Assembly: GCF_013184775.1 (NCBI RefSeq)
Contig: NZ_JAATVV010000002.1
Coordinates: 400,301-464,300 of the forward strand
Length of the DNA: 64,000 nt
Reading direction: 5' to 3'
DNA from: Martelella sp. HB161492
Lineage (GTDB): Bacteria; Pseudomonadota; Alphaproteobacteria; Rhizobiales; Rhizobiaceae
In this document: piece after piece, positions 1 through 64,000 of the stretch
How the letters are laid out: each line of letters begins with the position of its first letter
How positions within the stretch are numbered: position 1 is the stretch's first letter
Notes under the pieces: model-generated
Databases searched by the model: none
What the model was told of the DNA's origin: nothing
What the model saw: the letters and a program-made list of their open reading frames with translations, nothing else
Position numbers and translations under genes: made by a program

Positions 1-1558
<1,558 letters not shown>

Positions 1559-1691
1559 TTATCCCGATTCCGCTAGGGCCAAAAAACATTTCAGCCCGGC
1601 TTACACACATCAAATGACAAACAGGCGTCATGCCGGCGCACCATCCCCAAGGAAGATGCACCCCGTGGCGCCCCAGTTTGCCCAAAGAAAA

Positions 1692-1716
1692 TCCGGCGGG
1701 CTTTGGACCCGCCGGA
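1692..1716 (-). terminator. Rho-independent terminator after secG
   Basis: Nine-base arms TCCGGCGGG/CCCGCCGGA around a 7-nt loop. On the minus strand the hairpin is followed by ATTTTC. It lies 25 nt past the secG stop and would separate secG from pyrG. Confidence 0.75.
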
Positions 1717-1740
1717 GGAAATCCGTTTATCGCGTTGCGA

Positions 1741-2217
1741 TCAGTCGCCTGTCGGAACGCCGGTCGCGTTCGAATTCTGCGCCGGAACGCTGACGGCAGG
1801 CTGTCCGCTGTCGGCAGGTGCAGCCGTTGCGCCATCTGCCGGAGCAGCCGTGCCATCGGTAGCCGGCGCTGCCGTACCATCCGCTGCCGGAGCAGCGTCC
1901 GTACCGGTCGCCGAACCGCCAAGCTGGTTGAGGATACCCTGACCGTTGTCGCTCTGCGTGCTCTGCTCGATCCGATCAAGAATATCGGAAGGCGTGCCCT
2001 GATAACGGGCCAGAACGCTGAGACCGAGCGAGGTGATGAAGAACAGTGCGGCGAGGATGGCCGTGGTGCGGGTCAGCGCATTGGCCGTGCCGCGCGCGGT
2101 CATGAAACCGGAGCCGCCGCCGATGCCGAGACCACCGCCTTCGGACCGCTGGATAAGGATCACGCCGACAAGTGCCAGCACAATGATCAGGTGGATAACA
2201 ATCAATACCGTCTGCAT
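1741..2217 (-). CDS. secG: Protein-export membrane protein SecG
   Basis: Small subunit of the SecYEG translocon in the inner membrane. The N-terminal half has two hydrophobic helices (about 1-20 and 52-72) joined by the family's Ser/Gly-rich loop (RSEGGGLGIGGGSGFMTARG) and the conserved run ANALTRTTAILAALFF. The C-terminal ~70 residues are a low-complexity tail rich in Ala, Pro, Gly and Thr, with repeats of the type AADGTAAPA. Such tails make alphaproteobacterial SecG (158 residues here) much longer than the ~110-residue enteric form. It lies between tpiA and pyrG on the same strand and has its own terminator. Confidence 0.94.
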   Translation of the reverse strand: MQTVLIVIHLIIVLALVGVILIQRSEGGGLGIGGGSGFMTARGTANALTRTTAILAALFFITSLGLSVLARYQGTPSDILDRIEQSTQSDNGQGILNQLGGSATGTDAAPAADGTAAPATDGTAAPADGATAAPADSGQPAVSVPAQNSNATGVPTGD

Positions 2218-2437
2218 GAAGGTCCAATCCGGCTCCGCAATCGGCGGAGCTTTGCAACTTTCTTTGGCGCCTCTCTACATGAGGCGCGCCCGCAATCCAA
2301 CCCTTTTTTGCAATCAAGCCGGCGGTTCGCGCCCGCATATGGCGGTCAGGCGAGCCAAAGGCCATCATGACGTGACGCAAGATAGGCGCTTCCCCCTTAT
2401 CCTTCAATAGATCAGCTGAGACCCGCAGCCCCAGACT

Positions 2438-3211
2438 TCAGGAGAGCAGGCGATCATAGACCTGATAGATCGCCAGGAAATCTGCCGCCTTGAGACTGGC
2501 GCCACCAATCAGCGCACCATTCACATCCGGCACGCTCAGAAGCTCCGGCGCATTGGACGGCTTGACCGATCCGCCATAAAGCAGCCGGATGCGGCCCCCC
2601 TTCTCGCCGAAGCGGCTGATCAGATCACTGCGCATGGCCGCATGGACCTTGGCGACCTCGTCCGCCCCCGGTGTCTGCCCCGTGCCGATCGCCCAGACCG
2701 GCTCATAGGCAATCACGGTATTGTCCGGCGACGCATCGTCGGGCATCGATTCGAACAGCTGCTGGTGCAGCACCTCGAGCGTCCTGCCCTCGGAATGCTC
2801 ATCGCGGGTCTCACCGATGCAGACGATCGCCGTCAGTCCCTGGTCATAGGCAGCGCGTGCCTTGGAGGAGACACGTGCATTGTCTTCGCCGTGCTCGTTA
2901 CGCCGCTCGGAATGTCCGACGATCACATGGGTGGCGAAGCAGTCCCGGATCATCTCGGCTGAAATGTCGCCGGTATGTGCACCGGTCCGGGCCTTCTGGT
3001 GGCAATCCTGCGCGCCCATCAGCAACCGTGTATCCACCGTCAGCGTTGTTGCAACATAGAGAAGTGTCGATGGCGGGCAGATCAGAGCATCGACCTTCCG
3101 TGAAAGAGGGCCGCTCACACCATGTGCAATGGCACGGATCTGATCGAGAGACGAGCGTGTGCCGTTCATCTTCCAATTGCCTGCAACCATTGGACGGAGC
3201 TGAAATGTCAT
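2438..3211 (-). CDS. tpiA: Triosephosphate isomerase
   Basis: Interconverts dihydroxyacetone phosphate and glyceraldehyde 3-phosphate. The substrate Lys sits in GNWKMNG (K14), the catalytic His in VGHSERR (H100) and the catalytic Glu in [10 protein letters not shown] (E170). The phosphate-binding loop YGGSVKP is near the C-terminus. The start at 3211 ([17 protein letters not shown]) fits the family and has GGGAG nine bases upstream; a longer reading from 3235 adds eight unsupported residues. Length is about 257 aa, normal for the family. It is followed on the same strand by secG after a 220-bp gap in which I see no gene. Confidence 0.96.
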
Positions 3212-3659
3212 TCCCGAATTCTCCCGTGGCATCATGCCTTATTTTGGCAGCCATCAATTTTGAAAGCCCCCGCAGCCGGTCCGGCGGAGTCCATCGTCGT
3301 TCTATCTTAGCCGGACGAGGTCAAACAAGCTTGGCTCATTCGACGGTTTTGTCCGACGCCGACCTCTAGGAGAAGCCACAGACCGCTTCCTTGTTCTGGC
3401 GCAAACCAAAAGCCGCATTTGCAATCCCGCCGATAAATCGGTTAGAGATCGATTGAAATGTTCCAAGACCGCAAAACGAGGCCCCGGCGACGCATCAGAC
3501 GACGCCACGGAAACGGACCGGATCGGAACAGGATGCAAGCCTGACTGCGACAATTTGGCGCATGCTCGCTCCGCAAGCAAATATTTGTCAAAATGGATGC
3601 GTGATTCGGCGGTAAGCCGTTCACACCCGTTTGGCTGACAGTCTGGAAAACCGCGACCC
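3212..3659. other. Intergenic region between tpiA and parE
   Basis: This 448-bp stretch separates two divergent genes and must hold both promoters. Short open frames cross it in several frames, but none has a ribosome site, recognisable protein or matching composition. No tRNA-like cloverleaf or strong terminator was seen. Confidence 0.5.
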
Positions 3660-5723
3660 ATGGATGACAAGAACGATCTCTTTGCTGATATTGCCGGTAC
3701 GGATAGCAAGCCGCCGCGCCCGGACCCGGCCCCGGTTGCCGCGCCCGAGCCGGAGCCCGCGACGACCAGACTGAGCGACATTTCCCAAAGTGACGGCAGC
3801 TACGGCGCTTCGTCGATCCGTGTTCTGGAAGGACTGGAACCGGTGCGCATGCGTCCCGGCATGTATATCGGCGGAACGGATGACAAGGCGCTGCACCACC
3901 TGTTCGCCGAAGTACTCGACAACTCCATGGACGAAGCGGTCGCCGGCCACGCCACGCTGATCGATGTCTATCTCGATGCGGAAGGCTTTCTGACCGTCAC
4001 CGATAATGGTCGCGGCATCCCGGTGGAAAATCATCCCCAGGTGCCGGGAAAATCAACGCTCGAAGTCATCATGACCAAGCTGCATGCCGGCGGCAAGTTC
4101 GACGGCAAGGCCTACGAAACCTCAGGCGGCCTTCATGGTGTCGGCGTTTCGGTGGTCAATGCGCTGTCTGATGTGCTCGAGGTCGAGGTCGCCCTTGACC
4201 GGCGGCTGTGGAAACAGACCTTCTCACGCGGCATTCCGCAGGGCGGGCTGGAGGATCTCGGTCCGATCCAGAACCGGCGCGGCACCCGGGTGCGCTTCCA
4301 CCCCGATGCCGAGATTTTCGGACCGCGGGCGAAATTCGACCCGGCGCGCATTTTCCGGATGGCCCGTTCCAAGGCCTATCTGTTCGGTGGCGTCAAGATC
4401 CGCTGGTCCTGCGATCCTTCGCTGGTCGAGGGCAAGGAAGATCTTCCAGACAGGGCCGAGTTCCACTTCCCGGGCGGTCTGAAGGATTATCTCGCCGAAC
4501 TCATCGGCAAGGATTTCACCGTCACGAGGGAAATCTTCACCGGCCGGACGGAGAAGACCGGCGGACACGGCGCCGTCGAATGGGCCGTTGCCTGGTATGG
4601 CGGCGATCCCAATGTCCACTCCTATTGTAATACGGTTCCAACGCCGGAAGGCGGCACGCACGAGGCCGGACTGCGTCAGGCCCTGATGCGCGGGCTGAAG
4701 AATTATGCCGAAATGATCGGCAACAAGCGCGGCGCGCAGATCACCACCGATGACGTGATGATCTCGGCCATCGGCATGCTTTCGGTCTTCATCCGCGAAC
4801 CGGAATTCGTTGGCCAGACCAAGGACAGGCTGGCGACTGTGGAAGCCCAGCGCATTGTCGAAAACACCCTGCGCGATCCCTTCGACCTCTACCTTTCGGC
4901 CAATCCCGCCGAAGCGGAAAAGCTGCTCGACTGGGTGGTCGAGCGCTCGGAAGAACGCCTGCGCCGCCGCAAGGAGCGCGAGGTCAACCGCAAGACCGCC
5001 GTCAAGAAACTGCGCCTGCCGGGCAAATTGGCCGACTGTTCGCAAAATTCCGCTGCCGGGGCGGAAATCTTCATCGTCGAAGGCGATTCGGCCGGTGGAT
5101 CGGCCAAGCAGGCGCGCAACCGCACGAATCAGGCGATCCTGCCGCTGCGCGGCAAGATCCTCAATGTTGCCTCGGCCGGGCGGGAAAAATTCTCATCCAA
5201 CCAGTTGCTTGCCGATCTCATCCAGGCGCTCGGCTGCGGCACGCGCAACAAATATCGCGAGGAAGATCTGCGCTATGAGCGCATCATCGTCATGACCGAT
5301 GCCGATGTCGACGGCGCCCATATTGCCTCGCTGCTGATCACCTTTTTCTACAAGGAAATGCCGGAACTGATCCGTCAGGGGCATCTTTTCCTCGCTGTTC
5401 CGCCGCTCTACAAGCTCTCCCAGGGCGGCAAAACCGCCTATGCCCGCGACGACGGACACCGCGAAGAGCTGATGAACACCATGTTCAAGGGGCGCGGCAA
5501 GGTCGAGGTCAGTCGCTTCAAGGGCCTTGGTGAAATGCTGCCGGCACAGCTGAAGGAAACCACCATGGATCCGGCGAAGCGGACGCTGTTACGGGTCAAA
5601 ATCGATGAAATCGATTTCGAGGGAACGCGCGAAACCGTCGAGGAACTGATGGGAACCAAGGCCGAGGCTCGCTTCCGCTTCATTCAGGAGAACGCCGCTT
5701 TTGCCGAGAATCTCGACATTTGA
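3660..5723 (+). CDS. parE: DNA topoisomerase IV subunit B
   Basis: ATPase subunit of topoisomerase IV, which unlinks daughter chromosomes together with ParC. Domains in order: a ~45-residue Pro-rich N-terminal extension; the GHKL ATPase with EVLDNSMDEA (84-93), DNGRGIP and the lid GGLHGVGVSVVNALS; a transducer domain; a TOPRIM domain with EGDSAGG (474-480) and the metal-binding DADVDG (547-552); and the C-terminal helical part. The 687-aa length is normal for alphaproteobacterial ParE and shorter than the 800-residue GyrB, and no GyrB-type insert is seen. The ATG at 3660 is the only start giving the full N-terminus. It lies divergent from tpiA. Confidence 0.95.
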   Translation: MDDKNDLFADIAGTDSKPPRPDPAPVAAPEPEPATTRLSDISQSDGSYGASSIRVLEGLEPVRMRPGMYIGGTDDKALHHLFAEVLDNSMDEAVAGHATLIDVYLDAEGFLTVTDNGRGIPVENHPQVPGKSTLEVIMTKLHAGGKFDGKAYETSGGLHGVGVSVVNALSDVLEVEVALDRRLWKQTFSRGIPQGGLEDLGPIQNRRGTRVRFHPDAEIFGPRAKFDPARIFRMARSKAYLFGGVKIRWSCDPSLVEGKEDLPDRAEFHFPGGLKDYLAELIGKDFTVTREIFTGRTEKTGGHGAVEWAVAWYGGDPNVHSYCNTVPTPEGGTHEAGLRQALMRGLKNYAEMIGNKRGAQITTDDVMISAIGMLSVFIREPEFVGQTKDRLATVEAQRIVENTLRDPFDLYLSANPAEAEKLLDWVVERSEERLRRRKEREVNRKTAVKKLRLPGKLADCSQNSAAGAEIFIVEGDSAGGSAKQARNRTNQAILPLRGKILNVASAGREKFSSNQLLADLIQALGCGTRNKYREEDLRYERIIVMTDADVDGAHIASLLITFFYKEMPELIRQGHLFLAVPPLYKLSQGGKTAYARDDGHREELMNTMFKGRGKVEVSRFKGLGEMLPAQLKETTMDPAKRTLLRVKIDEIDFEGTRETVEELMGTKAEARFRFIQENAAFAENLDI

Positions 5724-5902
5724 CCTATTCTAAAGTCAATCAAATCGGCGGCGAATTTATACGCTGCCCATTGCCTTGACGAGGCTCAAGCTTTATATGA
5801 AGCGCATCGACTATTGCTAGTGACTTTCTTCGTGTGTCCTTCGGGATGCCGCCAGATTTCCTTCAAGATCGATCCCACGCCGCAAAGTACCGCGGAGCCC
5901 AA

Positions 5903-5927
5903 AACGATTACTTGAAAGGAAATCGTT
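5903..5927 (+). promoter_or_regulatory. Hairpin presenting the cold-shock ribosome site
   Basis: AACGATT (5903-5909) and AATCGTT (5921-5927) are perfect inverted repeats around an 11-nt loop that contains the Shine-Dalgarno GAAAGGA. The right arm ends against the ATG at 5928. The parE-csp gap is about 200 bp, consistent with the long leader usual for cold-shock mRNAs. Temperature-dependent control is inferred. Confidence 0.5.
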
Positions 5928-6137
5928 ATGTCGACTGGTACCGTTAAATGGTTCAACGCCACCAAGGGTTATGGTTTCATTCAGCCTGATGATGGTGGTG
6001 CTGACGTATTCGTCCATATTTCTGCTGTTGAGCGCGCTGGCATGCGTTCGCTCTCCGACGGCCAGAAGCTGAGCTACGAGCTCGTTAAGGACAAGCGTTC
6101 GGGCAAGAGCTCGGCCGACAACCTTCAGGCTGAGTAA
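5928..6137 (+). CDS. Cold-shock protein, CspA family
   Basis: A 69-residue single cold-shock domain, a five-stranded OB fold that binds single-stranded RNA and DNA and acts as an RNA chaperone. RNP1 (KGYGFIQ) and RNP2 (DVFVHIS) are intact, and the start [17 protein letters not shown] is standard. GAAAGGA lies just before the ATG, inside a hairpin loop. A terminator follows at 6258, so the gene is probably monocistronic. rpsU comes next, an arrangement seen in many Rhizobiales. The paralogue number (cspA or other) cannot be assigned from one copy. Confidence 0.95.
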
Positions 6138-6257
6138 TCAGCCCTTTCCTGCCTGATGGCGGGACTTGAGATCATCAATCCCCCGGATTGATGGAAGCGC
6201 CGTGTTGTTCATGCCGGTTTCGACCGGCCACGGATTTATTGGCTGCGGCGCATGAGA

Positions 6258-6286
6258 GGTCGGGGTTCACCCGGCCTTTTTGTTTT
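6258..6286 (+). terminator. Rho-independent terminator after the cold-shock gene
   Basis: Stem GGTCGGG/CCCGGCC (one G-U pair) around GTTCA, followed by TTTTTGTTTTT. It lies about 120 nt after the csp stop. Confidence 0.8.
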
Positions 6287-6399
6287 TGGCCAACGCGGAT
6301 ATCCGCCCCCGCCCGTCCCTGCTTTCGGGCTTTGAGAGCGCCTGGAGCGCAACTTCTCAACAGATCGGTTTCCGTGGAAAATCCAGAAAGGAGTATCTT

Positions 6400-6630
6400 T
6401 TGCAAGTCGTTGTACGAGACAACAATGTTGACCAGGCACTGCGTGTGCTGAAGAAGAAGATGCAGCGAGAGGGCCTTTTCCGTGAAATGCGGGCAAGGCG
6501 TTCCTATGAAAAACCCTCGGAACGGCGCAATCGCCAGGCTGCCGAGGCTCAGCGTCGCCATCGCAAGATGCTGAAGAAGCTGGCACAGCGTGAAGGGCTC
6601 CTGCCCTCGGCCCGCCGGCGCAGCCGCTAA
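6400..6630 (+). CDS. rpsU: 30S ribosomal protein S21 (TTG start)
   Basis: Small-subunit ribosomal protein, 76 residues, highly basic. The sequence [20 protein letters not shown] followed by QREGLFREM is diagnostic of S21, as is the Arg/Lys-rich C-terminus ending SARRRSR. The start is a TTG at 6400: AAAGGAG lies at 6387-6393 with a 6-nt gap, and the protein then begins exactly where S21 begins. The only in-frame ATG (6280) lies 40 codons upstream, inside the preceding terminator. The rare start may tune S21 level. Confidence 0.95.
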
Positions 6631-7095
6631 AGGGCAAAGCCTTGCGGCGCATTCGCCCGAGCGCGAGATGCAGGCCGCAGGGCGACATGAAGGATGGAGG
6701 CTCAGCCCGCCTCCTTCCTCAAGGTTCCCCGATCCTTCCCAGAACCGATGCGCTGGACCGCGACCCGAACGCGCCAGCCTTGCCGCCCGCAATCGCCCCG
6801 GTTCCCCTCCCCGGCAATGGCAGGGCAAAACGGCCTTTCAGCACAGCTGCCAGCGATTTCCAGCAGGTCACCACAGTTGCCGTTCGCGCCCGCTTTCACG
6901 GCTTCCCGGTCGCAGAAATCCTTACAAATATTCGTGCCGTTCAATATCTGCCGATAAACCGGAAGAATTTGGCGACCCATTCGCAACACCTGAGAAAAAA
7001 CGAACACATTCGCGTAATTGTGAGTGTTTCTTGCGTTGACGGATGCCCGACAGAAAGCAATGGCTGTCTGTAGTCAATCCTAACAAGAGGCGCGA
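6631..7095. other. Intergenic region between rpsU and the L,D-transpeptidase gene
   Basis: This 465-bp gap has no convincing gene on either strand; the open frames in it have no ribosome site and no recognisable product. A hairpin with arms GGAGGC/GCCTCC near 6693-6713, followed by TTCCTC, could be the rpsU terminator. The right end holds the promoter and leader of the next gene. Confidence 0.45.
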
Positions 7096-7848
7096 ATGCT
7101 GTCCGATATGAAAATGTCGCGCAGGGGTTTCCTGCTCGGCGCACTAGTCACCACAACTGCTCTCGCTGGCTGCGCAAGCACCGGCACCACGGTTGCCCCT
7201 CCAGAACCCAAGACGAACTATGCTTTGATGTATGGCCCGGAGACCGACGGTGGTTTCGAGATCCCGGCCGTTCCGTGGCAGCAGATCGGACCTGAATATC
7301 TGCGTCAGCGCGTTCAGGACCCGACAGGCGAAGCACCTGGCACGCTCGTGGTCGATACGGCGAACCGCTTCCTCTATCTGGTCGAAGACAATGGCACGGC
7401 GATGCGCTACGGCGTTGGCGTTGGCCGCGCTGGCTTCTCATGGGGCGGCGAAGGCGTGATCCAGTGGAAGCAGGAATGGCCCAAGTGGTTCCCGCCGCAG
7501 GAAATGATCGAGCGCGATCCGGACCTGAAGAAATATTCAGCCAAGAATGGCGGCATGGAACCCGGCCTGATGAACCCGCTCGGCGCCCGTGCCCTCTATA
7601 TTTATGAGAACGGCAAGGACACGCTCTATCGCGTCCATGGCAATCCGGAATGGAATTCCATCGGCAAGGCCGTCTCGTCCGGATGCATCCGCATGCTCAA
7701 CCAGGACATCATCGATCTTTACGATCGTGTTCCTGCAGGCAGCCGCATCATCGTCAAGCAGCAGCCGGCAAGCGCGGTGCAGGTTTCAGCCCCCGCGGTC
7801 CCGCAAGCACCGGCGAACCAGCCGATTGCCAGCATTACCCGCGGCTGA
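7096..7848 (+). CDS. L,D-transpeptidase, YkuD family (Tat-type lipoprotein)
   Basis: Periplasmic cysteine transpeptidase acting on peptidoglycan tetrapeptide stems, either cross-linking them or attaching proteins to them. The N-terminus combines a twin-arginine motif (SRRGFLLG, 8-15) with a lipobox LAGC (C26), so it is probably exported folded and lipidated. The YkuD domain spans about 80-216; catalytic H181 (YRVHGNP) and C197 (SSGCIRM) are present. A short Pro/Ala-rich tail follows. AGAGG precedes the ATG at 7096; a second ATG at 7108 is possible. In Brucella-type relatives such enzymes link Ala-Asp-starting outer-membrane barrels to peptidoglycan, and one such barrel is encoded at 18293. 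Confidence 0.9.
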   Translation: MLSDMKMSRRGFLLGALVTTTALAGCASTGTTVAPPEPKTNYALMYGPETDGGFEIPAVPWQQIGPEYLRQRVQDPTGEAPGTLVVDTANRFLYLVEDNGTAMRYGVGVGRAGFSWGGEGVIQWKQEWPKWFPPQEMIERDPDLKKYSAKNGGMEPGLMNPLGARALYIYENGKDTLYRVHGNPEWNSIGKAVSSGCIRMLNQDIIDLYDRVPAGSRIIVKQQPASAVQVSAPAVPQAPANQPIASITRG

Positions 7849-7895
7849 CAGCTTTGTAAGCCCGAAACCGGGCAGACATTTTTGCAGATACTCAG

Positions 7896-7917
7896 ATCGC
7901 CGGCCTCTGCCGGCGAT
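7896..7917. terminator. Bidirectional terminator hairpin
   Basis: Perfect 9-bp arms ATCGCCGGC/GCCGGCGAT around CTCT. It lies between the convergent L,D-transpeptidase and HxlR genes, with a short T run on the plus side. Confidence 0.65.
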
Positions 7918-7950
7918 TTGCTGTTCAGCGCGGCGGTCCTGCGCCGTTAC

Positions 7951-8367
7951 TCAGCGCTGATCGTAGCGCTGACGCGCCGCATCGATTTCATTCAGATGAT
8001 CGAGCACCCAGTCGCCGAGCGCCAGAACGGGAATGCTGAGAGAACGGCCAAGCTCGGTCAGCTCATATTCCACCTGTGGTGGGGAGGTCGGAAAGGTCGT
8101 GCGGCTGACCATGCCATCCCGCTCCAGTGCCTTCAGCACCCGCGTCAGCATCTGCTGCGAGATCCCATCGACACTGCGCTTCAAAGCATTGAAACGCATC
8201 GGTCCGTTATGATCGAGCGACACAATGACGAGCACGGTCCATTTGTCACCGACCCGCTGCAGCACCGGAGCGACTCGCCCGCAGGCGCCGGTCAGGCGCG
8301 TGGTTCTGGGGACAGTCAAATCCATATGACCTGGTCCTTCAATTTTGCGTTCTTGCGCATAATTCAT
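7951..8367 (-). CDS. HxlR-family transcriptional regulator
   Basis: Winged-helix DNA-binding protein of 138 aa. The family pattern is clear: a Cys near the N-terminus (GACGRVAPVLQRVGDKWTVL), the recognition segment LKRSVDGISQQMLTRVLKAL, and the wing VEYELTELGRSL. The start at 8367 is an ATG; an internal Met (8325, MDLTVPRTTR) is also plausible. It is divergent from an FMN reductase gene with a ~120-bp shared control region, the usual arrangement for HxlR proteins that sense quinones, aldehydes or disulfide stress. The N-terminal Cys is a likely sensor, by family analogy. Confidence 0.9.
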   Translation of the reverse strand: MNYAQERKIEGPGHMDLTVPRTTRLTGACGRVAPVLQRVGDKWTVLVIVSLDHNGPMRFNALKRSVDGISQQMLTRVLKALERDGMVSRTTFPTSPPQVEYELTELGRSLSIPVLALGDWVLDHLNEIDAARQRYDQR

Positions 8368-8491
8368 ACTACGCCTACTTACACCAGGTCACTTTTTTTG
8401 ACCACCCCATGCGCCCCAAGGACCTCCCAGCCTCAGGGCCTGTCCTCGGTGCCGCCTCCCAGCGCCGGAACACGATCCAAGGAGTAAGATT

Positions 8492-9079
8492 TTGAAACTG
8501 AACATTATCATCGGAAGCACGCGACCTGGTCGCGTTGGCCCCACCATTGGCAAGTGGTTTGAGAAATTCGCCCGCGAAAACAGCGATTTCGAAGTTGAAC
8601 TGGTTGATCTGGCCGCCTTCAAGCTGCCGCTGCTCGACGAAGCCAACCACCCGGTCATGCAGCAGTATGAGCATGAGCACACCAAGAAATGGAGCGCCAG
8701 CGTCGCTTCGGCTGATGCCTATGTGTTCCTGACGCCGGAATATGACAGCTTCCCCCCGGCTTCGCTTCTGAATGCGCTTCAGGCTCTGGTGAAGGAATGG
8801 GCCTACAAGCCTGCCGGCATCATGAGCTACGCTTTTGTTTCGGCTGGCCTGCGCGCTGCCATGCCGCTGCGCCTGCAGCTGAATGCTCTCAACATCCACG
8901 CCATTCCGCAGGGCGTTCCGATCCCGTTCTTCCCGCAGTTCATCAATGATCAGGGTGAATTCACCCCGAATGAACTGACCGAACAGGGTGCCAAGGCCAT
9001 GCTCGACGAGCTGGCAAAGTGGGCCCCGGCCCTGGCCGCCATGCGCGAAGACGAAAAGAAGGCATCCCAGGCCGCCTGA
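8492..9079 (+). CDS. NAD(P)H-dependent FMN reductase (TTG start)
   Basis: Flavodoxin-like reductase, 195 aa, of the type that reduces quinones, azo dyes or chromate with NAD(P)H. The FMN phosphate loop is GSTRPGR (8-14), and the second flavin-contact loop is TPEYDSFPPASLLNAL, which in relatives reads PEYN. The start is TTG at 8492, with AAGGAG at 8479-8484 and 7-nt spacing; no ATG is nearby. It is divergent from the HxlR regulator, which probably controls it. A terminator follows at 9101. The natural substrate cannot be read from sequence. Confidence 0.88.
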   Translation: MKLNIIIGSTRPGRVGPTIGKWFEKFARENSDFEVELVDLAAFKLPLLDEANHPVMQQYEHEHTKKWSASVASADAYVFLTPEYDSFPPASLLNALQALVKEWAYKPAGIMSYAFVSAGLRAAMPLRLQLNALNIHAIPQGVPIPFFPQFINDQGEFTPNELTEQGAKAMLDELAKWAPALAAMREDEKKASQAA

Positions 9080-9100
9080 GCCACGCATCATCGCCAAAAG

Positions 9101-9139
9101 AAGGCGGGTCACCGGTCAAAAGCCGGCTGCCCGCCTTTT
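9101..9139 (+). terminator. Terminator after FMN reductase
   Basis: Arms AAGGCGGG (9101-9108) and CCCGCCTT (9130-9137), with an inner CCGG/CCGG pair, followed by TTCTTCC. Confidence 0.7.
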
Positions 9140-9273
9140 CTTCCTTCAGGAGCCGTTGAAACTCGGCCATGGAGCTCGGACACGATCAGGTCATAGCTCT
9201 GTCCGGTTGTCTCGTCGGCGTTATCCTGCCGATCCTCGCTTCGCGCAGACCGGAGGTTGCTCCGGAGCGGAAG

Positions 9274-9708
9274 TCAGGCATTTCGGTCATCCTCCAGAAG
9301 GTGATTATTGTTCTCATCGAACCAGTGCGGGCCCTGGCCAGGTTCGGGCTGCTGCGCCATGGCCACGCCCTGAACTTGCCCCGCATCGGCCGCGGCCCCG
9401 GCGCCAGCGGTTGTCGTGGGGTGGACAGCATTTCCGTTGCCAGCTGCATTGTGCCGTGCGGCTGCAGCCTGCCCTGTCGCGGACTCATCCCGACCCGCCG
9501 CCACCGAGTGGCCCGGCAAAGCCGATGCGTACAGGCTCGTCAAACGCTCTCCGCCCGCATCCCGTGCATTCGCCGCATATCCGGTCTGTGCGTGCGGAAA
9601 TCTCGGCTGCTGGCGGTCAACACCTGCACCTGACGGACGATCATCATTGTTTCTCGCGTCCCTCTGACGTTGGGTGTCAAACATGTTTGTGTAGTTAATT
9701 CCGTTCAT
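9274..9708 (-). CDS. Orphan low-complexity protein, function unknown
   Basis: A 144-residue protein I do not recognise. It is rich in Asn, Gln, Ala, Gly and Arg, has no cysteine, no signal peptide and no membrane segment, and ends with an acidic stretch (HWFDENNNHLLEDDRNA). The start MNGINYTNMFDTQ at 9708 is chosen because GGAAAG lies 7 nt upstream; two further Met codons lie upstream in frame. The upstream 100 bp (9733-9833) are strikingly AT-rich compared with the rest of the window. Composition and context recall secreted harpin- or effector-like proteins, but no domain supports that. It could be spurious. Confidence 0.5.
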   Translation of the reverse strand: MNGINYTNMFDTQRQRDARNNDDRPSGAGVDRQQPRFPHAQTGYAANARDAGGERLTSLYASALPGHSVAAGRDESATGQAAAARHNAAGNGNAVHPTTTAGAGAAADAGQVQGVAMAQQPEPGQGPHWFDENNNHLLEDDRNA

Positions 9709-10054
9709 ATTTCTGCTTTCCATCTGTATCATCTATGTTTATACAAGATTTCATTTAGGTATAATGTGATATCCATGTGTTTATATATATTCAATTATAT
9801 TTAACTGAACTATAGAAAAGTAATAAATGGGTTTTGTTTCGAACGAGGTGCGATATCGCCCACCCCGCCGGATTGCTGGTTTCTGGTTCCCGATTTGCAG
9901 AATGGCGATGACGCAACGACCGGCGATGCAAGACCGGCCGGTGTGCATGATCAGGTCCGTTATGGCTGAACACGAAGTGACCTGCAGGCGCGACCTTGCC
10001 GCGTCCGCTGGCGTCGAAAGCCAGATGACCTGTAAACGTCCGCGACTTGCTGTG
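9709..10054. other. Intergenic region with AT-rich block
   Basis: About 346 bp between two minus-strand genes. Positions 9733-9833 are strongly AT-rich (runs such as TTATATATATTCAATTATAT) and form the likely promoter of the orphan gene ending at 9274. The right two thirds return to normal composition and show no gene: the open frame on the plus strand runs antisense into the ABC exporter gene. Confidence 0.5.
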
Positions 10055-11788
10055 TCAGATATCGGCGCCCGGCGCGCCGAACTGTGCCTGATGCAGGCGC
10101 TGATAGGCGCCGCCGGCAGCGATCAGGACATCATGGCTGCCGCTTTCGATGATCCGCCCGGCATCGACAACGACAATGCGATCGGCATTGCGGATCGTGG
10201 CCAGTCGATGGGCAATCACCAAAGTGGTGCGGCCCTCTGACAGGGCCTCCAGCGAGCGCTGGATCGCCTGCTCTGTCTCGCTGTCCAGCGCTGACGTCGC
10301 CTCATCGAGAATCAGGATTGGCGGGTTCTTGAGAAAGATCCGCGCAATCGAGAGACGCTGCTTCTGACCGCCGGAAAGCTTCACGCCACGCTCGCCAATC
10401 ACCGTATCGAGACCATCCGGCATGGCGGCAATCACCATATCGAGGCGCGCCATCCGCGCGGCCTCCATGATCTCGGCATCGCTGGCACCAAGCCGGCCAT
10501 AGGCGATATTCTCCCGCACAGTGCCGCCGAACAGGAAAACATCCTGCTGGACAATGCCAATCGAGGCTCTGAGTGAAGCGAGCGTCATGGCGCGGATATC
10601 GGTTCCATCAATGCTGATGACGCCGTCCGTGGCCTCATAGAAACGGGGCAGAAGCGAGCAGATCGTCGTCTTGCCAGCACCTGACGGGCCGACAAAGGCA
10701 ACAGTCTCCCCGGGGCTGATATCGAGATTGACATCGACGAGCGCCGACCTTCCATCGACCGAATAGGAAAACCCGACCCGGTCATACCGGATGGCGCCTT
10801 CAAGCCCTGCGACAGCAACGGCATCCGGGGCATCGGCGATATCTGGTTCCATATCAATGAGTTCGGTGAAACTTCTGAAGCCTGCGACACCCTTCGGATA
10901 GAGCTCAAGCATGGCATTGATCTTGTCGATCGGCCGCATGAACACATTGACCAGCAGCATGAAGGAGACAAAACCGCCTTCCGACAGCTGCCCCGTGATC
11001 ACGAACCATGCACCAGCAACCATCACCATCATCTGCACCAGACGTGTCCCCATATAAGAGAGCGACATGCCCGCCGACATGAACCAGTAGCCTTTCAGCT
11101 TGGTGAAGCGATAATTGCGATTGTCGCGATCAAACAGCTGCTCTTCGTGGTTCTCATTGCCAAAGGCCTGAACCACACGCATGCCGCCGACATTTTCCTC
11201 GATCCGCGTATTGAACCCGCGCACCCGCTGGAAAATTTCCGAGGAATTGCGGGTCATGCGCATGCCGTAATGGGTAATGATCCAGCCGATCACCGGCCCG
11301 ACCAGAGCCGTCATCAGCGCCAGCTGCCAGTTGGTCAGCGCCATCAGCGCAAAGGCGCCGGTAAAGGTCATCACCGCCAGAAAAGCATCTTCCGGCCCAT
11401 GATGGGCGATCTCGCCAATATCTTCGAGATCCTTGGTCAGGCGGCCAACCAGATGCCCGGTCTTGTTGTTGTCAAAAAAGCGGAACGACATCTTCTGCAC
11501 ATGGGCAAAGGCAGCGCGCCGCATATCGGTTTCAATATTGATGCCAAGGCGATGACCGAAATAGGTCACCACCGCCATCAGGCCGGTATTGAAGATGTAG
11601 ATTGCCAGCAGCACGCAGGCGGCGATGACGACCAGGCCCCAGTCGCGCGAGGGCAAAAGCCGGTCGATGAAGATCTGGATCGCGATCGGAAAGCCGAGCT
11701 CCAGCAGCCCGGAAAGGATGGCGCTGCCGAAATCAAGAATGAACAGGGCCCGATAGGGACGATAATAGGAAAAGAAGCGGCGAAGCAT
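10055..11788 (-). CDS. ABC exporter, fused membrane and ATPase domains (MsbA-like)
   Basis: Inner-membrane half-exporter of 577 aa that should work as a homodimer. The six-helix membrane domain spans about 1-310. The ATPase domain has Walker A GPSGAGKT (367-374), Q-loop Q414/Q415, signature LSGGQ (471-475), Walker B ILILDEAT (491-498) and switch H527, all intact. The family includes lipid-A flippases and drug exporters; the substrate is not readable here. It stands alone, with AT-rich DNA downstream and a divergent CitE-like gene upstream. The second-half motif set is canonical, so it should be active. Confidence 0.93.
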   Translation of the reverse strand: MLRRFFSYYRPYRALFILDFGSAILSGLLELGFPIAIQIFIDRLLPSRDWGLVVIAACVLLAIYIFNTGLMAVVTYFGHRLGINIETDMRRAAFAHVQKMSFRFFDNNKTGHLVGRLTKDLEDIGEIAHHGPEDAFLAVMTFTGAFALMALTNWQLALMTALVGPVIGWIITHYGMRMTRNSSEIFQRVRGFNTRIEENVGGMRVVQAFGNENHEEQLFDRDNRNYRFTKLKGYWFMSAGMSLSYMGTRLVQMMVMVAGAWFVITGQLSEGGFVSFMLLVNVFMRPIDKINAMLELYPKGVAGFRSFTELIDMEPDIADAPDAVAVAGLEGAIRYDRVGFSYSVDGRSALVDVNLDISPGETVAFVGPSGAGKTTICSLLPRFYEATDGVISIDGTDIRAMTLASLRASIGIVQQDVFLFGGTVRENIAYGRLGASDAEIMEAARMARLDMVIAAMPDGLDTVIGERGVKLSGGQKQRLSIARIFLKNPPILILDEATSALDSETEQAIQRSLEALSEGRTTLVIAHRLATIRNADRIVVVDAGRIIESGSHDVLIAAGGAYQRLHQAQFGAPGADI

Positions 11789-12028
11789 CAGGGAAATATC
11801 CAGGAACGCAATAAGGGGTGACGAACGACGGTGAAACGTCGTCGCCTCTCATGTCTTGACCGGCTCCGCAGCAGCTCTCTAGCCCAAACATGCCGAAAAG
11901 GCAATTTCGGACGCTCGGTGCCGCAAAACTGTCATATAGCAGTGGAAAGTCGGCGCGCGCGGTTGAACCGTGCTTACATTCAGGCATTCTCAGTCGCACC
12001 GGCAGCAAAGCGGGATTGGAGCATCGGC

Positions 12029-12721
12029 ATGGACATCCGAGGCATGAAAGTCTGGCTCAAGAGCAGGCTGACGAACGGCACAGCCACAGCACTCGCCATC
12101 GACGCACTGCCAGACTGCATCTGCATTCCCGCCATGGCAGAAGACAATGCCGATACCCTGCCGGCCCTTGTCCGAGCGGCGCGGGAGCGTTTCTCAAATC
12201 TTCCCGTTTTCCTGATCTGCGAGCCGATCTCGCGGGCCTACAATATTGCACAATTTTCCGAAGCGGCAGGAGCCGGTCCCGACGGGATCATCCTGCGCGG
12301 CGTTGAAAATGTCGCACAGATCCAGATGGCCGAAACACTGCTCCGGCTCGCCGAGGCGCGCGCTGATCGCAGCGAAGGTGCCATCGCCCTGATCGCGATG
12401 ATCGGCGACAATGGCGCAGGCCTTCTCAATGCCGGTCATTTCGTCCGCCGCCCCGGCCGGGTGATCGCACTCGGCTATGATGCCGCCAATCTCTGTTCCG
12501 ACCTGCCCGCGCCGGGCGAAATCGGCCGCCACGGCGCTGTCGCCACCATGATGGCCGCCCGCACGCTCGGGATACCGGCGATTGACTTTACCCGCGACAA
12601 CGGCATCGCCGAAGCCTTTGACGATGCCTGCCGCTTCGCCGCCAATACCGGATTTTCCGGCAAGCTCGCCGAAAGCAGCGCCCATATCGGCGCCATCAAG
12701 GCGGCCTTTGCCGCCCCTTGA
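12029..12721 (+). CDS. CitE/HpcH-like aldolase-fold protein, motif-degenerate
   Basis: A 230-residue protein with the layout of the HpcH/HpaI-CitE (citrate lyase beta/malyl-CoA lyase) family. Recognisable parts are an N-terminal (beta/alpha) segment, LICEPISRAYNIAQF in the place of the catalytic IETxxG segment, GRVIALGYDAANLCSDL in the place of the aspartate metal site, and a C-terminal GFSGKLAESSAHIGAIKAAF. The last aligns with the family's GxxGKxxIHPxQ, but IHP is replaced by ESS. The start at 12029 has TTGGAG 7 nt upstream. Enzyme activity is uncertain because two motif positions deviate. It is convergent with a flavin reductase gene. Confidence 0.7.
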   Translation: MDIRGMKVWLKSRLTNGTATALAIDALPDCICIPAMAEDNADTLPALVRAARERFSNLPVFLICEPISRAYNIAQFSEAAGAGPDGIILRGVENVAQIQMAETLLRLAEARADRSEGAIALIAMIGDNGAGLLNAGHFVRRPGRVIALGYDAANLCSDLPAPGEIGRHGAVATMMAARTLGIPAIDFTRDNGIAEAFDDACRFAANTGFSGKLAESSAHIGAIKAAFAAP

Positions 12722-12727
12722 AAGCAA

Positions 12728-13339
12728 TCAGTCTCCCGTAACCGTTGGCCGGCGCATCTGAAAGGTTTCGCCGCCATCGCAGTAATCGAGATAGCCCATC
12801 CGTGCCAGCGGACGCACTTTGGCCATATCAAGCAGGCCATCCGTCAGGCCCTCTTCACGGATGTGGATGGCGACCACCTGCCCGAAGATGATCCGGTTCG
12901 GCGTCGGCTGATCATCGAGCGTTTTCGGCGTGATGATCTCCGTCAGCCTGCATTCAAGCGCCGCATAGGCTTCGCCGACAAAGGGTGCGTCGACCAGCCG
13001 CCCGTCCACAGCCGTCAGCCCGGCGAAGTCGAATTCGCTCATGCCGGTTTTCAGCGGCGCCGAGGTCATGTTCATGGCTTCAGCAAGATCACGGCCGACA
13101 AGGCTCAGCGTGAAGACGCCTGTCGCAGCGATATTGTCATGGGAGTGCTTCATGCCGCTTGAGGAAAACATCACCAGCTTGGGCTGATCAGCCACGGCAT
13201 TGAAAAAGGAATAGGGCCCGAGATTGGCCCGCCCCTGAAGATCGCGCGTGCCGACCCAGGCGATCGGGCGCGGCGAGACAATGGCCTTGAAGGGATCATG
13301 CGGCAGGCCATGATCATTCGTGTCAGTCTGATAGAACAA
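12728..13339 (-). CDS. Flavin reductase-like FMN-binding protein (TTG start)
   Basis: A 203-aa flavoprotein of the flavin-reductase-like (DIM6/NTAB) group, with the family opening MFYQTDTNDHGLPHDPFK followed by AIVSPRPIAWVGT and the FMN-contact segment GPYSFFNAVADQP. The start is a TTG at 13339: GGAGG lies 8 nt upstream and the encoded N-terminus matches family members exactly. It begins 3 nt after the nitroreductase stop, so the two genes are almost certainly co-transcribed. Likely role: supplying or using reduced flavin, or reducing small aromatic substrates; the substrate is unknown. Confidence 0.88.
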   Translation of the reverse strand: MFYQTDTNDHGLPHDPFKAIVSPRPIAWVGTRDLQGRANLGPYSFFNAVADQPKLVMFSSSGMKHSHDNIAATGVFTLSLVGRDLAEAMNMTSAPLKTGMSEFDFAGLTAVDGRLVDAPFVGEAYAALECRLTEIITPKTLDDQPTPNRIIFGQVVAIHIREEGLTDGLLDMAKVRPLARMGYLDYCDGGETFQMRRPTVTGD

Positions 13340-13342
13340 GGC

Positions 13343-13927
13343 CTAGACCTCCCCGCGCCAGGTCACGATTGCGTCCATATCGGGACGAACGCGCTCGAAC
13401 GGCGGCTCGGTGCGGGTACCGATATGAATGAAGCCCGCGACCTTTTCCTCCGCTTCCACCCCCAGAAGCGGGAAAGCACGCTCATCAAAGGCATACCATT
13501 CGCTGAGCCAGGTTGCGCCATAGCCAAGCGCATTGGCAGCCAGAACCATGTTGTAGCAGGTGGCACCGGCGGACATGACCTGCTCCCAGACCGGAATTTT
13601 CGGATGAACCGCCGCGCGGCTGATAACACCAACGACAAGTGGCGCACGGGTGAAGCGGCTGCGCTCCAGCGCCAGTCTTTCCTCGCTGGCCGCAGGATCT
13701 TCAGCCTGAACGAGTGCTGAAAGCCCATTGCCGACCTCTTCGCGGGCCGCACCGGCAAAAACGACAAACCGCCAGGGGGCAAGCTTGCCGTGATCGGGGA
13801 CGCGTGCGGCGAGCTTCAAAATCGTATCAAGCTCCTCACGCGACGGCCCCGGGGCGGCCAGCTGCAGGACAGGCGTTGAACGACGGGCGGCGAGAAAGGC
13901 AATGACGGCTTCATTTCGATCGGACAA
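13343..13927 (-). CDS. Nitroreductase-family protein (YdjA-like)
   Basis: An FMN-dependent oxidoreductase of 194 aa. FMN-binding features of the family are the N-terminal RRSTP (15-19), the PDHGKLAPWRFVVF segment, and the C-terminal GFIHIGT. The compact size and PDHGKLAPWRF match the minimal YdjA group, whose members reduce nitroaromatics and similar compounds. It precedes the flavin reductase-like gene with only a 3-nt gap, so the two may share a redox role. A divergent secreted-protein gene begins at 14036. Confidence 0.9.
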   Translation of the reverse strand: MSDRNEAVIAFLAARRSTPVLQLAAPGPSREELDTILKLAARVPDHGKLAPWRFVVFAGAAREEVGNGLSALVQAEDPAASEERLALERSRFTRAPLVVGVISRAAVHPKIPVWEQVMSAGATCYNMVLAANALGYGATWLSEWYAFDERAFPLLGVEAEEKVAGFIHIGTRTEPPFERVRPDMDAIVTWRGEV

Positions 13928-14035
13928 GGGGAATACCTCACGGGATTAGGCAAAACGGACGAGAACTTCTTGAAAAGGCCTTGAACTTGCTTTTCAAGTG
14001 GACTTCCACAGGAACAGAGTCAACCGGCGGACAGG

Positions 14036-14971
14036 ATGCAGCGGCTTATTCGACATATTCAGACCCTTGGTGCGGCCGCCATCGCGCTTTCATTCATCGT
14101 GCTGTCGCTGGCAGTTGCAGGCCCGGCCTTAGCCAAGAACCCGTTTTCCAGCCAGCCGGGCGTCAGCGCCGAACCGCTGAAGCTCGAGGCGCGGCTGACG
14201 GATGACGGCGCGCCGATCACGACCGGCATCACATGGCGGATCTTCCGGACCGCCGCCAGAAACGGCAAACTCGATCTGGTTGCGACCGCAGACGGCGGCT
14301 CGGCGACGCTGTCCATTCCGCCTGGTGAATATTACATCAATTGTGCCTTTGGCCACGCCACCGTCACCCGCAAGGTCGTCATCCCCGACGGCGGCATGAA
14401 GGACACGCAAACCCTTGTTCTCAATGCCGGTGGCCTGGTGCTGAATGCTGTTCTCGGTGAGGCAGTGCCAGCCAAGGCCAGCCTGCTGTCGTTCAAGATC
14501 TATCAGAACAGCAACGGCAAACGGAACCTGATCATCGACGCGATCAAGCCCGAAACCATCATCCGACTGCCGGAAGGTGATTACGAGGTCGTGTCCAATT
14601 ATGGCGATCTCAACGCCCAGACGAGCGCCAAGCTGCATGTCGATGCCGGCAAACTGACCGAGGCGACACTGAAGCAACAGGCCGCCGAAGTCAGCCTGCG
14701 GCTTGCAACCACCCATAATGGCGAAGCACTGGCCGACACCGCCTGGACGGTGCTCGGCGCGTCGGGTGACGTCTTGACGGAAAGCAACAGCGCCTATCCC
14801 TCGCTGGTGCTTGCCGAGGGCAGCTATACCGCCGTCGCACGCAACAAGCAGGACGTTTTCGAGAAGAATTTCACCGTCTCATCGGGTCAGAATGCCATCG
14901 TCGAATTGCTGACGACCGACGACAAGGCGGATATCAACAATGACGACCTGTCCGGTGAAACCGTCGATTGA
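14036..14971 (+). CDS. Secreted protein with three beta-sandwich-like repeats
   Basis: A 311-aa exported protein of unknown function. The signal peptide is clear (hydrophobic 12-31, then GPALAK). The mature part holds three ~75-residue repeats, at about 47-120, 133-206 and 217-284. Each ends in a tight turn followed by strands: PPGEYYI (95-101), PEGDYEV (179-185) and AEGSYTA (260-266). This resembles PEGA/carboxypeptidase-regulatory-like beta-sandwich domains. The tail is acidic (DDKADINNDD). A single Cys (C103) lies in the first repeat. A strong terminator follows. Probably periplasmic or surface-exposed; ligand unknown. Confidence 0.8.
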   Translation: MQRLIRHIQTLGAAAIALSFIVLSLAVAGPALAKNPFSSQPGVSAEPLKLEARLTDDGAPITTGITWRIFRTAARNGKLDLVATADGGSATLSIPPGEYYINCAFGHATVTRKVVIPDGGMKDTQTLVLNAGGLVLNAVLGEAVPAKASLLSFKIYQNSNGKRNLIIDAIKPETIIRLPEGDYEVVSNYGDLNAQTSAKLHVDAGKLTEATLKQQAAEVSLRLATTHNGEALADTAWTVLGASGDVLTESNSAYPSLVLAEGSYTAVARNKQDVFEKNFTVSSGQNAIVELLTTDDKADINNDDLSGETVD

Positions 14972-14995
14972 CGCGAAACAGGCAGGGCAGACACA

Positions 14996-15026
14996 AAACG
15001 CCGCCCCGGTAACCGGGGCGGCGTTT
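14996..15026. terminator. Bidirectional terminator
   Basis: Perfect 14-bp arms AAACGCCGCCCCGG and CCGGGGCGGCGTTT around TAA, with T/A ends on both strands. It lies between two convergent genes, the secreted-repeat gene and thrS. Confidence 0.9.
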
Positions 15027-15046
15027 GACATTCACGGCGACCGCGA

Positions 15047-17026
15047 TCAGGACGCCAGCAATGCCTTCAGCCGGACCTGATCGGGCGGCGTTGCTTCCTC
15101 GACCAGCATGGCCAGCGCATCGGCAAGCGTCATCGATGCCTGATCGCGCGAGCCGATCCGGCGGATATTCACCGTCTCTTCTTCCGCTTCGCGCATGCCG
15201 CAAACCAGGATCACCGGGACCTTGGCCACCGAATGTTCGCGGACCTTGTAGTTGATCTTCTCGTTGCGGAAATCGGTTGCAACGGAAAGACCGGCAGCGC
15301 GCAGACGTTCGGCGACCTTGCGGCCGTAATCATCAGCCTCCGACGTGATCGTCGCGACCACGACCTGCATCGGCGCGAACCACAGCGGCATATGGCCGGC
15401 ATGGTTCTCGATCAGGATCCCGAGGAAACGTTCCAGCGAACCGCAGATGGCGCGGTGAACCATGACTGGCTGGCGCTTTTCCGAGCTCGAATCGATGTAG
15501 AAGGCACCGAAACGTTCCGGCAGGTTGAAATCGACCTGGGTCGTGCCGCACTGCCATTCGCGGCCGATCGCATCCTTCAGCGTATATTCGAATTTCGGAC
15601 CGTAAAACGCGCCCTCGCCCGGCAGGATGCCGGTCTTGATGCGGCCGCCCGACTGCTCTTCGATCGTCTTCAGAACGCCGGTCATGATCTCTTCGGCGTG
15701 ATCCCACAGATCATCGGAGCCGACACGCTTTTCCGGACGGGTCGACAGCTTGACCACGACTTCCTCGAAACCGAAATCCTTGTAGACCGAGAGGATCAGA
15801 TCGTTGATCTTCAGGCATTCCTCGGCCAGCTGCTCCTCGGTGCAGAAGATGTGGGCATCATCCTGGGTGAAGCCGCGCACGCGCATCAGCCCATGCATGG
15901 CGCCCGACGGCTCATAGCGATGGACAACACCAAATTCCGCATAACGGATGGGCAGTTCGCGATAAGACTTCAGACCATGCTTGAACAGCTGAACGTGGCC
16001 GGGGCAGTTCATCGGCTTCAGCGCGAAGACACGCTTGTCTTCCGCTTCCTCATCGGCACAGGCGACCGCGAACATGTTTTCACGGTACCACTCCCAGTGG
16101 CCGGACGTCTTCCACAAGGACGTGTCGAGCACCTGCGGCGCATTGACCTCCTCATAATCGCCAGCAAGCCGGCGACGCATATAGGCGGTCAGCGACTGGA
16201 ACATTCGCCAGCCCTTCGAGTGCCAGAACACGACGCCCGGACCTTCTTCCTGGAAATGGAACAGATCCATCTCGCGGCCGAGACGGCGATGGTCGCGCTT
16301 CTCGGCTTCCTCAAGGAAGGTCAGATAGGCATCGAGCTGCTTCTGGTCGGCCCAGGCCGTGCCATAGATGCGGGTCAGCATCGGATTATTGCTGTCGCCG
16401 CGCCAATAGGCACCAGCCACCTTCATCAGCTTGAACGCGGTACCGATCTGGCCCGTCGAGGTCATGTGCGGTCCACGGCAAAGGTCGAACCAGTCGCCCT
16501 GATGATAGATCTTGACGTCCTGATCTTCCGGAATGGCATCGACAAGCTCGACCTTGTAGGCCTCGCCCTTGTCGGCAAAGACCTGCTTGGCCTTGTCGCG
16601 CGACCAGACATCCTTGGTGAAGGGCGCATTGCGGGCAATGATCTCCTTCATCTTCTTTTCGATGCGCGGCAGATCTTCCGGCGTGAAGGGAACTTCACGG
16701 GCGAAATCGTAATAGAAGCCGTTTTCGATGACCGGACCGATCGTCACCTGGGTGCCGGGCCACAACTCCTGTACCGCTTCAGCCATGACATGGGCTGCAT
16801 CATGCCGGATCAGCTCCAGCGCGCGATCATCGGTGCGGGTGACGATCTCAACATGGCCGTTGGTGACGGGATCGGCAAGATCACGCAATTCACCGTCAAG
16901 GGCAATCGCTACGGCCTTCTTGGCCAGCGACTTGGAAATCGATTCCGCAACATCGCGGCCGGTCGTGCCGACGGCGTAGTCACGCTTGGAACCATCTGGA
17001 AAAACAAGGGAAATCTGTTCGGTCAT
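15047..17026 (-). CDS. thrS: Threonyl-tRNA synthetase
   Basis: Charges tRNA-Thr in the cytoplasm. The 659-aa protein has the full domain set: N-terminal TGS domain (1-62), editing domain with [11 protein letters not shown] (74-84), class II catalytic core with [13 protein letters not shown] and [13 protein letters not shown], motif 3 near the [19 protein letters not shown] run, and the C-terminal anticodon-binding domain starting near LPLWFAP. The zinc-binding Cys is in MNCPGH. It is convergent with the secreted-repeat gene and has a 289-bp leader before the divergent Cys-repeat gene. No attenuator or T-box was recognised. Confidence 0.97.
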
Positions 17027-17315
17027 TGTCTTCTCCTAAGCCAGTCCCGCCAACGAATGCGGGTGGTGAAGACCGCTTGGCGCAGTCATTTCATTGAGGC
17101 TGCTTCTTATTGGAAAAAATACTCTGCGTAAAGCAGCAGTGCCGAACGGCGATGACCTGGAACGGCGCGATCCTGAAATCAGAAACGGGACAACGTGAAA
17201 GCCCTTGACACCAAGACCATCATAGATTGTATTTAGTTCGGTATATCTACCTAGGGGGAGTGTTACCAAATCTTTTCATTCATCACATGGGCTTTCAAAC
17301 GGGAGAACGAAAGCA

Positions 17316-17837
17316 ATGAAATTTCACCAGATCATCGCGCTCTTCATCTGCGCGCTTATTCTGCCATCGGTTGCAGCGGCCATTGACGACGGGGAGAAAT
17401 ACGTCACGGGTCTCAATACCTACCTGGCAACCGAATGCCCGAAAGGACAACAAAAATTCGCATATGACGGAAAGTCGAATATCGTGTTTTGCTGGGAGGA
17501 CCAGACCAAGGCCGATCTTGTCGCGTCAGATCCGTTCGAACCGAAGCTCAACACCAATCCGCGCAAATACGTCATCGTGAATATTCGCGGCGTGGCGGGC
17601 ACGGACGCGTCCTGTTCGGGCACGTTCGGAAAGGGCTGGGAACAGTTCGGCTGGGACGCCCAGGCTCATATCCACTATTGCATGCAATATGGCGACGGGC
17701 GAGAAGGCACGTATATTGACGACCTTACGTCAAGCCTGACCGGCTGTCAGGGCAAGTATTTCGAGGTTGCCTATAACGGGAACTCGAACATCCATTTCTG
17801 CGCGCTTTTCCAGAAAGGCAATCCGCCAATCCAATAA
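17316..17837 (+). CDS. Secreted protein with three Cys-pair repeats
   Basis: A 173-aa protein with a signal peptide ending near VAAA (residue 22). I know no family name for it. The mature chain holds three repeats, each enclosed by a Cys pair: C41-C59, C100-C122 and C144-C162. The second Cys is always preceded by a similar run: GKSNIVFC, QAHIHYC and GNSNIHFC. The repeats probably form three disulfide-closed modules in the periplasm or outside the cell. Strong GGGAGAA ribosome site. Its terminator has been split by a small mobile-like element (17905-18115). Confidence 0.8.
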   Translation: MKFHQIIALFICALILPSVAAAIDDGEKYVTGLNTYLATECPKGQQKFAYDGKSNIVFCWEDQTKADLVASDPFEPKLNTNPRKYVIVNIRGVAGTDASCSGTFGKGWEQFGWDAQAHIHYCMQYGDGREGTYIDDLTSSLTGCQGKYFEVAYNGNSNIHFCALFQKGNPPIQ

Positions 17838-17880
17838 GCGGATGCCGCCAAGCGGCCCAGAAGGCATGGCACATCATCGG

Positions 17881-17904
17881 CGCCATCGGGAAACCGATGG
17901 CGTT
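17881..17904 (+). repeat. Left copy of duplicated terminator hairpin
   Basis: Arms CGCCATCGG/CCGATGGCG around a GAAA loop plus TT. It is identical over 24 bases to 18116-18139. Read as the left target-site duplication of the element at 17905. Confidence 0.8.
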
Positions 17905-18115
17905 CAGTCTGATGACAAAGTCGTTCATATTGCCTGTTTCGGGCCGAACAGCCGCCCCCTCCGTCATCATCCCCCTTGCTTGTCACGGCGATCCAGACAC
18001 TTCATGGCATTGGACCAAAAGGGTCTTTCGCCGCGCAGACGCACGGCTGCTGGATATCTGTGTCAGGCACAGATATGACGCCAGCGGGGTTTGAAAGCTT
18101 TATCAAAAGTCTGGA
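17905..18115 (-). mobile_element. 211-bp palindromic MITE-like element, copy A
   Basis: No coding capacity. Its ends are imperfect inverted repeats (left CAGTCTGATGACAAAG; right end reversed CAGACTTTTGATAAAG; 12 of 16 match). Inside lies a rhizobial-type palindrome (CGTCATCATCCC...CTTGTCAC...GATCCA and a diverged inverse). It is homologous along its length, in opposite orientation, to 45191-45399; shared runs include TGACAAAGTCG, GCTTGTCACGG and CGCCGCGCAGACGC. Both flanks carry the same 24-bp hairpin, as expected of a target-site duplication. No transposase is nearby, so it would be moved in trans. Confidence 0.75.
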
Positions 18116-18139
18116 CGCCATCGGGAAACCGATGGCGTT
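18116..18139 (+). terminator. Terminator hairpin, right copy of duplication
   Basis: Same 9-bp arms and GAAA loop as 17881-17902, here followed by TTTTCGCTTT. It is the functional-looking end of the original terminator of the secreted Cys-repeat gene. Confidence 0.75.
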
Positions 18140-18292
18140 TTCGCTTTGAGGCCGGGGATTGAAACGACCGCGCCAATGCACGTCCCGTGCGCCCGGCATA
18201 CCCCGCAATGATCTCGAACTTCAGAGCGAGACCGGCACGGATCACATTCTGCCGGCTATCACGCGGACAGCCCGTCGCGACGCAGCTGCAGC

Positions 18293-18982
18293 TCAGAAAT
18301 GCAGACCGATCGACGCTGTCAGCGTGTTGGTGTGCACATCGAGATCGGCCTTGCCATAGCCGGAAAGAAGCCCGCCGCTGATCGCCGCCGTCGGAAAGCC
18401 CGTATAGCGATATTCAACACGGCCAAAAAGCTTGCTGGTGAAGGCATAGTCCACACCGGCGCCAAAGGTATAGCCGTAAACGGTCGATGTGCCGTCATCC
18501 GTGCCGATCTGATCATGGACGCTCTGGACAGCAAGTCCGCCGGTTGAATAGAGCAGTGCATTGCCAAGCGCATAGCCAAGACGTCCGCGCAGCGAGCCAC
18601 CCCATTCAGCGCCAATCTTCTCGGTTCCGACATAGGGAACGGCATAGCTCTTCTCATTCCATTGCCGGGTCACATCGCCTTCGATGCCAACCACCAGGCT
18701 GTTGTCGAACTGATAGTCATATCCGGCAAAGGCCGAGGCCATGCCACCATTGAAATCATCGGAAACCGAACCGCCGCCCGAAAAAGTCGATTTGGCATTG
18801 AGCCAGGAATAGCCACCGCCGGCACCGAGATAAAAGCCGGTCCAGTCCATGGTGGCAGGTGCCGCAATGGCAGCGCTGTCGTCAGAAGGCGCGGCAACGA
18901 TATCGGCAGCAAAGGCCGGCATCGCCAAGCCTGCGCAGGCAAGGGCAATAGTAAGTGACGTCTTCAAGAGTGCATTCCCCAT
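18293..18982 (-). CDS. Outer-membrane beta-barrel protein, Omp25/Omp31 family
   Basis: An eight-stranded outer-membrane barrel of 229 aa. The signal peptide (1-25, ending MPAFA) is followed by mature ADIVAAP, then DWTGFYLGAGGGYSW, the family's first strand. The chain ends in aromatic SIGLHF, the usual C-terminal barrel signal. The mature Ala-Asp N-terminus matches the class of Rhizobiales barrels that L,D-transpeptidases attach covalently to peptidoglycan. The gene lies next to a small mobile-like element and divergent, across ~160 bp, from nothing on the plus strand; lrp follows on the same strand further right. Confidence 0.92.
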   Translation of the reverse strand: MGNALLKTSLTIALACAGLAMPAFAADIVAAPSDDSAAIAAPATMDWTGFYLGAGGGYSWLNAKSTFSGGGSVSDDFNGGMASAFAGYDYQFDNSLVVGIEGDVTRQWNEKSYAVPYVGTEKIGAEWGGSLRGRLGYALGNALLYSTGGLAVQSVHDQIGTDDGTSTVYGYTFGAGVDYAFTSKLFGRVEYRYTGFPTAAISGGLLSGYGKADLDVHTNTLTASIGLHF

Positions 18983-19144
18983 TTACACCGATCAGGCACA
19001 GCATTTTAACCGCCGGAACCGGAACTTAACAATCATCATAAAACAAAATGCGCGCAGCACATGAATGCGCCGGCGCACATTTCATCATGATTACCCGCTA
19101 AACGGTAATAGGCAAGCCAGAAGAAGACACCGCCACTGTTCGGC

Positions 19145-19633
19145 CTATTCGCCAGATCCCTTGCTGGGTTCCAGAACCATGTAGTCGAGCGGCAATTCGG
19201 TCGAGAACTTGATCTGTTCCATGGCGAATGACGAGGAAACATCGCGGATCTCGATCTTGGCGATCAGCCGCTTGTAGAATGCGTCATAGGCCGCAATATC
19301 GGGCACCACGACGCGCAGCAGATAATCAACGTCGCCGCTCATGCGGTAGAATTCCAGCACTTCCGGAAAGCCGGAAATAACCTCTGCAAAGCGCTTCAGC
19401 CATTCAACCGAGTGGCTGTTGGTGCGGATGGACACGAAAACGGTCACATTGGCATTGATCTTTTCAGGATCGAGCAGTGCGACACGGCGCTTGATCACGC
19501 CTTCTTCTTCCATCTTCTGAATGCGCCGCCAGCACGGCGTCGTCGACAGACCGACTTTCTTGCCGATATCCGCAACCGCCAGCGTGGTATCCTCCTGAAG
19601 AAGGCGCAAAATTTTCCTATCCAGACGATCCAT
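19145..19633 (-). CDS. Lrp/AsnC-family transcriptional regulator
   Basis: A 162-aa feast/famine regulator. The N-terminal helix-turn-helix (DRLDRKILRLLQEDTTLAVA, then KKVGLSTTPCWRRIQKMEEEGVI) is followed by a RAM ligand domain (MSGDVDYLLRVVVPDIAAYD). The start is set at 19633 (MDRLDRKIL) because GGAGG lies just upstream; a reading from 19678 would add 15 residues with no family match. The STTPCWRRI recognition helix is the typical Lrp form. The target is unknown; Lrp-like proteins usually sense an amino acid. Confidence 0.93.
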   Translation of the reverse strand: MDRLDRKILRLLQEDTTLAVADIGKKVGLSTTPCWRRIQKMEEEGVIKRRVALLDPEKINANVTVFVSIRTNSHSVEWLKRFAEVISGFPEVLEFYRMSGDVDYLLRVVVPDIAAYDAFYKRLIAKIEIRDVSSSFAMEQIKFSTELPLDYMVLEPSKGSGE

Positions 19634-19699
19634 TTCTGTCCTCCGTAAAATATTTTTCTGCATATAGCAGATTTTCATGCAACTGGAAGGAATTTCTTA

Positions 19700-20329
19700 T
19701 CAAATGGCGAGGTCTCGCACAGCCTGCCGCAGCACCGGCAGAACCTCGGCCTCAAACCAGGGATTCCGCTTCAGCCAGCCCGAATTGCGCCAGCTGGGAT
19801 GTGGCAATGGCAAGATCCGCGGCTCGGAATTCACCATGAAGCCGTCGCGCCAGGCTGCCACCGTATCTGTCATCGTCTTGCGGCATATCGCGCCCATATG
19901 CCATTTCATCGCATAATGGCCGATGGTCAGCAGCAGCTTCAGCTGCGGCATGGCAGCCATGGCCTCGGCGCGCCAGACCGGCGCACATTCCCGCCGGGGC
20001 GGCAGGTCGTGACCCTTGGCGTCATAGCCCGGAAAACAGAAGCCCATCGGCACGATGGCAAAGCGATCAGGGTCATAGAAGAGGTCGCGGCCGATGCCGA
20101 GCCAGTCCCTGAGCCTGTCACCCGAGGCGTCATTGAAAGGCAGGCCCGTTTCATGCACGCGCAGCCCGGGCGCCTGCCCGGCGATCAGGATTTTCGCGTT
20201 TGCCGAGAGAATACAGACCGGCCGAGGCTCGTGCGGCAAGGCCTTGTCCATCCCGTAAGATGGCTGATCCCGACAAATCCTGCAGGCGGCAATCCGTTGT
20301 GAAAGCTGGCTGATCGGTTCTGCCGTCAT
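19700..20329 (-). CDS. Uracil-DNA glycosylase superfamily protein, Fe-S type
   Basis: A 209-aa DNA-repair-like protein. Four cysteines sit where family 4 enzymes bind a 4Fe-4S cluster: C16 and C19 (CRIC), C98 (GFCFPG) and C115 (RRECAPVW). Motif A reads GQAPGLRVHETGLPF (51-65) where family 4 has GEAPG, and motif B is LPHPSWRN (175-182). The Glu-to-Gln change in motif A may alter activity. Length and layout fit the UDG 4/5 group. It is near lrp on the same strand and divergent from the histidine kinase gene. Confidence 0.82.
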   Translation of the reverse strand: MTAEPISQLSQRIAACRICRDQPSYGMDKALPHEPRPVCILSANAKILIAGQAPGLRVHETGLPFNDASGDRLRDWLGIGRDLFYDPDRFAIVPMGFCFPGYDAKGHDLPPRRECAPVWRAEAMAAMPQLKLLLTIGHYAMKWHMGAICRKTMTDTVAAWRDGFMVNSEPRILPLPHPSWRNSGWLKRNPWFEAEVLPVLRQAVRDLAI

Positions 20330-20420
20330 CTTTTCCCGCGCCCATCCTTAAGAAACAGCACTAACGAATTCTTTACGTGAAGTTTTTCTTAACAAATCGC
20401 TCCTATCCTCACCATCGGCA

Positions 20421-22163
20421 ATGATGGGGTCGACCATGCTCAAACACGTCAAATCACGCGCGCCTGCAGCGCTTACAGCACAGATCGATGATGGCGATAT
20501 CATGTCTGCGGTCGAAACATCGAGGCCCTTTGCCAGATCGCCCGATATTGGCAAGACGGCCGCCGCCGTTGGCCGCATTCTTGGCCAGAGCCCCGTAGCC
20601 CTCACCCTGATTGCCACACTGGCAGGCGTAGCCCTCTATCTCGGGCACGAGCTTTCCATCACGCTCTGGGCGGGGCTTGCTCTTGCACTTGGCCTTACGG
20701 CCTTCATCCTGCTGCGCAATGCCAAAGACGCGCTTGCCAAAGGCGAACAGGCGACGGTCTGGCACGCGCGCATCATCGGCGCCCTGTGGCTCGCCGGCAG
20801 CGCCTGGGCTCTCCTTGCCTGGTTTGACTGCCCGACATGCGGCCCCCTCACCTTTCCCTTCCTCAAGGCCACGGTTCTGCTGATTGCGCTTGTGGTTCTG
20901 ACCATCTCGGCCAAGGGGCTGAAGCTGGCAGCGTTTCACACCTTCCTGCCGGCCGTCTTGGCCTTTGCCTTTGTCGCCTTCGCCGCGCGGCTGCCGGCTG
21001 ACATGCTGACCGCCGTTATCACCGCCGTCGTCATGCTGTTCATGGCCTATTTCAATGGCATTCTCGATCAGGCCGACAGCGATCTCGATCAGAGCCGAAT
21101 CGAAGCCGAAGCACTGGCGCGGGATCTCGCGACAAGCCGCACGGCCAATGCCGAAGCGCTTGCCAATGCCGAGCAGGCGAGCCGCACCAAGGCCGCTTTT
21201 CTGGCCGCCATGTCACATGATCTGAGAACCCCGCTCAACGCCATTATCGGGTTTTCCGAAATCATGAAGGATGGGGTGATGGGTCCGGTCGGCAACCCGG
21301 TCTATCGCGAATATGTCAGCGATATCCACAAGTCCGGCCGTCATCTTCTCTCGATGATCGATGGCGTTCTCGACATGTCCCGGCTTGAGGCTGGCAACTA
21401 CAGGCTTGAAGAACGCAACATCCGCCTTTCCGGCATCATCGATATCGCCATGACGATCGCCGCGATCGAGGCTTCGCAGCGTTCCATTTCCATTCGGGCC
21501 GAGGTCGAAGAGGGGCTCGTACCGGTCAATGCCGATGAGCGCGCATTGCGCCAGATCCTGCTGAACCTGCTTTCCAACGCCATCAAATTCTCGCCGAAGG
21601 GCAGCGAAATCCTCATCCGTGCAGGCTGGAGCAAGAATGGCGGCCAGTTTCTCTCGGTCAAGGATCAGGGCGACGGCATGAGCGAGGATGAACTGGCCCG
21701 CGTCACCGAACCCTTCGTGCGCGGCAAGGTGGCCGCCAGCACACAGGGCTTTGGTCTCGGCCTGTCGATCGTCCGCGAGCTTGCTGAAGCCCATCAGGCA
21801 TCGATCACGCTGAACTCAGCCCCCGGTGCAGGCACCGAAGCCGTGCTGGAACTGCCCATGGAACGCGTTGCGCATCTGAAACTGGCCATGTCAGCGGCTG
21901 CGACGCAGACCCTGGACGTGCCGCTGTCATCCGAATTGCATATGCCTTTCGATCCGTCCAGCATCGCGCTGGAGGCATCGGCCAATGCCGACACCAGAGG
22001 TGCCAAGGCGCGTCTCAACGCCGCCCTTGCCCGCCTTGCCACCCGCCAGCCCGCCGAGATCGCCGAACCTGCCGGAACGGCAGATGACACGGGCCTCGAC
22101 CTCCTGCTTGAGGAAGGCATCATTAACGCCTTGGAGAACCACCGCGAAACCCACGCGGCCTGA
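20421..22163 (+). CDS. Membrane sensor histidine kinase (DivJ/PdhS-like core)
   Basis: A 580-aa kinase. Residues ~50-215 hold about six hydrophobic helices; a coiled coil (215-255) leads to the dimerisation domain with SHDLRTPLNAIIGFSEIM, phosphoacceptor H266. The ATPase core has NLLSNAIKFSP, KDQGDGM and GFGLGLSIVRELAEAH. The H-box with following IGFSEIMKDGVMGP is the form common in Rhizobiales cell-cycle kinases of the DivJ/PdhS group, but the membrane topology differs and the assignment is tentative. After the ATPase domain a ~105-residue Ala-rich tail of unknown role follows. No response regulator is adjacent. Confidence 0.85.
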   Translation: MMGSTMLKHVKSRAPAALTAQIDDGDIMSAVETSRPFARSPDIGKTAAAVGRILGQSPVALTLIATLAGVALYLGHELSITLWAGLALALGLTAFILLRNAKDALAKGEQATVWHARIIGALWLAGSAWALLAWFDCPTCGPLTFPFLKATVLLIALVVLTISAKGLKLAAFHTFLPAVLAFAFVAFAARLPADMLTAVITAVVMLFMAYFNGILDQADSDLDQSRIEAEALARDLATSRTANAEALANAEQASRTKAAFLAAMSHDLRTPLNAIIGFSEIMKDGVMGPVGNPVYREYVSDIHKSGRHLLSMIDGVLDMSRLEAGNYRLEERNIRLSGIIDIAMTIAAIEASQRSISIRAEVEEGLVPVNADERALRQILLNLLSNAIKFSPKGSEILIRAGWSKNGGQFLSVKDQGDGMSEDELARVTEPFVRGKVAASTQGFGLGLSIVRELAEAHQASITLNSAPGAGTEAVLELPMERVAHLKLAMSAAATQTLDVPLSSELHMPFDPSSIALEASANADTRGAKARLNAALARLATRQPAEIAEPAGTADDTGLDLLLEEGIINALENHRETHAA

Positions 22164-22172
22164 GCGGGCAGC

Positions 22173-22589
22173 TCAGAAAAACACCACATAGGCCGCGTAG
22201 AGCCCATTGGCCACGAGCAGACAGAAGGTCGCAAAGGATCCCAGATCCTTGGCATGCTTGCCGGACAGCGAATGTTCCGGTGAAACCCTGTCCACCAGCT
22301 CCTCGATCGCCGTATTGAGAGCCTCGACGGCAAACAGAACCAGCATCAGCACGGTAAAGACCAGAAACTGCATCAGCTGCGCACCGACCAGCAGAAACAG
22401 GATGAGGCCGGCGATGAAGGCGAGCAGTTCGTGCCGGAACGCCTCCTCATCCAGGAGCCGGGCCGCGCCCGCCAGTGAATAGCGGGTTGCCGCCAGGAGA
22501 TGGCGAAAACCCTTTTCCTTTGCCACCGGACCTCCGGCCATACGCATCTCCCTGTCAAAGGCTTTGGCTGACAGGGATTGTGCGGCCAT
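22173..22589 (-). CDS. dgkA: Diacylglycerol kinase
   Basis: Small inner-membrane enzyme that recycles diacylglycerol to phosphatidate. The 138-aa chain has three hydrophobic helices (about 53-70, 74-94, 118-136). The catalytic segment FAVEALNTAIEELVDRVSPE, with its Glu and Asn metal ligands, is intact, as is ARRLLDEEAFRHEL-like helix 1 sequence. Its ATG overlaps the cobT stop by one base (TGATG), so the genes are translationally linked on the same strand. In Rhizobiales the diacylglycerol comes partly from periplasmic glucan and ornithine/betaine lipid turnover. Confidence 0.94.
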   Translation of the reverse strand: MAAQSLSAKAFDREMRMAGGPVAKEKGFRHLLAATRYSLAGAARLLDEEAFRHELLAFIAGLILFLLVGAQLMQFLVFTVLMLVLFAVEALNTAIEELVDRVSPEHSLSGKHAKDLGSFATFCLLVANGLYAAYVVFF

Positions 22590-23599
22590 CAGTCGCGGTT
22601 CGAAACCCCTGCTTCGGCAAATGTTGCCATACCAGTGTGACAGGCAGCCGCTGACTTGACCAAAGAAGCGGCCAGTGCCGCGCCCGTGCCCTCGCCCAGC
22701 CGCATGCCGAGCGCCAGAAGCGGCGTCTTGCCGAGCTTCTGGATCAGACGCAGATGACCAGGCTCGCCGGAGACATGACCGATGAGGCAGTGATCGAGCG
22801 CGTGCGGATTGGCGGCCTTCAATACGGCGGCGGCGGCGGTGACAACGAAGCCATCCAGCAGAACCGGCACTTTCTGCATCCGTGCCGCCAGAATGGCGCC
22901 CGCCATGGCTGCAAGCTCGCGACCGCCAAGACGACGCAGCACTTCCAGCGGATCGTCGAGGTGATCCTTGTGAAGCGTCACAGCCTCATCGACAGCGCGG
23001 ATCTTGCGCGCCAGCACCTCGCCTTCAGCGCCGGTCCCCGGACCAACCCAGTCTTCCGCCTTGCCGCCAAAGAGCCCCATCGAGACGGCTGCGGCAATCG
23101 TCGTATTGGCAATGCCCATCTCACCAAGGCAGAGCAGATCAACACCGCCCGCTACCGCTTCCATGCCATAGGCCATGGTGGCGGCGCAATCGCGCTCGGA
23201 AAGGGCGGCCTCTTTGGTGATATCACCGGTCGGATAGTCGAGCGCCAGATCGAATATCTTCAGGCTCAGATCAACGGTGGCACAGATCTGGTTGATCGCG
23301 GCGCCGCCAGCGGCAAAATTGTCGACCATCTGCTTCGTCACCGTCGCCGGATAGGGCGAAACCCCTTGAGCGGCGACACCGTGATTACCGGCGAAGACGG
23401 CAACCATGGGCCGGTTGACCGCCGGGGTCCGCCCCGACCAGGCGGCAAGCCACATGGCGATCTCTTCAAGACGGCCGAGCGAGCCCTCGGGTTTGGTCAG
23501 CTGGGCATTGCGCTTGCGCGCCGCCGACAGCGCGGGCGTATCGGCACCCGGCAGGTTCTCAATGAGATCGCGAAAATCGTCGAAAGGCTGGCCAGTCAT
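22589..23599 (-). CDS. cobT: Nicotinate-nucleotide--dimethylbenzimidazole phosphoribosyltransferase
   Basis: Activates dimethylbenzimidazole to its riboside phosphate for the lower ligand of cobalamin. The family landmarks are LTKPEGSLGRLEEIA, AGNHGVAAQGVSPYP, GEMGIANTT, GPGTG and the C-terminal catalytic-Glu segment GMRLGEGTGAALA. The start at 23599 (MTGQPFDDF) has AAGGA 9 nt upstream; 23605 (MPMTG) is an alternative. The gene is called cobU in the Pseudomonas denitrificans naming. It is divergent from cobS, which carries out the next step. No cobalamin riboswitch was recognised between them. Confidence 0.95.
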   Translation of the reverse strand: MTGQPFDDFRDLIENLPGADTPALSAARKRNAQLTKPEGSLGRLEEIAMWLAAWSGRTPAVNRPMVAVFAGNHGVAAQGVSPYPATVTKQMVDNFAAGGAAINQICATVDLSLKIFDLALDYPTGDITKEAALSERDCAATMAYGMEAVAGGVDLLCLGEMGIANTTIAAAVSMGLFGGKAEDWVGPGTGAEGEVLARKIRAVDEAVTLHKDHLDDPLEVLRRLGGRELAAMAGAILAARMQKVPVLLDGFVVTAAAAVLKAANPHALDHCLIGHVSGEPGHLRLIQKLGKTPLLALGMRLGEGTGAALAASLVKSAAACHTGMATFAEAGVSNRD

Positions 23600-23730
23600 G
23601 GGCATCTGTCCTTGAATGCTGCAATGGTGCAGCCCGTGGCGGCGCACCGAAAATCACTTTATGCCTGCTTCTTAATCGGCAATAACGCCAGCGACAACAC
23701 CGCGATCAATGAGAATCGGGTCCCCGCAGA

Positions 23731-24510
23731 ATGAAATTACATCGTCTGATCTCAGATCTGGCCGAGGCAACCGCCTTCCTGACCCGCCTGCCGCTCCCGT
23801 CCGGCATCTTCCCTGACAAGCCAGCGGGCGCGAGAGCCGCCTGGGCCTTCCCACTTTCAGGCATCATCGCAACACTGCCGGCAGCGCTTCTTCTGATCAT
23901 CATCCTGCCGCTCGGGGCGAATCCCTATCTTGCAGGCTTCGCTGCGATCGGCCTTTCGATCCTCGTCACCGGCGCCCTGCACGAGGACGGCCTGGCAGAC
24001 AGCGCCGACGGACTGATGATCCGGCGGGAGCGTGACAAGACGCTCGCCATCATGAAGGACAGCGCCAACGGCACCTTCGCCACGCTGGCGCTTGTGCTCT
24101 CGGTTGCCCTTCGCGCCACGGCGCTGGCCAGTCTTGCGGCAAGCGTCTCGGCACTTGCGGCGGCGCTTCTGCTGCTGGCGACCGCAGCGCTTTCGCGGTC
24201 GGCCATGGTCTGCCACTGGCATATCCTTCATGCAGCGCGGCGCAATGGTGCCGCAGCAAGCCTGGGCCGGCCGGGCTTTGCCACGATGGTTGCCAGCCTG
24301 CTGATCGGCCTTGCAGTCTTTCTCCTGACCTGCGCCTTTGCCGGTGCCATGCCGGGAGCGCTCGGTGGTATCGCCATCGCCCTGCTTGGCGTCTTTTGCT
24401 TCACGCTGCGCTGTCATCATCAGATCGATGGCCATACCGGCGACACCATCGGCGCCAGCCAGCAGATCGCCGAGATCGCGCTGCTTGCCGGCCTTGCGCT
24501 TTTCGCCTGA
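23731..24510 (+). CDS. cobS: Adenosylcobinamide-GDP ribazoletransferase (cobalamin synthase)
   Basis: Integral-membrane enzyme joining adenosylcobinamide-GDP to alpha-ribazole, the last major step of cobalamin synthesis. The 259-aa chain has many hydrophobic helices and the family motifs ATAFLTRLPLPSGIF, the metal-binding ALHEDGLADSADGL (Glu and Asp residues) and GTFATLALVLS. The late GHTGDTIGASQQIAE matches the conserved cobalamin-synthase GDxxGA segment. It is divergent from cobT, and the pair share a ~130-bp control region. Also called cobV. Confidence 0.95.
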   Translation: MKLHRLISDLAEATAFLTRLPLPSGIFPDKPAGARAAWAFPLSGIIATLPAALLLIIILPLGANPYLAGFAAIGLSILVTGALHEDGLADSADGLMIRRERDKTLAIMKDSANGTFATLALVLSVALRATALASLAASVSALAAALLLLATAALSRSAMVCHWHILHAARRNGAAASLGRPGFATMVASLLIGLAVFLLTCAFAGAMPGALGGIAIALLGVFCFTLRCHHQIDGHTGDTIGASQQIAEIALLAGLALFA

Positions 24511-24554
24511 AGGCCAATATCTAGAAGACCGAAAGCTGCCGGAAGGAAAACTGC

Positions 24555-25256
24555 ATGCGTCTGTTCTGGGTTCTGATCGCAATCGTTGTCGCCGGCATGG
24601 TGGCACTGATGACTGTTGGAAGCGGCGGCACGACATTCGGCATCGACAACGAAGCCTTCGCCCGGACAGTGATCCTTGTATCGCTGCTGACCATGTTTGC
24701 ATCAGGTTTTCTGCATTCAGGCCGAAAGATCGGCCCGATGATCCGCAACCTTCTGATCTGGGCTGTCATTCTTGTCGTGATTGCCGCCGCCTATGTTTTC
24801 CGCAATGATTTCAGCAATGCCGGCGACCGGCTGATGAGCGCCTTTCTGCCTGGCCGCGCCATCGTAACCACCAGTGCCGATGGCCGCGACGAAGTCGTGC
24901 TCGGCAAACAGCAGGACGGCCATTTCGCCGCCCGCGTTACCGTCAATGATCATCCACTCGACATGCTTGTCGATACCGGCGCCAGCCGGGTGACCCTCAC
25001 GGACGCCGACGCCCGGCGCATCGGCCTCGACACCGATACGCTCAATTTCTCGATGATGGTGCAGACAGCCAACGGCTCCGCCCTTGCAGCACCCGTCACA
25101 CTCGATCAGATCGGTATCGGCCCGATCAGCCGCAGCAATGTCCCGGCCATGGTCGTCGCCAAAGGCAAGCTGTCACAGAGCCTGCTCGGCATGAGCTTTC
25201 TGTCGACACTCTCATCGGTCAACATGCGCGCCGATCAGCTTTACCTCACCGATTGA
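24555..25256 (+). CDS. Membrane-anchored retropepsin-like aspartic protease (clan AA)
   Basis: A 233-aa protein with three hydrophobic helices (about 2-20, 36-52, 64-82) and a soluble C-terminal domain. The active-site triad is DTGAS (140-144) within LDMLVDTGASRVTLT, and the domain ends in the flap/strand region LGMSFLSTLSS. One DTG per chain means it should act as a homodimer, as retropepsins do. It matches the clan AA aspartic protease family seen widely in alphaproteobacteria, whose substrate is unknown. GGAAGGAAA precedes the ATG at 24555. Confidence 0.88.
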   Translation: MRLFWVLIAIVVAGMVALMTVGSGGTTFGIDNEAFARTVILVSLLTMFASGFLHSGRKIGPMIRNLLIWAVILVVIAAAYVFRNDFSNAGDRLMSAFLPGRAIVTTSADGRDEVVLGKQQDGHFAARVTVNDHPLDMLVDTGASRVTLTDADARRIGLDTDTLNFSMMVQTANGSALAAPVTLDQIGIGPISRSNVPAMVVAKGKLSQSLLGMSFLSTLSSVNMRADQLYLTD

Positions 25257-25420
25257 GCGTCGCTGCACCGAACAAAACCTAAAATCAACGTATTGATTAT
25301 ATCAAATTACAATAGAAAACCTGAAATAATCTTTTAAATCAAAAAATATTTCTTAAATTCTGACAAACGTGTAAATTGAAATCCCAAAAAGAAAACCGTT
25401 ATTCTTTGAAGGGTATCATT

Positions 25421-26248
25421 ATGAGATCACAGTCCGTCTCCACACATTGCCACAGGACACCCGAGCCCTCGCAGACACCGGCGCAACAGACCGGACCAGC
25501 CCGAAGACATTCGATCAGCTGCCCTGAGCCATCCCGTGGCAATGACAGTCACAGGCCCAACCTATTATCGCTGAGCGGGCTTATCGATCTCCAGGCCCGC
25601 ACGATTGCAAGCGCGAAAAACTGCATGCCCATGAGCCTGCAGGCAGAAGCCAAGCCCGAACAAATCGCACAGCTGCGCAAGGATGGGACGCAATATCTGC
25701 TGGATTACCAGGAAGAAGACAGGACGATAACGCGCCAGGCTGAAGGCGCCTATATCTTCGTGATCAAGTCCACGGCCCCGAACGATGTCCTGATCGGACG
25801 TCTCAACACGCCTGATTCACGACGGGAGGCGGAGGCCGGGCTTGAAATTGCCGGTCACACCTCCATCACCAAGGGCGAAGACATCCTTTTTGCCGGTGAA
25901 GTGCTGTTCGCGAACGGCCAGCTCTCCAGCTGGACAAATCGCTGCGGCCATTACCGTCCGATGACCAAATCAATAGCAGCGTCTTTCCAGCCGTATGTTC
26001 AGACCCTTCTGCCGCAGAGACACTATAAAGAAGTCATCCAGGAAGATGGATCAGAGCTCCGTGACAACATGATCGACATTGCCAATGGCTATGTGTTCGC
26101 CGCCAACGAGCCGGATCTGGTTCCGATGGAACCGCCACATCCCGCAGAAGCGCCGCCGCCGCCTGGACCGCCGCCCATTCCGCAAGAAGCCGAGTTCGTG
26201 TTGATGGACTGGGTGCTCATAGAAGAACAGCCCGCCCCGGCGGGCTGA
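25421..26248 (+). CDS. Orphan effector-like protein, function unknown
   Basis: A 275-aa protein I cannot name. The N-terminal ~45 residues are Ser/Pro/Gln/Arg-rich without a signal peptide. The central part contains ITKGEDILFAGEVLFANG (149-166) followed by QLSSWTNRCGHYRP (167-180). From memory this resembles a beta-hairpin motif (GE...NG...WTN.SGHY.P) recurring in uncharacterised, often effector-type, bacterial proteins. The C-terminal part is proline-rich (PPPPGPPPIP) and acidic. The ATG at 25421 has GAAGGG upstream; a TTG reading from 25376 is less likely. The 160 bp upstream are AT-rich. Secretion is inferred, not shown. Confidence 0.65.
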   Translation: MRSQSVSTHCHRTPEPSQTPAQQTGPARRHSISCPEPSRGNDSHRPNLLSLSGLIDLQARTIASAKNCMPMSLQAEAKPEQIAQLRKDGTQYLLDYQEEDRTITRQAEGAYIFVIKSTAPNDVLIGRLNTPDSRREAEAGLEIAGHTSITKGEDILFAGEVLFANGQLSSWTNRCGHYRPMTKSIAASFQPYVQTLLPQRHYKEVIQEDGSELRDNMIDIANGYVFAANEPDLVPMEPPHPAEAPPPPGPPPIPQEAEFVLMDWVLIEEQPAPAG

Positions 26249-26293
26249 CATGCGGACCTGGCCGGCGCGCGGACAGCGCACCGGCCGGAAATG

Positions 26294-27115
26294 TCAGATC
26301 AGCGTGATGAAGAAGCGGGCCGAAATGATCAGCAGGAAGATGCCAAAGCTGATTTCCAGCTGGCGCTTGGATAGCCTGTGGGCCAGCTTCGCCCCGATCG
26401 GTGCGACATACATGGTGATCGGGATGATCAGGATCACCGCGATCCAGTTGACGAAACCGGTGGAGAAGATCGGCAGGCCCTCACGCCCCCAGCCGCCATA
26501 AACATTGCCGAAGAAGCTTGGCACGGCAATCAGAACACCCACACCGGAAGAGGTCGCAACCGCCTGCAGCATCGGCCGGTTATAGAAGGTCATGAAGGTG
26601 TTGTTGAGCGTACCGCCACCAATGCCGATCAGGCCCGACAGCATGCCGATCGCCCAGCCGAAGCCATAAAGTGCCGGCGGCCTGGGAAGGTCTTCACCGA
26701 GCTTGAGTTCTGCCAGACGGCGAAACAGCATCTTTGCCGCGATCAGCAGCGTGATCACCGCAAAGGCCGATTTGACGACGGCAGGCGGCGCGTAGGCCAG
26801 CACCAGCGTCGACATCAGCGCCCCGACGGGCACCGCAATCACCCAACGTCTCAACAGCGACATATCCACGGAACCGCGCTTGTAATGCGCCTGAAACGAG
26901 CGCAGCGAGGTCGGAATAATGATGGCGAGCGAGGTACCGACGCAGAGCTGCATGCGCACGCTCTCATCAACACCCGCCATCGCGAAGGCCTGATAGAATA
27001 CCGGCACGAGAACGGCGCCGCCGCCAATGCCAAAGAGGCCAGCGAGCAGACCGGCTACGCCACCTGCAACCAGCAAAAGCACAACTAACTCGATAATATC
27101 GGAAACAGGTGGCAT
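26294..27115 (-). CDS. TauE/SafE-family sulfite/anion exporter
   Basis: A 273-aa membrane protein with about eight hydrophobic helices. The repeated family signatures are present: LLAGLFGIGGGAVLVPVFYQ near the start and MLSGLIGIGGGTLNNTFM in the middle, the two inverted-repeat Gly-rich loops. The family exports sulfite, sulfonates or related organosulfur anions. There is no sulfur-metabolism gene directly adjacent, although cysE lies about 800 bp away, so the substrate stays open. Confidence 0.92.
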   Translation of the reverse strand: MPPVSDIIELVVLLLVAGGVAGLLAGLFGIGGGAVLVPVFYQAFAMAGVDESVRMQLCVGTSLAIIIPTSLRSFQAHYKRGSVDMSLLRRWVIAVPVGALMSTLVLAYAPPAVVKSAFAVITLLIAAKMLFRRLAELKLGEDLPRPPALYGFGWAIGMLSGLIGIGGGTLNNTFMTFYNRPMLQAVATSSGVGVLIAVPSFFGNVYGGWGREGLPIFSTGFVNWIAVILIIPITMYVAPIGAKLAHRLSKRQLEISFGIFLLIISARFFITLI

Positions 27116-27383
27116 CGAAAAACCCCGGTAAATACAAGTAACATACGGTTGAAACAGTCAATTGACGCAATTTGAAGCTATCACGTCATCAAATCGTGAT
27201 CTTCATACACTATCTGATGACACGGGCAAGCGATCGGCGGCTGCGGCAATCAAACGGCGTCAGCCAGCAATGTTCGGATTGGCTCAAAATGACTGTTTCA
27301 GCAAGGCCATGTTTCAGTAATGCGTCAATTTCGACAAACTATTCGAATGACCTAGTTCTATTTTATCCCTGAATTTGATGTTG

Positions 27384-27412
27384 CCGGCCCCTTTGCGGGC
27401 CGGTTTTTTTTT
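27384..27412 (+). terminator. Orphan rho-independent terminator
   Basis: Arms CCGGCCC (27384-27390) and GGGCCGG (27397-27403) around CTTTGC, followed by nine T. On the minus strand the hairpin is preceded, not followed, by the run, so it works only for plus-strand transcription. The nearest plus-strand gene upstream ends at 26248, past an antisense gene. Confidence 0.8.
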
Positions 27413-27428
27413 GCAAGGGGCACCATGC

Positions 27429-27461
27429 AAAAAGGACCGCCCCGGCTCTCCGGGGCGGTCC
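27429..27461 (-). terminator. Terminator after DUF3126 gene
   Basis: Perfect 12-bp arms GGACCGCCCCGG and CCGGGGCGGTCC around CTCT. On the minus strand it is followed by TTTTTG, placing it as the end of the gene that stops at 27495. Confidence 0.88.
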
Positions 27462-27494
27462 TTTGTCAGATCCGAGCGCGCCTGAAAGGCCTGA

Positions 27495-27704
27495 TCAGCC
27501 TTCCAGATCGACGTCGAGGATCGCCATCGAAAAATTATAGGACCGGTCGCCATCCTCGTCATCGAGATAGATGACGCCGATGAATTCATCTCCGCGGAAG
27601 GCCTCGCAGGAATCGTCCTTTCGCGGACGAGCCTTCACCGAAAACTGGGGGCCGAACATACGCTTGAAATAGGCGTCGAGCTGCTTGATTTCGTCTGCCT
27701 TCAC
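27495..27704 (-). CDS. DUF3126-family small protein (GTG start)
   Basis: A 69-residue conserved alphaproteobacterial protein of unknown function. The chain starts KADEIKQLDAYFKRMFGPQF and ends SYNFSMAILDVDLEG, matching the DUF3126 pattern and its usual ~70 residues. The start is a GTG at 27704, with GGAG 7 nt upstream; a second GTG at 27707 is possible. A longer reading from 27806 would add a Cys/Arg-rich stretch not found in the family. It has its own terminator and is probably monocistronic. Confidence 0.85.
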   Translation of the reverse strand: MKADEIKQLDAYFKRMFGPQFSVKARPRKDDSCEAFRGDEFIGVIYLDDEDGDRSYNFSMAILDVDLEG

Positions 27705-27908
27705 CACAAAACTCCGTTTTCCTTGGACGCGGCCGCGCTTGTGACACGGGCCCTGCACATGTGTAAACCCTTGCTGCGGAAAGTTTCGCTTACACCCACT
27801 TTCCACGCGATGCGCCGGGCCAGAAATCGAAGTCTGATTTCACAGCGCCCGCTGCATCAATACCCAGACGAAAACCGCATTGGAGCATCCGCCCGCACGA
27901 ACGGAGCC

Positions 27909-28736
27909 TCAGTCGTCTGACGCCAGAAGCTGATCCATCGAGCGTGCCGGATCGGCACAGCCCGCCGTGCCGACCACCCGCGCGGGCACCCCTGCCACGG
28001 TCGAGCAGCGCGGCACCGGCTTCAGCACCACTGAACCGGCTGCAATGCGCGAGCAATCGCCAACCTCGATATTGCCAAGCACCTTGGCCCCTGCCCCGAT
28101 CAGCACGCTGTGGCCAATCTTGGGATGGCGGTCGCCGGTTTCCTTGCCGGTTCCGCCAAGCGTCACGCCCTGCAGGATCGAGACATCATCGCCGATCACC
28201 GCCGTCATGCCGACAACAACGCCCGTGGCGTGATCGAGGAAGATCCCCTTGCCCATCTTCGCAGCGGGATTGATGTCACACTGGAACACGCTGGAGGACC
28301 GGCTTTGCAGATAGAGCGCGAAATCCTTGCGGCCATTGTTCCACAGCCAGTGCGCCAGACGGTGGGTCTGAATGGCATGGAAGCCCTTGAAATAGAGAAC
28401 CGGCTCCATGAAGCGTGTGCAGGCCGGATCGCGATCATAGACGGCCTGGATATCGACCCGCAGGATCTCGCCCCATTCCGGCCAGTCCGCGCGCATCTCG
28501 TCAAAGGTCTGGCGCAGCAGAATGGCCTGAACGTCGGGATGATCGAGACGTTCGCAGATCCGGTAGATCACGCAATCCTCGAGCGAGCGATGGTTCAGAA
28601 TGGTCGAATAGAGAAAGGCCGCCAGGATCGGGTCTCGCTCCAGCGCCTGCTGCGCTTCCGCCTTCAGGCTGGCCCAGATCGGATCAAGGCTCTGCAGATT
28701 GCGGTCATCAGAGTTCTTTTCAGGGCTTGCGGCCAT
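27909..28736 (-). CDS. cysE: Serine O-acetyltransferase
   Basis: First committed step of cysteine synthesis: serine + acetyl-CoA to O-acetylserine. The N-terminal helical domain holds DPIWASLKAEAQ and FLYSTILNH. The left-handed beta-helix follows, with hexapeptide repeats from DINPAAKMGKGIFLDHATGVVVG to IEVGDCSRIAAGSVVLKPVP. The catalytic His/Asp are in the LDHATG and HPKIGH segments. The start is taken at 28736: AAGGAGG sits 5 nt upstream, giving 275 aa, normal for Rhizobiales. Starts at 28739 or 28787 are less likely. Confidence 0.95.
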   Translation of the reverse strand: MAASPEKNSDDRNLQSLDPIWASLKAEAQQALERDPILAAFLYSTILNHRSLEDCVIYRICERLDHPDVQAILLRQTFDEMRADWPEWGEILRVDIQAVYDRDPACTRFMEPVLYFKGFHAIQTHRLAHWLWNNGRKDFALYLQSRSSSVFQCDINPAAKMGKGIFLDHATGVVVGMTAVIGDDVSILQGVTLGGTGKETGDRHPKIGHSVLIGAGAKVLGNIEVGDCSRIAAGSVVLKPVPRCSTVAGVPARVVGTAGCADPARSMDQLLASDD

Positions 28737-28842
28737 CATGGCCTCCTTCCTGTCCTCGAAAAAGAATTTCGGGCGAATATAGGCCATGATGGCGCGAATA
28801 CCAATGACGCCGTGGTGACTTTCTCACGCAGCGGCCACCGCT

Positions 28843-29625
28843 TCAGTCTTCGGCAGACTTCAGAAAGTCGAGCACGGCTGACTTGAACACCTTGTCGCCG
28901 ACGGCCAGCATGTGATCGCGATTGGGGATGTCGAGCGCCATGGCATGCTGCATCTGGGCGGCAAGCGTCTGCGGCGAACCGGCCAGATCATCCTTTGTGC
29001 CAACGGCAATGAGGGTCGGCTGGGTGATTTTGGCAATGTCGCTGCGCGGCACGCTCTGCCGCGACGTCTCGATACAGGCGGCAAGCGCGATCCGGTCGCT
29101 GCGGGTCTGTTCGGCGAAGGTCCGGAACATCCGCCCGCGCTCGTCGCTGACATCGTCGAGTGACGGCGCACGCAGCGCATCGGCGATCGGGTCCCAGTCG
29201 CCCACGCCATCGCAAAGACCGATTCCAAGCCCGCCAAAGACCAGCGAGCGCACGCGATCCGGATGATCGAGCGCCAGAAAGGCTGAATTGCGCGCGCCCA
29301 TGGAATACCCCATCACATGCGCCGCCCCGATCTCCAGATGATCAAGAAGGGCGGCGGCATCGCCCGCCATCAGCGCCGGAAAATAGTATTCCGAATCATG
29401 CGGCTTGTCGCTCTGCCCATGTCCGCGGTTGTCGAGCGCGATGACGCGGTACCCCGCCTCGCCGAGCGTTCTCAGCCAGCCCGGATGAACCCAGTTGACG
29501 GCAGCTGTGGAGGCGAATCCGTGAATCAGAAGGACAGGCGTTGCATCGCGCGGCCCCTCGTCAAAATAGGCCAATTGCAGACCATCATGTTCAAAGAAGG
29601 AGAATTCAGGAAGATTGAGGTTCAT
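28843..29625 (-). CDS. Alpha/beta-hydrolase
   Basis: A 260-aa esterase-like enzyme. The nucleophile elbow is GYSMGA with S108; the oxyanion region is LLIHGFAST (33-40); the aspartate of the triad lies in LIAVGTKDDLAG, and the His in IPNRDHMLAV. The LDNRGHGQSDKP segment is typical of haloperoxidase/lactonase-like members. The reaction cannot be read from sequence. It follows cysE in reverse direction, separated by about 107 bp with no visible operon link. Confidence 0.9.
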   Translation of the reverse strand: MNLNLPEFSFFEHDGLQLAYFDEGPRDATPVLLIHGFASTAAVNWVHPGWLRTLGEAGYRVIALDNRGHGQSDKPHDSEYYFPALMAGDAAALLDHLEIGAAHVMGYSMGARNSAFLALDHPDRVRSLVFGGLGIGLCDGVGDWDPIADALRAPSLDDVSDERGRMFRTFAEQTRSDRIALAACIETSRQSVPRSDIAKITQPTLIAVGTKDDLAGSPQTLAAQMQHAMALDIPNRDHMLAVGDKVFKSAVLDFLKSAED

Positions 29626-29768
29626 ATCCAGATCCGATTTTTCCCGCAGGGCAACAAACCGGTGACCAACGGATCAAAAGCGTTGGCATCGATGGCGCGG
29701 GGGTACTACACATTTGTTTCGAAGAGTTATAGTGTCCGCGCCGAAAGCTCAAGGAACGGGAGACGATA

Positions 29769-30014
29769 ATGGCAGGCCATCCGATTGCCCATTTCAAAAA
29801 CGACGAAGGTCATCGTGTCATCGAGATCGGTGTCAAGGAATTCATGTGCGTCGGTGCGTCAGCACCTTTCGACCATCCGCATATCTTCATCGATATGGGC
29901 GACGAGAGTGAAGCCGTCTGTTCCTATTGCTCGACGCTCTACCGTTACTCACCGGCGCTTCACGGCAAGGAAACCAATCCGCCCGGCTGCGCCTACGAGA
30001 TTGAGGCCGCCTGA
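29769..30014 (+). CDS. Zinc-finger CHCC protein (NDUFS6-like)
   Basis: An 81-residue protein of the CHCC zinc-finger family, related to the NDUFS6 subunit of complex I. The ligands C27 (KEFMCVG), H36/H38 (FDHPH), C51 and C54 (CSYC) are all present. The HPHIFIDMGDE stretch and TLYRYSP ending match the family. Alphaproteobacteria carry this small protein as an isolated gene, and some relatives act in respiratory complex I. A role in complex I is plausible but not shown here. It precedes the flavin monooxygenase gene by 40 bp. Confidence 0.9.
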   Translation: MAGHPIAHFKNDEGHRVIEIGVKEFMCVGASAPFDHPHIFIDMGDESEAVCSYCSTLYRYSPALHGKETNPPGCAYEIEAA

Positions 30015-30053
30015 CAAAGGCGTTCCTCCGGGGGCAAGGGAGGATAACAGGAA

Positions 30054-31226
30054 ATGCCAGTTCAACATGCCGCCATCATCGGCGCCGGGATTGCAGGTCT
30101 CACGGCGGCGCTTGCGCTTGCGCGTCAGGGGATATCGTCTGAGATTTTCGAACAGGCCGAAGTGCTTGTCGAAGTCGGGGCCGGTCTGCAGATCTCGCCC
30201 AATGCGGCGCGCTGTCTCGATGCACTGGACGTACTGGCGCCGCTGACCGCACAATGGCGTGAGCCAAGCCGGGTAGCACTTGCGTCCGGCGCCAGTCTGC
30301 GCCAGGTCGCTTATGTTCCGGTCAACAATGCACGCGAGCGCTGGGGTGCGCCCTACGGGGTCCTGCACCGGGCAACGCTGCAATCGGAACTGAAAAGCGC
30401 GGTGCAGAGCAATCCGCTTTGCATGCTGAAACTTGGGGCCCGCATTGACAGGGCGTCCCACGCCGCCGTCTCTGCCATCTGCGAAAAAACGCCCGATGTC
30501 GTCATTTGCTGTGATGGTGTCTGGTCACATTCCCGCCGGCAGGTGGAGGGCGCGCCGGAAGCACGCTTTTCCGGCAATATCGCCTGGCGCTTCGTGCTCT
30601 CCTCGGAAGATGCCCCGTCTTTCCTCGATCGTGAAGCGGTCACCGCCTATATGGGAACCCAGGCACATCTGATCGCCTACCCCTTGCGTGATGTCGGCGG
30701 CTTCAATCTGGTTGCCATCGCCGCCGGCGCGAGCGCTGGCGAAGCGTGGCACACGGAAGTCGACAGTTCGTGGAAAAGTGCGCTGGAAAGGCATTTTTCG
30801 GGCTGGAATCCGCAGCTGAAGCAACTCTTTGCCCATGCCACACCGACCTTCTGGCCGCTTTACGAGGTGGGGGAAGGCAGCTGGCACAATAGCAAGGACA
30901 TGATCGTCATCGGCGATGCGGCCCATGCGATGATGCCGTTTTCGGCGCAGGGAGCAGCCATGGCGATCGAGGATGCCGTCGAACTCGCAACATTCCTCGC
31001 GGAATTGCCCGCGGCCGAGGCTTTTGCAGCCTTTGTCGCCCATCGGCGTCCACGGCTTGCCAAGCTGAAAAAGCGCGGCCAGTTCAACAAGTTCGCCTAT
31101 CATGCCAGCGGCCCGGTGCGTCTTGGCCGCGATCTGGTGCTGGCCTTCCGCTCACCGGCCTCACTGGCCGCAGATATGGACTGGATCTACAGCTACCACG
31201 CTCACGGACTTGAGAAACTGCAATAA
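30054..31226 (+). CDS. FAD-dependent monooxygenase (salicylate hydroxylase-like)
   Basis: A 390-aa group A flavoprotein hydroxylase. The dinucleotide fold is IIGAGIAGLTAALAL (8-22), then the DG-type segment DVVICCDGVWSHSR and the second flavin-contact GDAAHAMMPFSAQGAAMAIED. This family hydroxylates aromatic or similar rings with NAD(P)H; UbiH-like and salicylate hydroxylase-like members share the layout, so the substrate is not certain. GGAGG precedes the ATG. It begins 40 bp after the zinc-finger gene and may share its transcript. Confidence 0.9.
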   Translation: MPVQHAAIIGAGIAGLTAALALARQGISSEIFEQAEVLVEVGAGLQISPNAARCLDALDVLAPLTAQWREPSRVALASGASLRQVAYVPVNNARERWGAPYGVLHRATLQSELKSAVQSNPLCMLKLGARIDRASHAAVSAICEKTPDVVICCDGVWSHSRRQVEGAPEARFSGNIAWRFVLSSEDAPSFLDREAVTAYMGTQAHLIAYPLRDVGGFNLVAIAAGASAGEAWHTEVDSSWKSALERHFSGWNPQLKQLFAHATPTFWPLYEVGEGSWHNSKDMIVIGDAAHAMMPFSAQGAAMAIEDAVELATFLAELPAAEAFAAFVAHRRPRLAKLKKRGQFNKFAYHASGPVRLGRDLVLAFRSPASLAADMDWIYSYHAHGLEKLQ

Positions 31227-31337
31227 AACGACACAAAGTGAAAACGCCCCGTCATTCTGCGACGCGGGCGCGATGGCACAATCCCCTCACTGGCTGCCCG
31301 CCCGGGCGGCCTGGCATACGACCAAGGATTTGTGCCC

Positions 31338-32018
31338 ATGTTTCGACATTTATCCCTTGCGGCGGTGGCCGTATTCCTCGCCTTTCAGGCCCAGGCCGCA
31401 ACGCTCACGGCGGTCGCGACCAGCCATGTCAACCTGCGGGCCGGGCCAGCCACCAGCTACCCGGCGATTACCGTTGTGCCTGCCGGTGCAGGCCTTGTCA
31501 GCCACGGCTGCCTGGCCGATTACAGCTGGTGCGATATTTCCTATGCCAGCTATCGGGGCTGGGTCTCCGCCCGCTATATCCGGATCATCTATCAGGGACA
31601 GAGCGTGGTCCTGACGCCCGCCATCGCCGTTGCGAGCGGTGTGGCGGTGATCACATTTTCGCGGGCCTACTGGGATCGCTACTACGTCGCCTATCCCTGG
31701 TATGGCCGCTGGGCGGCCTATCCGCCACCCCGCGCCTATGCGCCACCGCCGCCCCGCGTCACATCGCATTCGGCAAGCGGCAATTGCACTGATTCTGGCT
31801 GCTCGGTCACCCGTCAGACGACCGGTGTCTATGGCGGCTCCACCAGCCAGACCCGCAACTGCGCCGATGGCAGCTGCTCTGCAACCCGCAGCACGACTGG
31901 CGCCTATGGCGGCACGGCAACACGCACGCGCAGTTGCACAACCGCCGGAGAACCGGGCTGCACCGTCACCCGCACCGGCCCCAACGGCGGCAGTGGCACG
32001 CGGTCTTTCCACCGATGA
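31338..32018 (+). CDS. Secreted SH3-domain protein with Cys-rich repeat tail
   Basis: A 226-aa exported protein. The signal peptide (1-20) is followed by a bacterial SH3 domain, HVNLRAGPATSYPAITVVPA and WCDISYASYRGWVSARYI, of the type that binds peptidoglycan. After a Tyr/Pro-rich linker, the tail contains three similar segments: CTDSGCSVTRQTTGVYGG, CADGSCSATRSTTGAYGG and a shorter GEPGCTVTRTGPNGG. AAGGAT lies 8 nt before the ATG at 31338. The next gene is a paralogue with an identical domain layout but a different tail, so the pair arose by duplication. Confidence 0.85.
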   Translation: MFRHLSLAAVAVFLAFQAQAATLTAVATSHVNLRAGPATSYPAITVVPAGAGLVSHGCLADYSWCDISYASYRGWVSARYIRIIYQGQSVVLTPAIAVASGVAVITFSRAYWDRYYVAYPWYGRWAAYPPPRAYAPPPPRVTSHSASGNCTDSGCSVTRQTTGVYGGSTSQTRNCADGSCSATRSTTGAYGGTATRTRSCTTAGEPGCTVTRTGPNGGSGTRSFHR

Positions 32019-32223
32019 AAGATCCGTCCTGATCAAACACATCCGCAGGATAGCGACGTTCTCAGCTTGCGCCCACAAGCACAGATCGCTGCGCTCAAGA
32101 ATGTCATCTGTCTTGCGGATCGTAACGTAAAGTGATCGCGTTTAAATTACCTGTGAACTTGTTTATGCCATCTTCCTCGTCGTTATCTGGAATGGCCAGT
32201 TCTGACCAAGCGAACGGATCACG

Positions 32224-33069
32224 ATGAAATACAGAAACTTGCTGAAGCCAACCGGCATTGCGTTTGCCACCAGCCTGCTCGCCTTTCAAGCGCATGCTGC
32301 AGGCGCTAACGCTTATGCAACCACAAATGTCAATCTCAGGGCGGGACCGTCGACCTCCTACCCCGCCATCACCACGGTTCCGGCCGGGGCGGGCGTCTAC
32401 AACAATGGCTGCCTTGCCGATTACAGCTGGTGCGACATTTCCTTTGCCAATTATCGCGGCTGGATGGCTGCGCAATATATTCAGGTCCCCTATCAGGGCA
32501 CGAAGTCGACCCTGACGCCGGCAATTGCCTTTACCACCGGCGTTGCAATCACCGCCTTCAGCATGTCCTACTGGAACGACTATTATCGCGGCTACCCCTG
32601 GTACAACAGCTGGAACCGCTATCCGCCGCCGCCGCCGCCGCGCCCTTATGCGCCGCCGCCCGGATGGCATCAGCCACCTGGATGGCACCAGCCGCCGGGC
32701 TGGAATGCCCCGCCCGGCTATCAACCCGGCTGGAATGAACCACCGCGCAACGATCCCCATGGCGGACCACCGCCGCAAAACGGAAATCACGGGGGACCGC
32801 CGCCACAGAACGGCAATCACGGTGGACCGCCGCCGCAGCAGGGCGGCGGCAACCCGCCGCCGCGCGATAGTCACAACGGACCGCCGCCGCAAAACGATGC
32901 CCAGCGCCAGCAGCCGCGTCCGATGCCACAGGGCGGCCAGCGTCCCCAAATGCGCCAGGATGGCCAGCCGCGCGCCGGTGGCGAAGCCTGCGGACCGGAT
33001 CCGCGGCGCTGCATGCCCGAGCGTGACGGTGACCGCATGGAAGACCGCCGTCCGATCGAGCGGCGATAG
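32224..33069 (+). CDS. Secreted SH3-domain protein with proline-rich tail
   Basis: A 281-aa paralogue of the preceding gene. The signal peptide (ends HAA) leads into an SH3 domain ([38 protein letters not shown]), about 60% identical by eye to its neighbour. A YPWYNSW linker leads to a long Pro/Gly/His/Asn-rich tail with tandem units of the type QNGNHGGPPP and PPGWHQP. Low-complexity tails like this often span the peptidoglycan or bind divalent metal, which is inference. A strong terminator follows at 33095. Confidence 0.85.
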   Translation: MKYRNLLKPTGIAFATSLLAFQAHAAGANAYATTNVNLRAGPSTSYPAITTVPAGAGVYNNGCLADYSWCDISFANYRGWMAAQYIQVPYQGTKSTLTPAIAFTTGVAITAFSMSYWNDYYRGYPWYNSWNRYPPPPPPRPYAPPPGWHQPPGWHQPPGWNAPPGYQPGWNEPPRNDPHGGPPPQNGNHGGPPPQNGNHGGPPPQQGGGNPPPRDSHNGPPPQNDAQRQQPRPMPQGGQRPQMRQDGQPRAGGEACGPDPRRCMPERDGDRMEDRRPIERR

Positions 33070-33094
33070 GCACGGCGCAATTATGCAGGTTCAG

Positions 33095-33124
33095 ACCGGC
33101 GATCCTCCTGATCGCCGGTTTTTC
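33095..33124 (+). terminator. Terminator after SH3-domain genes
   Basis: Perfect 10-bp arms ACCGGCGATC/GATCGCCGGT around CTCCT, followed by TTTTTCC. Confidence 0.88.
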
Positions 33125-33144
33125 CTTGTCCTGCGCTAGCGCGT

Positions 33145-33242
33145 CGGCTCGAAAATCGGAATCGATTTTCGAAAGGAACGATGCGTAGATTCAATAAGAT
33201 AGAGCGTCCTGTTGCGTCCAAAAGGACGCACGGCGCTCTAGG
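33145..33242. repeat. Rhizobiales intergenic palindrome
   Basis: Contains a pair of inverted repeats: GCTCGAAAATCGGAATCG with GATTTTCGAA, and AGAGCG...TGCGTCC AAAA GGACGCA...CGCTCT. The terminal GCGCTCTAG and this nested hairpin recall a repeat I know from many rhizobial and Brucella genomes. Only one copy occurs here. The last bases include the stop codon of the DevA-type ATPase gene (TAG, 33238-33240 on the minus strand). Confidence 0.6.
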
Positions 33243-33951
33243 CCGAGCGCGTGTCGCGCTGCTTTTCCGAAACGATCCTGCCATCCTCGAAGGTCAAGAT
33301 CCTGTCGAACAGATCAAAAGCGCGCGGATCATGGGTGACGACAACGACCGCCGTGTCGCGCTTGACGGCAATATCGCGAAAAAGAGCCATCGCCTGGCGG
33401 CCGCGCGTACCATCAAGGGCAGCGGTCGGCTCGTCAGCGAGGATCAGCGACGGCTCATTGGCAAGCGCCCGGGCAATCGCAACGCGCTGCTGCTCGCCGC
33501 CCGAAAGCCGGCTGGGCTTGTTTCCGGACCGGTGGCCGAGATCAAGCGCTTCCAGCAGATAATGCGCATATTCCAACGCAGGCCCCGCCGGAACATCATC
33601 GATCTCCAGCGCGATTGCGATATTTTCGGCTGCGGTCAGAAACGGAATGAGATTGGCTTTCTGAAACACGAAGCCAATATGGCGCCGGCGAAAATCCCTC
33701 AGACGTCCAAGGTCGACATCAGGCGCATTGACCCGCTCACCCGCAAGCCAGACCGCACCGCTGCTTGGCGTCGCCAGAAGTCCGGCGATCATCAGAAAGG
33801 TGCTCTTGCCAGAACCGCTCGGCCCGACGATCCCGACAAGTTCACCACGGCGCACGGAAAGCGAAACGCCATCCAGCGCCTTCACCACGCTATCGCCGCT
33901 GCGATAATGCCGCGTGGCATTCTCGACGCTGAGCACGGTTTCTCCGCTCAT
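33238..33951 (-). CDS. ABC exporter ATPase, DevA/LolD-type
   Basis: ATPase of a type VII-like tripartite exporter, 237 aa. Walker A GPSGSGKS (43-50), signature LSGGEQQR (149-156) and Walker B LILADEPTAALD are intact. Its start overlaps the permease stop by 4 nt (ATGA). The gene ends inside a dispersed rhizobial palindrome, which supplies the TAG stop. With the permease and HlyD protein it forms a DevBCA-like complex exporting a lipid, peptide or drug across the envelope. Confidence 0.92.
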   Translation of the reverse strand: MSGETVLSVENATRHYRSGDSVVKALDGVSLSVRRGELVGIVGPSGSGKSTFLMIAGLLATPSSGAVWLAGERVNAPDVDLGRLRDFRRRHIGFVFQKANLIPFLTAAENIAIALEIDDVPAGPALEYAHYLLEALDLGHRSGNKPSRLSGGEQQRVAIARALANEPSLILADEPTAALDGTRGRQAMALFRDIAVKRDTAVVVVTHDPRAFDLFDRILTFEDGRIVSEKQRDTRSA

Positions 33952-35102
33952 GACAGAACCTCCTGTGGCGAGACTTTCAGCGCCCGGGCAATACCGATCC
34001 AGCTCCCCGCCGCACAGATGACAACCAGCGCCCCGGCGAGCGAAACAAGCGTGTCCGCGTCGATGACAATCCGGCGCGGGAACATCGGGAAGATCATCAA
34101 GGATCCGAAGATCGCCAGCCCATAACCGACGATACCGATCAGCGCCGCCTCGCCGCCGATCATGCCGGCAATCACGGAATTCCGTGCGCCGATCAGTTTC
34201 AGCATGGCGATCTCGTGCAGCTTTTCCAGTGTCATCGTGTAGATGATCAGCGACACCACCAGAAAGGTGATCACCAGGATGAGAATGGTGAAGGCAAGGA
34301 TCTGGAAGCGCAGCTTGCCGAGCCGCTTGTTGAGGATCATGTCGCGCTGCTGACTGTTGGTGACCACCTCCGCATCGCCCCAGGAGGATATCCGGTTGAC
34401 CACCGTCTGCTCATCCGCTGCCGGATCAAGCGTCACCAGGACGGCAGCGATTTTGCCCGCATTGGGCGCTACGGCGGTCGCCGACGTGCTGTCGGCAGCA
34501 GCGGCACGGGCGAGAAGCACTTCCTCGGATGTGCGCCGCTGGGCAAGCTCCATCGCGTCGGCGGTCGACATGAACAGCATGCCGTCACCGCTCATATCGA
34601 CCATGCTCTTGGCAATGCCGACGACCGTGATGACCTCCTTGTCGAGCTTCACCTTTTCGCCCAGCGTCAATCCGGTATTCTCGTTGGCGATTGCCTCAAA
34701 GCGACTGGCGCCCAGATGCCGGCCCGCAATGAGCGGGATCCATGATCCGGTATCCGTCGGCGTATCAAGGCTGGTGACGGCGACGCGCAATGGCCTGCCA
34801 TCATCTTCAAACTGATAGCTGAACTGAACGAAACGCCGCGTCGACGCAACGCCCGGCACACCTTCCACCCGCCGGTCCATATTGGCGGGCACCGAGGAGC
34901 TTTCGGCAAAGGGGCCCTCACGATCGCCCTGCACCACCCACAGATCGGCCGAGATCGCGTTGATCAGCAAGGTCGCGTCGTCAACAATGCCGCGATAAAG
35001 GCCGGTCATGCCGACCACGGCCATCAGCAGAAAACCAACGCCGACCGCCGTCAGCAAGAAGCGGGCCGGCGCGTTTAGAATGTCGCGGATGGCGAGTTTC
35101 AC
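33948..35102 (-). CDS. ABC exporter permease, DevC/FtsX-MacB type
   Basis: A 384-aa inner-membrane permease. One N-terminal helix (~12-33) is followed by a large periplasmic domain (~35-255) and three C-terminal helices (about 270-295, 315-340, 355-375), the FtsX/MacB layout. The LHEIAMLKLIGARNSVIAGMI coupling helix is conserved. It overlaps the HlyD gene and the ATPase gene by 4 nt at each end, so translation of the trio is coupled. Substrate unknown. Confidence 0.92.
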   Translation of the reverse strand: MKLAIRDILNAPARFLLTAVGVGFLLMAVVGMTGLYRGIVDDATLLINAISADLWVVQGDREGPFAESSSVPANMDRRVEGVPGVASTRRFVQFSYQFEDDGRPLRVAVTSLDTPTDTGSWIPLIAGRHLGASRFEAIANENTGLTLGEKVKLDKEVITVVGIAKSMVDMSGDGMLFMSTADAMELAQRRTSEEVLLARAAAADSTSATAVAPNAGKIAAVLVTLDPAADEQTVVNRISSWGDAEVVTNSQQRDMILNKRLGKLRFQILAFTILILVITFLVVSLIIYTMTLEKLHEIAMLKLIGARNSVIAGMIGGEAALIGIVGYGLAIFGSLMIFPMFPRRIVIDADTLVSLAGALVVICAAGSWIGIARALKVSPQEVLS

Positions 35103-36271
35103 TGCACGCTCTCCTTCGGCTTCACCGGCATATAGGCAAAGAGCCGCCGGTCCGGCTTGACCGCAAGCGTGCCGTCGGCAACCGGGGTGATCAGCACCGC
35201 GCGGGTCAGCGAGCCGCCGGCAAAGGTGATCGGCGTGAAATGGATGCGGCCATGTTCCACCAGCCAGAGACCAGCCGTATCGCGCCGGCGGTCGATCAGT
35301 TCCTTGTCGACGCTTTTCAGCGTGGTCTGTTCCGACATGGCGATGTGAACGCGGGCGCGTTGATCGATCGCCCAGTTTTTCGGCAGGGAATCGAGCTTCA
35401 CATCGGCGGAGAACTCACGGGTTTCCGTATCAACGAAGCGGTTGATCCTGAGCACGGAGCCGGAAACATGCTCTCCGTTGAAGTCTGCCGTAACCGTCAT
35501 GCCCGGATCGAGCCTGGCGATCAGGCTTTCGTCAAACCGCGCGGAAAGCACCAGAGACGCAGGATCCACGATCTGGATTATGCCGACACCGGCCGTCACC
35601 ACCGCACCGACGCTCTGATCCCTTGAAACCACCACACCGTCAAAAGGCGCCCGGATCACCGTTTCCGACAGATTGGCATTGGCAACATCAAGCGCTGCCC
35701 TGTAGGCGTCGACATTGCCCTCCGCCTGGGCGATCGCTGCCGTCGCCTTGTCCAGTTCTGCCGCAGCCTGGCTGGCATCGGCCTCGGCATTATCGAGCGC
35801 GGTCTGCGTTGTCGCTCCCGTCGTCATTAGCTGCTGCTGACGCTTATAGAGCCGCGCGGCATTGTCGCTGACGGCACGGACACTGACCAGATCCGCCTTG
35901 GCCGCATTGACTGCATTCTGCCCGGCACGCAGCTGCGCTGCGGCTTCGAGCACCGCCGCCCTGGTATCACTGTCGACAAGACGCACCAGCACTTCACCGG
36001 CACGCACATGATCGCCTTCATCGACATTGATCTCGGTGATACGCCCCGCGACCCGGCTGGCAACCGATGTCATGGTGAGCGCGTCGAGTGTTGCCGGTCC
36101 GACAGCCTCGGTGACCAGCGGCACGACCGACACCACACCCGCCTCGACCGCCTTCGGGTAGAAATAGCGATAGCCGACAAATCCGATGGCGGTCGCGGTA
36201 CAGATCACCGAGACGAGCAAGATGGGCGAAATGCGTCGCCTGCGCCGATCAGGTTTTTGCAATGCCGTCAT
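35099..36271 (-). CDS. HlyD-family periplasmic adaptor (DevB-type)
   Basis: A ~390-aa membrane-fusion protein that joins the inner-membrane transporter to the outer membrane. Near the N-terminus lies a hydrophobic anchor (SPILLVSVICTATAIGFVG), then the biotinyl-like EGDHVRAGEVLVRLVD, a long coiled coil (KRQQQLMTTGATTQTALDNA), and the second half RAPFDGVVVSRDQSVGAVV. The start at 36271 is preferred because this ATG overlaps the stop of the upstream gene (ATGA); a reading from 36325 adds residues lying inside that gene. Confidence 0.9.
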   Translation of the reverse strand: MTALQKPDRRRRRISPILLVSVICTATAIGFVGYRYFYPKAVEAGVVSVVPLVTEAVGPATLDALTMTSVASRVAGRITEINVDEGDHVRAGEVLVRLVDSDTRAAVLEAAAQLRAGQNAVNAAKADLVSVRAVSDNAARLYKRQQQLMTTGATTQTALDNAEADASQAAAELDKATAAIAQAEGNVDAYRAALDVANANLSETVIRAPFDGVVVSRDQSVGAVVTAGVGIIQIVDPASLVLSARFDESLIARLDPGMTVTADFNGEHVSGSVLRINRFVDTETREFSADVKLDSLPKNWAIDQRARVHIAMSEQTTLKSVDKELIDRRRDTAGLWLVEHGRIHFTPITFAGGSLTRAVLITPVADGTLAVKPDRRLFAYMPVKPKESVQ

Positions 36272-36516
36272 TCTCCGCTGATGTCCGCACGCTCGGAACG
36301 CGCCTTGTCGAGAGCAGCCCGGCATTCAGGACTGAAGGAGGTGATATTGTCGGCGATGCAGGCCTGAAGCTTGCCATCGCCCCGCGCAACATTGGCGCAA
36401 TAGGCCTTGACGTCCGCCCGGCAGACGGACCGCAGATCAGCAAGGGAGGTTGCAGCAAGACTGGCGCCGGCCGAAAAACCGATCACAAGGCTGGCGAGGG
36501 TGAGAACACGAAACAT
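36268..36516 (-). CDS. Small secreted cysteine-rich GLG1-like protein
   Basis: An 82-aa protein with a signal peptide (1-21, ending SLA). Four cysteines, C32, C40, C53 and C65, follow the CxxDxxxxC...G...CL...C arrangement of the Cys-rich GLG1 repeat, found in Golgi protein 1 and in many small bacterial exported proteins of unknown role. It is the first gene of the operon with the DevBCA-type exporter, overlapping the HlyD gene by 4 nt, and is divergent from the two-component genes. The tight coupling suggests a job linked to the exporter. Confidence 0.85.
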   Translation of the reverse strand: MFRVLTLASLVIGFSAGASLAATSLADLRSVCRADVKAYCANVARGDGKLQACIADNITSFSPECRAALDKARSERADISGE

Positions 36517-36666
36517 GCATCATTCTCCAATGACTGGTCGTTGATGCATGATGATCTGCGCCGGGTTCGTTACGCCGTGTTTGCAAAGCCGGTGCGCTTT
36601 GTTACGTTTTGTATCCAAAGCCCGGCAATGCTTGCCAAAGCGCCATCCGCGCGCCATCTTTTTTTC

Positions 36667-37386
36667 ATGTCTGCAAAGAAACTGATCATCGTCGAGGACG
36701 ACCCGGAGATTCGCGCACTGCTGGCCGAATTCCTCGGTGCGGAGGAGTATGAGGTTCACGTCACCGAGAATGGCACCGGGTTTGACCGGCTGGTCGCCGC
36801 CGGCATGCCGGATCTTGTCGTGCTTGATATCATGCTGCCCGGCGAGGACGGCTTCTCCATATGCCGGCGTCTGCGCGGACATTCAAACGTTCCCGTCCTG
36901 ATGCTGACGGCCAAGCGGGATGATATCGATCGCATTGTCGGCCTTGAGCTCGGCGCAGACGACTATCTCGTGAAACCCTTCAACCCGCGGGAATTGCTGG
37001 CGCGCATCCGCGCCATATTGCGTCGCACTGGCGGCGACAGTGATGAGGTTGAAAGCCCGCGCCGGATTCGCCGCTTCGAAGAAATCGCCGTCGATCTCGA
37101 TGCCCGCAGCGTGACCGATCCCGATGGTCAGATCATTGATCTCACCACCGCCGAATTTGACCTGCTGGCCAATCTACTGGAACGCCCGCAGCGCGTATTG
37201 TCACGCGAGCAGCTGCTCGATCTGACCCGCGGACGATCCTACATGGATCCGTTCGATCGCACCATCGATGTCACCGTCTCACGGCTGAGAGCCAAGCTGC
37301 AGCCGCATCTCGGCGACGGAATCAATGTGATCACGACCGTGCGCAATGCCGGATATCTGTTCTCCGCCAATGTTATCAAGGGCTGA
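36667..37386 (+). CDS. OmpR/PhoB-family response regulator
   Basis: A 239-aa two-component regulator. The receiver has acid pocket E10/D11/D12, phosphoacceptor D54 (VVLDIMLPGE), T81 and K103, all canonical. The C-terminal winged helix has the LTTAEFDLLANLLERPQRVLSREQLLDL and SRLRAKL hallmarks. The start at 36667 (MSAKKLIIVEDD) fits the family; no clear ribosome site is seen. An in-frame reading upstream would run to 36262 without family support. The kinase gene follows 2 nt later, and the exporter operon is divergent. Confidence 0.95.
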   Translation: MSAKKLIIVEDDPEIRALLAEFLGAEEYEVHVTENGTGFDRLVAAGMPDLVVLDIMLPGEDGFSICRRLRGHSNVPVLMLTAKRDDIDRIVGLELGADDYLVKPFNPRELLARIRAILRRTGGDSDEVESPRRIRRFEEIAVDLDARSVTDPDGQIIDLTTAEFDLLANLLERPQRVLSREQLLDLTRGRSYMDPFDRTIDVTVSRLRAKLQPHLGDGINVITTVRNAGYLFSANVIKG

Positions 37387-37388
37387 GC

Positions 37389-38699
37389 ATGAAACGGATC
37401 GGCCTTGTCACCCGGCTGATACTGATCATCGCCGCTGCTTTTCTGGCCATTCAGTTCGTCGCTCTCATCCTCTACCTGTCGATCAGGGTCACCGGGCCGG
37501 TCGAGACGCTGATGCGGATGCCGGACCGGATCGCCTCGCTGGTGGAGCTTCTGGACCGCTCGGATCCTGAGACCCGGGCCCTGCTTCTGGAGGCCGGTGC
37601 CGGAGCAGACCGGTCGATGGCGATCGTCGCAGAACCGCCTAAGGAGAGCGGTCCACGCTTCGGCATGCCCAGCATTCGCGAAGTGCTTGAAAATGCGCTC
37701 ATGGCGCGCGGCATCGACGGCCGCATTGTCGCCGCCCGCAACATCAGCGACAGCCTGTTTGGCGCGGACGGAACATTCGAGGTCTATGTCGAGCTTGCGA
37801 CCGGCGATTTTCTGGCGCTCAAACTGCATGACAACGTAACGATCAGATTGCTCGGCATTCCGATCGGATTCTTCGCCGGCCTCACGGGGCTGGTCATTGC
37901 GATCGTCGCACTGATCGCCATTGCCAGACAGATGCGGCCGCTTGTGGCGCTGTCGCGTGCCGTCGAACGTTTCGGAACGGCGGCCCCGCAAAATCAGATA
38001 CCGGAAACAGGAGCCGCGGAAATAAGGCAGCTGATTGCCGCTATCAACCGGATGCAGACGCGAATCGACACGCTGGTCTCCGGACGGACCATGCTGCTCG
38101 GCGCCATCTCGCACGACATGGGCACCTACCTGACCCGGCTGCGCCTGCGAATTGAAATGATGCCGGAGGGGCAAAAGCGGGATGCCGCGATCGCCGATCT
38201 GGAGACCATGCGGGCCCTTCTGTCTCAGACGCTTGATTTTGCGGCGGCCTCAACGGCGGAACATGATGGTTCCGGCACACCGCTGGTTGCCGCGATCCGC
38301 GCGCAACTGTCCGGCATTGATCCGGAGCGCTACGCCCTTTCAGCCCCCGATGCGGAAATCCATGTCGCCCTGAGTGAGATCGGTCTGATGCGTGTTGTCT
38401 CCAATCTCATCGGCAATGCCGAACGCTACAGTACGCATTTCGATATCGAGATCTGGGCTGATCAGGGACATGCTCATCTCGTCATCGATGACGACGGTCC
38501 GGGCATTGCGCCAGAAGAACGGAGCAAGGTGTTTGAACCCTTCTACCGGGTCGAGCAGTCGCGCAATCGCGGAACCGGTGGCACGGGACTGGGCCTCACC
38601 ATTGCCAAACAGATCGTTGATGCCGCCGGAGGGGCAATCACCCTCGACAAGGCGCCGGCGACCGGATTGCGCGTCGCCGTGAGCCTGCCGCGTGTCTGA
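37389..38699 (+). CDS. Sensor histidine kinase
   Basis: A 436-aa two-helix sensor kinase, partner of the adjacent regulator. Helix 1 (~10-32) and helix 2 (~155-180) enclose a ~120-residue periplasmic domain. A HAMP linker follows, then the H-box ISHDMGTYLTRLRLRIEMM with phosphoacceptor H242. The ATPase core shows NLIGNAERYS, DDDGPGI and GTGGTGLGLTIAKQIVDA. The H-box DMGTYL is slightly unusual but keeps the H and a helix-breaking context. The signal sensed is unknown; context points to envelope or efflux stress. Confidence 0.93.
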   Translation: MKRIGLVTRLILIIAAAFLAIQFVALILYLSIRVTGPVETLMRMPDRIASLVELLDRSDPETRALLLEAGAGADRSMAIVAEPPKESGPRFGMPSIREVLENALMARGIDGRIVAARNISDSLFGADGTFEVYVELATGDFLALKLHDNVTIRLLGIPIGFFAGLTGLVIAIVALIAIARQMRPLVALSRAVERFGTAAPQNQIPETGAAEIRQLIAAINRMQTRIDTLVSGRTMLLGAISHDMGTYLTRLRLRIEMMPEGQKRDAAIADLETMRALLSQTLDFAAASTAEHDGSGTPLVAAIRAQLSGIDPERYALSAPDAEIHVALSEIGLMRVVSNLIGNAERYSTHFDIEIWADQGHAHLVIDDDGPGIAPEERSKVFEPFYRVEQSRNRGTGGTGLGLTIAKQIVDAAGGAITLDKAPATGLRVAVSLPRV

Positions 38700-38789
38700 A
38701 ACAATTCGATACAAAGCGACCAACCGCTGCAAAGTCCATCCGGCAATCTCGGCCCTTCACCGACAACGATGAAAAGGACGTAGGAGCGC

Positions 38790-39299
38790 ATGAAGAAAAA
38801 GAGAAGGGCTGCACTTGCCTTCGCCGGAATTCTCGCCGCCAGTCTGCCGCTCTTGGCAGCCGAGGCCCGGGCGCAGGACATGCAGCCGTCACGCCTGTGC
38901 CGGTCCCTGAAAAATCCCGCAGCCGGATTTGATCCGGCACGGCTGCGTCTGCTCTTCGGCGCTTTTCTCGCCTCCGAAGAGCGGGCCATCGGCATCACGA
39001 CAGCCCAGAAGGACGCATGGAACGCCTTTTCGGATGCCGTGATCGCACTGATACCGACCGATACACAGATCTCGGAATTCCGCGACATGGCACATGAGGG
39101 CATGTCGCAGGCGGGATGGAACGGCCTGCAGGTCGCATCTGCCGTTGCAGCGCGGCTGCAGGCGCGCGGCGCCGAAGGAGACGCGTTGGCAGCAGCGACA
39201 GCAAATCTCAAGGCCGTTCTCACCCCCGATCAGCTTGCCGCCGCCCGCGTTCCCAGCGGCCGGCTCATGCAGCGGCTTTCAGCCGTCTGCAACGACTGA
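38790..39299 (+). CDS. Periplasmic Spy/CpxP-like (LTXXQ) protein
   Basis: A 169-aa exported protein with a signal peptide (1-28, ending ARAQ). The helical segment EERAIGITTAQKDAWNAFSDAV matches the LTXXQ/Spy-CpxP family, in which members bind unfolded or stress-related proteins and can regulate kinases. Two cysteines flank the chain (C42 region, RLCRSL, and C167, AVCND), so a disulfide may close the ends. It lies 90 bp after the kinase gene. By analogy with CpxP it may be a feedback regulator, which is inference. Confidence 0.8.
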   Translation: MKKKRRAALAFAGILAASLPLLAAEARAQDMQPSRLCRSLKNPAAGFDPARLRLLFGAFLASEERAIGITTAQKDAWNAFSDAVIALIPTDTQISEFRDMAHEGMSQAGWNGLQVASAVAARLQARGAEGDALAAATANLKAVLTPDQLAAARVPSGRLMQRLSAVCND

Positions 39300-39319
39300 G
39301 GAGCAATCCCTCCAGCTGT

Positions 39320-40510
39320 TCAGTCAGCCGTCGCCGCGGCGGCAAAACCGCGCTCCAGATCGGCAATGATGTCTGCAACATCTTCAAGTCCGATCTGGAG
39401 CCGGATCACCGGCCCTTCCTCAGGCGCAAGCGCAACGGTTCGCGATGACAGATTGACCGGCACGGCAAGCGATTCATAACCGCCCCAGGAATAGCCGATC
39501 CCGAACAGCTCCAGCGCATCAAGGAAGGCATGCTGGCGAGCCTTGAAGGCACCCTTTTCGGCCTTCAGCACGAAGGAAAAGAGACCGCTCGCGCCCTTGA
39601 AGTCACGCTTCCACAGCGCATGGGTCGGAAAGCTTTCCAGTCCCGGATGCAGGACACGGGCAACATCCGGGCAGGTTTCGAGGAAACGGGCGACCTGAAG
39701 CGCACTCTTTTCCTGATGCGCCAGCCGGACGCCCATGGTCCGCAGGCCCCTGAGGATCTGGTAGCTGTCATCCGGCGCGCCGCAGACGCCCATCCAGGTA
39801 TAGTTGTCATAAAGGCGCTGGAAACATTTCTCATTGGCCGAGGCCGTTCCCATCAGCACATCGGAATGACCGGAGAAATACTTCGTCGCCGCCGTCAGCG
39901 ACAGATCGACACCGAAGTCGAGCGGCTTGAAATAAAGCGGCGTCGCCCAGGTATTGTCCATCGAAACGATGGCGTCATGGGCATGCGCAATCTCGCTGAT
40001 CAGGCGGATATCCTGTATTTCAAACGTGTTGGAGCCGGGCGCTTCAGTGTGAACAAGGCTGGTATTGGGCTTGATCAGGCGCTCGAAATCAGCGCCCTCC
40101 TCCGGATGATAATAGTCGACCTCAACGCCCATGCGGGTCAGGAAATTATCGGCAAAGCGGCGCGCCGGATCATAAACGGAATCGACGATCAGCACGTGAT
40201 CGCCCGGTGACACGAAAGCCAGCCAGGGCAATGTGATCGAGGCAAGACCCGACGGATAGATAAGCGTCCCGGCAGAATGCTCCAGCGTGTCGACCGCAGC
40301 GCAGAGCGCATCGGTGGTCGGCGTGCCATGCGTGCCATAGGTATATTTCTGCTCGCGCCGCTCGGTCGCACCCGCGTCAGGAAACAACACCGTGGACGCA
40401 TGAACAACCGGCGGGTTTACGAAGCCATGAAAGTCAAGCGGTGCATAGCCGATATGTGCAAGCCTGGTGTTATCGCCCTCGAAAGCGGCGGCGGCATGTT
40501 TTTTTGACAT
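39320..40510 (-). CDS. metC: Cystathionine beta-lyase
   Basis: PLP enzyme converting cystathionine to homocysteine in methionine synthesis. The 396-aa chain carries SLTAATKYFSGHSDVLMG, with the PLP lysine K210, and MDNTWATPLYFKPL with the PLP-ring Asp (D185). YGTHGTPTTDALCAAVDTLE is the conserved N-terminal cofactor loop. The substrate-binding GYSWGGYESL near the C-terminus favours beta-lyase. It is convergent with the Spy-like gene and divergent from aapJ; metC next to aapJQMP is a common rhizobial order. Confidence 0.93.
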   Translation of the reverse strand: MSKKHAAAAFEGDNTRLAHIGYAPLDFHGFVNPPVVHASTVLFPDAGATERREQKYTYGTHGTPTTDALCAAVDTLEHSAGTLIYPSGLASITLPWLAFVSPGDHVLIVDSVYDPARRFADNFLTRMGVEVDYYHPEEGADFERLIKPNTSLVHTEAPGSNTFEIQDIRLISEIAHAHDAIVSMDNTWATPLYFKPLDFGVDLSLTAATKYFSGHSDVLMGTASANEKCFQRLYDNYTWMGVCGAPDDSYQILRGLRTMGVRLAHQEKSALQVARFLETCPDVARVLHPGLESFPTHALWKRDFKGASGLFSFVLKAEKGAFKARQHAFLDALELFGIGYSWGGYESLAVPVNLSSRTVALAPEEGPVIRLQIGLEDVADIIADLERGFAAAATAD

Positions 40511-40875
40511 TGGACAAGTTTACTCTGATCGCGTGGGAAGGTCTTTGGCACTGTTTTGAATCGCGAATGCCCACTGGTCAAGTCAGTTGGTTAAACAACG
40601 CAAAAGACTGAACAATTAATTCATGTGTTAGCGCTAAATTTGTGACCAGATATGTGCTTAAAAAATCGATTTCTGCCTAAAAAATTCTCATAAATGGACG
40701 TTTTTGGTAAATTCAGTCCGTTTTTTTTTAGCAAGTCTTGACCATCTGGAAAATTGCGACTGAGATGTGCTGGCTCGCACCGAGGGGTTCGCCGAGCAGC
40801 GGCTGGTGCCTTAAATTATATTTCGCGATCGAGGGGACCGGTTGCTATTTTCAATGATAAACAAAGGTTGGGAAA
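40511..40875. other. Intergenic region between metC and aapJ, with possible promoter
   Basis: The 365-bp gap has no gene. CTTGAC (40737-40742) and CTGAGA (40760-40765) are 17 bp apart and resemble the rhizobial sigma-70 promoter CTTGAC-N17-CTATAT at the first box only. The leader to aapJ is then about 110 nt. Several T-runs (40727-40733) lie upstream of it. Confidence 0.4.
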
Positions 40876-41901
40876 ATGAAAAAGACGCTTCTGTCAGCCG
40901 CTCTTGGCGCAGTGGTCTTTGGCCTCGGCGCTCATGGCGCGTCGGCCACGACGCTCGATGACGTCAAGGCAAAGGGCTACGTCACCTGCGGCGTCAGCAC
41001 CGGTCTTCTTGGCTTCTCTGCAGCCGACGACAAGGGAGAATGGTCGGGGCTGGACGTTGACTATTGCCGCGGTATCGCCGCAGCGATCTTCGCCGATCCG
41101 ACGGCTGTAAAGTTTGTGCCGACCACCGGCACCGATCGCTTCCCGGCTCTGCAGTCCGGTGAAGTCGATGTTCTGACACGTAACACGACCTGGACGCTGA
41201 GCCGCGATACTTCGCTCGGCTTCAACTTCCGCGCCGTCAACTATTACGATGGCCAGGGCTTCATGGTTCCGAAGAGCCTGGGTGTTGATTCTGCCCTGCA
41301 GCTTTCCGGCGCCGCTGTCTGCGTTCAGTCCGGCACCACCACCGAGCTGAACCTGGCTGACTATTTCAAGGCCAACGGCATGGAATACAACCCGGTTGTA
41401 TTCGAAGCGCTTGAAGACGTTAACAACGCCTTCGATCAGGGCCGTTGCGACGTGTACACCACCGACCAGTCGGGCCTCTATGCGATCCGTCTGACGCTGT
41501 CCAACCCGGATGACTATGTCATTCTTCCGGAAATCATTTCCAAGGAACCGCTTGGCCCGGCCGTCCGTCAGGGCGACGATCAGTGGTTCGACATCGTTTC
41601 CTGGGTTCAGTATGCGATGGTCAATGCGGAAGAAATGGGCATCACCATGGCCAATGTCGACGACATGGTTTCTTCCGATAACCCCAACATCAAGCGTCTC
41701 CTCGGCGGCGAAGCTGACAGCAAGCTCGGCACCGACCTCGGCCTTGATGAAAAGTGGGCTTACAACATCATCAAGTATGTTGGTAACTACGGCGAAGTCT
41801 TCGACAAGGATGTCGGCACCGGCAGCCCGCTGAAGATCGAACGCGGCCTCAACGCCCTGTGGACAAAGGGCGGCCTGCAGTACGGCCCGCCGGTACGCTG
41901 A
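40876..41901 (+). CDS. aapJ: General amino-acid ABC transporter, binding protein AapJ
   Basis: Periplasmic binding protein for a broad range of L-amino acids, 341 aa. The signal peptide ends GASA, followed by TTLDDVKAKGYVTCGVSTGLL, the amino-acid SBP opening. Family landmarks are LDVDYCRGIAAAIF, WTLSRDTSLGFNF (the usual aapJ/bztA run), and the Cys pair of QGRCDVYTTD. It heads the aapJQMP operon; a hairpin separates it from aapQ and may raise its mRNA level relative to the membrane genes. aapJ is essential for amino-acid exchange in root-nodule rhizobia. Confidence 0.95.
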   Translation: MKKTLLSAALGAVVFGLGAHGASATTLDDVKAKGYVTCGVSTGLLGFSAADDKGEWSGLDVDYCRGIAAAIFADPTAVKFVPTTGTDRFPALQSGEVDVLTRNTTWTLSRDTSLGFNFRAVNYYDGQGFMVPKSLGVDSALQLSGAAVCVQSGTTTELNLADYFKANGMEYNPVVFEALEDVNNAFDQGRCDVYTTDQSGLYAIRLTLSNPDDYVILPEIISKEPLGPAVRQGDDQWFDIVSWVQYAMVNAEEMGITMANVDDMVSSDNPNIKRLLGGEADSKLGTDLGLDEKWAYNIIKYVGNYGEVFDKDVGTGSPLKIERGLNALWTKGGLQYGPPVR

Positions 41902-41934
41902 GACCGGTACACTACCCTTTATGGTCATGAAGAC

Positions 41935-41961
41935 GGCAAGGCGGGGTTTCCCCGTCTTGCC
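41935..41961 (+). promoter_or_regulatory. Intercistronic hairpin between aapJ and aapQ
   Basis: Arms GGCAAGGCGGGG (41935-41946) and CCCCGTCTTGCC (41950-41961), one G-U pair, around TTT, then CTTACAAAA. It lies 34 nt past the aapJ stop. Likely a partial terminator or RNA-stability element. Confidence 0.65.
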
Positions 41962-42001
41962 CTTACAAAAATAAACCAGACAAAGGGCTTTCGGGGACAA
42001 T

Positions 42002-43195
42002 ATGGCTGAGCAGACAAATAATCCTCCCTTGCGGGAATCCAGCATAACGGCAATGCTTTACAATCCTGCCGTGCGTGGTTTCTTCTATCAATTCATAACG
42101 TTGATCCTGTTTCTTGCAGCGATCTGGTGGGTGGTAGACAACACGATCGACAATTTGAACCGGGCCGGCATTGCCTCCGGTTTCGGCTTTCTGGGCAATC
42201 GCGCCGGCTTCGATATTTCGCAGTCGCTGATCCCCTATAATAACGACATGACCTATGGCCGGGCTTTTGTGGTCGGCCTCATCAATACGATCGCCGTATC
42301 GATCACGGCCATCATCACAGCAACAATCATCGGCTTCATTGTCGGTGTCGGGCGCCTGTCGCGCAACTGGCTGGTCGCCAAGCTCTGCCAGGTCTATGTG
42401 GAAATCTTCCGCAATATTCCCCCGCTGCTTGTCATCTTCTTCTTTTATACCGGCGTGCTGTCGATTCTGCCGTCTCCGCGCGAATCGCTGAAGCTGCCGC
42501 TGGATATGTATCTGAACAATCGTGGCCTCACCGTGCCGATGCCGGTGTTTGGTCCCGGCTCGATCGCGATGCTGATCGCCTTCGTCATCGGCATTGTCGC
42601 AACGATCGGCATTTCGATCTGGGCCAAGAAGCGCCAGATGGCGACCGGTCAGCAGTTTCCGGTGTTCTGGACCGGCCTGGCGCTGATTGTCGGGCTGCCG
42701 CTGCTGGCGTTCTTTGTCACCGGCATGCCGGTCACCTTTGACATGCCGACGCTTGGACGCTTCAATCTGTCAGGCGGCGCTTCACTGCGCCCGGAATTCA
42801 TGTCGCTCTATCTGGCGCTGTCACTTTATACGGCCGCCTTTATGGCTGAGATCATTCGCGGCGGCATCAATGGCGTTGCCAAGGGACAGACCGAAGCGGC
42901 CAACGCGCTCGGCCTGCACCCCAATCTCGTCACCCGCCTCGTGGTCGTACCGCAGGCGATGCGCATCATCATTCCGCCGCTGACTTCGGAATATCTGAGC
43001 CTGACGAAAAACTCTTCGCTCGCTATCGCCATCGGCTATGCCGATATCGTCGCCGTCGGCAAGACGATCCTGAACCAGACCGGTCAGGCCGTTGAAGTCG
43101 TGACGATCTGGATGGTGGTCTATCTTTCGCTCAGCGTGCTCACGTCGGTGTTCATGAACTGGTTCAATGCCAAAATGGCGCTGGTGGAGAGATAA
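42002..43195 (+). CDS. aapQ: Amino-acid ABC transporter permease AapQ
   Basis: Inner-membrane permease of 397 aa with about eight hydrophobic helices. The EAA loop of binding-protein-dependent importers is [30 protein letters not shown], cytoplasmic contact to the ATPase. The family-specific N-terminal segment ([28 protein letters not shown]) and the [22 protein letters not shown] run are diagnostic of AapQ/BztB. The stop is one base before the aapM start. Confidence 0.95.
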
Positions 43196-43196
43196 G

Positions 43197-44351
43197 ATGG
43201 TGCATGACGTCAAATTTGTCCGAACGGAAATGCTCGGCCAGTCCGCAGCGCCCGAAAACACCCATTCGATCGCATCCTGGACCCGCGCCAATCTTCTGGC
43301 GACGCCCAAGGATATCGTCCTGACCATCATCGCGATCGCGCTTCTGGTCTGGGCTTTGCCGCCGCTTGTCGACTGGCTGTTCATCAATGCCGCCTGGACC
43401 GGAACCGGCCGCGAGGCCTGTGCCACGGTTGCCCAGGGCGGCATCCGGCCTGAAGGCTGGAGCGGCGCGTGCTGGGCCTTTGTCGGCGCCAAGTTCGACC
43501 AGATCCTGTTCGGACGCTATCCCGATGCGCAGTTCTGGCGGCCGATACTGGTCTTCGTGCTGTTCACGATCCTGCTGATCCCGATGCTGATGCCCTCGGC
43601 GCCGAAAAAGGGCCTGAACGCCGTTCTGCTGTTCTTCGTTCTGCCGATCGTTTCCTTCGTGCTGATCTATGGTGGCTATTTCGGCCTGCCGCGCGTGGAA
43701 ACCGCCGACTGGGGCGGGCTGATGATCACCTTGATCCTGTCCTTCTTCGGCATCGCCGTATCGCTTCCGCTCGGCATTCTGCTGGCGCTCGGGCGCCGGT
43801 CGAAGATGCCGGTGATCAGGATGCTCTCGGTGATCTTCATCGAGGTCGTGCGCGGGGTGCCGCTGATCACCGTTCTGTTCATGGCCAGTGTCATGCTGCC
43901 GCTGTTCCTGCCTCAGGGCTGGACCTTCGACAAGTTCCTGCGCGCCGTTATCGGCGTGTCGCTGTTCACCTCAGCCTATATGGCCGAGGTCATCCGCGGT
44001 GGATTGCAGGCCATGCCAAAGGGCCAGTTCGAAGGCGCTGCCTCGCTCGGGCTCTCCTACTGGCAGACCATGCGGCTCATCATCCTGCCGCAGGCAATCA
44101 AGCTGGTCATTCCGTCGATCGTGAACATCTTCATCTCGATCTTCAAGGACACGTCGTTGGTCTCGATCATCGGCATGTTCGATCTGCTCGGCATCATCAA
44201 GTTCAACTTCTCTGATGCCAGCTGGGCTTCGCCCATGACACCGCTCACCGGTCTCGTCTTTGCCGGTTTTGTCTTCTGGCTGTTCTGCTTCGGCATGTCG
44301 CGTTATTCCGACTTCATGGAACGCCATCTCGACACCGGACACAAACGATAA
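43197..44351 (+). CDS. aapM: Amino-acid ABC transporter permease AapM
   Basis: Second permease, 384 aa. It has eight or so hydrophobic helices and the EAA loop [31 protein letters not shown]. The Trp/Cys-rich periplasmic insert [21 protein letters not shown] is typical of AapM/BztC. The start at 43197 ([11 protein letters not shown]) is set by GGAGAG upstream and lies one base past the aapQ stop; the reading from 43167 lies inside aapQ. Together with AapQ it forms the translocation pore. Confidence 0.95.
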
Positions 44352-44369
44352 GAATTGAAGGGGAAAATC

Positions 44370-45146
44370 ATGGCTGACACGTCCCATGAAAAGAAGATGA
44401 CCGTTTCGGACACCGATGTCGCGGTCGAACTTATCCATGTTAACAAGTGGTATGGCGACTTCCACGTGCTGCGCGATATCAACCTCAAAGTGATGAATGG
44501 CGAGCGTATCGTCATTGCCGGCCCGTCGGGCTCGGGCAAGTCGACGATGATCCGCTGCATCAACCGCCTCGAGGAACATCAGCAGGGCGATATCATCGTC
44601 GACAATGTCGAGCTCACCGACGATCTGAAGAAGATCGACGAAGTGCGCCGCGAGGTCGGCATGGTGTTCCAGCACTTCAACCTGTTTCCGCATCTGACGA
44701 TTCTGGAAAACTGCACCCTGGCGCCGATCTGGGTGCGCAAGATGCCGAAAAAGGAAGCCGAAGAGATTGCGATGCACTATCTGACGCGGGTGAAGATCCC
44801 GGATCAGGCCAACAAATATCCCGGCCAGCTTTCCGGCGGTCAGCAGCAGCGTGTGGCCATTGCCCGTTCGCTGTGCATGAACCCGAAGATCATGCTGTTT
44901 GACGAGCCGACCTCGGCGCTCGACCCGGAAATGATCAAGGAAGTGCTCGACACCATGGTCTCCCTTGCCGAAGAAGGCATGACCATGCTGTGCGTCACCC
45001 ATGAAATGGGCTTCGCCCGCCAGGTTGCCAACCGGGTCATCTTCATGGACCAGGGCCAGATCGTCGAGCAGAATTCCCCGGCGGAATTCTTCGACAATCC
45101 GCAGCATGAGCGTACCAAGCTTTTCCTGAGCCAGATCCTGCACTGA
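44370..45146 (+). CDS. aapP: Amino-acid ABC transporter ATPase AapP
   Basis: ATPase of the Aap importer, 258 aa. Walker A is GPSGSGKS (51-58), signature [15 protein letters not shown], Walker [15 protein letters not shown]. The start at 44370 (MADTSHEKK) has AAGGGG upstream; a TTG reading from 44355 lies closer to aapM. It completes the operon. Downstream, its terminator is split by a small mobile-like element (45191-45399). Confidence 0.95.
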
Positions 45147-45169
45147 GACTGTTCGGATGCGAACATGGA

Positions 45170-45190
45170 GACGGGCCGGAAACGGCCCGT
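45170..45190 (+). repeat. Left copy of duplicated terminator hairpin (aapP)
   Basis: Arms ACGGGCCG and CGGCCCGT around GAAA. It differs at two positions from the copy at 45400-45420, which is the one followed by a T-run. Confidence 0.7.
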
Positions 45191-45399
45191 CAGGCTGCTG
45201 AAAAACCTCGCCCCTCTTTTCTGGCATCATGGCTGTGCTTGTCACAGGCATGATGCCGACGCGCGTCTGCGCGGCGATAAGGACCTTTTATTCAGTGCCT
45301 TATGAAGCTGGATCCCCGTGACAAGCATGGGATGACGACGGAAGGGGCAGCCATTCCACCACTACGAGCCGGCAATCTGAGCGACTTTGTCAGCAGTCG
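45191..45399 (+). mobile_element. 209-bp palindromic MITE-like element, copy B
   Basis: Counterpart of 17905-18115 in opposite orientation. The ends are inverted repeats (CAGGCTGCTGAAAAA and, reversed, GACTGCTGACAAAGTCG). The inside shares CGCCGCGCAGACGC, GCTTGTCACGG and AATTGCC-like runs with copy A. No open frame of note. The flanking hairpins (45170-45190, 45400-45420) differ from those of copy A, which means they belong to the target, not the element. Two differences between its flanks suggest an older insertion than copy A. Confidence 0.72.
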
Positions 45400-45420
45400 G
45401 ACGGGCCGGATACGGTCCGT
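45400..45420 (+). terminator. Terminator hairpin, right copy of duplication (aapP)
   Basis: Arms ACGGGCCG and CGGTCCGT (one G-U pair) around GATA, followed by TTTTTC. It ends the aapJQMP transcript and lies just before the convergent DUF1489 gene. Confidence 0.72.
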
Positions 45421-45429
45421 TTTTCTTGA

Positions 45430-45864
45430 TCAGAGCAGGCCGAGCTCAGCCAGTTCGGCGCGCAGCGCCTCCGGCAGTTCCTCACCGCCTTCGCCGATAT
45501 CAAGGTCGCGCGGGGCTTCCTCACCCTTGAGATAACGCCATCCCTGAAATGGCCGGCGGGGCACCGGTACGGTCTCGATCACCTGCGGCGCAAGAATGAG
45601 GTCACAGCGCTCGATCCCCTGCGCGTCCGTGTGGTTGGCGATATCGAGAAGCGTCTGACGGGCGCGGACCTGCCCGCCAATGACCCAGTAGAGCGAACCG
45701 CCCTCCAACAGCTCGTCACGCCGCTTTGGCGTCATGCGCGTGGTGTGGACGCTGTGCGGCTCCAGCCCGGCGGCAATCGCCGCCATGGCGCGCTCGGCGA
45801 CCCATTCGCGTAGGTCCTCGATACCGGTCGCGCCGACGCAGAGTTTAAGGATGTGAAGGCTCAT
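45430..45864 (-). CDS. DUF1489-family protein
   Basis: A 144-aa conserved alphaproteobacterial protein of unknown function. The opening MSLHILKLCVGATGIEDLREW, the HTTRMTPKRRDELLEGGSLYWVI segment (reminiscent of a PUA/EVE-like fold) and the ending FQGWRYLKGEEAPRDL are the family's hallmarks. The start at 45864 is set by them; the reading from 45906 adds residues not in the family. It is convergent with aapP. Confidence 0.88.
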   Translation of the reverse strand: MSLHILKLCVGATGIEDLREWVAERAMAAIAAGLEPHSVHTTRMTPKRRDELLEGGSLYWVIGGQVRARQTLLDIANHTDAQGIERCDLILAPQVIETVPVPRRPFQGWRYLKGEEAPRDLDIGEGGEELPEALRAELAELGLL

Positions 45865-45918
45865 AGTCCTCTTGAACCGCTGATGGCGATCATGGTCAAG
45901 CCCCAATTCATGGCCACC

Positions 45919-47331
45919 TCAGCAATCCACCACATTGACGGCAAGGCCGGCAAGCGAGGTTTCCTTGTAGCGCGCATCCATGTCGCCGCCGGTCTGGCGC
46001 ATGGTCTCGATACAGTTGTCGAGGGGCACAAAATGGCTGCCATCGCCCTTCAGTGCCAGCGAGGCCGCCGTCACCGCCTTCACCGCGCCCAGCGCATTGC
46101 GCTCGATGCAGGGGACCTGAACCAGGCCGGCAACGGGATCACAGGTCATGCCGAGATGGTGTTCCAGCGCAATCTCGGCGGCATTCTCGATCTGCTCGGG
46201 CGTGCCGCCCATGGCCGCGGCAAGTCCGGCAGCCGCCATGGCCGAGGCTGAGCCCACCTCCCCCTGACAGCCGACCTCGGCACCCGAAATGGAAGCATTG
46301 GTCTTGATGATGCCGCCGATGGCAGCGGCGGTCAGCAGGAAATCGCGGATCGTTTCCCGCCCCATCGGATCGTGAAACTCGCGAAAATAGCGCAACGTGG
46401 CCGGGATGACGCCAGCGGCGCCATTGGTGGGCGCCGTCACGACACGCCCGCCCGCCGCGTTTTCCTCATTCACGGCCATGGCAAAGACCGACAGCCAGTC
46501 ATTGGCCATCATCGGATCGAACTGGTTATGCTGACGGTCATTGAGCAGCCGCTGATAGAGCGTACCGGCGCGGCGCTTCACCCTGAGACCGCCAGGCAGC
46601 ACGCCCTCGCCCTTCAGCCCCCGGTTGATACAGTCGCTCATGGTCTGACAGAGCCGGTCGAGCCCATCATTGAGGTCTGCCCGGGACATGCGGGCTTCCT
46701 CATTGGCCCGCTTCATGCCGGCAATCGTCAGCCCGGATCTGGTGGCCATCTCCAGCATTTCCCGCGCGGAACGAAACGGAAAGGGGATATCCGGCACCGG
46801 TGAACCCGACGCCGGATCGGGGCCGTTATTCCGCAGGGCCTCCAGCTCGGTCTCGCTGAGCACGAAGCCACCGCCGATCGAATAATAGGTTCGCCGCAGC
46901 AGCACCGCCCCGTTCTGGTCCAGCGCCGAGAAAACCATGCCATTGGCATGGCCCGGCAGGGCGGTCTTGCGGTCAAAGACAAGATCCTCGTTGATGTCGA
47001 AGAGGTAGGGTTCATGCCCTGGCGGCATCAGCCGCCGGTTCTCGCGGACGCTGGCAATGATGTCATCCATCAGATCCGGATCGACCGTATCCGGCCGCTC
47101 ACCGGAAAGGCCGAGGATCACCGCGCGGTCCGTGGCATGGCCGACACCGGTAAAGGCGAGCGAGCCATGCAGGCTGACCGAGAGCCGCGCCACCCGCGCA
47201 CCAGCCGGGCGCGGCCAGTCTGTCGAGGCAATCAGCTCAAGAAAACGCGCGCCTGCCGACATCGGCCCCATCGTATGGGAGCTGGACGGGCCGATACCAA
47301 TCTTGAACACCTCGAAAACCGATAGAAACAT
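45919..47331 (-). CDS. sdaA: L-serine ammonia-lyase (iron-sulfur type)
   Basis: Deaminates L-serine to pyruvate in the cytoplasm. The single-chain 470-aa form has the beta domain first ([19 protein letters not shown], with the substrate-binding SSSHT) and then the alpha domain. That domain has the Fe-S ligand set in [21 protein letters not shown], and [23 protein letters not shown] near the end. The start at 47331 is set by GGGAG upstream and by the family opening [14 protein letters not shown]; the reading from 47451 is in the leader. Supplies pyruvate from serine taken up by transporters such as Aap. Confidence 0.95.
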
Positions 47332-47473
47332 CGTGCTGCTCCCTGCTCCAAATGCCACGTTTTTCAAAGGTAGCGATGGATTGCGGCAAGACAAGCGCCT
47401 GCAACCGACACTGCCTCGGCCAGGGACGACACCCGCCGGCACCGGCGGCATTCACGGCCTGTCAGGCAGAACG

Positions 47474-47508
47474 AAAACAACGGCGGATCCGAAGGGATCA
47501 CGCCGTTG
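47474..47508 (-). terminator. Terminator after the 33-residue membrane-protein gene
   Basis: Arms CAACGGCG (47478-47485) and CGCCGTTG (47501-47508) with an inner GATCC/GGATC pair and GAAG loop (one bulged A). On the minus strand it is followed by TTTT. Confidence 0.82.
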
Positions 47509-47533
47509 CCTTTTATCTGCTCAAGTCTGCTGT

Positions 47534-47635
47534 TCAGACAGCGACAAAGAGATATACAAGTCCGAGGATGGCGCCAATACCGACCACGGCGCGAATGGTG
47601 ATGCCCCAGCAGGACCTCTGTACGGTGTCTTCCAT
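47534..47635 (-). CDS. 33-residue single-helix membrane protein
   Basis: A small gene of 34 codons on the minus strand. It encodes MEDTVQRSCWGITIRAVV followed by GIGAILGLVYLFVAV: an acidic, polar start with one Cys and an amphipathic turn, then one hydrophobic helix running to the C-terminus. GGAG lies 5 nt before the ATG, and a strong minus-strand terminator (47474-47508) follows 26 nt after the stop. Start, ribosome site and terminator together make it credible as a real gene. I recognise no family. It is downstream of sdaA's start side, i.e. transcribed towards sdaA's neighbour but separate. Confidence 0.72.
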   Translation of the reverse strand: MEDTVQRSCWGITIRAVVGIGAILGLVYLFVAV

Positions 47636-47871
47636 GATAACTCCGTTTGTCACTTTCCCATCGGGCAGTGGGAGGTTGCCGCGATGATGGTTACCCCTTT
47701 ATTAAAATCTGTAACATTTCGCAATCATAAAAAGGCGAAATTGTGTGTCAGTGGCGGGGCACGGCTTGCAATAGACTGTTCTGCCGGGCAAATCTCCCTC
47801 AAAAGGCCATACTGGTTAATCAGAGATCAAACCTCACTGATTCGGCCGCGACACAGGGCCCGGAGCCGCAA

Positions 47872-48585
47872 ATGACCAATATCGATGCCCTGGCACTTCT
47901 GTTCTTTCTCCTGACCTGGATGGCGTTCGACCGCGTGGTTTCCGGCACATGGCGGCTGACACGGCGCATGAGCCTGAGCGAGGCGATGATGGTTCATCGC
48001 AAGCGCTGGATGATCACGTCGCTGTCCCGCGACCTGAAGATGATCGATACCCAGATTCTGTCCGGCCTGCAGAACGGCACCGCATTTTTCGCCTCGACAT
48101 CGATCTTTGCGATCGGCGGCTGTTTTGCGCTGATGGGGGATGCCGACCGCGCCCAGAGCCTGTTTTCCGATCTGCCAGGCTGGCTTCAGGGCTCGCGGCT
48201 TGCCTTTGAAATCAAGGCCGGCGGGCTGGCAGCGATCTTCGGCTATTCCTTTTTCAAGTTCGGCTGGTCCTACCGGCTGTTCAACTACAATACCATCCTC
48301 TTTGGCGCGCTGCCGATGATGCGTGACACGGAAATGGACCGCCGACAGGCAGAAGCCGCCGCCGAAAAGGTGGCCGAGGTGAATATTCTCGCCGCGCGCC
48401 ATTTTAATGCCGGACTTCGCGCGATCTTTCTGTCCATCGGATATCTCGGCTGGTTCCTCAGCCCCTATCTCTTCATCGCCATGACCGCCTTTGTTTTTGC
48501 GATCCTGACGCGGCGGCAGTATTTCTCACCGGCGCGCGCGGCAATCGTCGAGGCCATATCTCCCTCAACCTGGACCAGCGAATGA
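47872..48585 (+). CDS. DUF599-family membrane protein
   Basis: A 237-aa inner-membrane protein of unknown function. There are about four hydrophobic helices (3-20, ~75-95, ~120-140, ~185-210). The family pattern MVHRKRWM, LIGGCFALMGD-like run GGCFALMGDAD and the long cytoplasmic segment between helices match DUF599. GGAG lies 6 nt before the ATG at 47872; a reading from 47743 is less likely. Its stop overlaps the next gene's start by 4 nt (ATGA), so the two are coupled. Confidence 0.85.
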   Translation: MTNIDALALLFFLLTWMAFDRVVSGTWRLTRRMSLSEAMMVHRKRWMITSLSRDLKMIDTQILSGLQNGTAFFASTSIFAIGGCFALMGDADRAQSLFSDLPGWLQGSRLAFEIKAGGLAAIFGYSFFKFGWSYRLFNYNTILFGALPMMRDTEMDRRQAEAAAEKVAEVNILAARHFNAGLRAIFLSIGYLGWFLSPYLFIAMTAFVFAILTRRQYFSPARAAIVEAISPSTWTSE

Positions 48586-49535
48586 CAATTTTGAACGCCC
48601 CGAACGCGCTATCGACGAAAAAGACCCAGCGTCCGCGCATCCATATTCTGGATGCGGTCCGCGGCATCGCCCTGATCGCCATGGCGATCTACCATTTCAC
48701 CTGGGATCTCGATCATTTCGGCTATGTTGAACCGGGCCTTTCGACCCGTGGCGGCTTTGCGATCTTTGCCCATGCCATTGCGGCGAGCTTCCTGTTCATC
48801 GCCGGCTACAGCCTCTATATGGCGCATGGCCGGGAATGGCGGATGCGCTCCTTCCTCAAACGCCTCGCCATTCTGATTGTCGCCGGGGCCGCCATCACCG
48901 TGGTGTCGATCATCACCACGCCCAACGCCATTATCTATTTCGGCATTCTGCAGGCCATTGCCGTTTCCAGCATCATCGGCCTTGCCTTTGTAAGGCTGCC
49001 AGCCCCGATCACCCTTGTCGCCGGCATTGCGGCGATCGCCCTGCCCTTCATCACGCGGCCTGAATTCTTCGATCCACGCTATCTGGCCTGGATCACGATG
49101 CCGGCCCACCCCCCGGTCTCGAATGATTATGTTCCGCTTCTGCCCTGGATCGGCCCCTTCCTGATCGGCATTGCCGCAAGCCGTGTCACGCTGCCATGGC
49201 TGAAGACAGCCTCGCTCTGGCCACAGCGCGAAAACGGCTTCACCTTTCTCGGCCGGCACAGCCTGATTTTCTACCTGCTGCATCAGCCAGTGCTTTTCGG
49301 GCTGGTCTATATTGCCACGCTGTTCGTGCAGCCGGACCTCGGCCCGGCCTATCTTTCCGGCTGCCAGACCGCCTGCGAAGCTAGCGACAGCGCCGCCTTC
49401 TGCACCTCCTACTGCAGCTGCACACGCGACAAACTGGAAGAGGCCAAGCTCCTGACCCCGCTGATGCGCGACGAGACGACCGATGGCGATGCCATCCGCC
49501 TGAACCAGATCGCAATGATGTGCAGTGTCAACTGA
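48582..49535 (+). CDS. DUF1624 heparan-alpha-glucosaminide acetyltransferase-like membrane protein
   Basis: A 317-aa polytopic membrane protein. The start (RIHILDAVRGIALIAMAIYHFTWDL) carries the family's conserved Arg and His near helix 1; hydrophobic helices follow through about residue 250. The family transfers acyl groups across a membrane in eukaryotes (HGSNAT); bacterial members are uncharacterised. After the membrane part a ~60-residue tail with five cysteines (SGCQTACEASD...CTSYCSC) extends beyond the usual family end, a possible soluble Cys-rich domain. It overlaps the DUF599 gene by 4 nt. Confidence 0.82.
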   Translation: MTILNAPNALSTKKTQRPRIHILDAVRGIALIAMAIYHFTWDLDHFGYVEPGLSTRGGFAIFAHAIAASFLFIAGYSLYMAHGREWRMRSFLKRLAILIVAGAAITVVSIITTPNAIIYFGILQAIAVSSIIGLAFVRLPAPITLVAGIAAIALPFITRPEFFDPRYLAWITMPAHPPVSNDYVPLLPWIGPFLIGIAASRVTLPWLKTASLWPQRENGFTFLGRHSLIFYLLHQPVLFGLVYIATLFVQPDLGPAYLSGCQTACEASDSAAFCTSYCSCTRDKLEEAKLLTPLMRDETTDGDAIRLNQIAMMCSVN

Positions 49536-49691
49536 TGCGCTAAGCACCCGGCGGCGGCTGCAAAGGGCCATTGGCGGGATTGTCGCCTACCCGCTATGAC
49601 TATGCCAAGGATGGCGGTCGGGACCGGTCTCCTGACCGGTGACAGGATGCCTCTGCCGATCTGACCGGATCACGGTCTAGGCCGGGCCTTG

Positions 49692-50081
49692 TCAGGTGCC
49701 GACGCCGATTTCGGCGAGCCGGGTAAGGAAGGTCTCCTCGGCATTATCGAGTTCCTGGAGAATGTCATCAATGTCACGGCGCTTCTGCCTGAGATCGTTG
49801 CGGCGCGTCTCGATCATCTTGAGGCTCGCCTTAAGCTGGTCCATTTCGCTTGGCGGCTGCTTCAGGAGGTCAAGAACTTCGCGGATTTCGGCAATGGTCA
49901 GACCGATACGCCGGCTTCTCAGGATGTCCTTGATCAGGCGCCGCTCGTTCTCGCCGTATAGACGGGTGCGTCCCCGCCGCTCCGGCTGCAGCAATCCCTC
50001 ATCCTCGTAAAACCGGAGCGTGCGCGTGGAGACATCAAATTCGCGCGTCAGCTCCGTGATCGAGTAATACTTCTTGTTCAC
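49692..50081 (-). CDS. MerR-family transcriptional regulator (GTG start)
   Basis: A 129-aa MerR protein. The winged helix (YSITELTREFDVSTRTLRFYEDEGLL) and long coiled coil (EMDQLKASLKMIETRRNDLRQKRRDI) are complete; no effector-binding cysteines are present, so it is not the metal-sensing subgroup. The start is taken as GTG at 50081 with GGGG upstream; a TTG at 50096 is possible. It follows mgtE on the same strand after a 52-bp AT-rich gap that probably holds its own promoter. Target unknown. Confidence 0.85.
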   Translation of the reverse strand: MNKKYYSITELTREFDVSTRTLRFYEDEGLLQPERRGRTRLYGENERRLIKDILRSRRIGLTIAEIREVLDLLKQPPSEMDQLKASLKMIETRRNDLRQKRRDIDDILQELDNAEETFLTRLAEIGVGT

Positions 50082-50148
50082 CTGAACCCCATCCAAAAGT
50101 CATGAAAAATCTAATATAATCAATATAATAAATGACTCGCAAAACAAA

Positions 50149-51564
50149 TCAAATATGAAACCACCACGTCGCGATTCCGAGGAAGGAAAAAAATCCGCAG
50201 ACATCGGTGATCGTGGTCACGAAGACCGCCGATGATGTCGCCGGATCTGCGCCGAACCGATCGAGTACAAGCGGCACCAATATGCCGGCCATTGCAGCCG
50301 CGAACATATTGATAATCATGGCCGCCGCCACGACGCCCCCCAGTTGTGGACTGTTGAACCAGAAGCCGGCCGCAATTGCAATCAGGATCGCGAATGCGAA
50401 GCCGTTGAACAATCCGACGCCCGCCTCACGACGGATGATGCGCCCTGCATTGTAGATGTCGAGATCGCGCGTCGCCAGCGCCCGCACGGCTACGGTCATG
50501 GTCTGGGTTCCGGCATTGCCGCCCATGGAGGCGACGATCGGCATCAGCACCGCCAATGCGATCATCTGCGCAATGGAATCGTCAAACAGGCCGATGACAC
50601 TGGCCGAGAGAAAGGCGGTCGCAAGATTGATCAGCAACCAGCCGAAGCGCGAGCGCACGGCGGCACGAATATTGTCCGACAGCTCTTCGTCACCGACACC
50701 GGCCAGACGCTTGATATCTTCATCCGCTTCCTCATGGATAACGTCAACGACGTCGTCAATGGTCAGCACACCGACAAGACGGCCATTGTCGTCAACCACA
50801 GCGGCAGAGAGAAGGTCATATTGCTCAAAGACCTGCGCGGCCTCTTCCTGGTCCATTTCGGCGGGCACCGGATGGTTGGTTTCCCGCATGATGGTCTCGA
50901 TCTTGACATTCCGCTTGGTGCGCAGAATCCGGTCGAGATCGACCGCACCGAGAAGCCGAAAGGTCGGATCAACGACAAAGATCTGCGAGAAGCTGTGCGG
51001 CAGATCATCATCTTCGCGCATGTAGTCGATGGTCTGACCGACCGTCCAGAAAGGCGGAACGGCGACAAACTCGGTCTGCATGCGCCGACCGGCGGAACTT
51101 TCGGGATAATCCAGGGACCGGGTCAGCCGGATCCGCTCGGTAAAGGGCAGCCGCGCCAGAATCTCGTCGCGATCAGCATCCTCGAGGTCCTCGAGAATAT
51201 AGACGGCGTCGTCCGAATCCAGCGTACCAAGCGCGGTGGCGATCTTGTCGTTCGGCAAGGCTTCGATGATCTCGAGGCGGATTGCCTCGTCGACCTCGGT
51301 CAGCGCCGTCATGTCGAAATCGTCACCGAGAAGGCTGACCAGTCCCGGACGCAGGTCTGAATCGAGTGATTCCAGCAGGTCGCCAAGTTCCGACTCGTGC
51401 AGCCGGGCAACATTCAGGCGCAGAAATTCGACATTCTGCGTCTCAATGGCATGCTCGATCTCTTCGAGGAAATCGGAGCGTACCACACCTTCGTCATTGT
51501 AAATGTCGACCAACGGTTCGCGCTGTTCGGTCTGGCTGAACGGATCATTGCCGAGCTCTGTCAT
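50149..51564 (-). CDS. mgtE: Magnesium transporter MgtE
   Basis: A 471-aa Mg2+ channel, homodimeric. Domains in order: an N-terminal MgtE_N superhelical domain (~30-150), a CBS pair (~155-285) and five C-terminal helices (~300-470). The selectivity run MPIVASMGGNAGTQTMTV is intact, with the AxxxxxN Mg2+ contact inside it. The start at 51564 (MTELGNDPFSQTE) has GAGGG upstream; the reading from 51660 is in the leader. No magnesium-sensing leader was recognised. Confidence 0.95.
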   Translation of the reverse strand: MTELGNDPFSQTEQREPLVDIYNDEGVVRSDFLEEIEHAIETQNVEFLRLNVARLHESELGDLLESLDSDLRPGLVSLLGDDFDMTALTEVDEAIRLEIIEALPNDKIATALGTLDSDDAVYILEDLEDADRDEILARLPFTERIRLTRSLDYPESSAGRRMQTEFVAVPPFWTVGQTIDYMREDDDLPHSFSQIFVVDPTFRLLGAVDLDRILRTKRNVKIETIMRETNHPVPAEMDQEEAAQVFEQYDLLSAAVVDDNGRLVGVLTIDDVVDVIHEEADEDIKRLAGVGDEELSDNIRAAVRSRFGWLLINLATAFLSASVIGLFDDSIAQMIALAVLMPIVASMGGNAGTQTMTVAVRALATRDLDIYNAGRIIRREAGVGLFNGFAFAILIAIAAGFWFNSPQLGGVVAAAMIINMFAAAMAGILVPLVLDRFGADPATSSAVFVTTITDVCGFFSFLGIATWWFHI

Positions 51565-51851
51565 GCCGAAGCCCTCAATCTTATTGGAGCACGGCGGACG
51601 CCGGCTCTTTAGGTTGTGATCGTCGTTACCCTCGCGCGCCAATCGGGCTCTTTTGAGCAAGCCCGGCGAACTGCGTGACTAGCTAGCGCAATAGATGGCT
51701 CAGGTCCAGCGCGTCCGCACGGCAATTCTGGCGCCTGCGACGTTATTCCGCTCAGCTTCGGCAAAATTGATTTCCGACAGTTTCATATTGAAAAACAGCA
51801 ACTGAAGGCGCAAACCGGACCCATAAAAGGAATTCAGCCCGGAAGAAGACA

Positions 51852-54158
51852 ATGGCAAACAGCACAAAAGCACATAAGGGATCGAAGGCAGCTGGCGGCT
51901 GGCCCGCTTTATTGGCCTCCGGCAAACACCTTGTTGCAAGCGGAGCGCCACTGGCCGGCATTCACGCCCTTTCCAAGGCCAATCAGGCTGACGGGTTTGA
52001 TTGTCCGGGCTGCGCCTGGGGTGACCCCGAACACGGGTCGTCCTTCGAATTCTGCGAAAACGGCGTCAAGGCGGTCTCCTGGGAGGCAACCGAACGGCGC
52101 AGCGGCCCTTCCCTGTTCGAACAGCACAGCGTGGCTGAACTGTCCGGCTGGAGCGACTATGATCTCGAAAATCATGGCCGCCTGACAAAACCCATGCGCT
52201 ACAATGCCGAGCGTGACCGCTATGAGCCGGTCAGCTGGGAGGACGCTTTCGCCGGCATTGCCGAGCGGCTGAACGCCCTTGAAAGCCCCGATCAGGCAGA
52301 ATTCTACACCTCCGGCCGTGCCAGCAATGAAGCGGCTTTCGTCTATCAGCTGTTTGCCCGCATCTTCGGCACCAACAATATGCCGGACTGTTCCAATATG
52401 TGCCATGAGGCGAGCGGCGTCGGCCTGAAACAGGCCATCGGCATTGGCAAGGGCACCGTCCGGCTGGAAGATTTCGAGCAAGCGGATGCGATTTTCGTCG
52501 TCGGTCAGAACCCCGGCACCAATCACCCGCGCATGCTCGGAGACCTGCGGCGCGCGGCCGATCGCGGCGCCCGGATCGTCGTCTTCAACACGCTGCGCGA
52601 ACGCGGGCTCGAGCGCTTTGCCGATCCGCAACGCAAAATGGAGATGATCCGCAACGGCTCGGCCCCGATTGCCAGCGACTATTACCAGCCGAACCTTGGC
52701 GGCGACATGGCCGTGTTCCGCGGCATGGCAAAGGCTGTCCTTGCGAAAGACCGCCAGGCACGCGCTGCCGGCAGCCCCCCCATTCTCGATGACGCCTTCA
52801 TCGCCGAACACACGGCCGGCCTTGATCCCTACATCGCCATGGTCGATGCGACGGAATGGCATGATATCGAAGATCAGGCCGGCTTGTCGCGGACAGAGAT
52901 CGAACAGGCTGCGGAAATCTACATGGCATCCGAACGGGTGATCTGCACCTGGGCCATGGGCATCACCCAGCATCAGCATTCGGTGATCACGATCCGCGAA
53001 ATTGCGTCCTTCATGATGCTGAGGGGCAATATCGGCAGACCCGGCGCGGGTCTCTGCCCCGTTCGTGGTCATTCCAATGTGCAGGGTGACCGCACGATGG
53101 GCATCAACGAGAAACCGCCAGCGGCCTTTCTCGATGCGCTGGAGCGGGTCTTTGGCTTTGCCCCGCCGCGCGAGCACGGCAACAGCACGATTGGCGCAAT
53201 CGGCGCCATGCTTTCGGGCGAAGCGCGTGCCTTTATCGGTCTTGGCGGCAATTTCGCCCGCGCCGTTCCGGACAGCGGCCTGATCGCAGACGCCTTGCGC
53301 GGCCTTGATCTGACCGTCCATATCGCAACCAAACTCAATGCCAGCCACACCATGCCGGGCCGCCATGCCTATATTCTGCCCTGCCTCGGGCGCACGGAGA
53401 TCGACGAGAATGCCGAGGGCCGTTCGCAACTGGTGACGGTGGAGGATTCGATGAGCATGGTGCACGGATCGGCAGGAATCAACAAGCCGGCATCACCCGA
53501 ATTGCGCTCCGAAGTCGCAATCATCGCCGGCATTGCCGAAGCCACCATCGGCAGTCATGTCGTCGACTTTCCGGCGCTGGCACAGGATTATGACCGGATT
53601 CGTGACCTGATCGAAAAGACCATTCCGGGCTTTGATGGATTCAATGCAAGGGTCCGCAAGCCGCGCGGCTTCTATCTCGGCAATGCCGCCGGTGAACGCC
53701 GTTTCGAGACCACCACCGGCAAGGCCAATTTCAATGACCGGCCGCTTCCTGACGAAACCGTTTTTCAGGCCCGCAGAAACGGTCATAACCGTTTCGTGCT
53801 CCAGACCATGCGCAGCCACGACCAGTACAACACGACCATCTATGGCATGGACGACCGCTATCGCGGCGTCTATGGCGAGCGCAAAGTCATTTTCATCAAT
53901 CCGGATGATATCAGCCGCCTTGGCGCATCGTCCGGCGACCTCATTGATATCGTCGGTCCCGAGGAGGACGGGGTGAGGCGGATTGCCGAAGGCTTCAGGC
54001 TGATCAGCTATGATATTCCACGCGGCTGCATTGCAGGCTATTTTCCCGAGCTGAATGTGCTGGTGCCACTCGCAAGCGTCGGGGAACTGAGCGAGACGCC
54101 AACCTCCAAATCCATTCCGGTAACGCTGAACCGGCGGATTGCGCAGTCTGCGGCATGA
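51852..54158 (+). CDS. FdhF/YdeP-type molybdopterin oxidoreductase
   Basis: A 768-aa molybdopterin enzyme related to E. coli YdeP. Near the start FDCPGCAWGDPEHGSSFEF replaces the Fe-S cluster Cys set of formate dehydrogenases with a shorter CPGCAW, as in YdeP. The cofactor-site segment MPDCSNMCHEASGVGLKQAIG and the molybdopterin-binding runs (QNPGTNHPR, GNIGRPGAG, RGHSNVQGDRTMGI, TMRSHDQYNTTIYGMDD) are present. Its substrate is unknown; YdeP has been linked to acid resistance. The last bases overlap the next gene by 4 nt (ATGA). Confidence 0.88.
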   Translation: MANSTKAHKGSKAAGGWPALLASGKHLVASGAPLAGIHALSKANQADGFDCPGCAWGDPEHGSSFEFCENGVKAVSWEATERRSGPSLFEQHSVAELSGWSDYDLENHGRLTKPMRYNAERDRYEPVSWEDAFAGIAERLNALESPDQAEFYTSGRASNEAAFVYQLFARIFGTNNMPDCSNMCHEASGVGLKQAIGIGKGTVRLEDFEQADAIFVVGQNPGTNHPRMLGDLRRAADRGARIVVFNTLRERGLERFADPQRKMEMIRNGSAPIASDYYQPNLGGDMAVFRGMAKAVLAKDRQARAAGSPPILDDAFIAEHTAGLDPYIAMVDATEWHDIEDQAGLSRTEIEQAAEIYMASERVICTWAMGITQHQHSVITIREIASFMMLRGNIGRPGAGLCPVRGHSNVQGDRTMGINEKPPAAFLDALERVFGFAPPREHGNSTIGAIGAMLSGEARAFIGLGGNFARAVPDSGLIADALRGLDLTVHIATKLNASHTMPGRHAYILPCLGRTEIDENAEGRSQLVTVEDSMSMVHGSAGINKPASPELRSEVAIIAGIAEATIGSHVVDFPALAQDYDRIRDLIEKTIPGFDGFNARVRKPRGFYLGNAAGERRFETTTGKANFNDRPLPDETVFQARRNGHNRFVLQTMRSHDQYNTTIYGMDDRYRGVYGERKVIFINPDDISRLGASSGDLIDIVGPEEDGVRRIAEGFRLISYDIPRGCIAGYFPELNVLVPLASVGELSETPTSKSIPVTLNRRIAQSAA

Positions 54159-54460
54159 GTGCGACGGAAACCGCTGCCGATTGGCTGGCACTGGCCACCG
54201 AACTGATGCCGCAGGAGCGCTTCGTCAACGATCCCCTGGCGGCCTGCATTCTGGCCCTTGCACTTCTTGATGACGCCCGCGACAGCCGCACGGCAGCGCG
54301 AAAGCTCGAGACGGGCCATGCCCTCATCTTGCGCAGTCTCGTGACGCTGGAGCAGGAACCGGCCCTGATCGCGATCGACCGCCGGGATCAACGGACCATG
54401 CGAAGTTTTTACCATGTAACAGAACAGGCACTGGCCTTGCACAACCTGATCCACAGGTGA
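54155..54460 (+). CDS. Small alpha-helical protein after the FdhF/YdeP gene
   Basis: A 101-aa protein of unknown function, predicted all helix. The stretches LAACILALALLDDARDSRTAARKLE and LHNLIHR mark an amphipathic helix bundle, and the single MSFYHVTEQA-like run near the end is polar. No motif was recognised. The 4-nt ATGA overlap with the molybdoenzyme gene implies coupled translation and a shared task, perhaps as a chaperone or assembly partner. It has no signal peptide. Confidence 0.75.
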   Translation: MSATETAADWLALATELMPQERFVNDPLAACILALALLDDARDSRTAARKLETGHALILRSLVTLEQEPALIAIDRRDQRTMRSFYHVTEQALALHNLIHR

Positions 54461-54676
54461 TAACGTCGCAAATCTATGAATTCGCGATAATTTTGGACTT
54501 TGGCATAGAACGTTACAGTGGGTTTCCGCTTGCAGGGCCATTGAGGCACGGCGCGAGAACCAGCTCCATTTCGAGTTAGCCCACGCCTCGTCACCGTTGC
54601 CGGGCAATAAATGTTAAACCGGTGAGCAGGACCCGCTTCTCGAGCCTCGACCGACAGATCGCCTTCGGGAGCATGA

Positions 54677-57259
54677 ATGGCGGAACAAAGCAAAGATTTG
54701 CCAAGGCACGCAGTCAATATCAAAGCCTTTATCCTTGTCGCGGTGTTCTTTTTCGCCGCACTGGGAACAGGCATCTATTTTGCTGACAGCTTCATTCGCT
54801 CGACCATTGAACACACATACCGTCAGCAGACCCTGATGCGGCTGAAGGGCTTTTCAACGGCACTGAAAAGCACCGTCGAAAACATCGACCGGATGGGATC
54901 GGTCATCAACCAGACGCTGGCCATCAGTCCATCGACAGCCAAGGTGGCGGCCCGAGCCTACCTTACCCGGCTGGACTGGCTCGAGACGGCAATCCTTCAT
55001 GATGCCGCCGGACAGACCATCGTCGTCAGCGACCGGCAGCCCGATCCCGCCGGACAGCTTCCCTCTGCCGTCGTCAGCGGTGAGGATCGCGCCATTTCGG
55101 GTCCGATCACGCTCAATGACGGGCGCAAGGTGCTGGTGTTTCACTTTCGCGACGGTCTGGTGGAGACCGATCTTGTCACCGACCTTCAGGAACTGCTTGG
55201 CGAGGTCGGCCTGATTGAATTCGAGAGCGACTTCAATTTTGCCATTCAGGCCGATCTTCTCAAGGCCAGCAACAAACACCTGCTGATCAGCCGCAGTGGC
55301 ATTGATGATGGCAGTGCCGTCATCAATGATATCGACATTGCCGGAAATCATTGGACCCTTTCGGCCAGCCCGAAGACCGGGTGGGCGAGAGCCAACGACT
55401 GGCGCGAAACGATCCGGATCGCCATGATTCTGGTGGCTCTATCCTATCTGGTACCGGTTGCACTTCTGTTCCTGCTGTTGCGATCGCGCGCGCGCGGTCG
55501 CCGGGAGATCGAGACGAACCGGCGTGAGATCAATGCCTTGTCGCAAAGGCTTGCCGTAGCGCTCGAGGCATCGAATATCGGCATGTGGGAACAGGACATG
55601 GATACCGGCGACCAGATCTGGGACGACCGGTTGCAGGAGATCTATGGCCTCAAGGGCAGCGGCGCGCGGCACAGTTATGCCGACTGGCTGTCGCGCATTC
55701 ACCCGGAGGACCGCAAGCTCTACGAAGATGTCGGCTTTCGCGGCAGCTCGAAGCAGAACGGTTATCAACGGCAGTTCCGCATCATCACGCCGGACGGCAA
55801 GATCAAGGTCATGCGTTCGGCCAGCAACAGCTTCCACGATGCCGACGGCAAGCTGAAGATTGTCGGCATAAACTGGGACGTTACCGCCGATTTCATGCTG
55901 CAGCAGGAACTGGCCAGCTCCAAGGCGACAGCGGAGGCGCGCAATGCCGAACTGGAGCGGGCACGGCGCGAGATGGAGGATATTGCCCTTCACGACGCAC
56001 TGACCGGCATCGCCAATCGCAGCCACTTCGAGCGACGTCTCGACGAGCTGCAGAAAGCCGGGCCGCTGCCGCGTGATGCGACAATCATGCTGATCGACCT
56101 CGACGGCTTCAAGACGATCAACGACACGATGGGGCATTTCTTCGGCGACGAGGTTTTGAAATATGCTGCAGACGTATTCGCTCAGGCGATCGAGCCGACT
56201 GATTTCCTTGCCCGAACCGGCGGCGATGAATTCGTCATCCTGATGCAGCATGACGGCCACGCCAACACGCTGGCAAACCAGATCATAACCCGTTTCAACA
56301 TGCCGGTCACGATCGGTCGCCGCGCCTGCCGGATCGGCGCCAGCATCGGCATTGCGCGGGCGCGTGACGGTGAAGACACGGCCGGTCAGCTGCTGATCAA
56401 GGCCGATCTGGCGCTTTACGAGGCCAAGCGTCGCGGACGCGGCCAGATCGCCCACTATTCCGAAGCGCTGATGCGGGAAACCGTCGAAACAAAGCTGGTC
56501 GCGGATGAACTGCTCGAGGCCCTCGAAAACGGCCAGATCGTCCCCTATTACCAGCCGCTCTTTGATGCCGAGACAGGCGCTCTGGCCGGCGTCGAGGCGC
56601 TGGCGCGCTGGGAGCACCCGGTGCATGGCCTGCTGATGCCCGACCGCTTCCTGGAGACCGCAGAGCGGATTGGCACGATCAAGAAGGTCGATCTGTGCAT
56701 TTTCGAACGGGCGCTGGAAGACGTTGCCGAATGGAACGCGAATGAAATTCAGGTTCCGGCAATTTCGGTCAATATTTCGGCCCAGCGTCTTTCCGACCCG
56801 GAGCTGATGGTTGAGCTTTCCCGGCGGCCGAAGCCTAAGGCGGAACTGCATTTCGAACTGCTGGAATCGATTCCCTTCGATCAGGAAGATGATGAACTGA
56901 CCGAAACGCTGAATGCGCTTCGCGCCCTCGGCACCGCGATCGACATCGATGATTTTGGCTCCGGCTATGCCTCGCTGGTCGGCTTGCTCAACGTTCGTCC
57001 CAACCGGCTCAAGATCGCGCGCCAGCTTGTCCAGCCGATCCTGGTGTCGGAAGAACGCAGGCGCGTGGTGCAGACAATCATTGGCATTGGCCGTTCGCTC
57101 GGCATCGATGTCGTCGCCGAGGGTGTCGAGAGCATGGCGCATGCCGAAATGCTGCGCGACCTCGGCTGCAGCAAGCTGCAGGGCCACGCTTTCGCCCGCG
57201 CCATGTCTCGCGAGGCCTTCACGACCTATATCGCAGAAAAGGCATGGCAGAAGCGCTGA
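54677..57259 (+). CDS. PAS-GGDEF-EAL cyclic-di-GMP enzyme
   Basis: An 860-aa membrane protein. Domains: two N-terminal helices (~13-35 and ~240-268) bracket a ~200-residue periplasmic sensor, then a PAS/PAC pair (~285-410), a GGDEF domain with intact active site GGDEF (515-519), and an EAL domain with EAL (640-642). Other catalytic residues of the EAL domain are DD (758/759 in IDIDDFGSG) and the AEGVE and QG segments (VVAEGVES, LQGHAFARA). The usual KID is KIA (LKIARQLV); the catalytic Lys is kept. It could both make and break cyclic-di-GMP. Confidence 0.93.
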   Translation: MAEQSKDLPRHAVNIKAFILVAVFFFAALGTGIYFADSFIRSTIEHTYRQQTLMRLKGFSTALKSTVENIDRMGSVINQTLAISPSTAKVAARAYLTRLDWLETAILHDAAGQTIVVSDRQPDPAGQLPSAVVSGEDRAISGPITLNDGRKVLVFHFRDGLVETDLVTDLQELLGEVGLIEFESDFNFAIQADLLKASNKHLLISRSGIDDGSAVINDIDIAGNHWTLSASPKTGWARANDWRETIRIAMILVALSYLVPVALLFLLLRSRARGRREIETNRREINALSQRLAVALEASNIGMWEQDMDTGDQIWDDRLQEIYGLKGSGARHSYADWLSRIHPEDRKLYEDVGFRGSSKQNGYQRQFRIITPDGKIKVMRSASNSFHDADGKLKIVGINWDVTADFMLQQELASSKATAEARNAELERARREMEDIALHDALTGIANRSHFERRLDELQKAGPLPRDATIMLIDLDGFKTINDTMGHFFGDEVLKYAADVFAQAIEPTDFLARTGGDEFVILMQHDGHANTLANQIITRFNMPVTIGRRACRIGASIGIARARDGEDTAGQLLIKADLALYEAKRRGRGQIAHYSEALMRETVETKLVADELLEALENGQIVPYYQPLFDAETGALAGVEALARWEHPVHGLLMPDRFLETAERIGTIKKVDLCIFERALEDVAEWNANEIQVPAISVNISAQRLSDPELMVELSRRPKPKAELHFELLESIPFDQEDDELTETLNALRALGTAIDIDDFGSGYASLVGLLNVRPNRLKIARQLVQPILVSEERRRVVQTIIGIGRSLGIDVVAEGVESMAHAEMLRDLGCSKLQGHAFARAMSREAFTTYIAEKAWQKR

Positions 57260-57423
57260 GCCGATGACGGTGACGGGCAATCCTCAGCGCCTGCCCTGCC
57301 CCGGCCTGACCTGCGCCCCGTGCTCACCTCAAAGCGTTTTCGCGCCTGCCGCACGCCCAGACATGGCAACGGCGCGGAGAGGCCCCCGCGCCGCCAAGTG
57401 ATCTCAGAAAACCGGATCGCCGA

Positions 57424-58200
57424 TCAGAGCAGAACCAGCAAGCCGAGGCCGAAGACGATACGGTAGATCGCAAAGGCCGTGAAACGGTGGGTACGGATAT
57501 AGCCAAGCAGCCATTTGACGGCGATGAAGGCGGTTATCAGCGAGACGACGAAGGCAATGCCGAGTGCACCCCAGTCTTCATGGGTCGTACCGGAGCTCAG
57601 CGAGCCATAGAGCTCGACGGCGCTGGCTGCATACATGGTTGGAATGCCAACGAGGAAGGAAAACTCCGTTGCCGCTGAACGGTTGCTGGTTCCCGCCAGC
57701 ATCGCCGCGAAAATGGTGGCGGCCGAACGTGAGGTTCCGGGGAAGATACCGGCGACGATCTGAGCAATGCCGACGATGATCGCGACCGTCCAGGTAATCT
57801 TGGACCGGTTGGGCTTGCCCTCGGTGAGTTTTTCCGCCGCCATCATCCAGAAACCGCCGATGATCAGCGCCCAGGCGATCGGCTTGATCGCATCGGGCAA
57901 CGTGAAACCGAGCTTCTTTGCGATCAGGCCAAGAACAGCCGTGACGAGGAAGGCGGCCAGCAGCTTTGCCAGATAATCGCGATTATCCGGGTCCCGCCAG
58001 CCGAACAGAAGCGACATCAGGCGCTTCCAGTAAATGAAGGTGACGGCAAGAATGGCGCCGGCCTGAATGACGATATTGAACGTGTCTGAACGTTCGCCGA
58101 GCCATTGTTCAGCAATGATCAGATGACCAGTGCTGGAAATGGGAAGAAATTCGGTAATGCCTTCAATGATGCCCAAAATGGCAGCGTTCAGATAATCCAT
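57424..58200 (-). CDS. uppP: Undecaprenyl-diphosphatase (UppP/BacA)
   Basis: Inner-membrane phosphatase that recycles undecaprenyl pyrophosphate for cell-wall synthesis and gives bacitracin resistance. The 258-aa chain has the family's two inverted motifs: GIIEGITEFLPISSTGH near the start and FPGTSRSAATIFAAMLAG in the second half, both lining the active site. About eight hydrophobic helices. It is followed by the DedA gene 10 bp upstream on the same strand, so the two are probably in one transcript. Confidence 0.95.
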   Translation of the reverse strand: MDYLNAAILGIIEGITEFLPISSTGHLIIAEQWLGERSDTFNIVIQAGAILAVTFIYWKRLMSLLFGWRDPDNRDYLAKLLAAFLVTAVLGLIAKKLGFTLPDAIKPIAWALIIGGFWMMAAEKLTEGKPNRSKITWTVAIIVGIAQIVAGIFPGTSRSAATIFAAMLAGTSNRSAATEFSFLVGIPTMYAASAVELYGSLSSGTTHEDWGALGIAFVVSLITAFIAVKWLLGYIRTHRFTAFAIYRIVFGLGLLVLL

Positions 58201-58209
58201 TTTAGAGTC

Positions 58210-58836
58210 CTAAATATCGTCCTGGGATTTGCGGAATTTGTGAAACAGATAAAACAAAATACTGAAGGCGATCATAACGGCGATCGCCAGATGGAACGAA
58301 TGCATCGTGTCGCGCAGCCACGGACTGTTCTGCCAGGCCTTGCCAAGGTGGAAACCGATGAAGGCAAGGACAAAACACCAGGGCCATGAGCCAAGGAAGG
58401 AGTAGAGCTGAAATTTCCATTGCGGCATTTTCGATATGCCCGCTGGAAGCGAGATGAAACTGCGCACAATCGGCAAAAGCCGGGCAATGAAAACAGCTGC
58501 CGCTCCATAGCGATCGAAAAAGCGAACCACTTTCTCAATCTCGGCATGGTTGATCAGGATATAGCGGCCCCAGCGCTCGATAAAGGGCCGCCCGCCATAA
58601 TACCCGGCAAGATAGGCAAGTGTCGAACCGACATTGCAGCCGATCGCCCCGATCGTCGCGGCGAGGATCAGGTTCATATGCCCGATGGAAGCCAGATAGC
58701 CGGCAAAGGGCATCACGACTTCGGAGGGAATAGGCAGACAGGCCGATTCCAAGGCCATCAGGATACCCACCGCCCAGTAGCCGGCGGAATCGATCGTTGA
58801 CATGATATAGGTGCTGAGTTCAGCGGTAATCGACAT
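58210..58836 (-). CDS. DedA-family membrane protein
   Basis: A 208-aa DedA/SNARE-associated polytopic protein. The family's early run ESACLPIPSEVVMPFAGYLA and the middle RLLPIVRSFISLPAGIS, with its conserved Arg, are intact, and the mid-part GSTLAYLAGYYGGRPFIERWG matches. DedA members include the undecaprenyl-phosphate translocases; the adjacent uppP gene makes a role in undecaprenyl-phosphate recycling across the membrane plausible. Confidence 0.93.
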   Translation of the reverse strand: MSITAELSTYIMSTIDSAGYWAVGILMALESACLPIPSEVVMPFAGYLASIGHMNLILAATIGAIGCNVGSTLAYLAGYYGGRPFIERWGRYILINHAEIEKVVRFFDRYGAAAVFIARLLPIVRSFISLPAGISKMPQWKFQLYSFLGSWPWCFVLAFIGFHLGKAWQNSPWLRDTMHSFHLAIAVMIAFSILFYLFHKFRKSQDDI

Positions 58837-59271
58837 GGCGTCGCATTTTCCCGGAATTACACAAAACAGCCGTTTCCTGCCAATGGGCCTGAACAGTCAT
58901 GCCCAACTCAACAAAGCCTAAGCTCCCACGTTCGCGTGAAGAAACGCAAGTCCTGATAATTTACAAAAACGTAAACTCTGCCTGTCGGAGACCGCATGCA
59001 GGCAGTTTGGTATATCACTCAATAAGACCCGCCGCTTTCGAACACAATGGTGCAATGGCGGCGGATGGCTATAAGGGCGACGGCCGGAAAGACCGCACGG
59101 ATGGTCTCGGCCTGCTTCGCAACGCGGTCACAGACCACAAGAAGCCTGTGTGTTCGGCAAATCGTAGATGGCGGCTTACCATCTATCTGATGGACAAAGC
59201 ACGGAATCCATTTAATCTTTCCCTTCGGTCCTGCGTCAGGGAGACACACGACTGATATAGAGGAGAGAGCG
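58837..59271. other. Intergenic region upstream of DUF4189 gene
   Basis: The 435-bp gap shows no gene, RNA or strong terminator on either strand. Open frames in it lack ribosome sites and family features. The right end carries the leader of the DUF4189 gene with AGAGGAGAGAGC just before the ATG. Confidence 0.45.
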
Positions 59272-59652
59272 ATGAAACGAGTTTTGGGCGTTGCAATCCT
59301 GCTGTGCGCATCGGCCATCGGGGTTCAGGCCGCCGATGACTGGAATGCGATGGCACTGGATGATGACACGCTGAATGTTGGCATGGCATCCGACCAGGCG
59401 AGCCAGCAGCAGGCCGAAGATACGGCCAAGCAGCAATGCATGAGCGCGGGCGGCAAGAGCTGCAGCACGGTCTTTGCCCGCGAGGGTGGATGCCTGGCGA
59501 TCTCACGCGACGAAGCGGGTTTGAGTGTCGGCATTGGCATGGAAGACACGATCCAGGACACTGTGGTCGAAGCGCTGAACCAGTGCATCAATGATGGCAA
59601 GCACCCGAGCTGCACGGTTCACACCAATTATTGTGGTGGAACGGGCAACTGA
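59272..59652 (+). CDS. Secreted DUF4189-family protein
   Basis: A 126-aa exported protein of unknown function. The signal peptide (1-20, ending GVQA) is followed by DDWNAMALDDDTLNVGMASD and a run of Cys-containing segments (QQCMSAGGKSCSTVFAREGGCLAIS; LNQCINDGKHPSCTV). This six-Cys pattern with a short C-terminal CGGTGN matches DUF4189. Strong GGAGAGA ribosome site. Convergent with the fused TRAP permease gene; no partner is evident. Confidence 0.88.
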   Translation: MKRVLGVAILLCASAIGVQAADDWNAMALDDDTLNVGMASDQASQQQAEDTAKQQCMSAGGKSCSTVFAREGGCLAISRDEAGLSVGIGMEDTIQDTVVEALNQCINDGKHPSCTVHTNYCGGTGN

Positions 59653-59697
59653 ATGCAGTCCGCGCCGGCCCGGCTGCCCCTGCCCGGCGCGGTATTC

Positions 59698-61611
59698 TCA
59701 GACCCCGAACAGGCGCGGCAATGTCAGCGACAGCGCCGGAATGAACGTGATCAGCAGAAGGCCGATGATCTGCACGGCAAAGATCGGCAGCAACGGCCTG
59801 ACGACCTTGGTGATCTTTTCTCCCGAAACGCTGCAGGACACGAACAGCACGGTCCCGACCGGCGGCGTGACGACGCCCATGGCGAGATTATAGACCATGA
59901 CCACACCGAAATGGACCGGATCAACCCCGAGCGCTGTGACCACCGGATAGAAGATCGGCGTGAAAATCAGCTGCGCCGGCGACATGTCCATGAACACGCC
60001 CACCACCAGCAGCGCTGCATTGATCAGCAGCAGAATGACATATTTATTGCTGGAGAGCGACGTCAGCATCTCGCCGATCGTGTCGGGAATGCTGGCGAAT
60101 GTCATTGACCAGCTCATCAGGTTGGAACAGGCAATGAGAAACAGGATCACGCCTGTCGCCGCAGCCGTCTCCACCAGCACCCGCAACAAGGCGCGCGGCG
60201 AAAGGCTGCGATAGAAGAGCGCCAGAATGACGCTGTAGAGAACGGCGATCCCTGATCCCTCGGTTGCGGTGAAGACACCGAGAATGATGCCGCCAATGAC
60301 GATGATGACGAGAAGCAGGCTCGGAAACGCCCGCATGAAGGCGCCGGCGACCTCATCCATCCGATAGGGCGTCCTGTCGGATGCCATCCGCCGCTTCTTC
60401 GCATAAAACCAGGCAACCGCCATCACCGAAACGCCCATGATGATGCCCGGAACATAGCCGGCCAGAAACAGCGCGACGATGGAGGCGGAACCGCCGGTAA
60501 TCAGCGAATAGACAATCAGCGCACCGGATGGCGGGATCAGCATGCCGGCTGGCGCGGAGGCCGCATTGACCGCCGTCGTGATCGGCATGTCATATTTTTC
60601 CTCCCGCGCAATCGGGGTGACGATGCCGCCAATGGCGGTAGCAGCAGCAATGCCGGAGCCGGAAAGAGACCCGAACAGCATATTGGCAATCGTATTGGTC
60701 TGCCACAGGGAACCGGGAATGCGCCTGCCAAGCAGCATGGCGAAATCAATGAGACGCCGGGCAATGCCGGCCTGGTTCATGATGTTGCCGGCCAGCACGA
60801 AGAAGGGAAGTGCCAGAAAGCCGAAACTGTCGAGCCCGTTGAACAGTTTCTCGCCCATGGTGGAAAACAGCGACCCCATATCGATCTGCAGGCTCAGCGT
60901 CAGCAGACCGGAAAAGGCAAGCCCGACGGCGATCGAGGTTCCGAGGATCAGAAGGGCAAACAGCGTGCCGAACAGGATCAGGATCGAGAACAGTTCGATA
61001 TGGTCGTCAACCCAGTTCTGATAGGTCAGCGTGCCGCGAAACAGCCCGCCAAGCGCGATCAGAACCACGACGATCAGGACAATGCCGGCAAGATCGTAGA
61101 CCCTTGCCGCCCTGCTGCGCAGGAGTTCGCCAATGAGAACACATTGTGACAGGCAGATCAGCAGTCCCGACAACAGCAGCACGCTTTGCAAGGCTCCGAC
61201 GGAGACATGCAGCATCGGTGTTTTCATGGCCGCATTGCCGATCATCGAGTGATAGCCGCCCCAGGCCAGCAAGGCACCGAAAAGCAATGTCAGGCAGGCG
61301 TTGAACAGGTTCAGCCGCCCGGCCCCGTGCGGCCCCAGCGCATCAATCAGCAGCGGCAGGTTGAGATGCCGGTTCAGCATGAAGCAATAGGCAGCCCCCA
61401 GCACGCCAAGCCAGATCAGCAGATAGCGCAGCAGTTCCTCCGTCAGGCTGGAGGGCGCATTGAAGAAATAGCGTGCGATCACCTGATAGGAGATCAGCAC
61501 GGACATGACGCCGAGAATGACGGCGAGGATAACGCCGACGGAGCGGGTAAAATTATCGTATAGACGCATTGCGACGCCGCTGGGCGCGTTTGGAACCATA
61601 TCCATGATCAT
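59698..61611 (-). CDS. TRAP transporter, fused DctQ-DctM membrane subunits
   Basis: A 637-aa fusion of the small and large membrane subunits of a TRAP transporter. Residues ~1-175 form the small four-helix DctQ part; residues ~195-637 form the twelve-helix DctM part with GTSIAVGLAFSGLLTL, FVLAGNIMNQAGIA and GGIVTPIAREEK, the TRAP large-subunit signatures. The pair works with a periplasmic binding protein (next gene) using an ion gradient. A hairpin (61658-61676) lies between the dctP stop and this gene and may balance expression. Start at 61611 is likely; 61569 is an alternative. Confidence 0.92.
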   Translation of the reverse strand: MIMDMVPNAPSGVAMRLYDNFTRSVGVILAVILGVMSVLISYQVIARYFFNAPSSLTEELLRYLLIWLGVLGAAYCFMLNRHLNLPLLIDALGPHGAGRLNLFNACLTLLFGALLAWGGYHSMIGNAAMKTPMLHVSVGALQSVLLLSGLLICLSQCVLIGELLRSRAARVYDLAGIVLIVVVLIALGGLFRGTLTYQNWVDDHIELFSILILFGTLFALLILGTSIAVGLAFSGLLTLSLQIDMGSLFSTMGEKLFNGLDSFGFLALPFFVLAGNIMNQAGIARRLIDFAMLLGRRIPGSLWQTNTIANMLFGSLSGSGIAAATAIGGIVTPIAREEKYDMPITTAVNAASAPAGMLIPPSGALIVYSLITGGSASIVALFLAGYVPGIIMGVSVMAVAWFYAKKRRMASDRTPYRMDEVAGAFMRAFPSLLLVIIVIGGIILGVFTATEGSGIAVLYSVILALFYRSLSPRALLRVLVETAAATGVILFLIACSNLMSWSMTFASIPDTIGEMLTSLSSNKYVILLLINAALLVVGVFMDMSPAQLIFTPIFYPVVTALGVDPVHFGVVMVYNLAMGVVTPPVGTVLFVSCSVSGEKITKVVRPLLPIFAVQIIGLLLITFIPALSLTLPRLFGV

Positions 61612-61657
61612 CTGCCTGGCGCCGGAGCCACGAACCGCTGGCGCTCAAAGTGTGAAA

Positions 61658-61676
61658 GGGGCGCCTGAGGCGCCCC
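61658..61676 (-). promoter_or_regulatory. Intercistronic hairpin between dctP and dctQM
   Basis: Perfect 8-bp arms GGGGCGCC/GGCGCCCC around TGA. It lies between the dctP stop and the dctQM start on the minus strand. In many binding-protein operons such a hairpin protects the first gene's mRNA from decay. Confidence 0.6.
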
Positions 61677-61691
61677 CGGATCGGTGAAGGA

Positions 61692-62687
61692 CTACTGTTC
61701 GAGATCGTTGCGGCCTTCAATGGCGAAGATCGCCTTCAACAGCGATGCCTTGTCGGGATCTTCGGCGGCTTCCCGATACATGGGCACCACGGCAGCCATC
61801 AGTGGCGCCTTGTCGACTTCAATGACCTTGACACCCATCTCGTCAACGGCCTTCTGCAGGTCCCGCGTGTCATCGCTATCGGCCTTCTCGATTGATCGCA
61901 GCGAAATGTCGGCGAACACCGATTCCACCGTCTTCATGTCCTCGGGCGACACCTCGTCCTGAAACTTCATGCTGGTGAGGACGAAATCCGTCAGCCGGGT
62001 CTGCTCGGTCTTGAGCGCATATTTGGCAACCTCGCCGAATTTCGCCGACCACAGTCCCGCAAGGCCGCCCTCTGCGCCGTCAACGACGCCCTGCTGCATG
62101 GCGGAATAGAGTTCACCGAAGGCAAGCGGCGTCGGCACCGCGCCGAAGCGCTTCAGCATCTCGATATAGGTCTCGCTCGACATGGTTCTGAGCTTCTTGC
62201 CATCGATACCGGCAACATCATCGACCGGCTCGGTCACATAAAGCGAACGGAAACCGCTGGAGAGATAGCCGAGCGGGGCGAAATTATGCTTGGCCGCCGT
62301 GTCGAAAAGCGCCGCCCGCACGCCGGGATCAGCCATCACCTGCCCATACTCGTCCGAGGTGCGGAAGATATAGGGCAGATTGACGACGCCATAGGCCGGA
62401 ATGACATTCTCAAGCGCTGCCGAATTGACCAGGCCGAGATCGATCACCCCCTTCTGGATCTGCTGGAAATAGTCGAGCTGATCTCCAAGCACGCCATTGG
62501 CAAACACCTTGAACTTGACCCGGCCATCGGTCTTTTCCGCAACGGTGTCGGCGAATTCGGCAATCATTTCGCCTGCCGTGCTGTCGGCCTGAACATTGGT
62601 GGCGATCTTGTAGGTCCTGGCCTCGGCCCCCGTCGCGGCCAAAGCCAGCACGCAGGCAACACCCAAAATCTTGACTGAATAATGCAT
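61692..62687 (-). CDS. TRAP transporter binding protein DctP
   Basis: Periplasmic binding protein, 331 aa, for a C4-dicarboxylate-, uronate- or similar acid-type substrate. The signal peptide ends GAEA and is followed by RTYKIATNVQADSTAGEMIAEFADTV. The Arg of the family's substrate contact lies in the SSETYIEMLKRFGAVPTPLAFGEL segment. The ATG at 62687 has GGAGGA four bases upstream. The locus composition (dctP, fused dctQM and, divergent, a GH88 hydrolase) suggests uptake of unsaturated uronates or their oligosaccharides, which is inference. Confidence 0.92.
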   Translation of the reverse strand: MHYSVKILGVACVLALAATGAEARTYKIATNVQADSTAGEMIAEFADTVAEKTDGRVKFKVFANGVLGDQLDYFQQIQKGVIDLGLVNSAALENVIPAYGVVNLPYIFRTSDEYGQVMADPGVRAALFDTAAKHNFAPLGYLSSGFRSLYVTEPVDDVAGIDGKKLRTMSSETYIEMLKRFGAVPTPLAFGELYSAMQQGVVDGAEGGLAGLWSAKFGEVAKYALKTEQTRLTDFVLTSMKFQDEVSPEDMKTVESVFADISLRSIEKADSDDTRDLQKAVDEMGVKVIEVDKAPLMAAVVPMYREAAEDPDKASLLKAIFAIEGRNDLEQ

Positions 62688-62946
62688 TGATTCCTCCCTA
62701 GGAATTTTGCGCGTCCGGCAGGGCCGATCGACCCCGCCGTCCCGATGCAGAACGGAAAACAACTGACAGCAGCCCCGCCAGCCGCCCTCCTGCCAATGAC
62801 GCCAGCCCGAACACCAGTCTGGCAAACGGGACAAGCGGATGACCGGATTCATGCGACCGGCATCAACGAAAGTCAAGATAAACTTTCTCTATTGACGAAA
62901 ATACGAAAATATCTGAAAAACAGGCAATCAACTCCGGGAGGCAGAC
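62688..62946. promoter_or_regulatory. Divergent control region, dctP/GH88
   Basis: A 259-bp shared promoter region. A tandem direct repeat ACGAAAAT ACGAAAAT lies at 62895-62910, about 37 nt before the GH88 start, in an AT-rich stretch; it could be a regulator site. No regulator gene is visible in the window. Confidence 0.4.
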
Positions 62947-64000
62947 ATGAACAAGGTCGCAAACAGCTATTTTGCGCAGGAACAGGCGGCATCGCCTTCC
63001 AAACGGCATCAGGAAGCGCTTGAACGCTGCATTGCCCGGCTGGCGGAACAAATGCCGGTGATCGGCCTGCGCAATCCGAAGATCGGCACCGCGCAGAACC
63101 GCTGGATCTATTGCGACGGGCCGGACTGGGTCATGGGCTTCCTGTCGGGCACGCTCTGGCTTGCCTATCAGCTGACCGGACGCTCAGATTTCGCCCGGGC
63201 GGCAACCGCGCGACGCCCGGGCTTTCGCATGGTCCTGGAGAACCGGCGCTATCGGGATCACGATCTCGGCTTTCAGTTCTCGCTCTCTTCTGTCGCCGAA
63301 TGGCAGATGACCGGCGATCGGGAGGCGAGGCGCATGGGGCTGGCGGCAGCCGATGCGCTGCTTGGCCGCTTCCGGCCCGAGGGCGGCTATATCCAGGCAT
63401 GGACAGCGCGCGGCCCCGATGACCGCGCCCAGGCACGCTTTGCCAATGGCCGGATGATCGCCGACACGATGCAGAACCTCGCCCTGCTCTATTGGGCAAA
63501 CCGCCAAACAGGCATTGACGACTACCGCGATGTTGCTGATATTCATGCAGAAACGGCCGCGCGCTTGCTGGTGCGCGACGACGACACCAGCTTTCACACC
63601 TTCCTGTTCGACCCCGCAGACGGCACGCCCCTGCGCGGTGAAACCCATCAGGGCTTTGCCGACGGATCGTGCTGGTCACGCGGACAGGCATGGCTCATCC
63701 ACGGCTTTGCCCAATGCCATGCCTACACCCGCAACGCGGCCTTCCTTGCTATCGCAAGCCGTCTCGCCGCGCGGGCGGAAACACTGGTCGGCTCTCAGGC
63801 CGTACCGGTCTGGGATTTCGCCGATGATCCGGCCAAACCCGATCACATCGACAGTTCGGCAGGCGCGGTCATGGCAGCCGGCCTCTATCTTCTTGCCGGG
63901 CAATGCGCTGATCCGGCGGACCGGCTGCGCTGGCGCGCCTTTGCCGACAGGCTGCTCGACGGGTTGATCGCGACCTGCGACCTGACGGCAACCGAAGGCG
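62947..64000 (+). CDS. Glycoside hydrolase family 88, unsaturated uronyl hydrolase (3' end beyond window)
   Basis: Cleaves unsaturated glucuronic or galacturonic acid residues left by polysaccharide lyases, in the cytoplasm. The (alpha/alpha)6 barrel shows the two catalytic aspartates of the family in context: DHDLGFQFSLSS (D106) and GRMIADTMQNLAL (D173). The run DGSCWSRGQAWLIHGFA is also conserved. No signal peptide. GGGAGG precedes the ATG at 62947. About 351 residues are visible; family members are about 370-400, so only the C-terminus is missing. Divergent from the TRAP operon. Confidence 0.92.
   Translation, partial: MNKVANSYFAQEQAASPSKRHQEALERCIARLAEQMPVIGLRNPKIGTAQNRWIYCDGPDWVMGFLSGTLWLAYQLTGRSDFARAATARRPGFRMVLENRRYRDHDLGFQFSLSSVAEWQMTGDREARRMGLAAADALLGRFRPEGGYIQAWTARGPDDRAQARFANGRMIADTMQNLALLYWANRQTGIDDYRDVADIHAETAARLLVRDDDTSFHTFLFDPADGTPLRGETHQGFADGSCWSRGQAWLIHGFAQCHAYTRNAAFLAIASRLAARAETLVGSQAVPVWDFADDPAKPDHIDSSAGAVMAAGLYLLAGQCADPADRLRWRAFADRLLDGLIATCDLTATEG

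What the first reader, a model, noticed from the sequence alone, without database searches (positions are those of the whole stretch)
17881..18139. Terminator-targeting MITE-like element (copy A) flanked by a 24-bp duplicated hairpin
The 211-bp element lies exactly between two identical 24-bp copies of a terminator hairpin (9-bp arms around GAAA, plus TT). Only the right copy is followed by a T-run. Removing the element and one copy restores a normal rho-independent terminator for the secreted Cys-repeat gene. The element has inverted ends (12 of 16 match) and no gene. This suggests a non-autonomous mobile unit that inserts into terminators and duplicates the whole stem-loop, a much larger target duplication than usual. 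The inferred transposase type (perhaps IS1182-like, which I recall includes hairpin-targeting members) is only a guess.
Basis: partly seen in the sequence, partly recalled or inferred. Interest (0 to 1): 0.78.

Follow-up and report, generated by a model that had tools for sequence, protein, structure and literature searches.

The report
Mobile element that duplicates terminator hairpins
A short jumping DNA element without a gene of its own inserts into the stem-loops that end bacterial genes and leaves a full copy of the stem-loop on each side, so the shape of the target, not a fixed length, seems to set how much DNA is duplicated.

Summary
Element A (17905-18113, 209 bp) sits between two copies of one terminator hairpin (17879-17904, 18114-18139). 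It is one of at least 48 copies in this genome, by inference a Martelella. Of 88 distinct copies in this genome and its sister, 62 have flanks more alike than the 99th percentile of mismatched pairs. Duplication length (18-30 bp) tracks hairpin length (r = 0.98, n = 41). Of nine insertion loci tested, seven have an empty site with one hairpin in the other genome; two insertions are shared.

The same terminal repeat bounds complete insertion sequences with an IS1182-family transposase. In the window's bacterial family, 6 of 10 testable ones have exactly duplicated hairpins, 3 diverged ones, 1 different hairpins; of 7 from other bacteria, 3 have duplicated hairpins. A second IS1182 group has other ends and mostly 4-5 bp duplications. 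Yersinia YPAL repeats share the terminal repeat.

Terminator-targeting MITEs (YPAL) and hairpin-targeting IS1182 members (IS1272, which removes its hairpin) are known. Exact whole-hairpin duplication, tied to one IS1182 group and to YPAL, I did not find in the papers searched. No transposase was found in this draft genome. The mechanism is inferred.

The parts
17879..17904 (+). left copy of the duplicated terminator hairpin (26-bp target duplication)
   Evidence: 25 of 26 identical to 18114-18139; folds as a hairpin
17905..18113 (+). MITE copy A, 209 bp, no transposase gene
   Evidence: profile match over nearly the full model; 41 genome matches with the 17881-18139 query
17905..17920 (+). left terminal inverted repeat (CAGTCTGATGACAAAG; family consensus CAGACTGCTGACAAAG)
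18098..18113 (+). right terminal inverted repeat, 12 of 16 complementary to the left
   Evidence: read
18114..18139 (+). right copy of the duplicated hairpin, followed by TT, so that the original T-run TTTT is intact here
17316..17837 (+). upstream gene (173 aa, no Pfam match) whose terminator was the target
18293..18982 (-). convergent gene on the other side (outer-membrane beta-barrel protein, PF13505), so the target lay between convergent genes
45171..45190 (+). hairpin copy beside MITE copy B
45191..45400 (-). MITE copy B, 210 bp, same family
   Evidence: profile match
45401..45420 (+). second hairpin copy beside copy B (18 of 20 identical), ending at a T-run

Best explanation
It is a miniature inverted-repeat element moved in trans by an IS1182-family transposase of one particular group. 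The transposase inserts the element at terminator (stem-loop) DNA by joining its 3' ends at the two 5' feet of the stem-loop, one foot on each strand. Repair of the two single-stranded gaps, each as long as the stem-loop, leaves one full hairpin on each side. Shown here: the family, the ends, the whole-hairpin duplication, the empty sites, and autonomous elements with the same ends and the same duplications. Inferred: that this transposase group moved these copies in Martelella, and the chemistry. I think the target is most likely attacked as an extruded cruciform, because both 5' feet then meet at the four-way junction whatever the hairpin length, which would explain a duplication that varies in length but is palindromic end to end. 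After insertion the left hairpin has mostly lost its T-run and the right one keeps it, so the element is probably transcribed into the 3' untranslated region (inferred).
For: Family and flanks: 41 matches in the own genome plus 7 more copies. Of 88 distinct copies in two sister genomes, own left and right flanks match above the 99th percentile of cross pairs in 62, and the own right flank is the unique best of 88 in 55. Of the 44 copies with a hairpin abutting both ends, 38 pass that threshold. End-anchored ungapped duplications: 47 of 88 versus 2 of 3000 cross pairs. Structure sets the length: duplication length 18-30 bp in those 47; r = 0.976 with hairpin length in the 41 of them with a scored right hairpin. 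Of the outer six base pairs of the duplication 5.02 are complementary on average, versus 1.94-3.66 when the length is shifted by 1-4 bases either way. Empty sites: 7 of 9 loci, each with one hairpin. Autonomous partners: the terminal repeat alone, scanned through genome contigs, gave 80 loci from a capped list. 71 of 81 hits with at least 42 nt upstream have a hairpin abutting the end, control 141 of 1620 (stem score at least 7). 25 of 51 hits with at least 400 nt inside have the same hairpin again inside the locus, control 1 of 498. L206 encodes an IS1182 transposase, NF033551 E 4e-144. In the window's bacterial family, of 10 group A elements with both ends and flanks, 6 have exact and 3 diverged hairpin duplications.
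Against: 26 of 88 copies do not exceed the 99th percentile; six of these have a good hairpin on both sides, some of them different hairpins (such as L002). Two different hairpins, or no duplication, also occur at autonomous elements: of seven of IS size from other bacteria, three have duplicated hairpins (L196, L206, L217), three have a different hairpin on each side (L197, L234, L248) and L256 has only a 9-bp repeat without a scored hairpin; L310 too has different hairpins. Recombination between copies or assembly error could explain this; untested. One insertion shared by both genomes (L004, L056) has a duplication of 16-17 of 20 with no hairpin. An empty site could in principle be a precise deletion between the two hairpins rather than a site never filled. 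No IS1182 transposase was found in the own genome or its sister, both drafts, so the mobiliser is inferred from ends and target behaviour. Nothing here tests cruciform against single-stranded hairpins.
Confidence: 0.8

Rival explanations
1. The transposase recognises hairpins in single-stranded DNA (lagging strand or transcription bubble) rather than a cruciform; the outcome is the same whole-hairpin duplication.
For: Hairpins abut the ends, and terminators sit where DNA is often opened (general knowledge). No data here separate the two.
Against: Both strands must be cut at their 5' feet, which is simple at a four-way junction and harder if only one strand is folded (inference).
Confidence: 0.3
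2. The transposase recognises the terminator by its A-run and T-run (sequence), and the duplication spans what lies between.
For: Of 44 Martelella copies with both hairpins, 30 are T-rich after the right hairpin and 26 A-rich before the left.
Against: The duplication takes in a varying number of the flanking A-T pairs (none in L302, two in L301) yet is palindromic end to end; 14 of 44 are not T-rich after the right hairpin by my cut-off.
Confidence: 0.12
3. The hairpins are part of the mobile unit and travel with it.
For: Hairpins are found on both sides in 44 of 88 copies.
Against: The hairpin sequence is specific to each locus, and empty sites already carry it.
Confidence: 0.01
4. Ordinary insertion with random stagger, then selection keeps only copies with an intact terminator on the right.
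For: A terminator is kept downstream of many insertions (30 of 44 T-rich after the right hairpin).
Against: Selection for one working terminator would not place the edge of the left duplication at the hairpin foot; changing the length by one base lowers outer pairing from 5.02 to 2.91 or 3.47 of 6.
Confidence: 0.04
5. An IS110-family element found with the same end in a relative is the mobiliser.
For: In G006 an IS110-family gene (PF02371) lies just inside this terminal repeat.
Against: In 10 of 12 copies examined in G007 and G012 the IS110 element sits in the inner palindrome of such repeats, and its own ends differ from the terminal repeat.
Confidence: 0.01

Closest known systems
YPAL / RU-2 (Yersinia palindromic sequences; De Gregorio et al. 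2006, not held, recalled; sequence printed in PMC2759123, reviewed in PMC2229807, passages seen)
   Same: Miniature non-autonomous repeat with similar ends: 16 of 17 at the 5' end and 12 of 17 at the 3' end. According to the review, target duplications of 3-26 bp and targets that span or adjoin dyad symmetry. Recalled from the 2006 abstract: many targets overlap rho-independent terminators.
   Different: 168 bp versus 209 bp; Gammaproteobacteria versus Alphaproteobacteria; internal sequence not compared. The passages I saw name no transposase for YPAL.
IS1272 and TnSha1 (IS1182 family, staphylococci; PMC5678879, PMC4923244, passages seen)
   Same: Same IS family; target hairpins, several of them terminators, without primary sequence specificity.
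   Different: They replace or partly delete the target hairpin and leave no duplication; here the hairpin is kept whole on both sides. PMC5678879 drew whole stem-loop duplication as a possible pathway b.
Group B IS1182 elements of the same bacterial family
   Same: Same transposase family (mean 31% identity to group A).
   Different: Ends mostly of the type GATNNTGTTGAAAAA. Of 12 loci analysed, 8 show 4-5 bp duplications, 1 is ambiguous in a G-run, 3 are undetermined; I saw no duplicated hairpin in the 11 sets of flanks printed (by eye).
ISMac2-derived MITEs (IS1182) of Methanosarcina acetivorans (PMC3852290, passage seen)
   Same: MITEs of 160 and 169 bp assigned to an IS1182 element.
   Different: Listed duplications are 4 and 0 bp.

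Membership tests
MITE | many short copies with terminal inverted repeats and no transposase gene inside | tested here: met
   at least 48 copies, consensus 209 bp with inverted ends
MITE | mobility, seen as filled and empty sites | tested here: met
   7 of 9 loci differ between sister genomes
YPAL-type repeat | same terminal sequence | tested here: met
   16 of 17 at the 5' end; the 3' end is less alike, 12 of 17
YPAL-type repeat | insertion at terminator-like hairpins with target duplication | tested here: met
YPAL-type repeat | similar internal sequence | not tested
   the bodies were not aligned
IS1182 family (autonomous partners, group A) | IS1182 transposase | tested here: met
   L206: NF033551 E 4e-144, PF13751, PF05598; relatives in the window's bacterial family 56-65% identical
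IS1182 family (the window element itself) | encodes or is moved by an IS1182 transposase | tested here: inconclusive
   it encodes none and none was found in this draft genome; the link rests on shared ends and target behaviour
IS1272-type hairpin replacement | target hairpin deleted on insertion | tested here: not met
   hairpin on both sides when filled, once when empty
IS110-type element | IS110 recombinase element bounded by these ends | tested here: not met
   10 of 12 IS110 copies lie in the inner palindrome of such repeats

The most novel reading that the evidence does not exclude
One group of IS1182 transposases does not measure its target stagger in bases but by structure: it attacks the two 5' feet of an extruded stem-loop at the four-way junction, so the target duplication equals the whole palindrome (about 17-30 bp). 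A related group in the same bacterial family keeps a 4-5 bp stagger. This group and its MITEs, YPAL included, have made the terminators of bacteria in several phyla a common landing site.
Probability: 0.58. Interest if true: 0.75.

Novelty: new variant of a known kind. Interest (0 to 1): 0.62.

Why it matters
DDE transposases usually duplicate a short target of nearly fixed length (general knowledge). Here the length follows the folded target, in sequence data from several phyla, while a related group of the same IS family behaves conventionally. That makes the switch between a fixed and a structure-defined stagger testable by comparing two related enzymes. It also offers a candidate transposase for YPAL, whose mobiliser is not named in the passages I saw, and would explain why such repeats lie at gene ends, where they may become part of many 3' untranslated regions.

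Tried and rejected
IS110 as mobiliser: an IS110-family gene next to the terminal repeat in G006 looked like the partner. Copies in G007 and G012 (12 loci compared of 18 close matches) show that in 10 of 12 it lies in the inner palindrome of such repeats. Rejected.

IS5-like fragments L183 and L187: a DUF772 search in the genus led to ends CAGGCTGCTGCAAAA that resemble the repeat. I saw no duplicated hairpin beside them; not pursued.

Own-genome transposase: PF13751, PF05598 and the L206 transposase at E 1e-40 gave no match in the own genome, a draft of 52 contigs, so a copy lost in a gap is possible.

Pattern search for the terminal repeat in 394 family genomes: 45 have an exact match; I saw no pair of ends a transposon apart among the places listed (at most ten per genome).

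Empty site at the window locus: not informative.

Rfam: nothing at gathering threshold in the window.

Rows dropped: alignments under 100 columns and one neighbour each in L013 and L023 were left out to give 41 copies. One search kept 88 of 106 profile hits; the rest lacked 70 nt of flank or were duplicates. One search used 41 of 47 duplications for the length correlation (those with a right hairpin scoring 7 or more). In one search, 12 of 15 group B loci were analysed; my motif did not find the frame in L321, L323, L324. In one search, 5 of 15 group A loci could not be tested (an end or a flank missing). In one search, 22 of 37 loci gave a protein of 380 aa or more by my motif. One search printed joined flanks of five G001 loci; one search used four.

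Literature: ten searches. Passages, not whole papers, were seen of PMC5678879, PMC4923244, PMC3281130, PMC9208149, PMC2229807, PMC2267715, PMC2847712, PMC2759123, PMC3852290, PMC10969869.

Full report
Observation. The two 24-bp hairpins are exact and are the only repeated 24-mer on the window's strand. Between them lies an element bounded by imperfect inverted repeats. A search of the own genome with 17881-18139 gave 41 matches; 78 candidates were seen and 40 scored. A profile built from 36 copies added window copy B (45191-45400, minus strand) and six more among 13 loci fetched around further terminal-repeat sites, so at least 48 copies, a few of them truncated. The consensus is 209 bp including one flanking T and A, a long imperfect palindrome, TCAGACTGCTGACAAAGTC...TTTGTCAGCAGTCTGA. 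Comparison of filled and empty sites puts the first T and last A in the duplicated target, so the element is CAG...CTG.

Organism. In a DNA search of 13 genus genomes, own included, only the own genome and G001 match the element. G003, G004 and G006 carry relatives with the same ends, different interiors and again repeated hairpins (L136, L138, L140).

Duplicated hairpins are the rule. In the first 41 copies, 31 exceed the 99th percentile of cross-pair alignments. In 88 distinct copies from the two genomes, 62 do, and in 55 the own right flank is the unique best match among all 88. With strict end-anchored ungapped matching, 47 of 88 pass against 2 of 3000 cross pairs. The repeated unit differs from locus to locus, so it is target sequence, not part of the element. 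A hairpin abuts at least one end in 81 of 88 and both ends in 44 of 88; shuffled flanks give 56 of 880 for a single end. Of the 44 with two hairpins, 38 pass the 99th percentile and 6 do not.

The duplication is the hairpin. Its length, 18-30 bp in the 47, is fixed by the two element ends, without reference to folding. It then proves palindromic end to end: 5.02 of the outer six pairs are complementary on average, and each change of length by 1 to 4 bases lowers this to 1.94-3.66. Length correlates with hairpin length at r = 0.976, n = 41, median difference 0. The number of flanking A-T pairs taken in varies (for example two in L301, none in L302), which fits a symmetric cut at a junction better than a fixed distance from the T-run.

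Empty sites. Flanks of five own-genome copies (L007, L012, L018, L021, L025) were searched in the genus and flanks of four G001 copies (L093, L097, L098, L133) in G000 and G001. Seven of nine have an empty allele with one hairpin: L012 (in G001 and again in G002), L007, L018 and L025 in G001; L097, L098 and L133 in the own genome. L021 and L093 are inserted in both genomes. L025 has weak homology (79%) with a diverged hairpin, and L018 matches mainly on one side; the other five are clear. Precise deletion between the two hairpins would leave the same picture and is not excluded for single loci. At the window locus the sister genome shows neither the element nor the upstream gene, so it says nothing.

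Autonomous partners. Of 81 hits with enough upstream sequence, 71 have a hairpin abutting the end (stem score at least 7), against 141 of 1620 random positions; at a score of 6 it is 72 against 300, at 8 it is 48 against 64. Of 51 hits with at least 400 nt inside, 25 have the same hairpin again further inside at 16 of 18 or better, against 1 of 498 for hairpins of other loci. Seven loci have a partner end at insertion-sequence distance with an IS1182-like frame between: L196, L206 and L217 have duplicated hairpins (L217 is 3.0 kb with a second, transposase-like frame by eye); L197, L234 and L248 have a different hairpin on each side; L256 has only a 9-bp repeat. L206, L217, L234 and L248 have long open frames of 461-505 codons. 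The L206 transposase is IS1182 family: NF033551 E 4e-144, PF13751, PF05598; the others I assign by their resemblance to it.

Natural control. The L206 transposase matches 39 of 394 genomes of the window's bacterial family at E 1e-40 and falls into two groups of matches. Group A (56-65% identical) has ends CAGACTGCTGACAAA. Of 15 group A loci, 10 have both ends and flanks: 6 have exact hairpin duplications of 21-26 bp (L301, L302, L303, L304, L306, L309), 3 have diverged ones (L311, L312, L314, by eye), and L310 has a different hairpin on each side. Group B (30-36% identical) has ends mostly of the type GATNNTGTTGAAAAA. Of 12 of 15 loci analysed, 8 have 4-5 bp duplications, one is ambiguous in a G-run and 3 gave no clear ends; I saw no duplicated hairpin (read by eye from the printed flanks). 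In a tree of 22 proteins (12 A, 10 B) the groups separate with support 1.000 and 30.8% mean identity.

Known relatives. PMC2759123 prints the sequence of YPAL/RU-2 (passages); its ends match this terminal repeat at 16 of 17 and 12 of 17 positions. PMC2229807 (passages) reports target duplications of 3-26 bp at or beside dyad symmetry for YPAL. The original paper (De Gregorio et al. 2006) is not held; that its targets overlap terminators is recalled. PMC5678879 (passages) reports that IS1272, an IS1182-family element, replaces target stem-loops without duplication, and draws whole stem-loop duplication as a possible pathway b. PMC4923244 (passages) reports hairpins, several of them terminators, as targets with partial deletion. 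Both cite Siguier et al. 2015 for palindromic targets of some IS1182 members; that review and ISfinder were not available. In the listings of the ten searches and the passages seen I met no report of exact whole-hairpin duplication by an IS1182 group or of a link between YPAL and IS1182; some listings were cut, and subscription journals are mostly outside that library.

Mechanism. Shown: a duplication that matches the structure, and its association with one IS1182 group. Inferred: 3' ends of the element joined at the two 5' feet of the stem-loop and gaps filled. A cruciform would bring both feet together whatever the hairpin length; this is my preferred reading and is untested. In the 44 copies with both hairpins, 3 left and 30 right hairpins are followed by T-rich sequence, so the working terminator is displaced downstream and the element probably joins the 3' untranslated region (inferred).

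Results against. 26 of 88 copies do not pass the 99th percentile. Some elements lie between two different hairpins (L002, L197, L234, L248, L310). The insertion shared by L004 and L056 has a duplication without hairpin (16 and 17 of 20). No IS1182 transposase was found in the own genome or G001, although insertions differ between the two; both are drafts.

Noticed in passing
L151, L160, L165, L170, L173, L177 and L152, L161, L166, L171, L175, L179: An IS110-family element of about 1.18 kb (PF02371 by its G006 relative), with 10 close matches in G007 and 8 in G012, lies in the inner palindrome (CCCGAGGAT / GATGAC) of related repeats in 10 of the 12 copies compared.
   Followed up: partly
L022 and L030 (own genome): The two hairpin copies carry loops that are reverse complements of each other (one mismatch in L030), as if one hairpin had been inverted during or after insertion.
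   Followed up: no
L004 (own genome) and L056 (G001): A shared insertion whose duplication (16 and 17 of 20) does not form a hairpin; a possible exception to hairpin targeting.
   Followed up: no
L209: Two perfect terminal repeats face each other, 53 bp end to end, between two different terminator hairpins in an Oscillospiraceae genome bin; perhaps a minimal element or a joint of two ends.
   Followed up: no
L204, L221, L231, L236, L259: At these contig-end loci the terminal repeat runs straight into a terminator-like hairpin with a T-run, in four of them followed by TATAAT, presumably ahead of the transposase gene.
   Followed up: no
G000:C12:399977-400150 (L017): A further copy of the family ends about 150 bp left of the window's first base.
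   Followed up: no
L013 and L023 (C1:421640-422080): Two copies of the element lie side by side in opposite orientation.
   Followed up: no
L197, L234, L248, L310: IS1182-type elements with a different hairpin on each side, as expected if two copies recombined; not tested.
   Followed up: no
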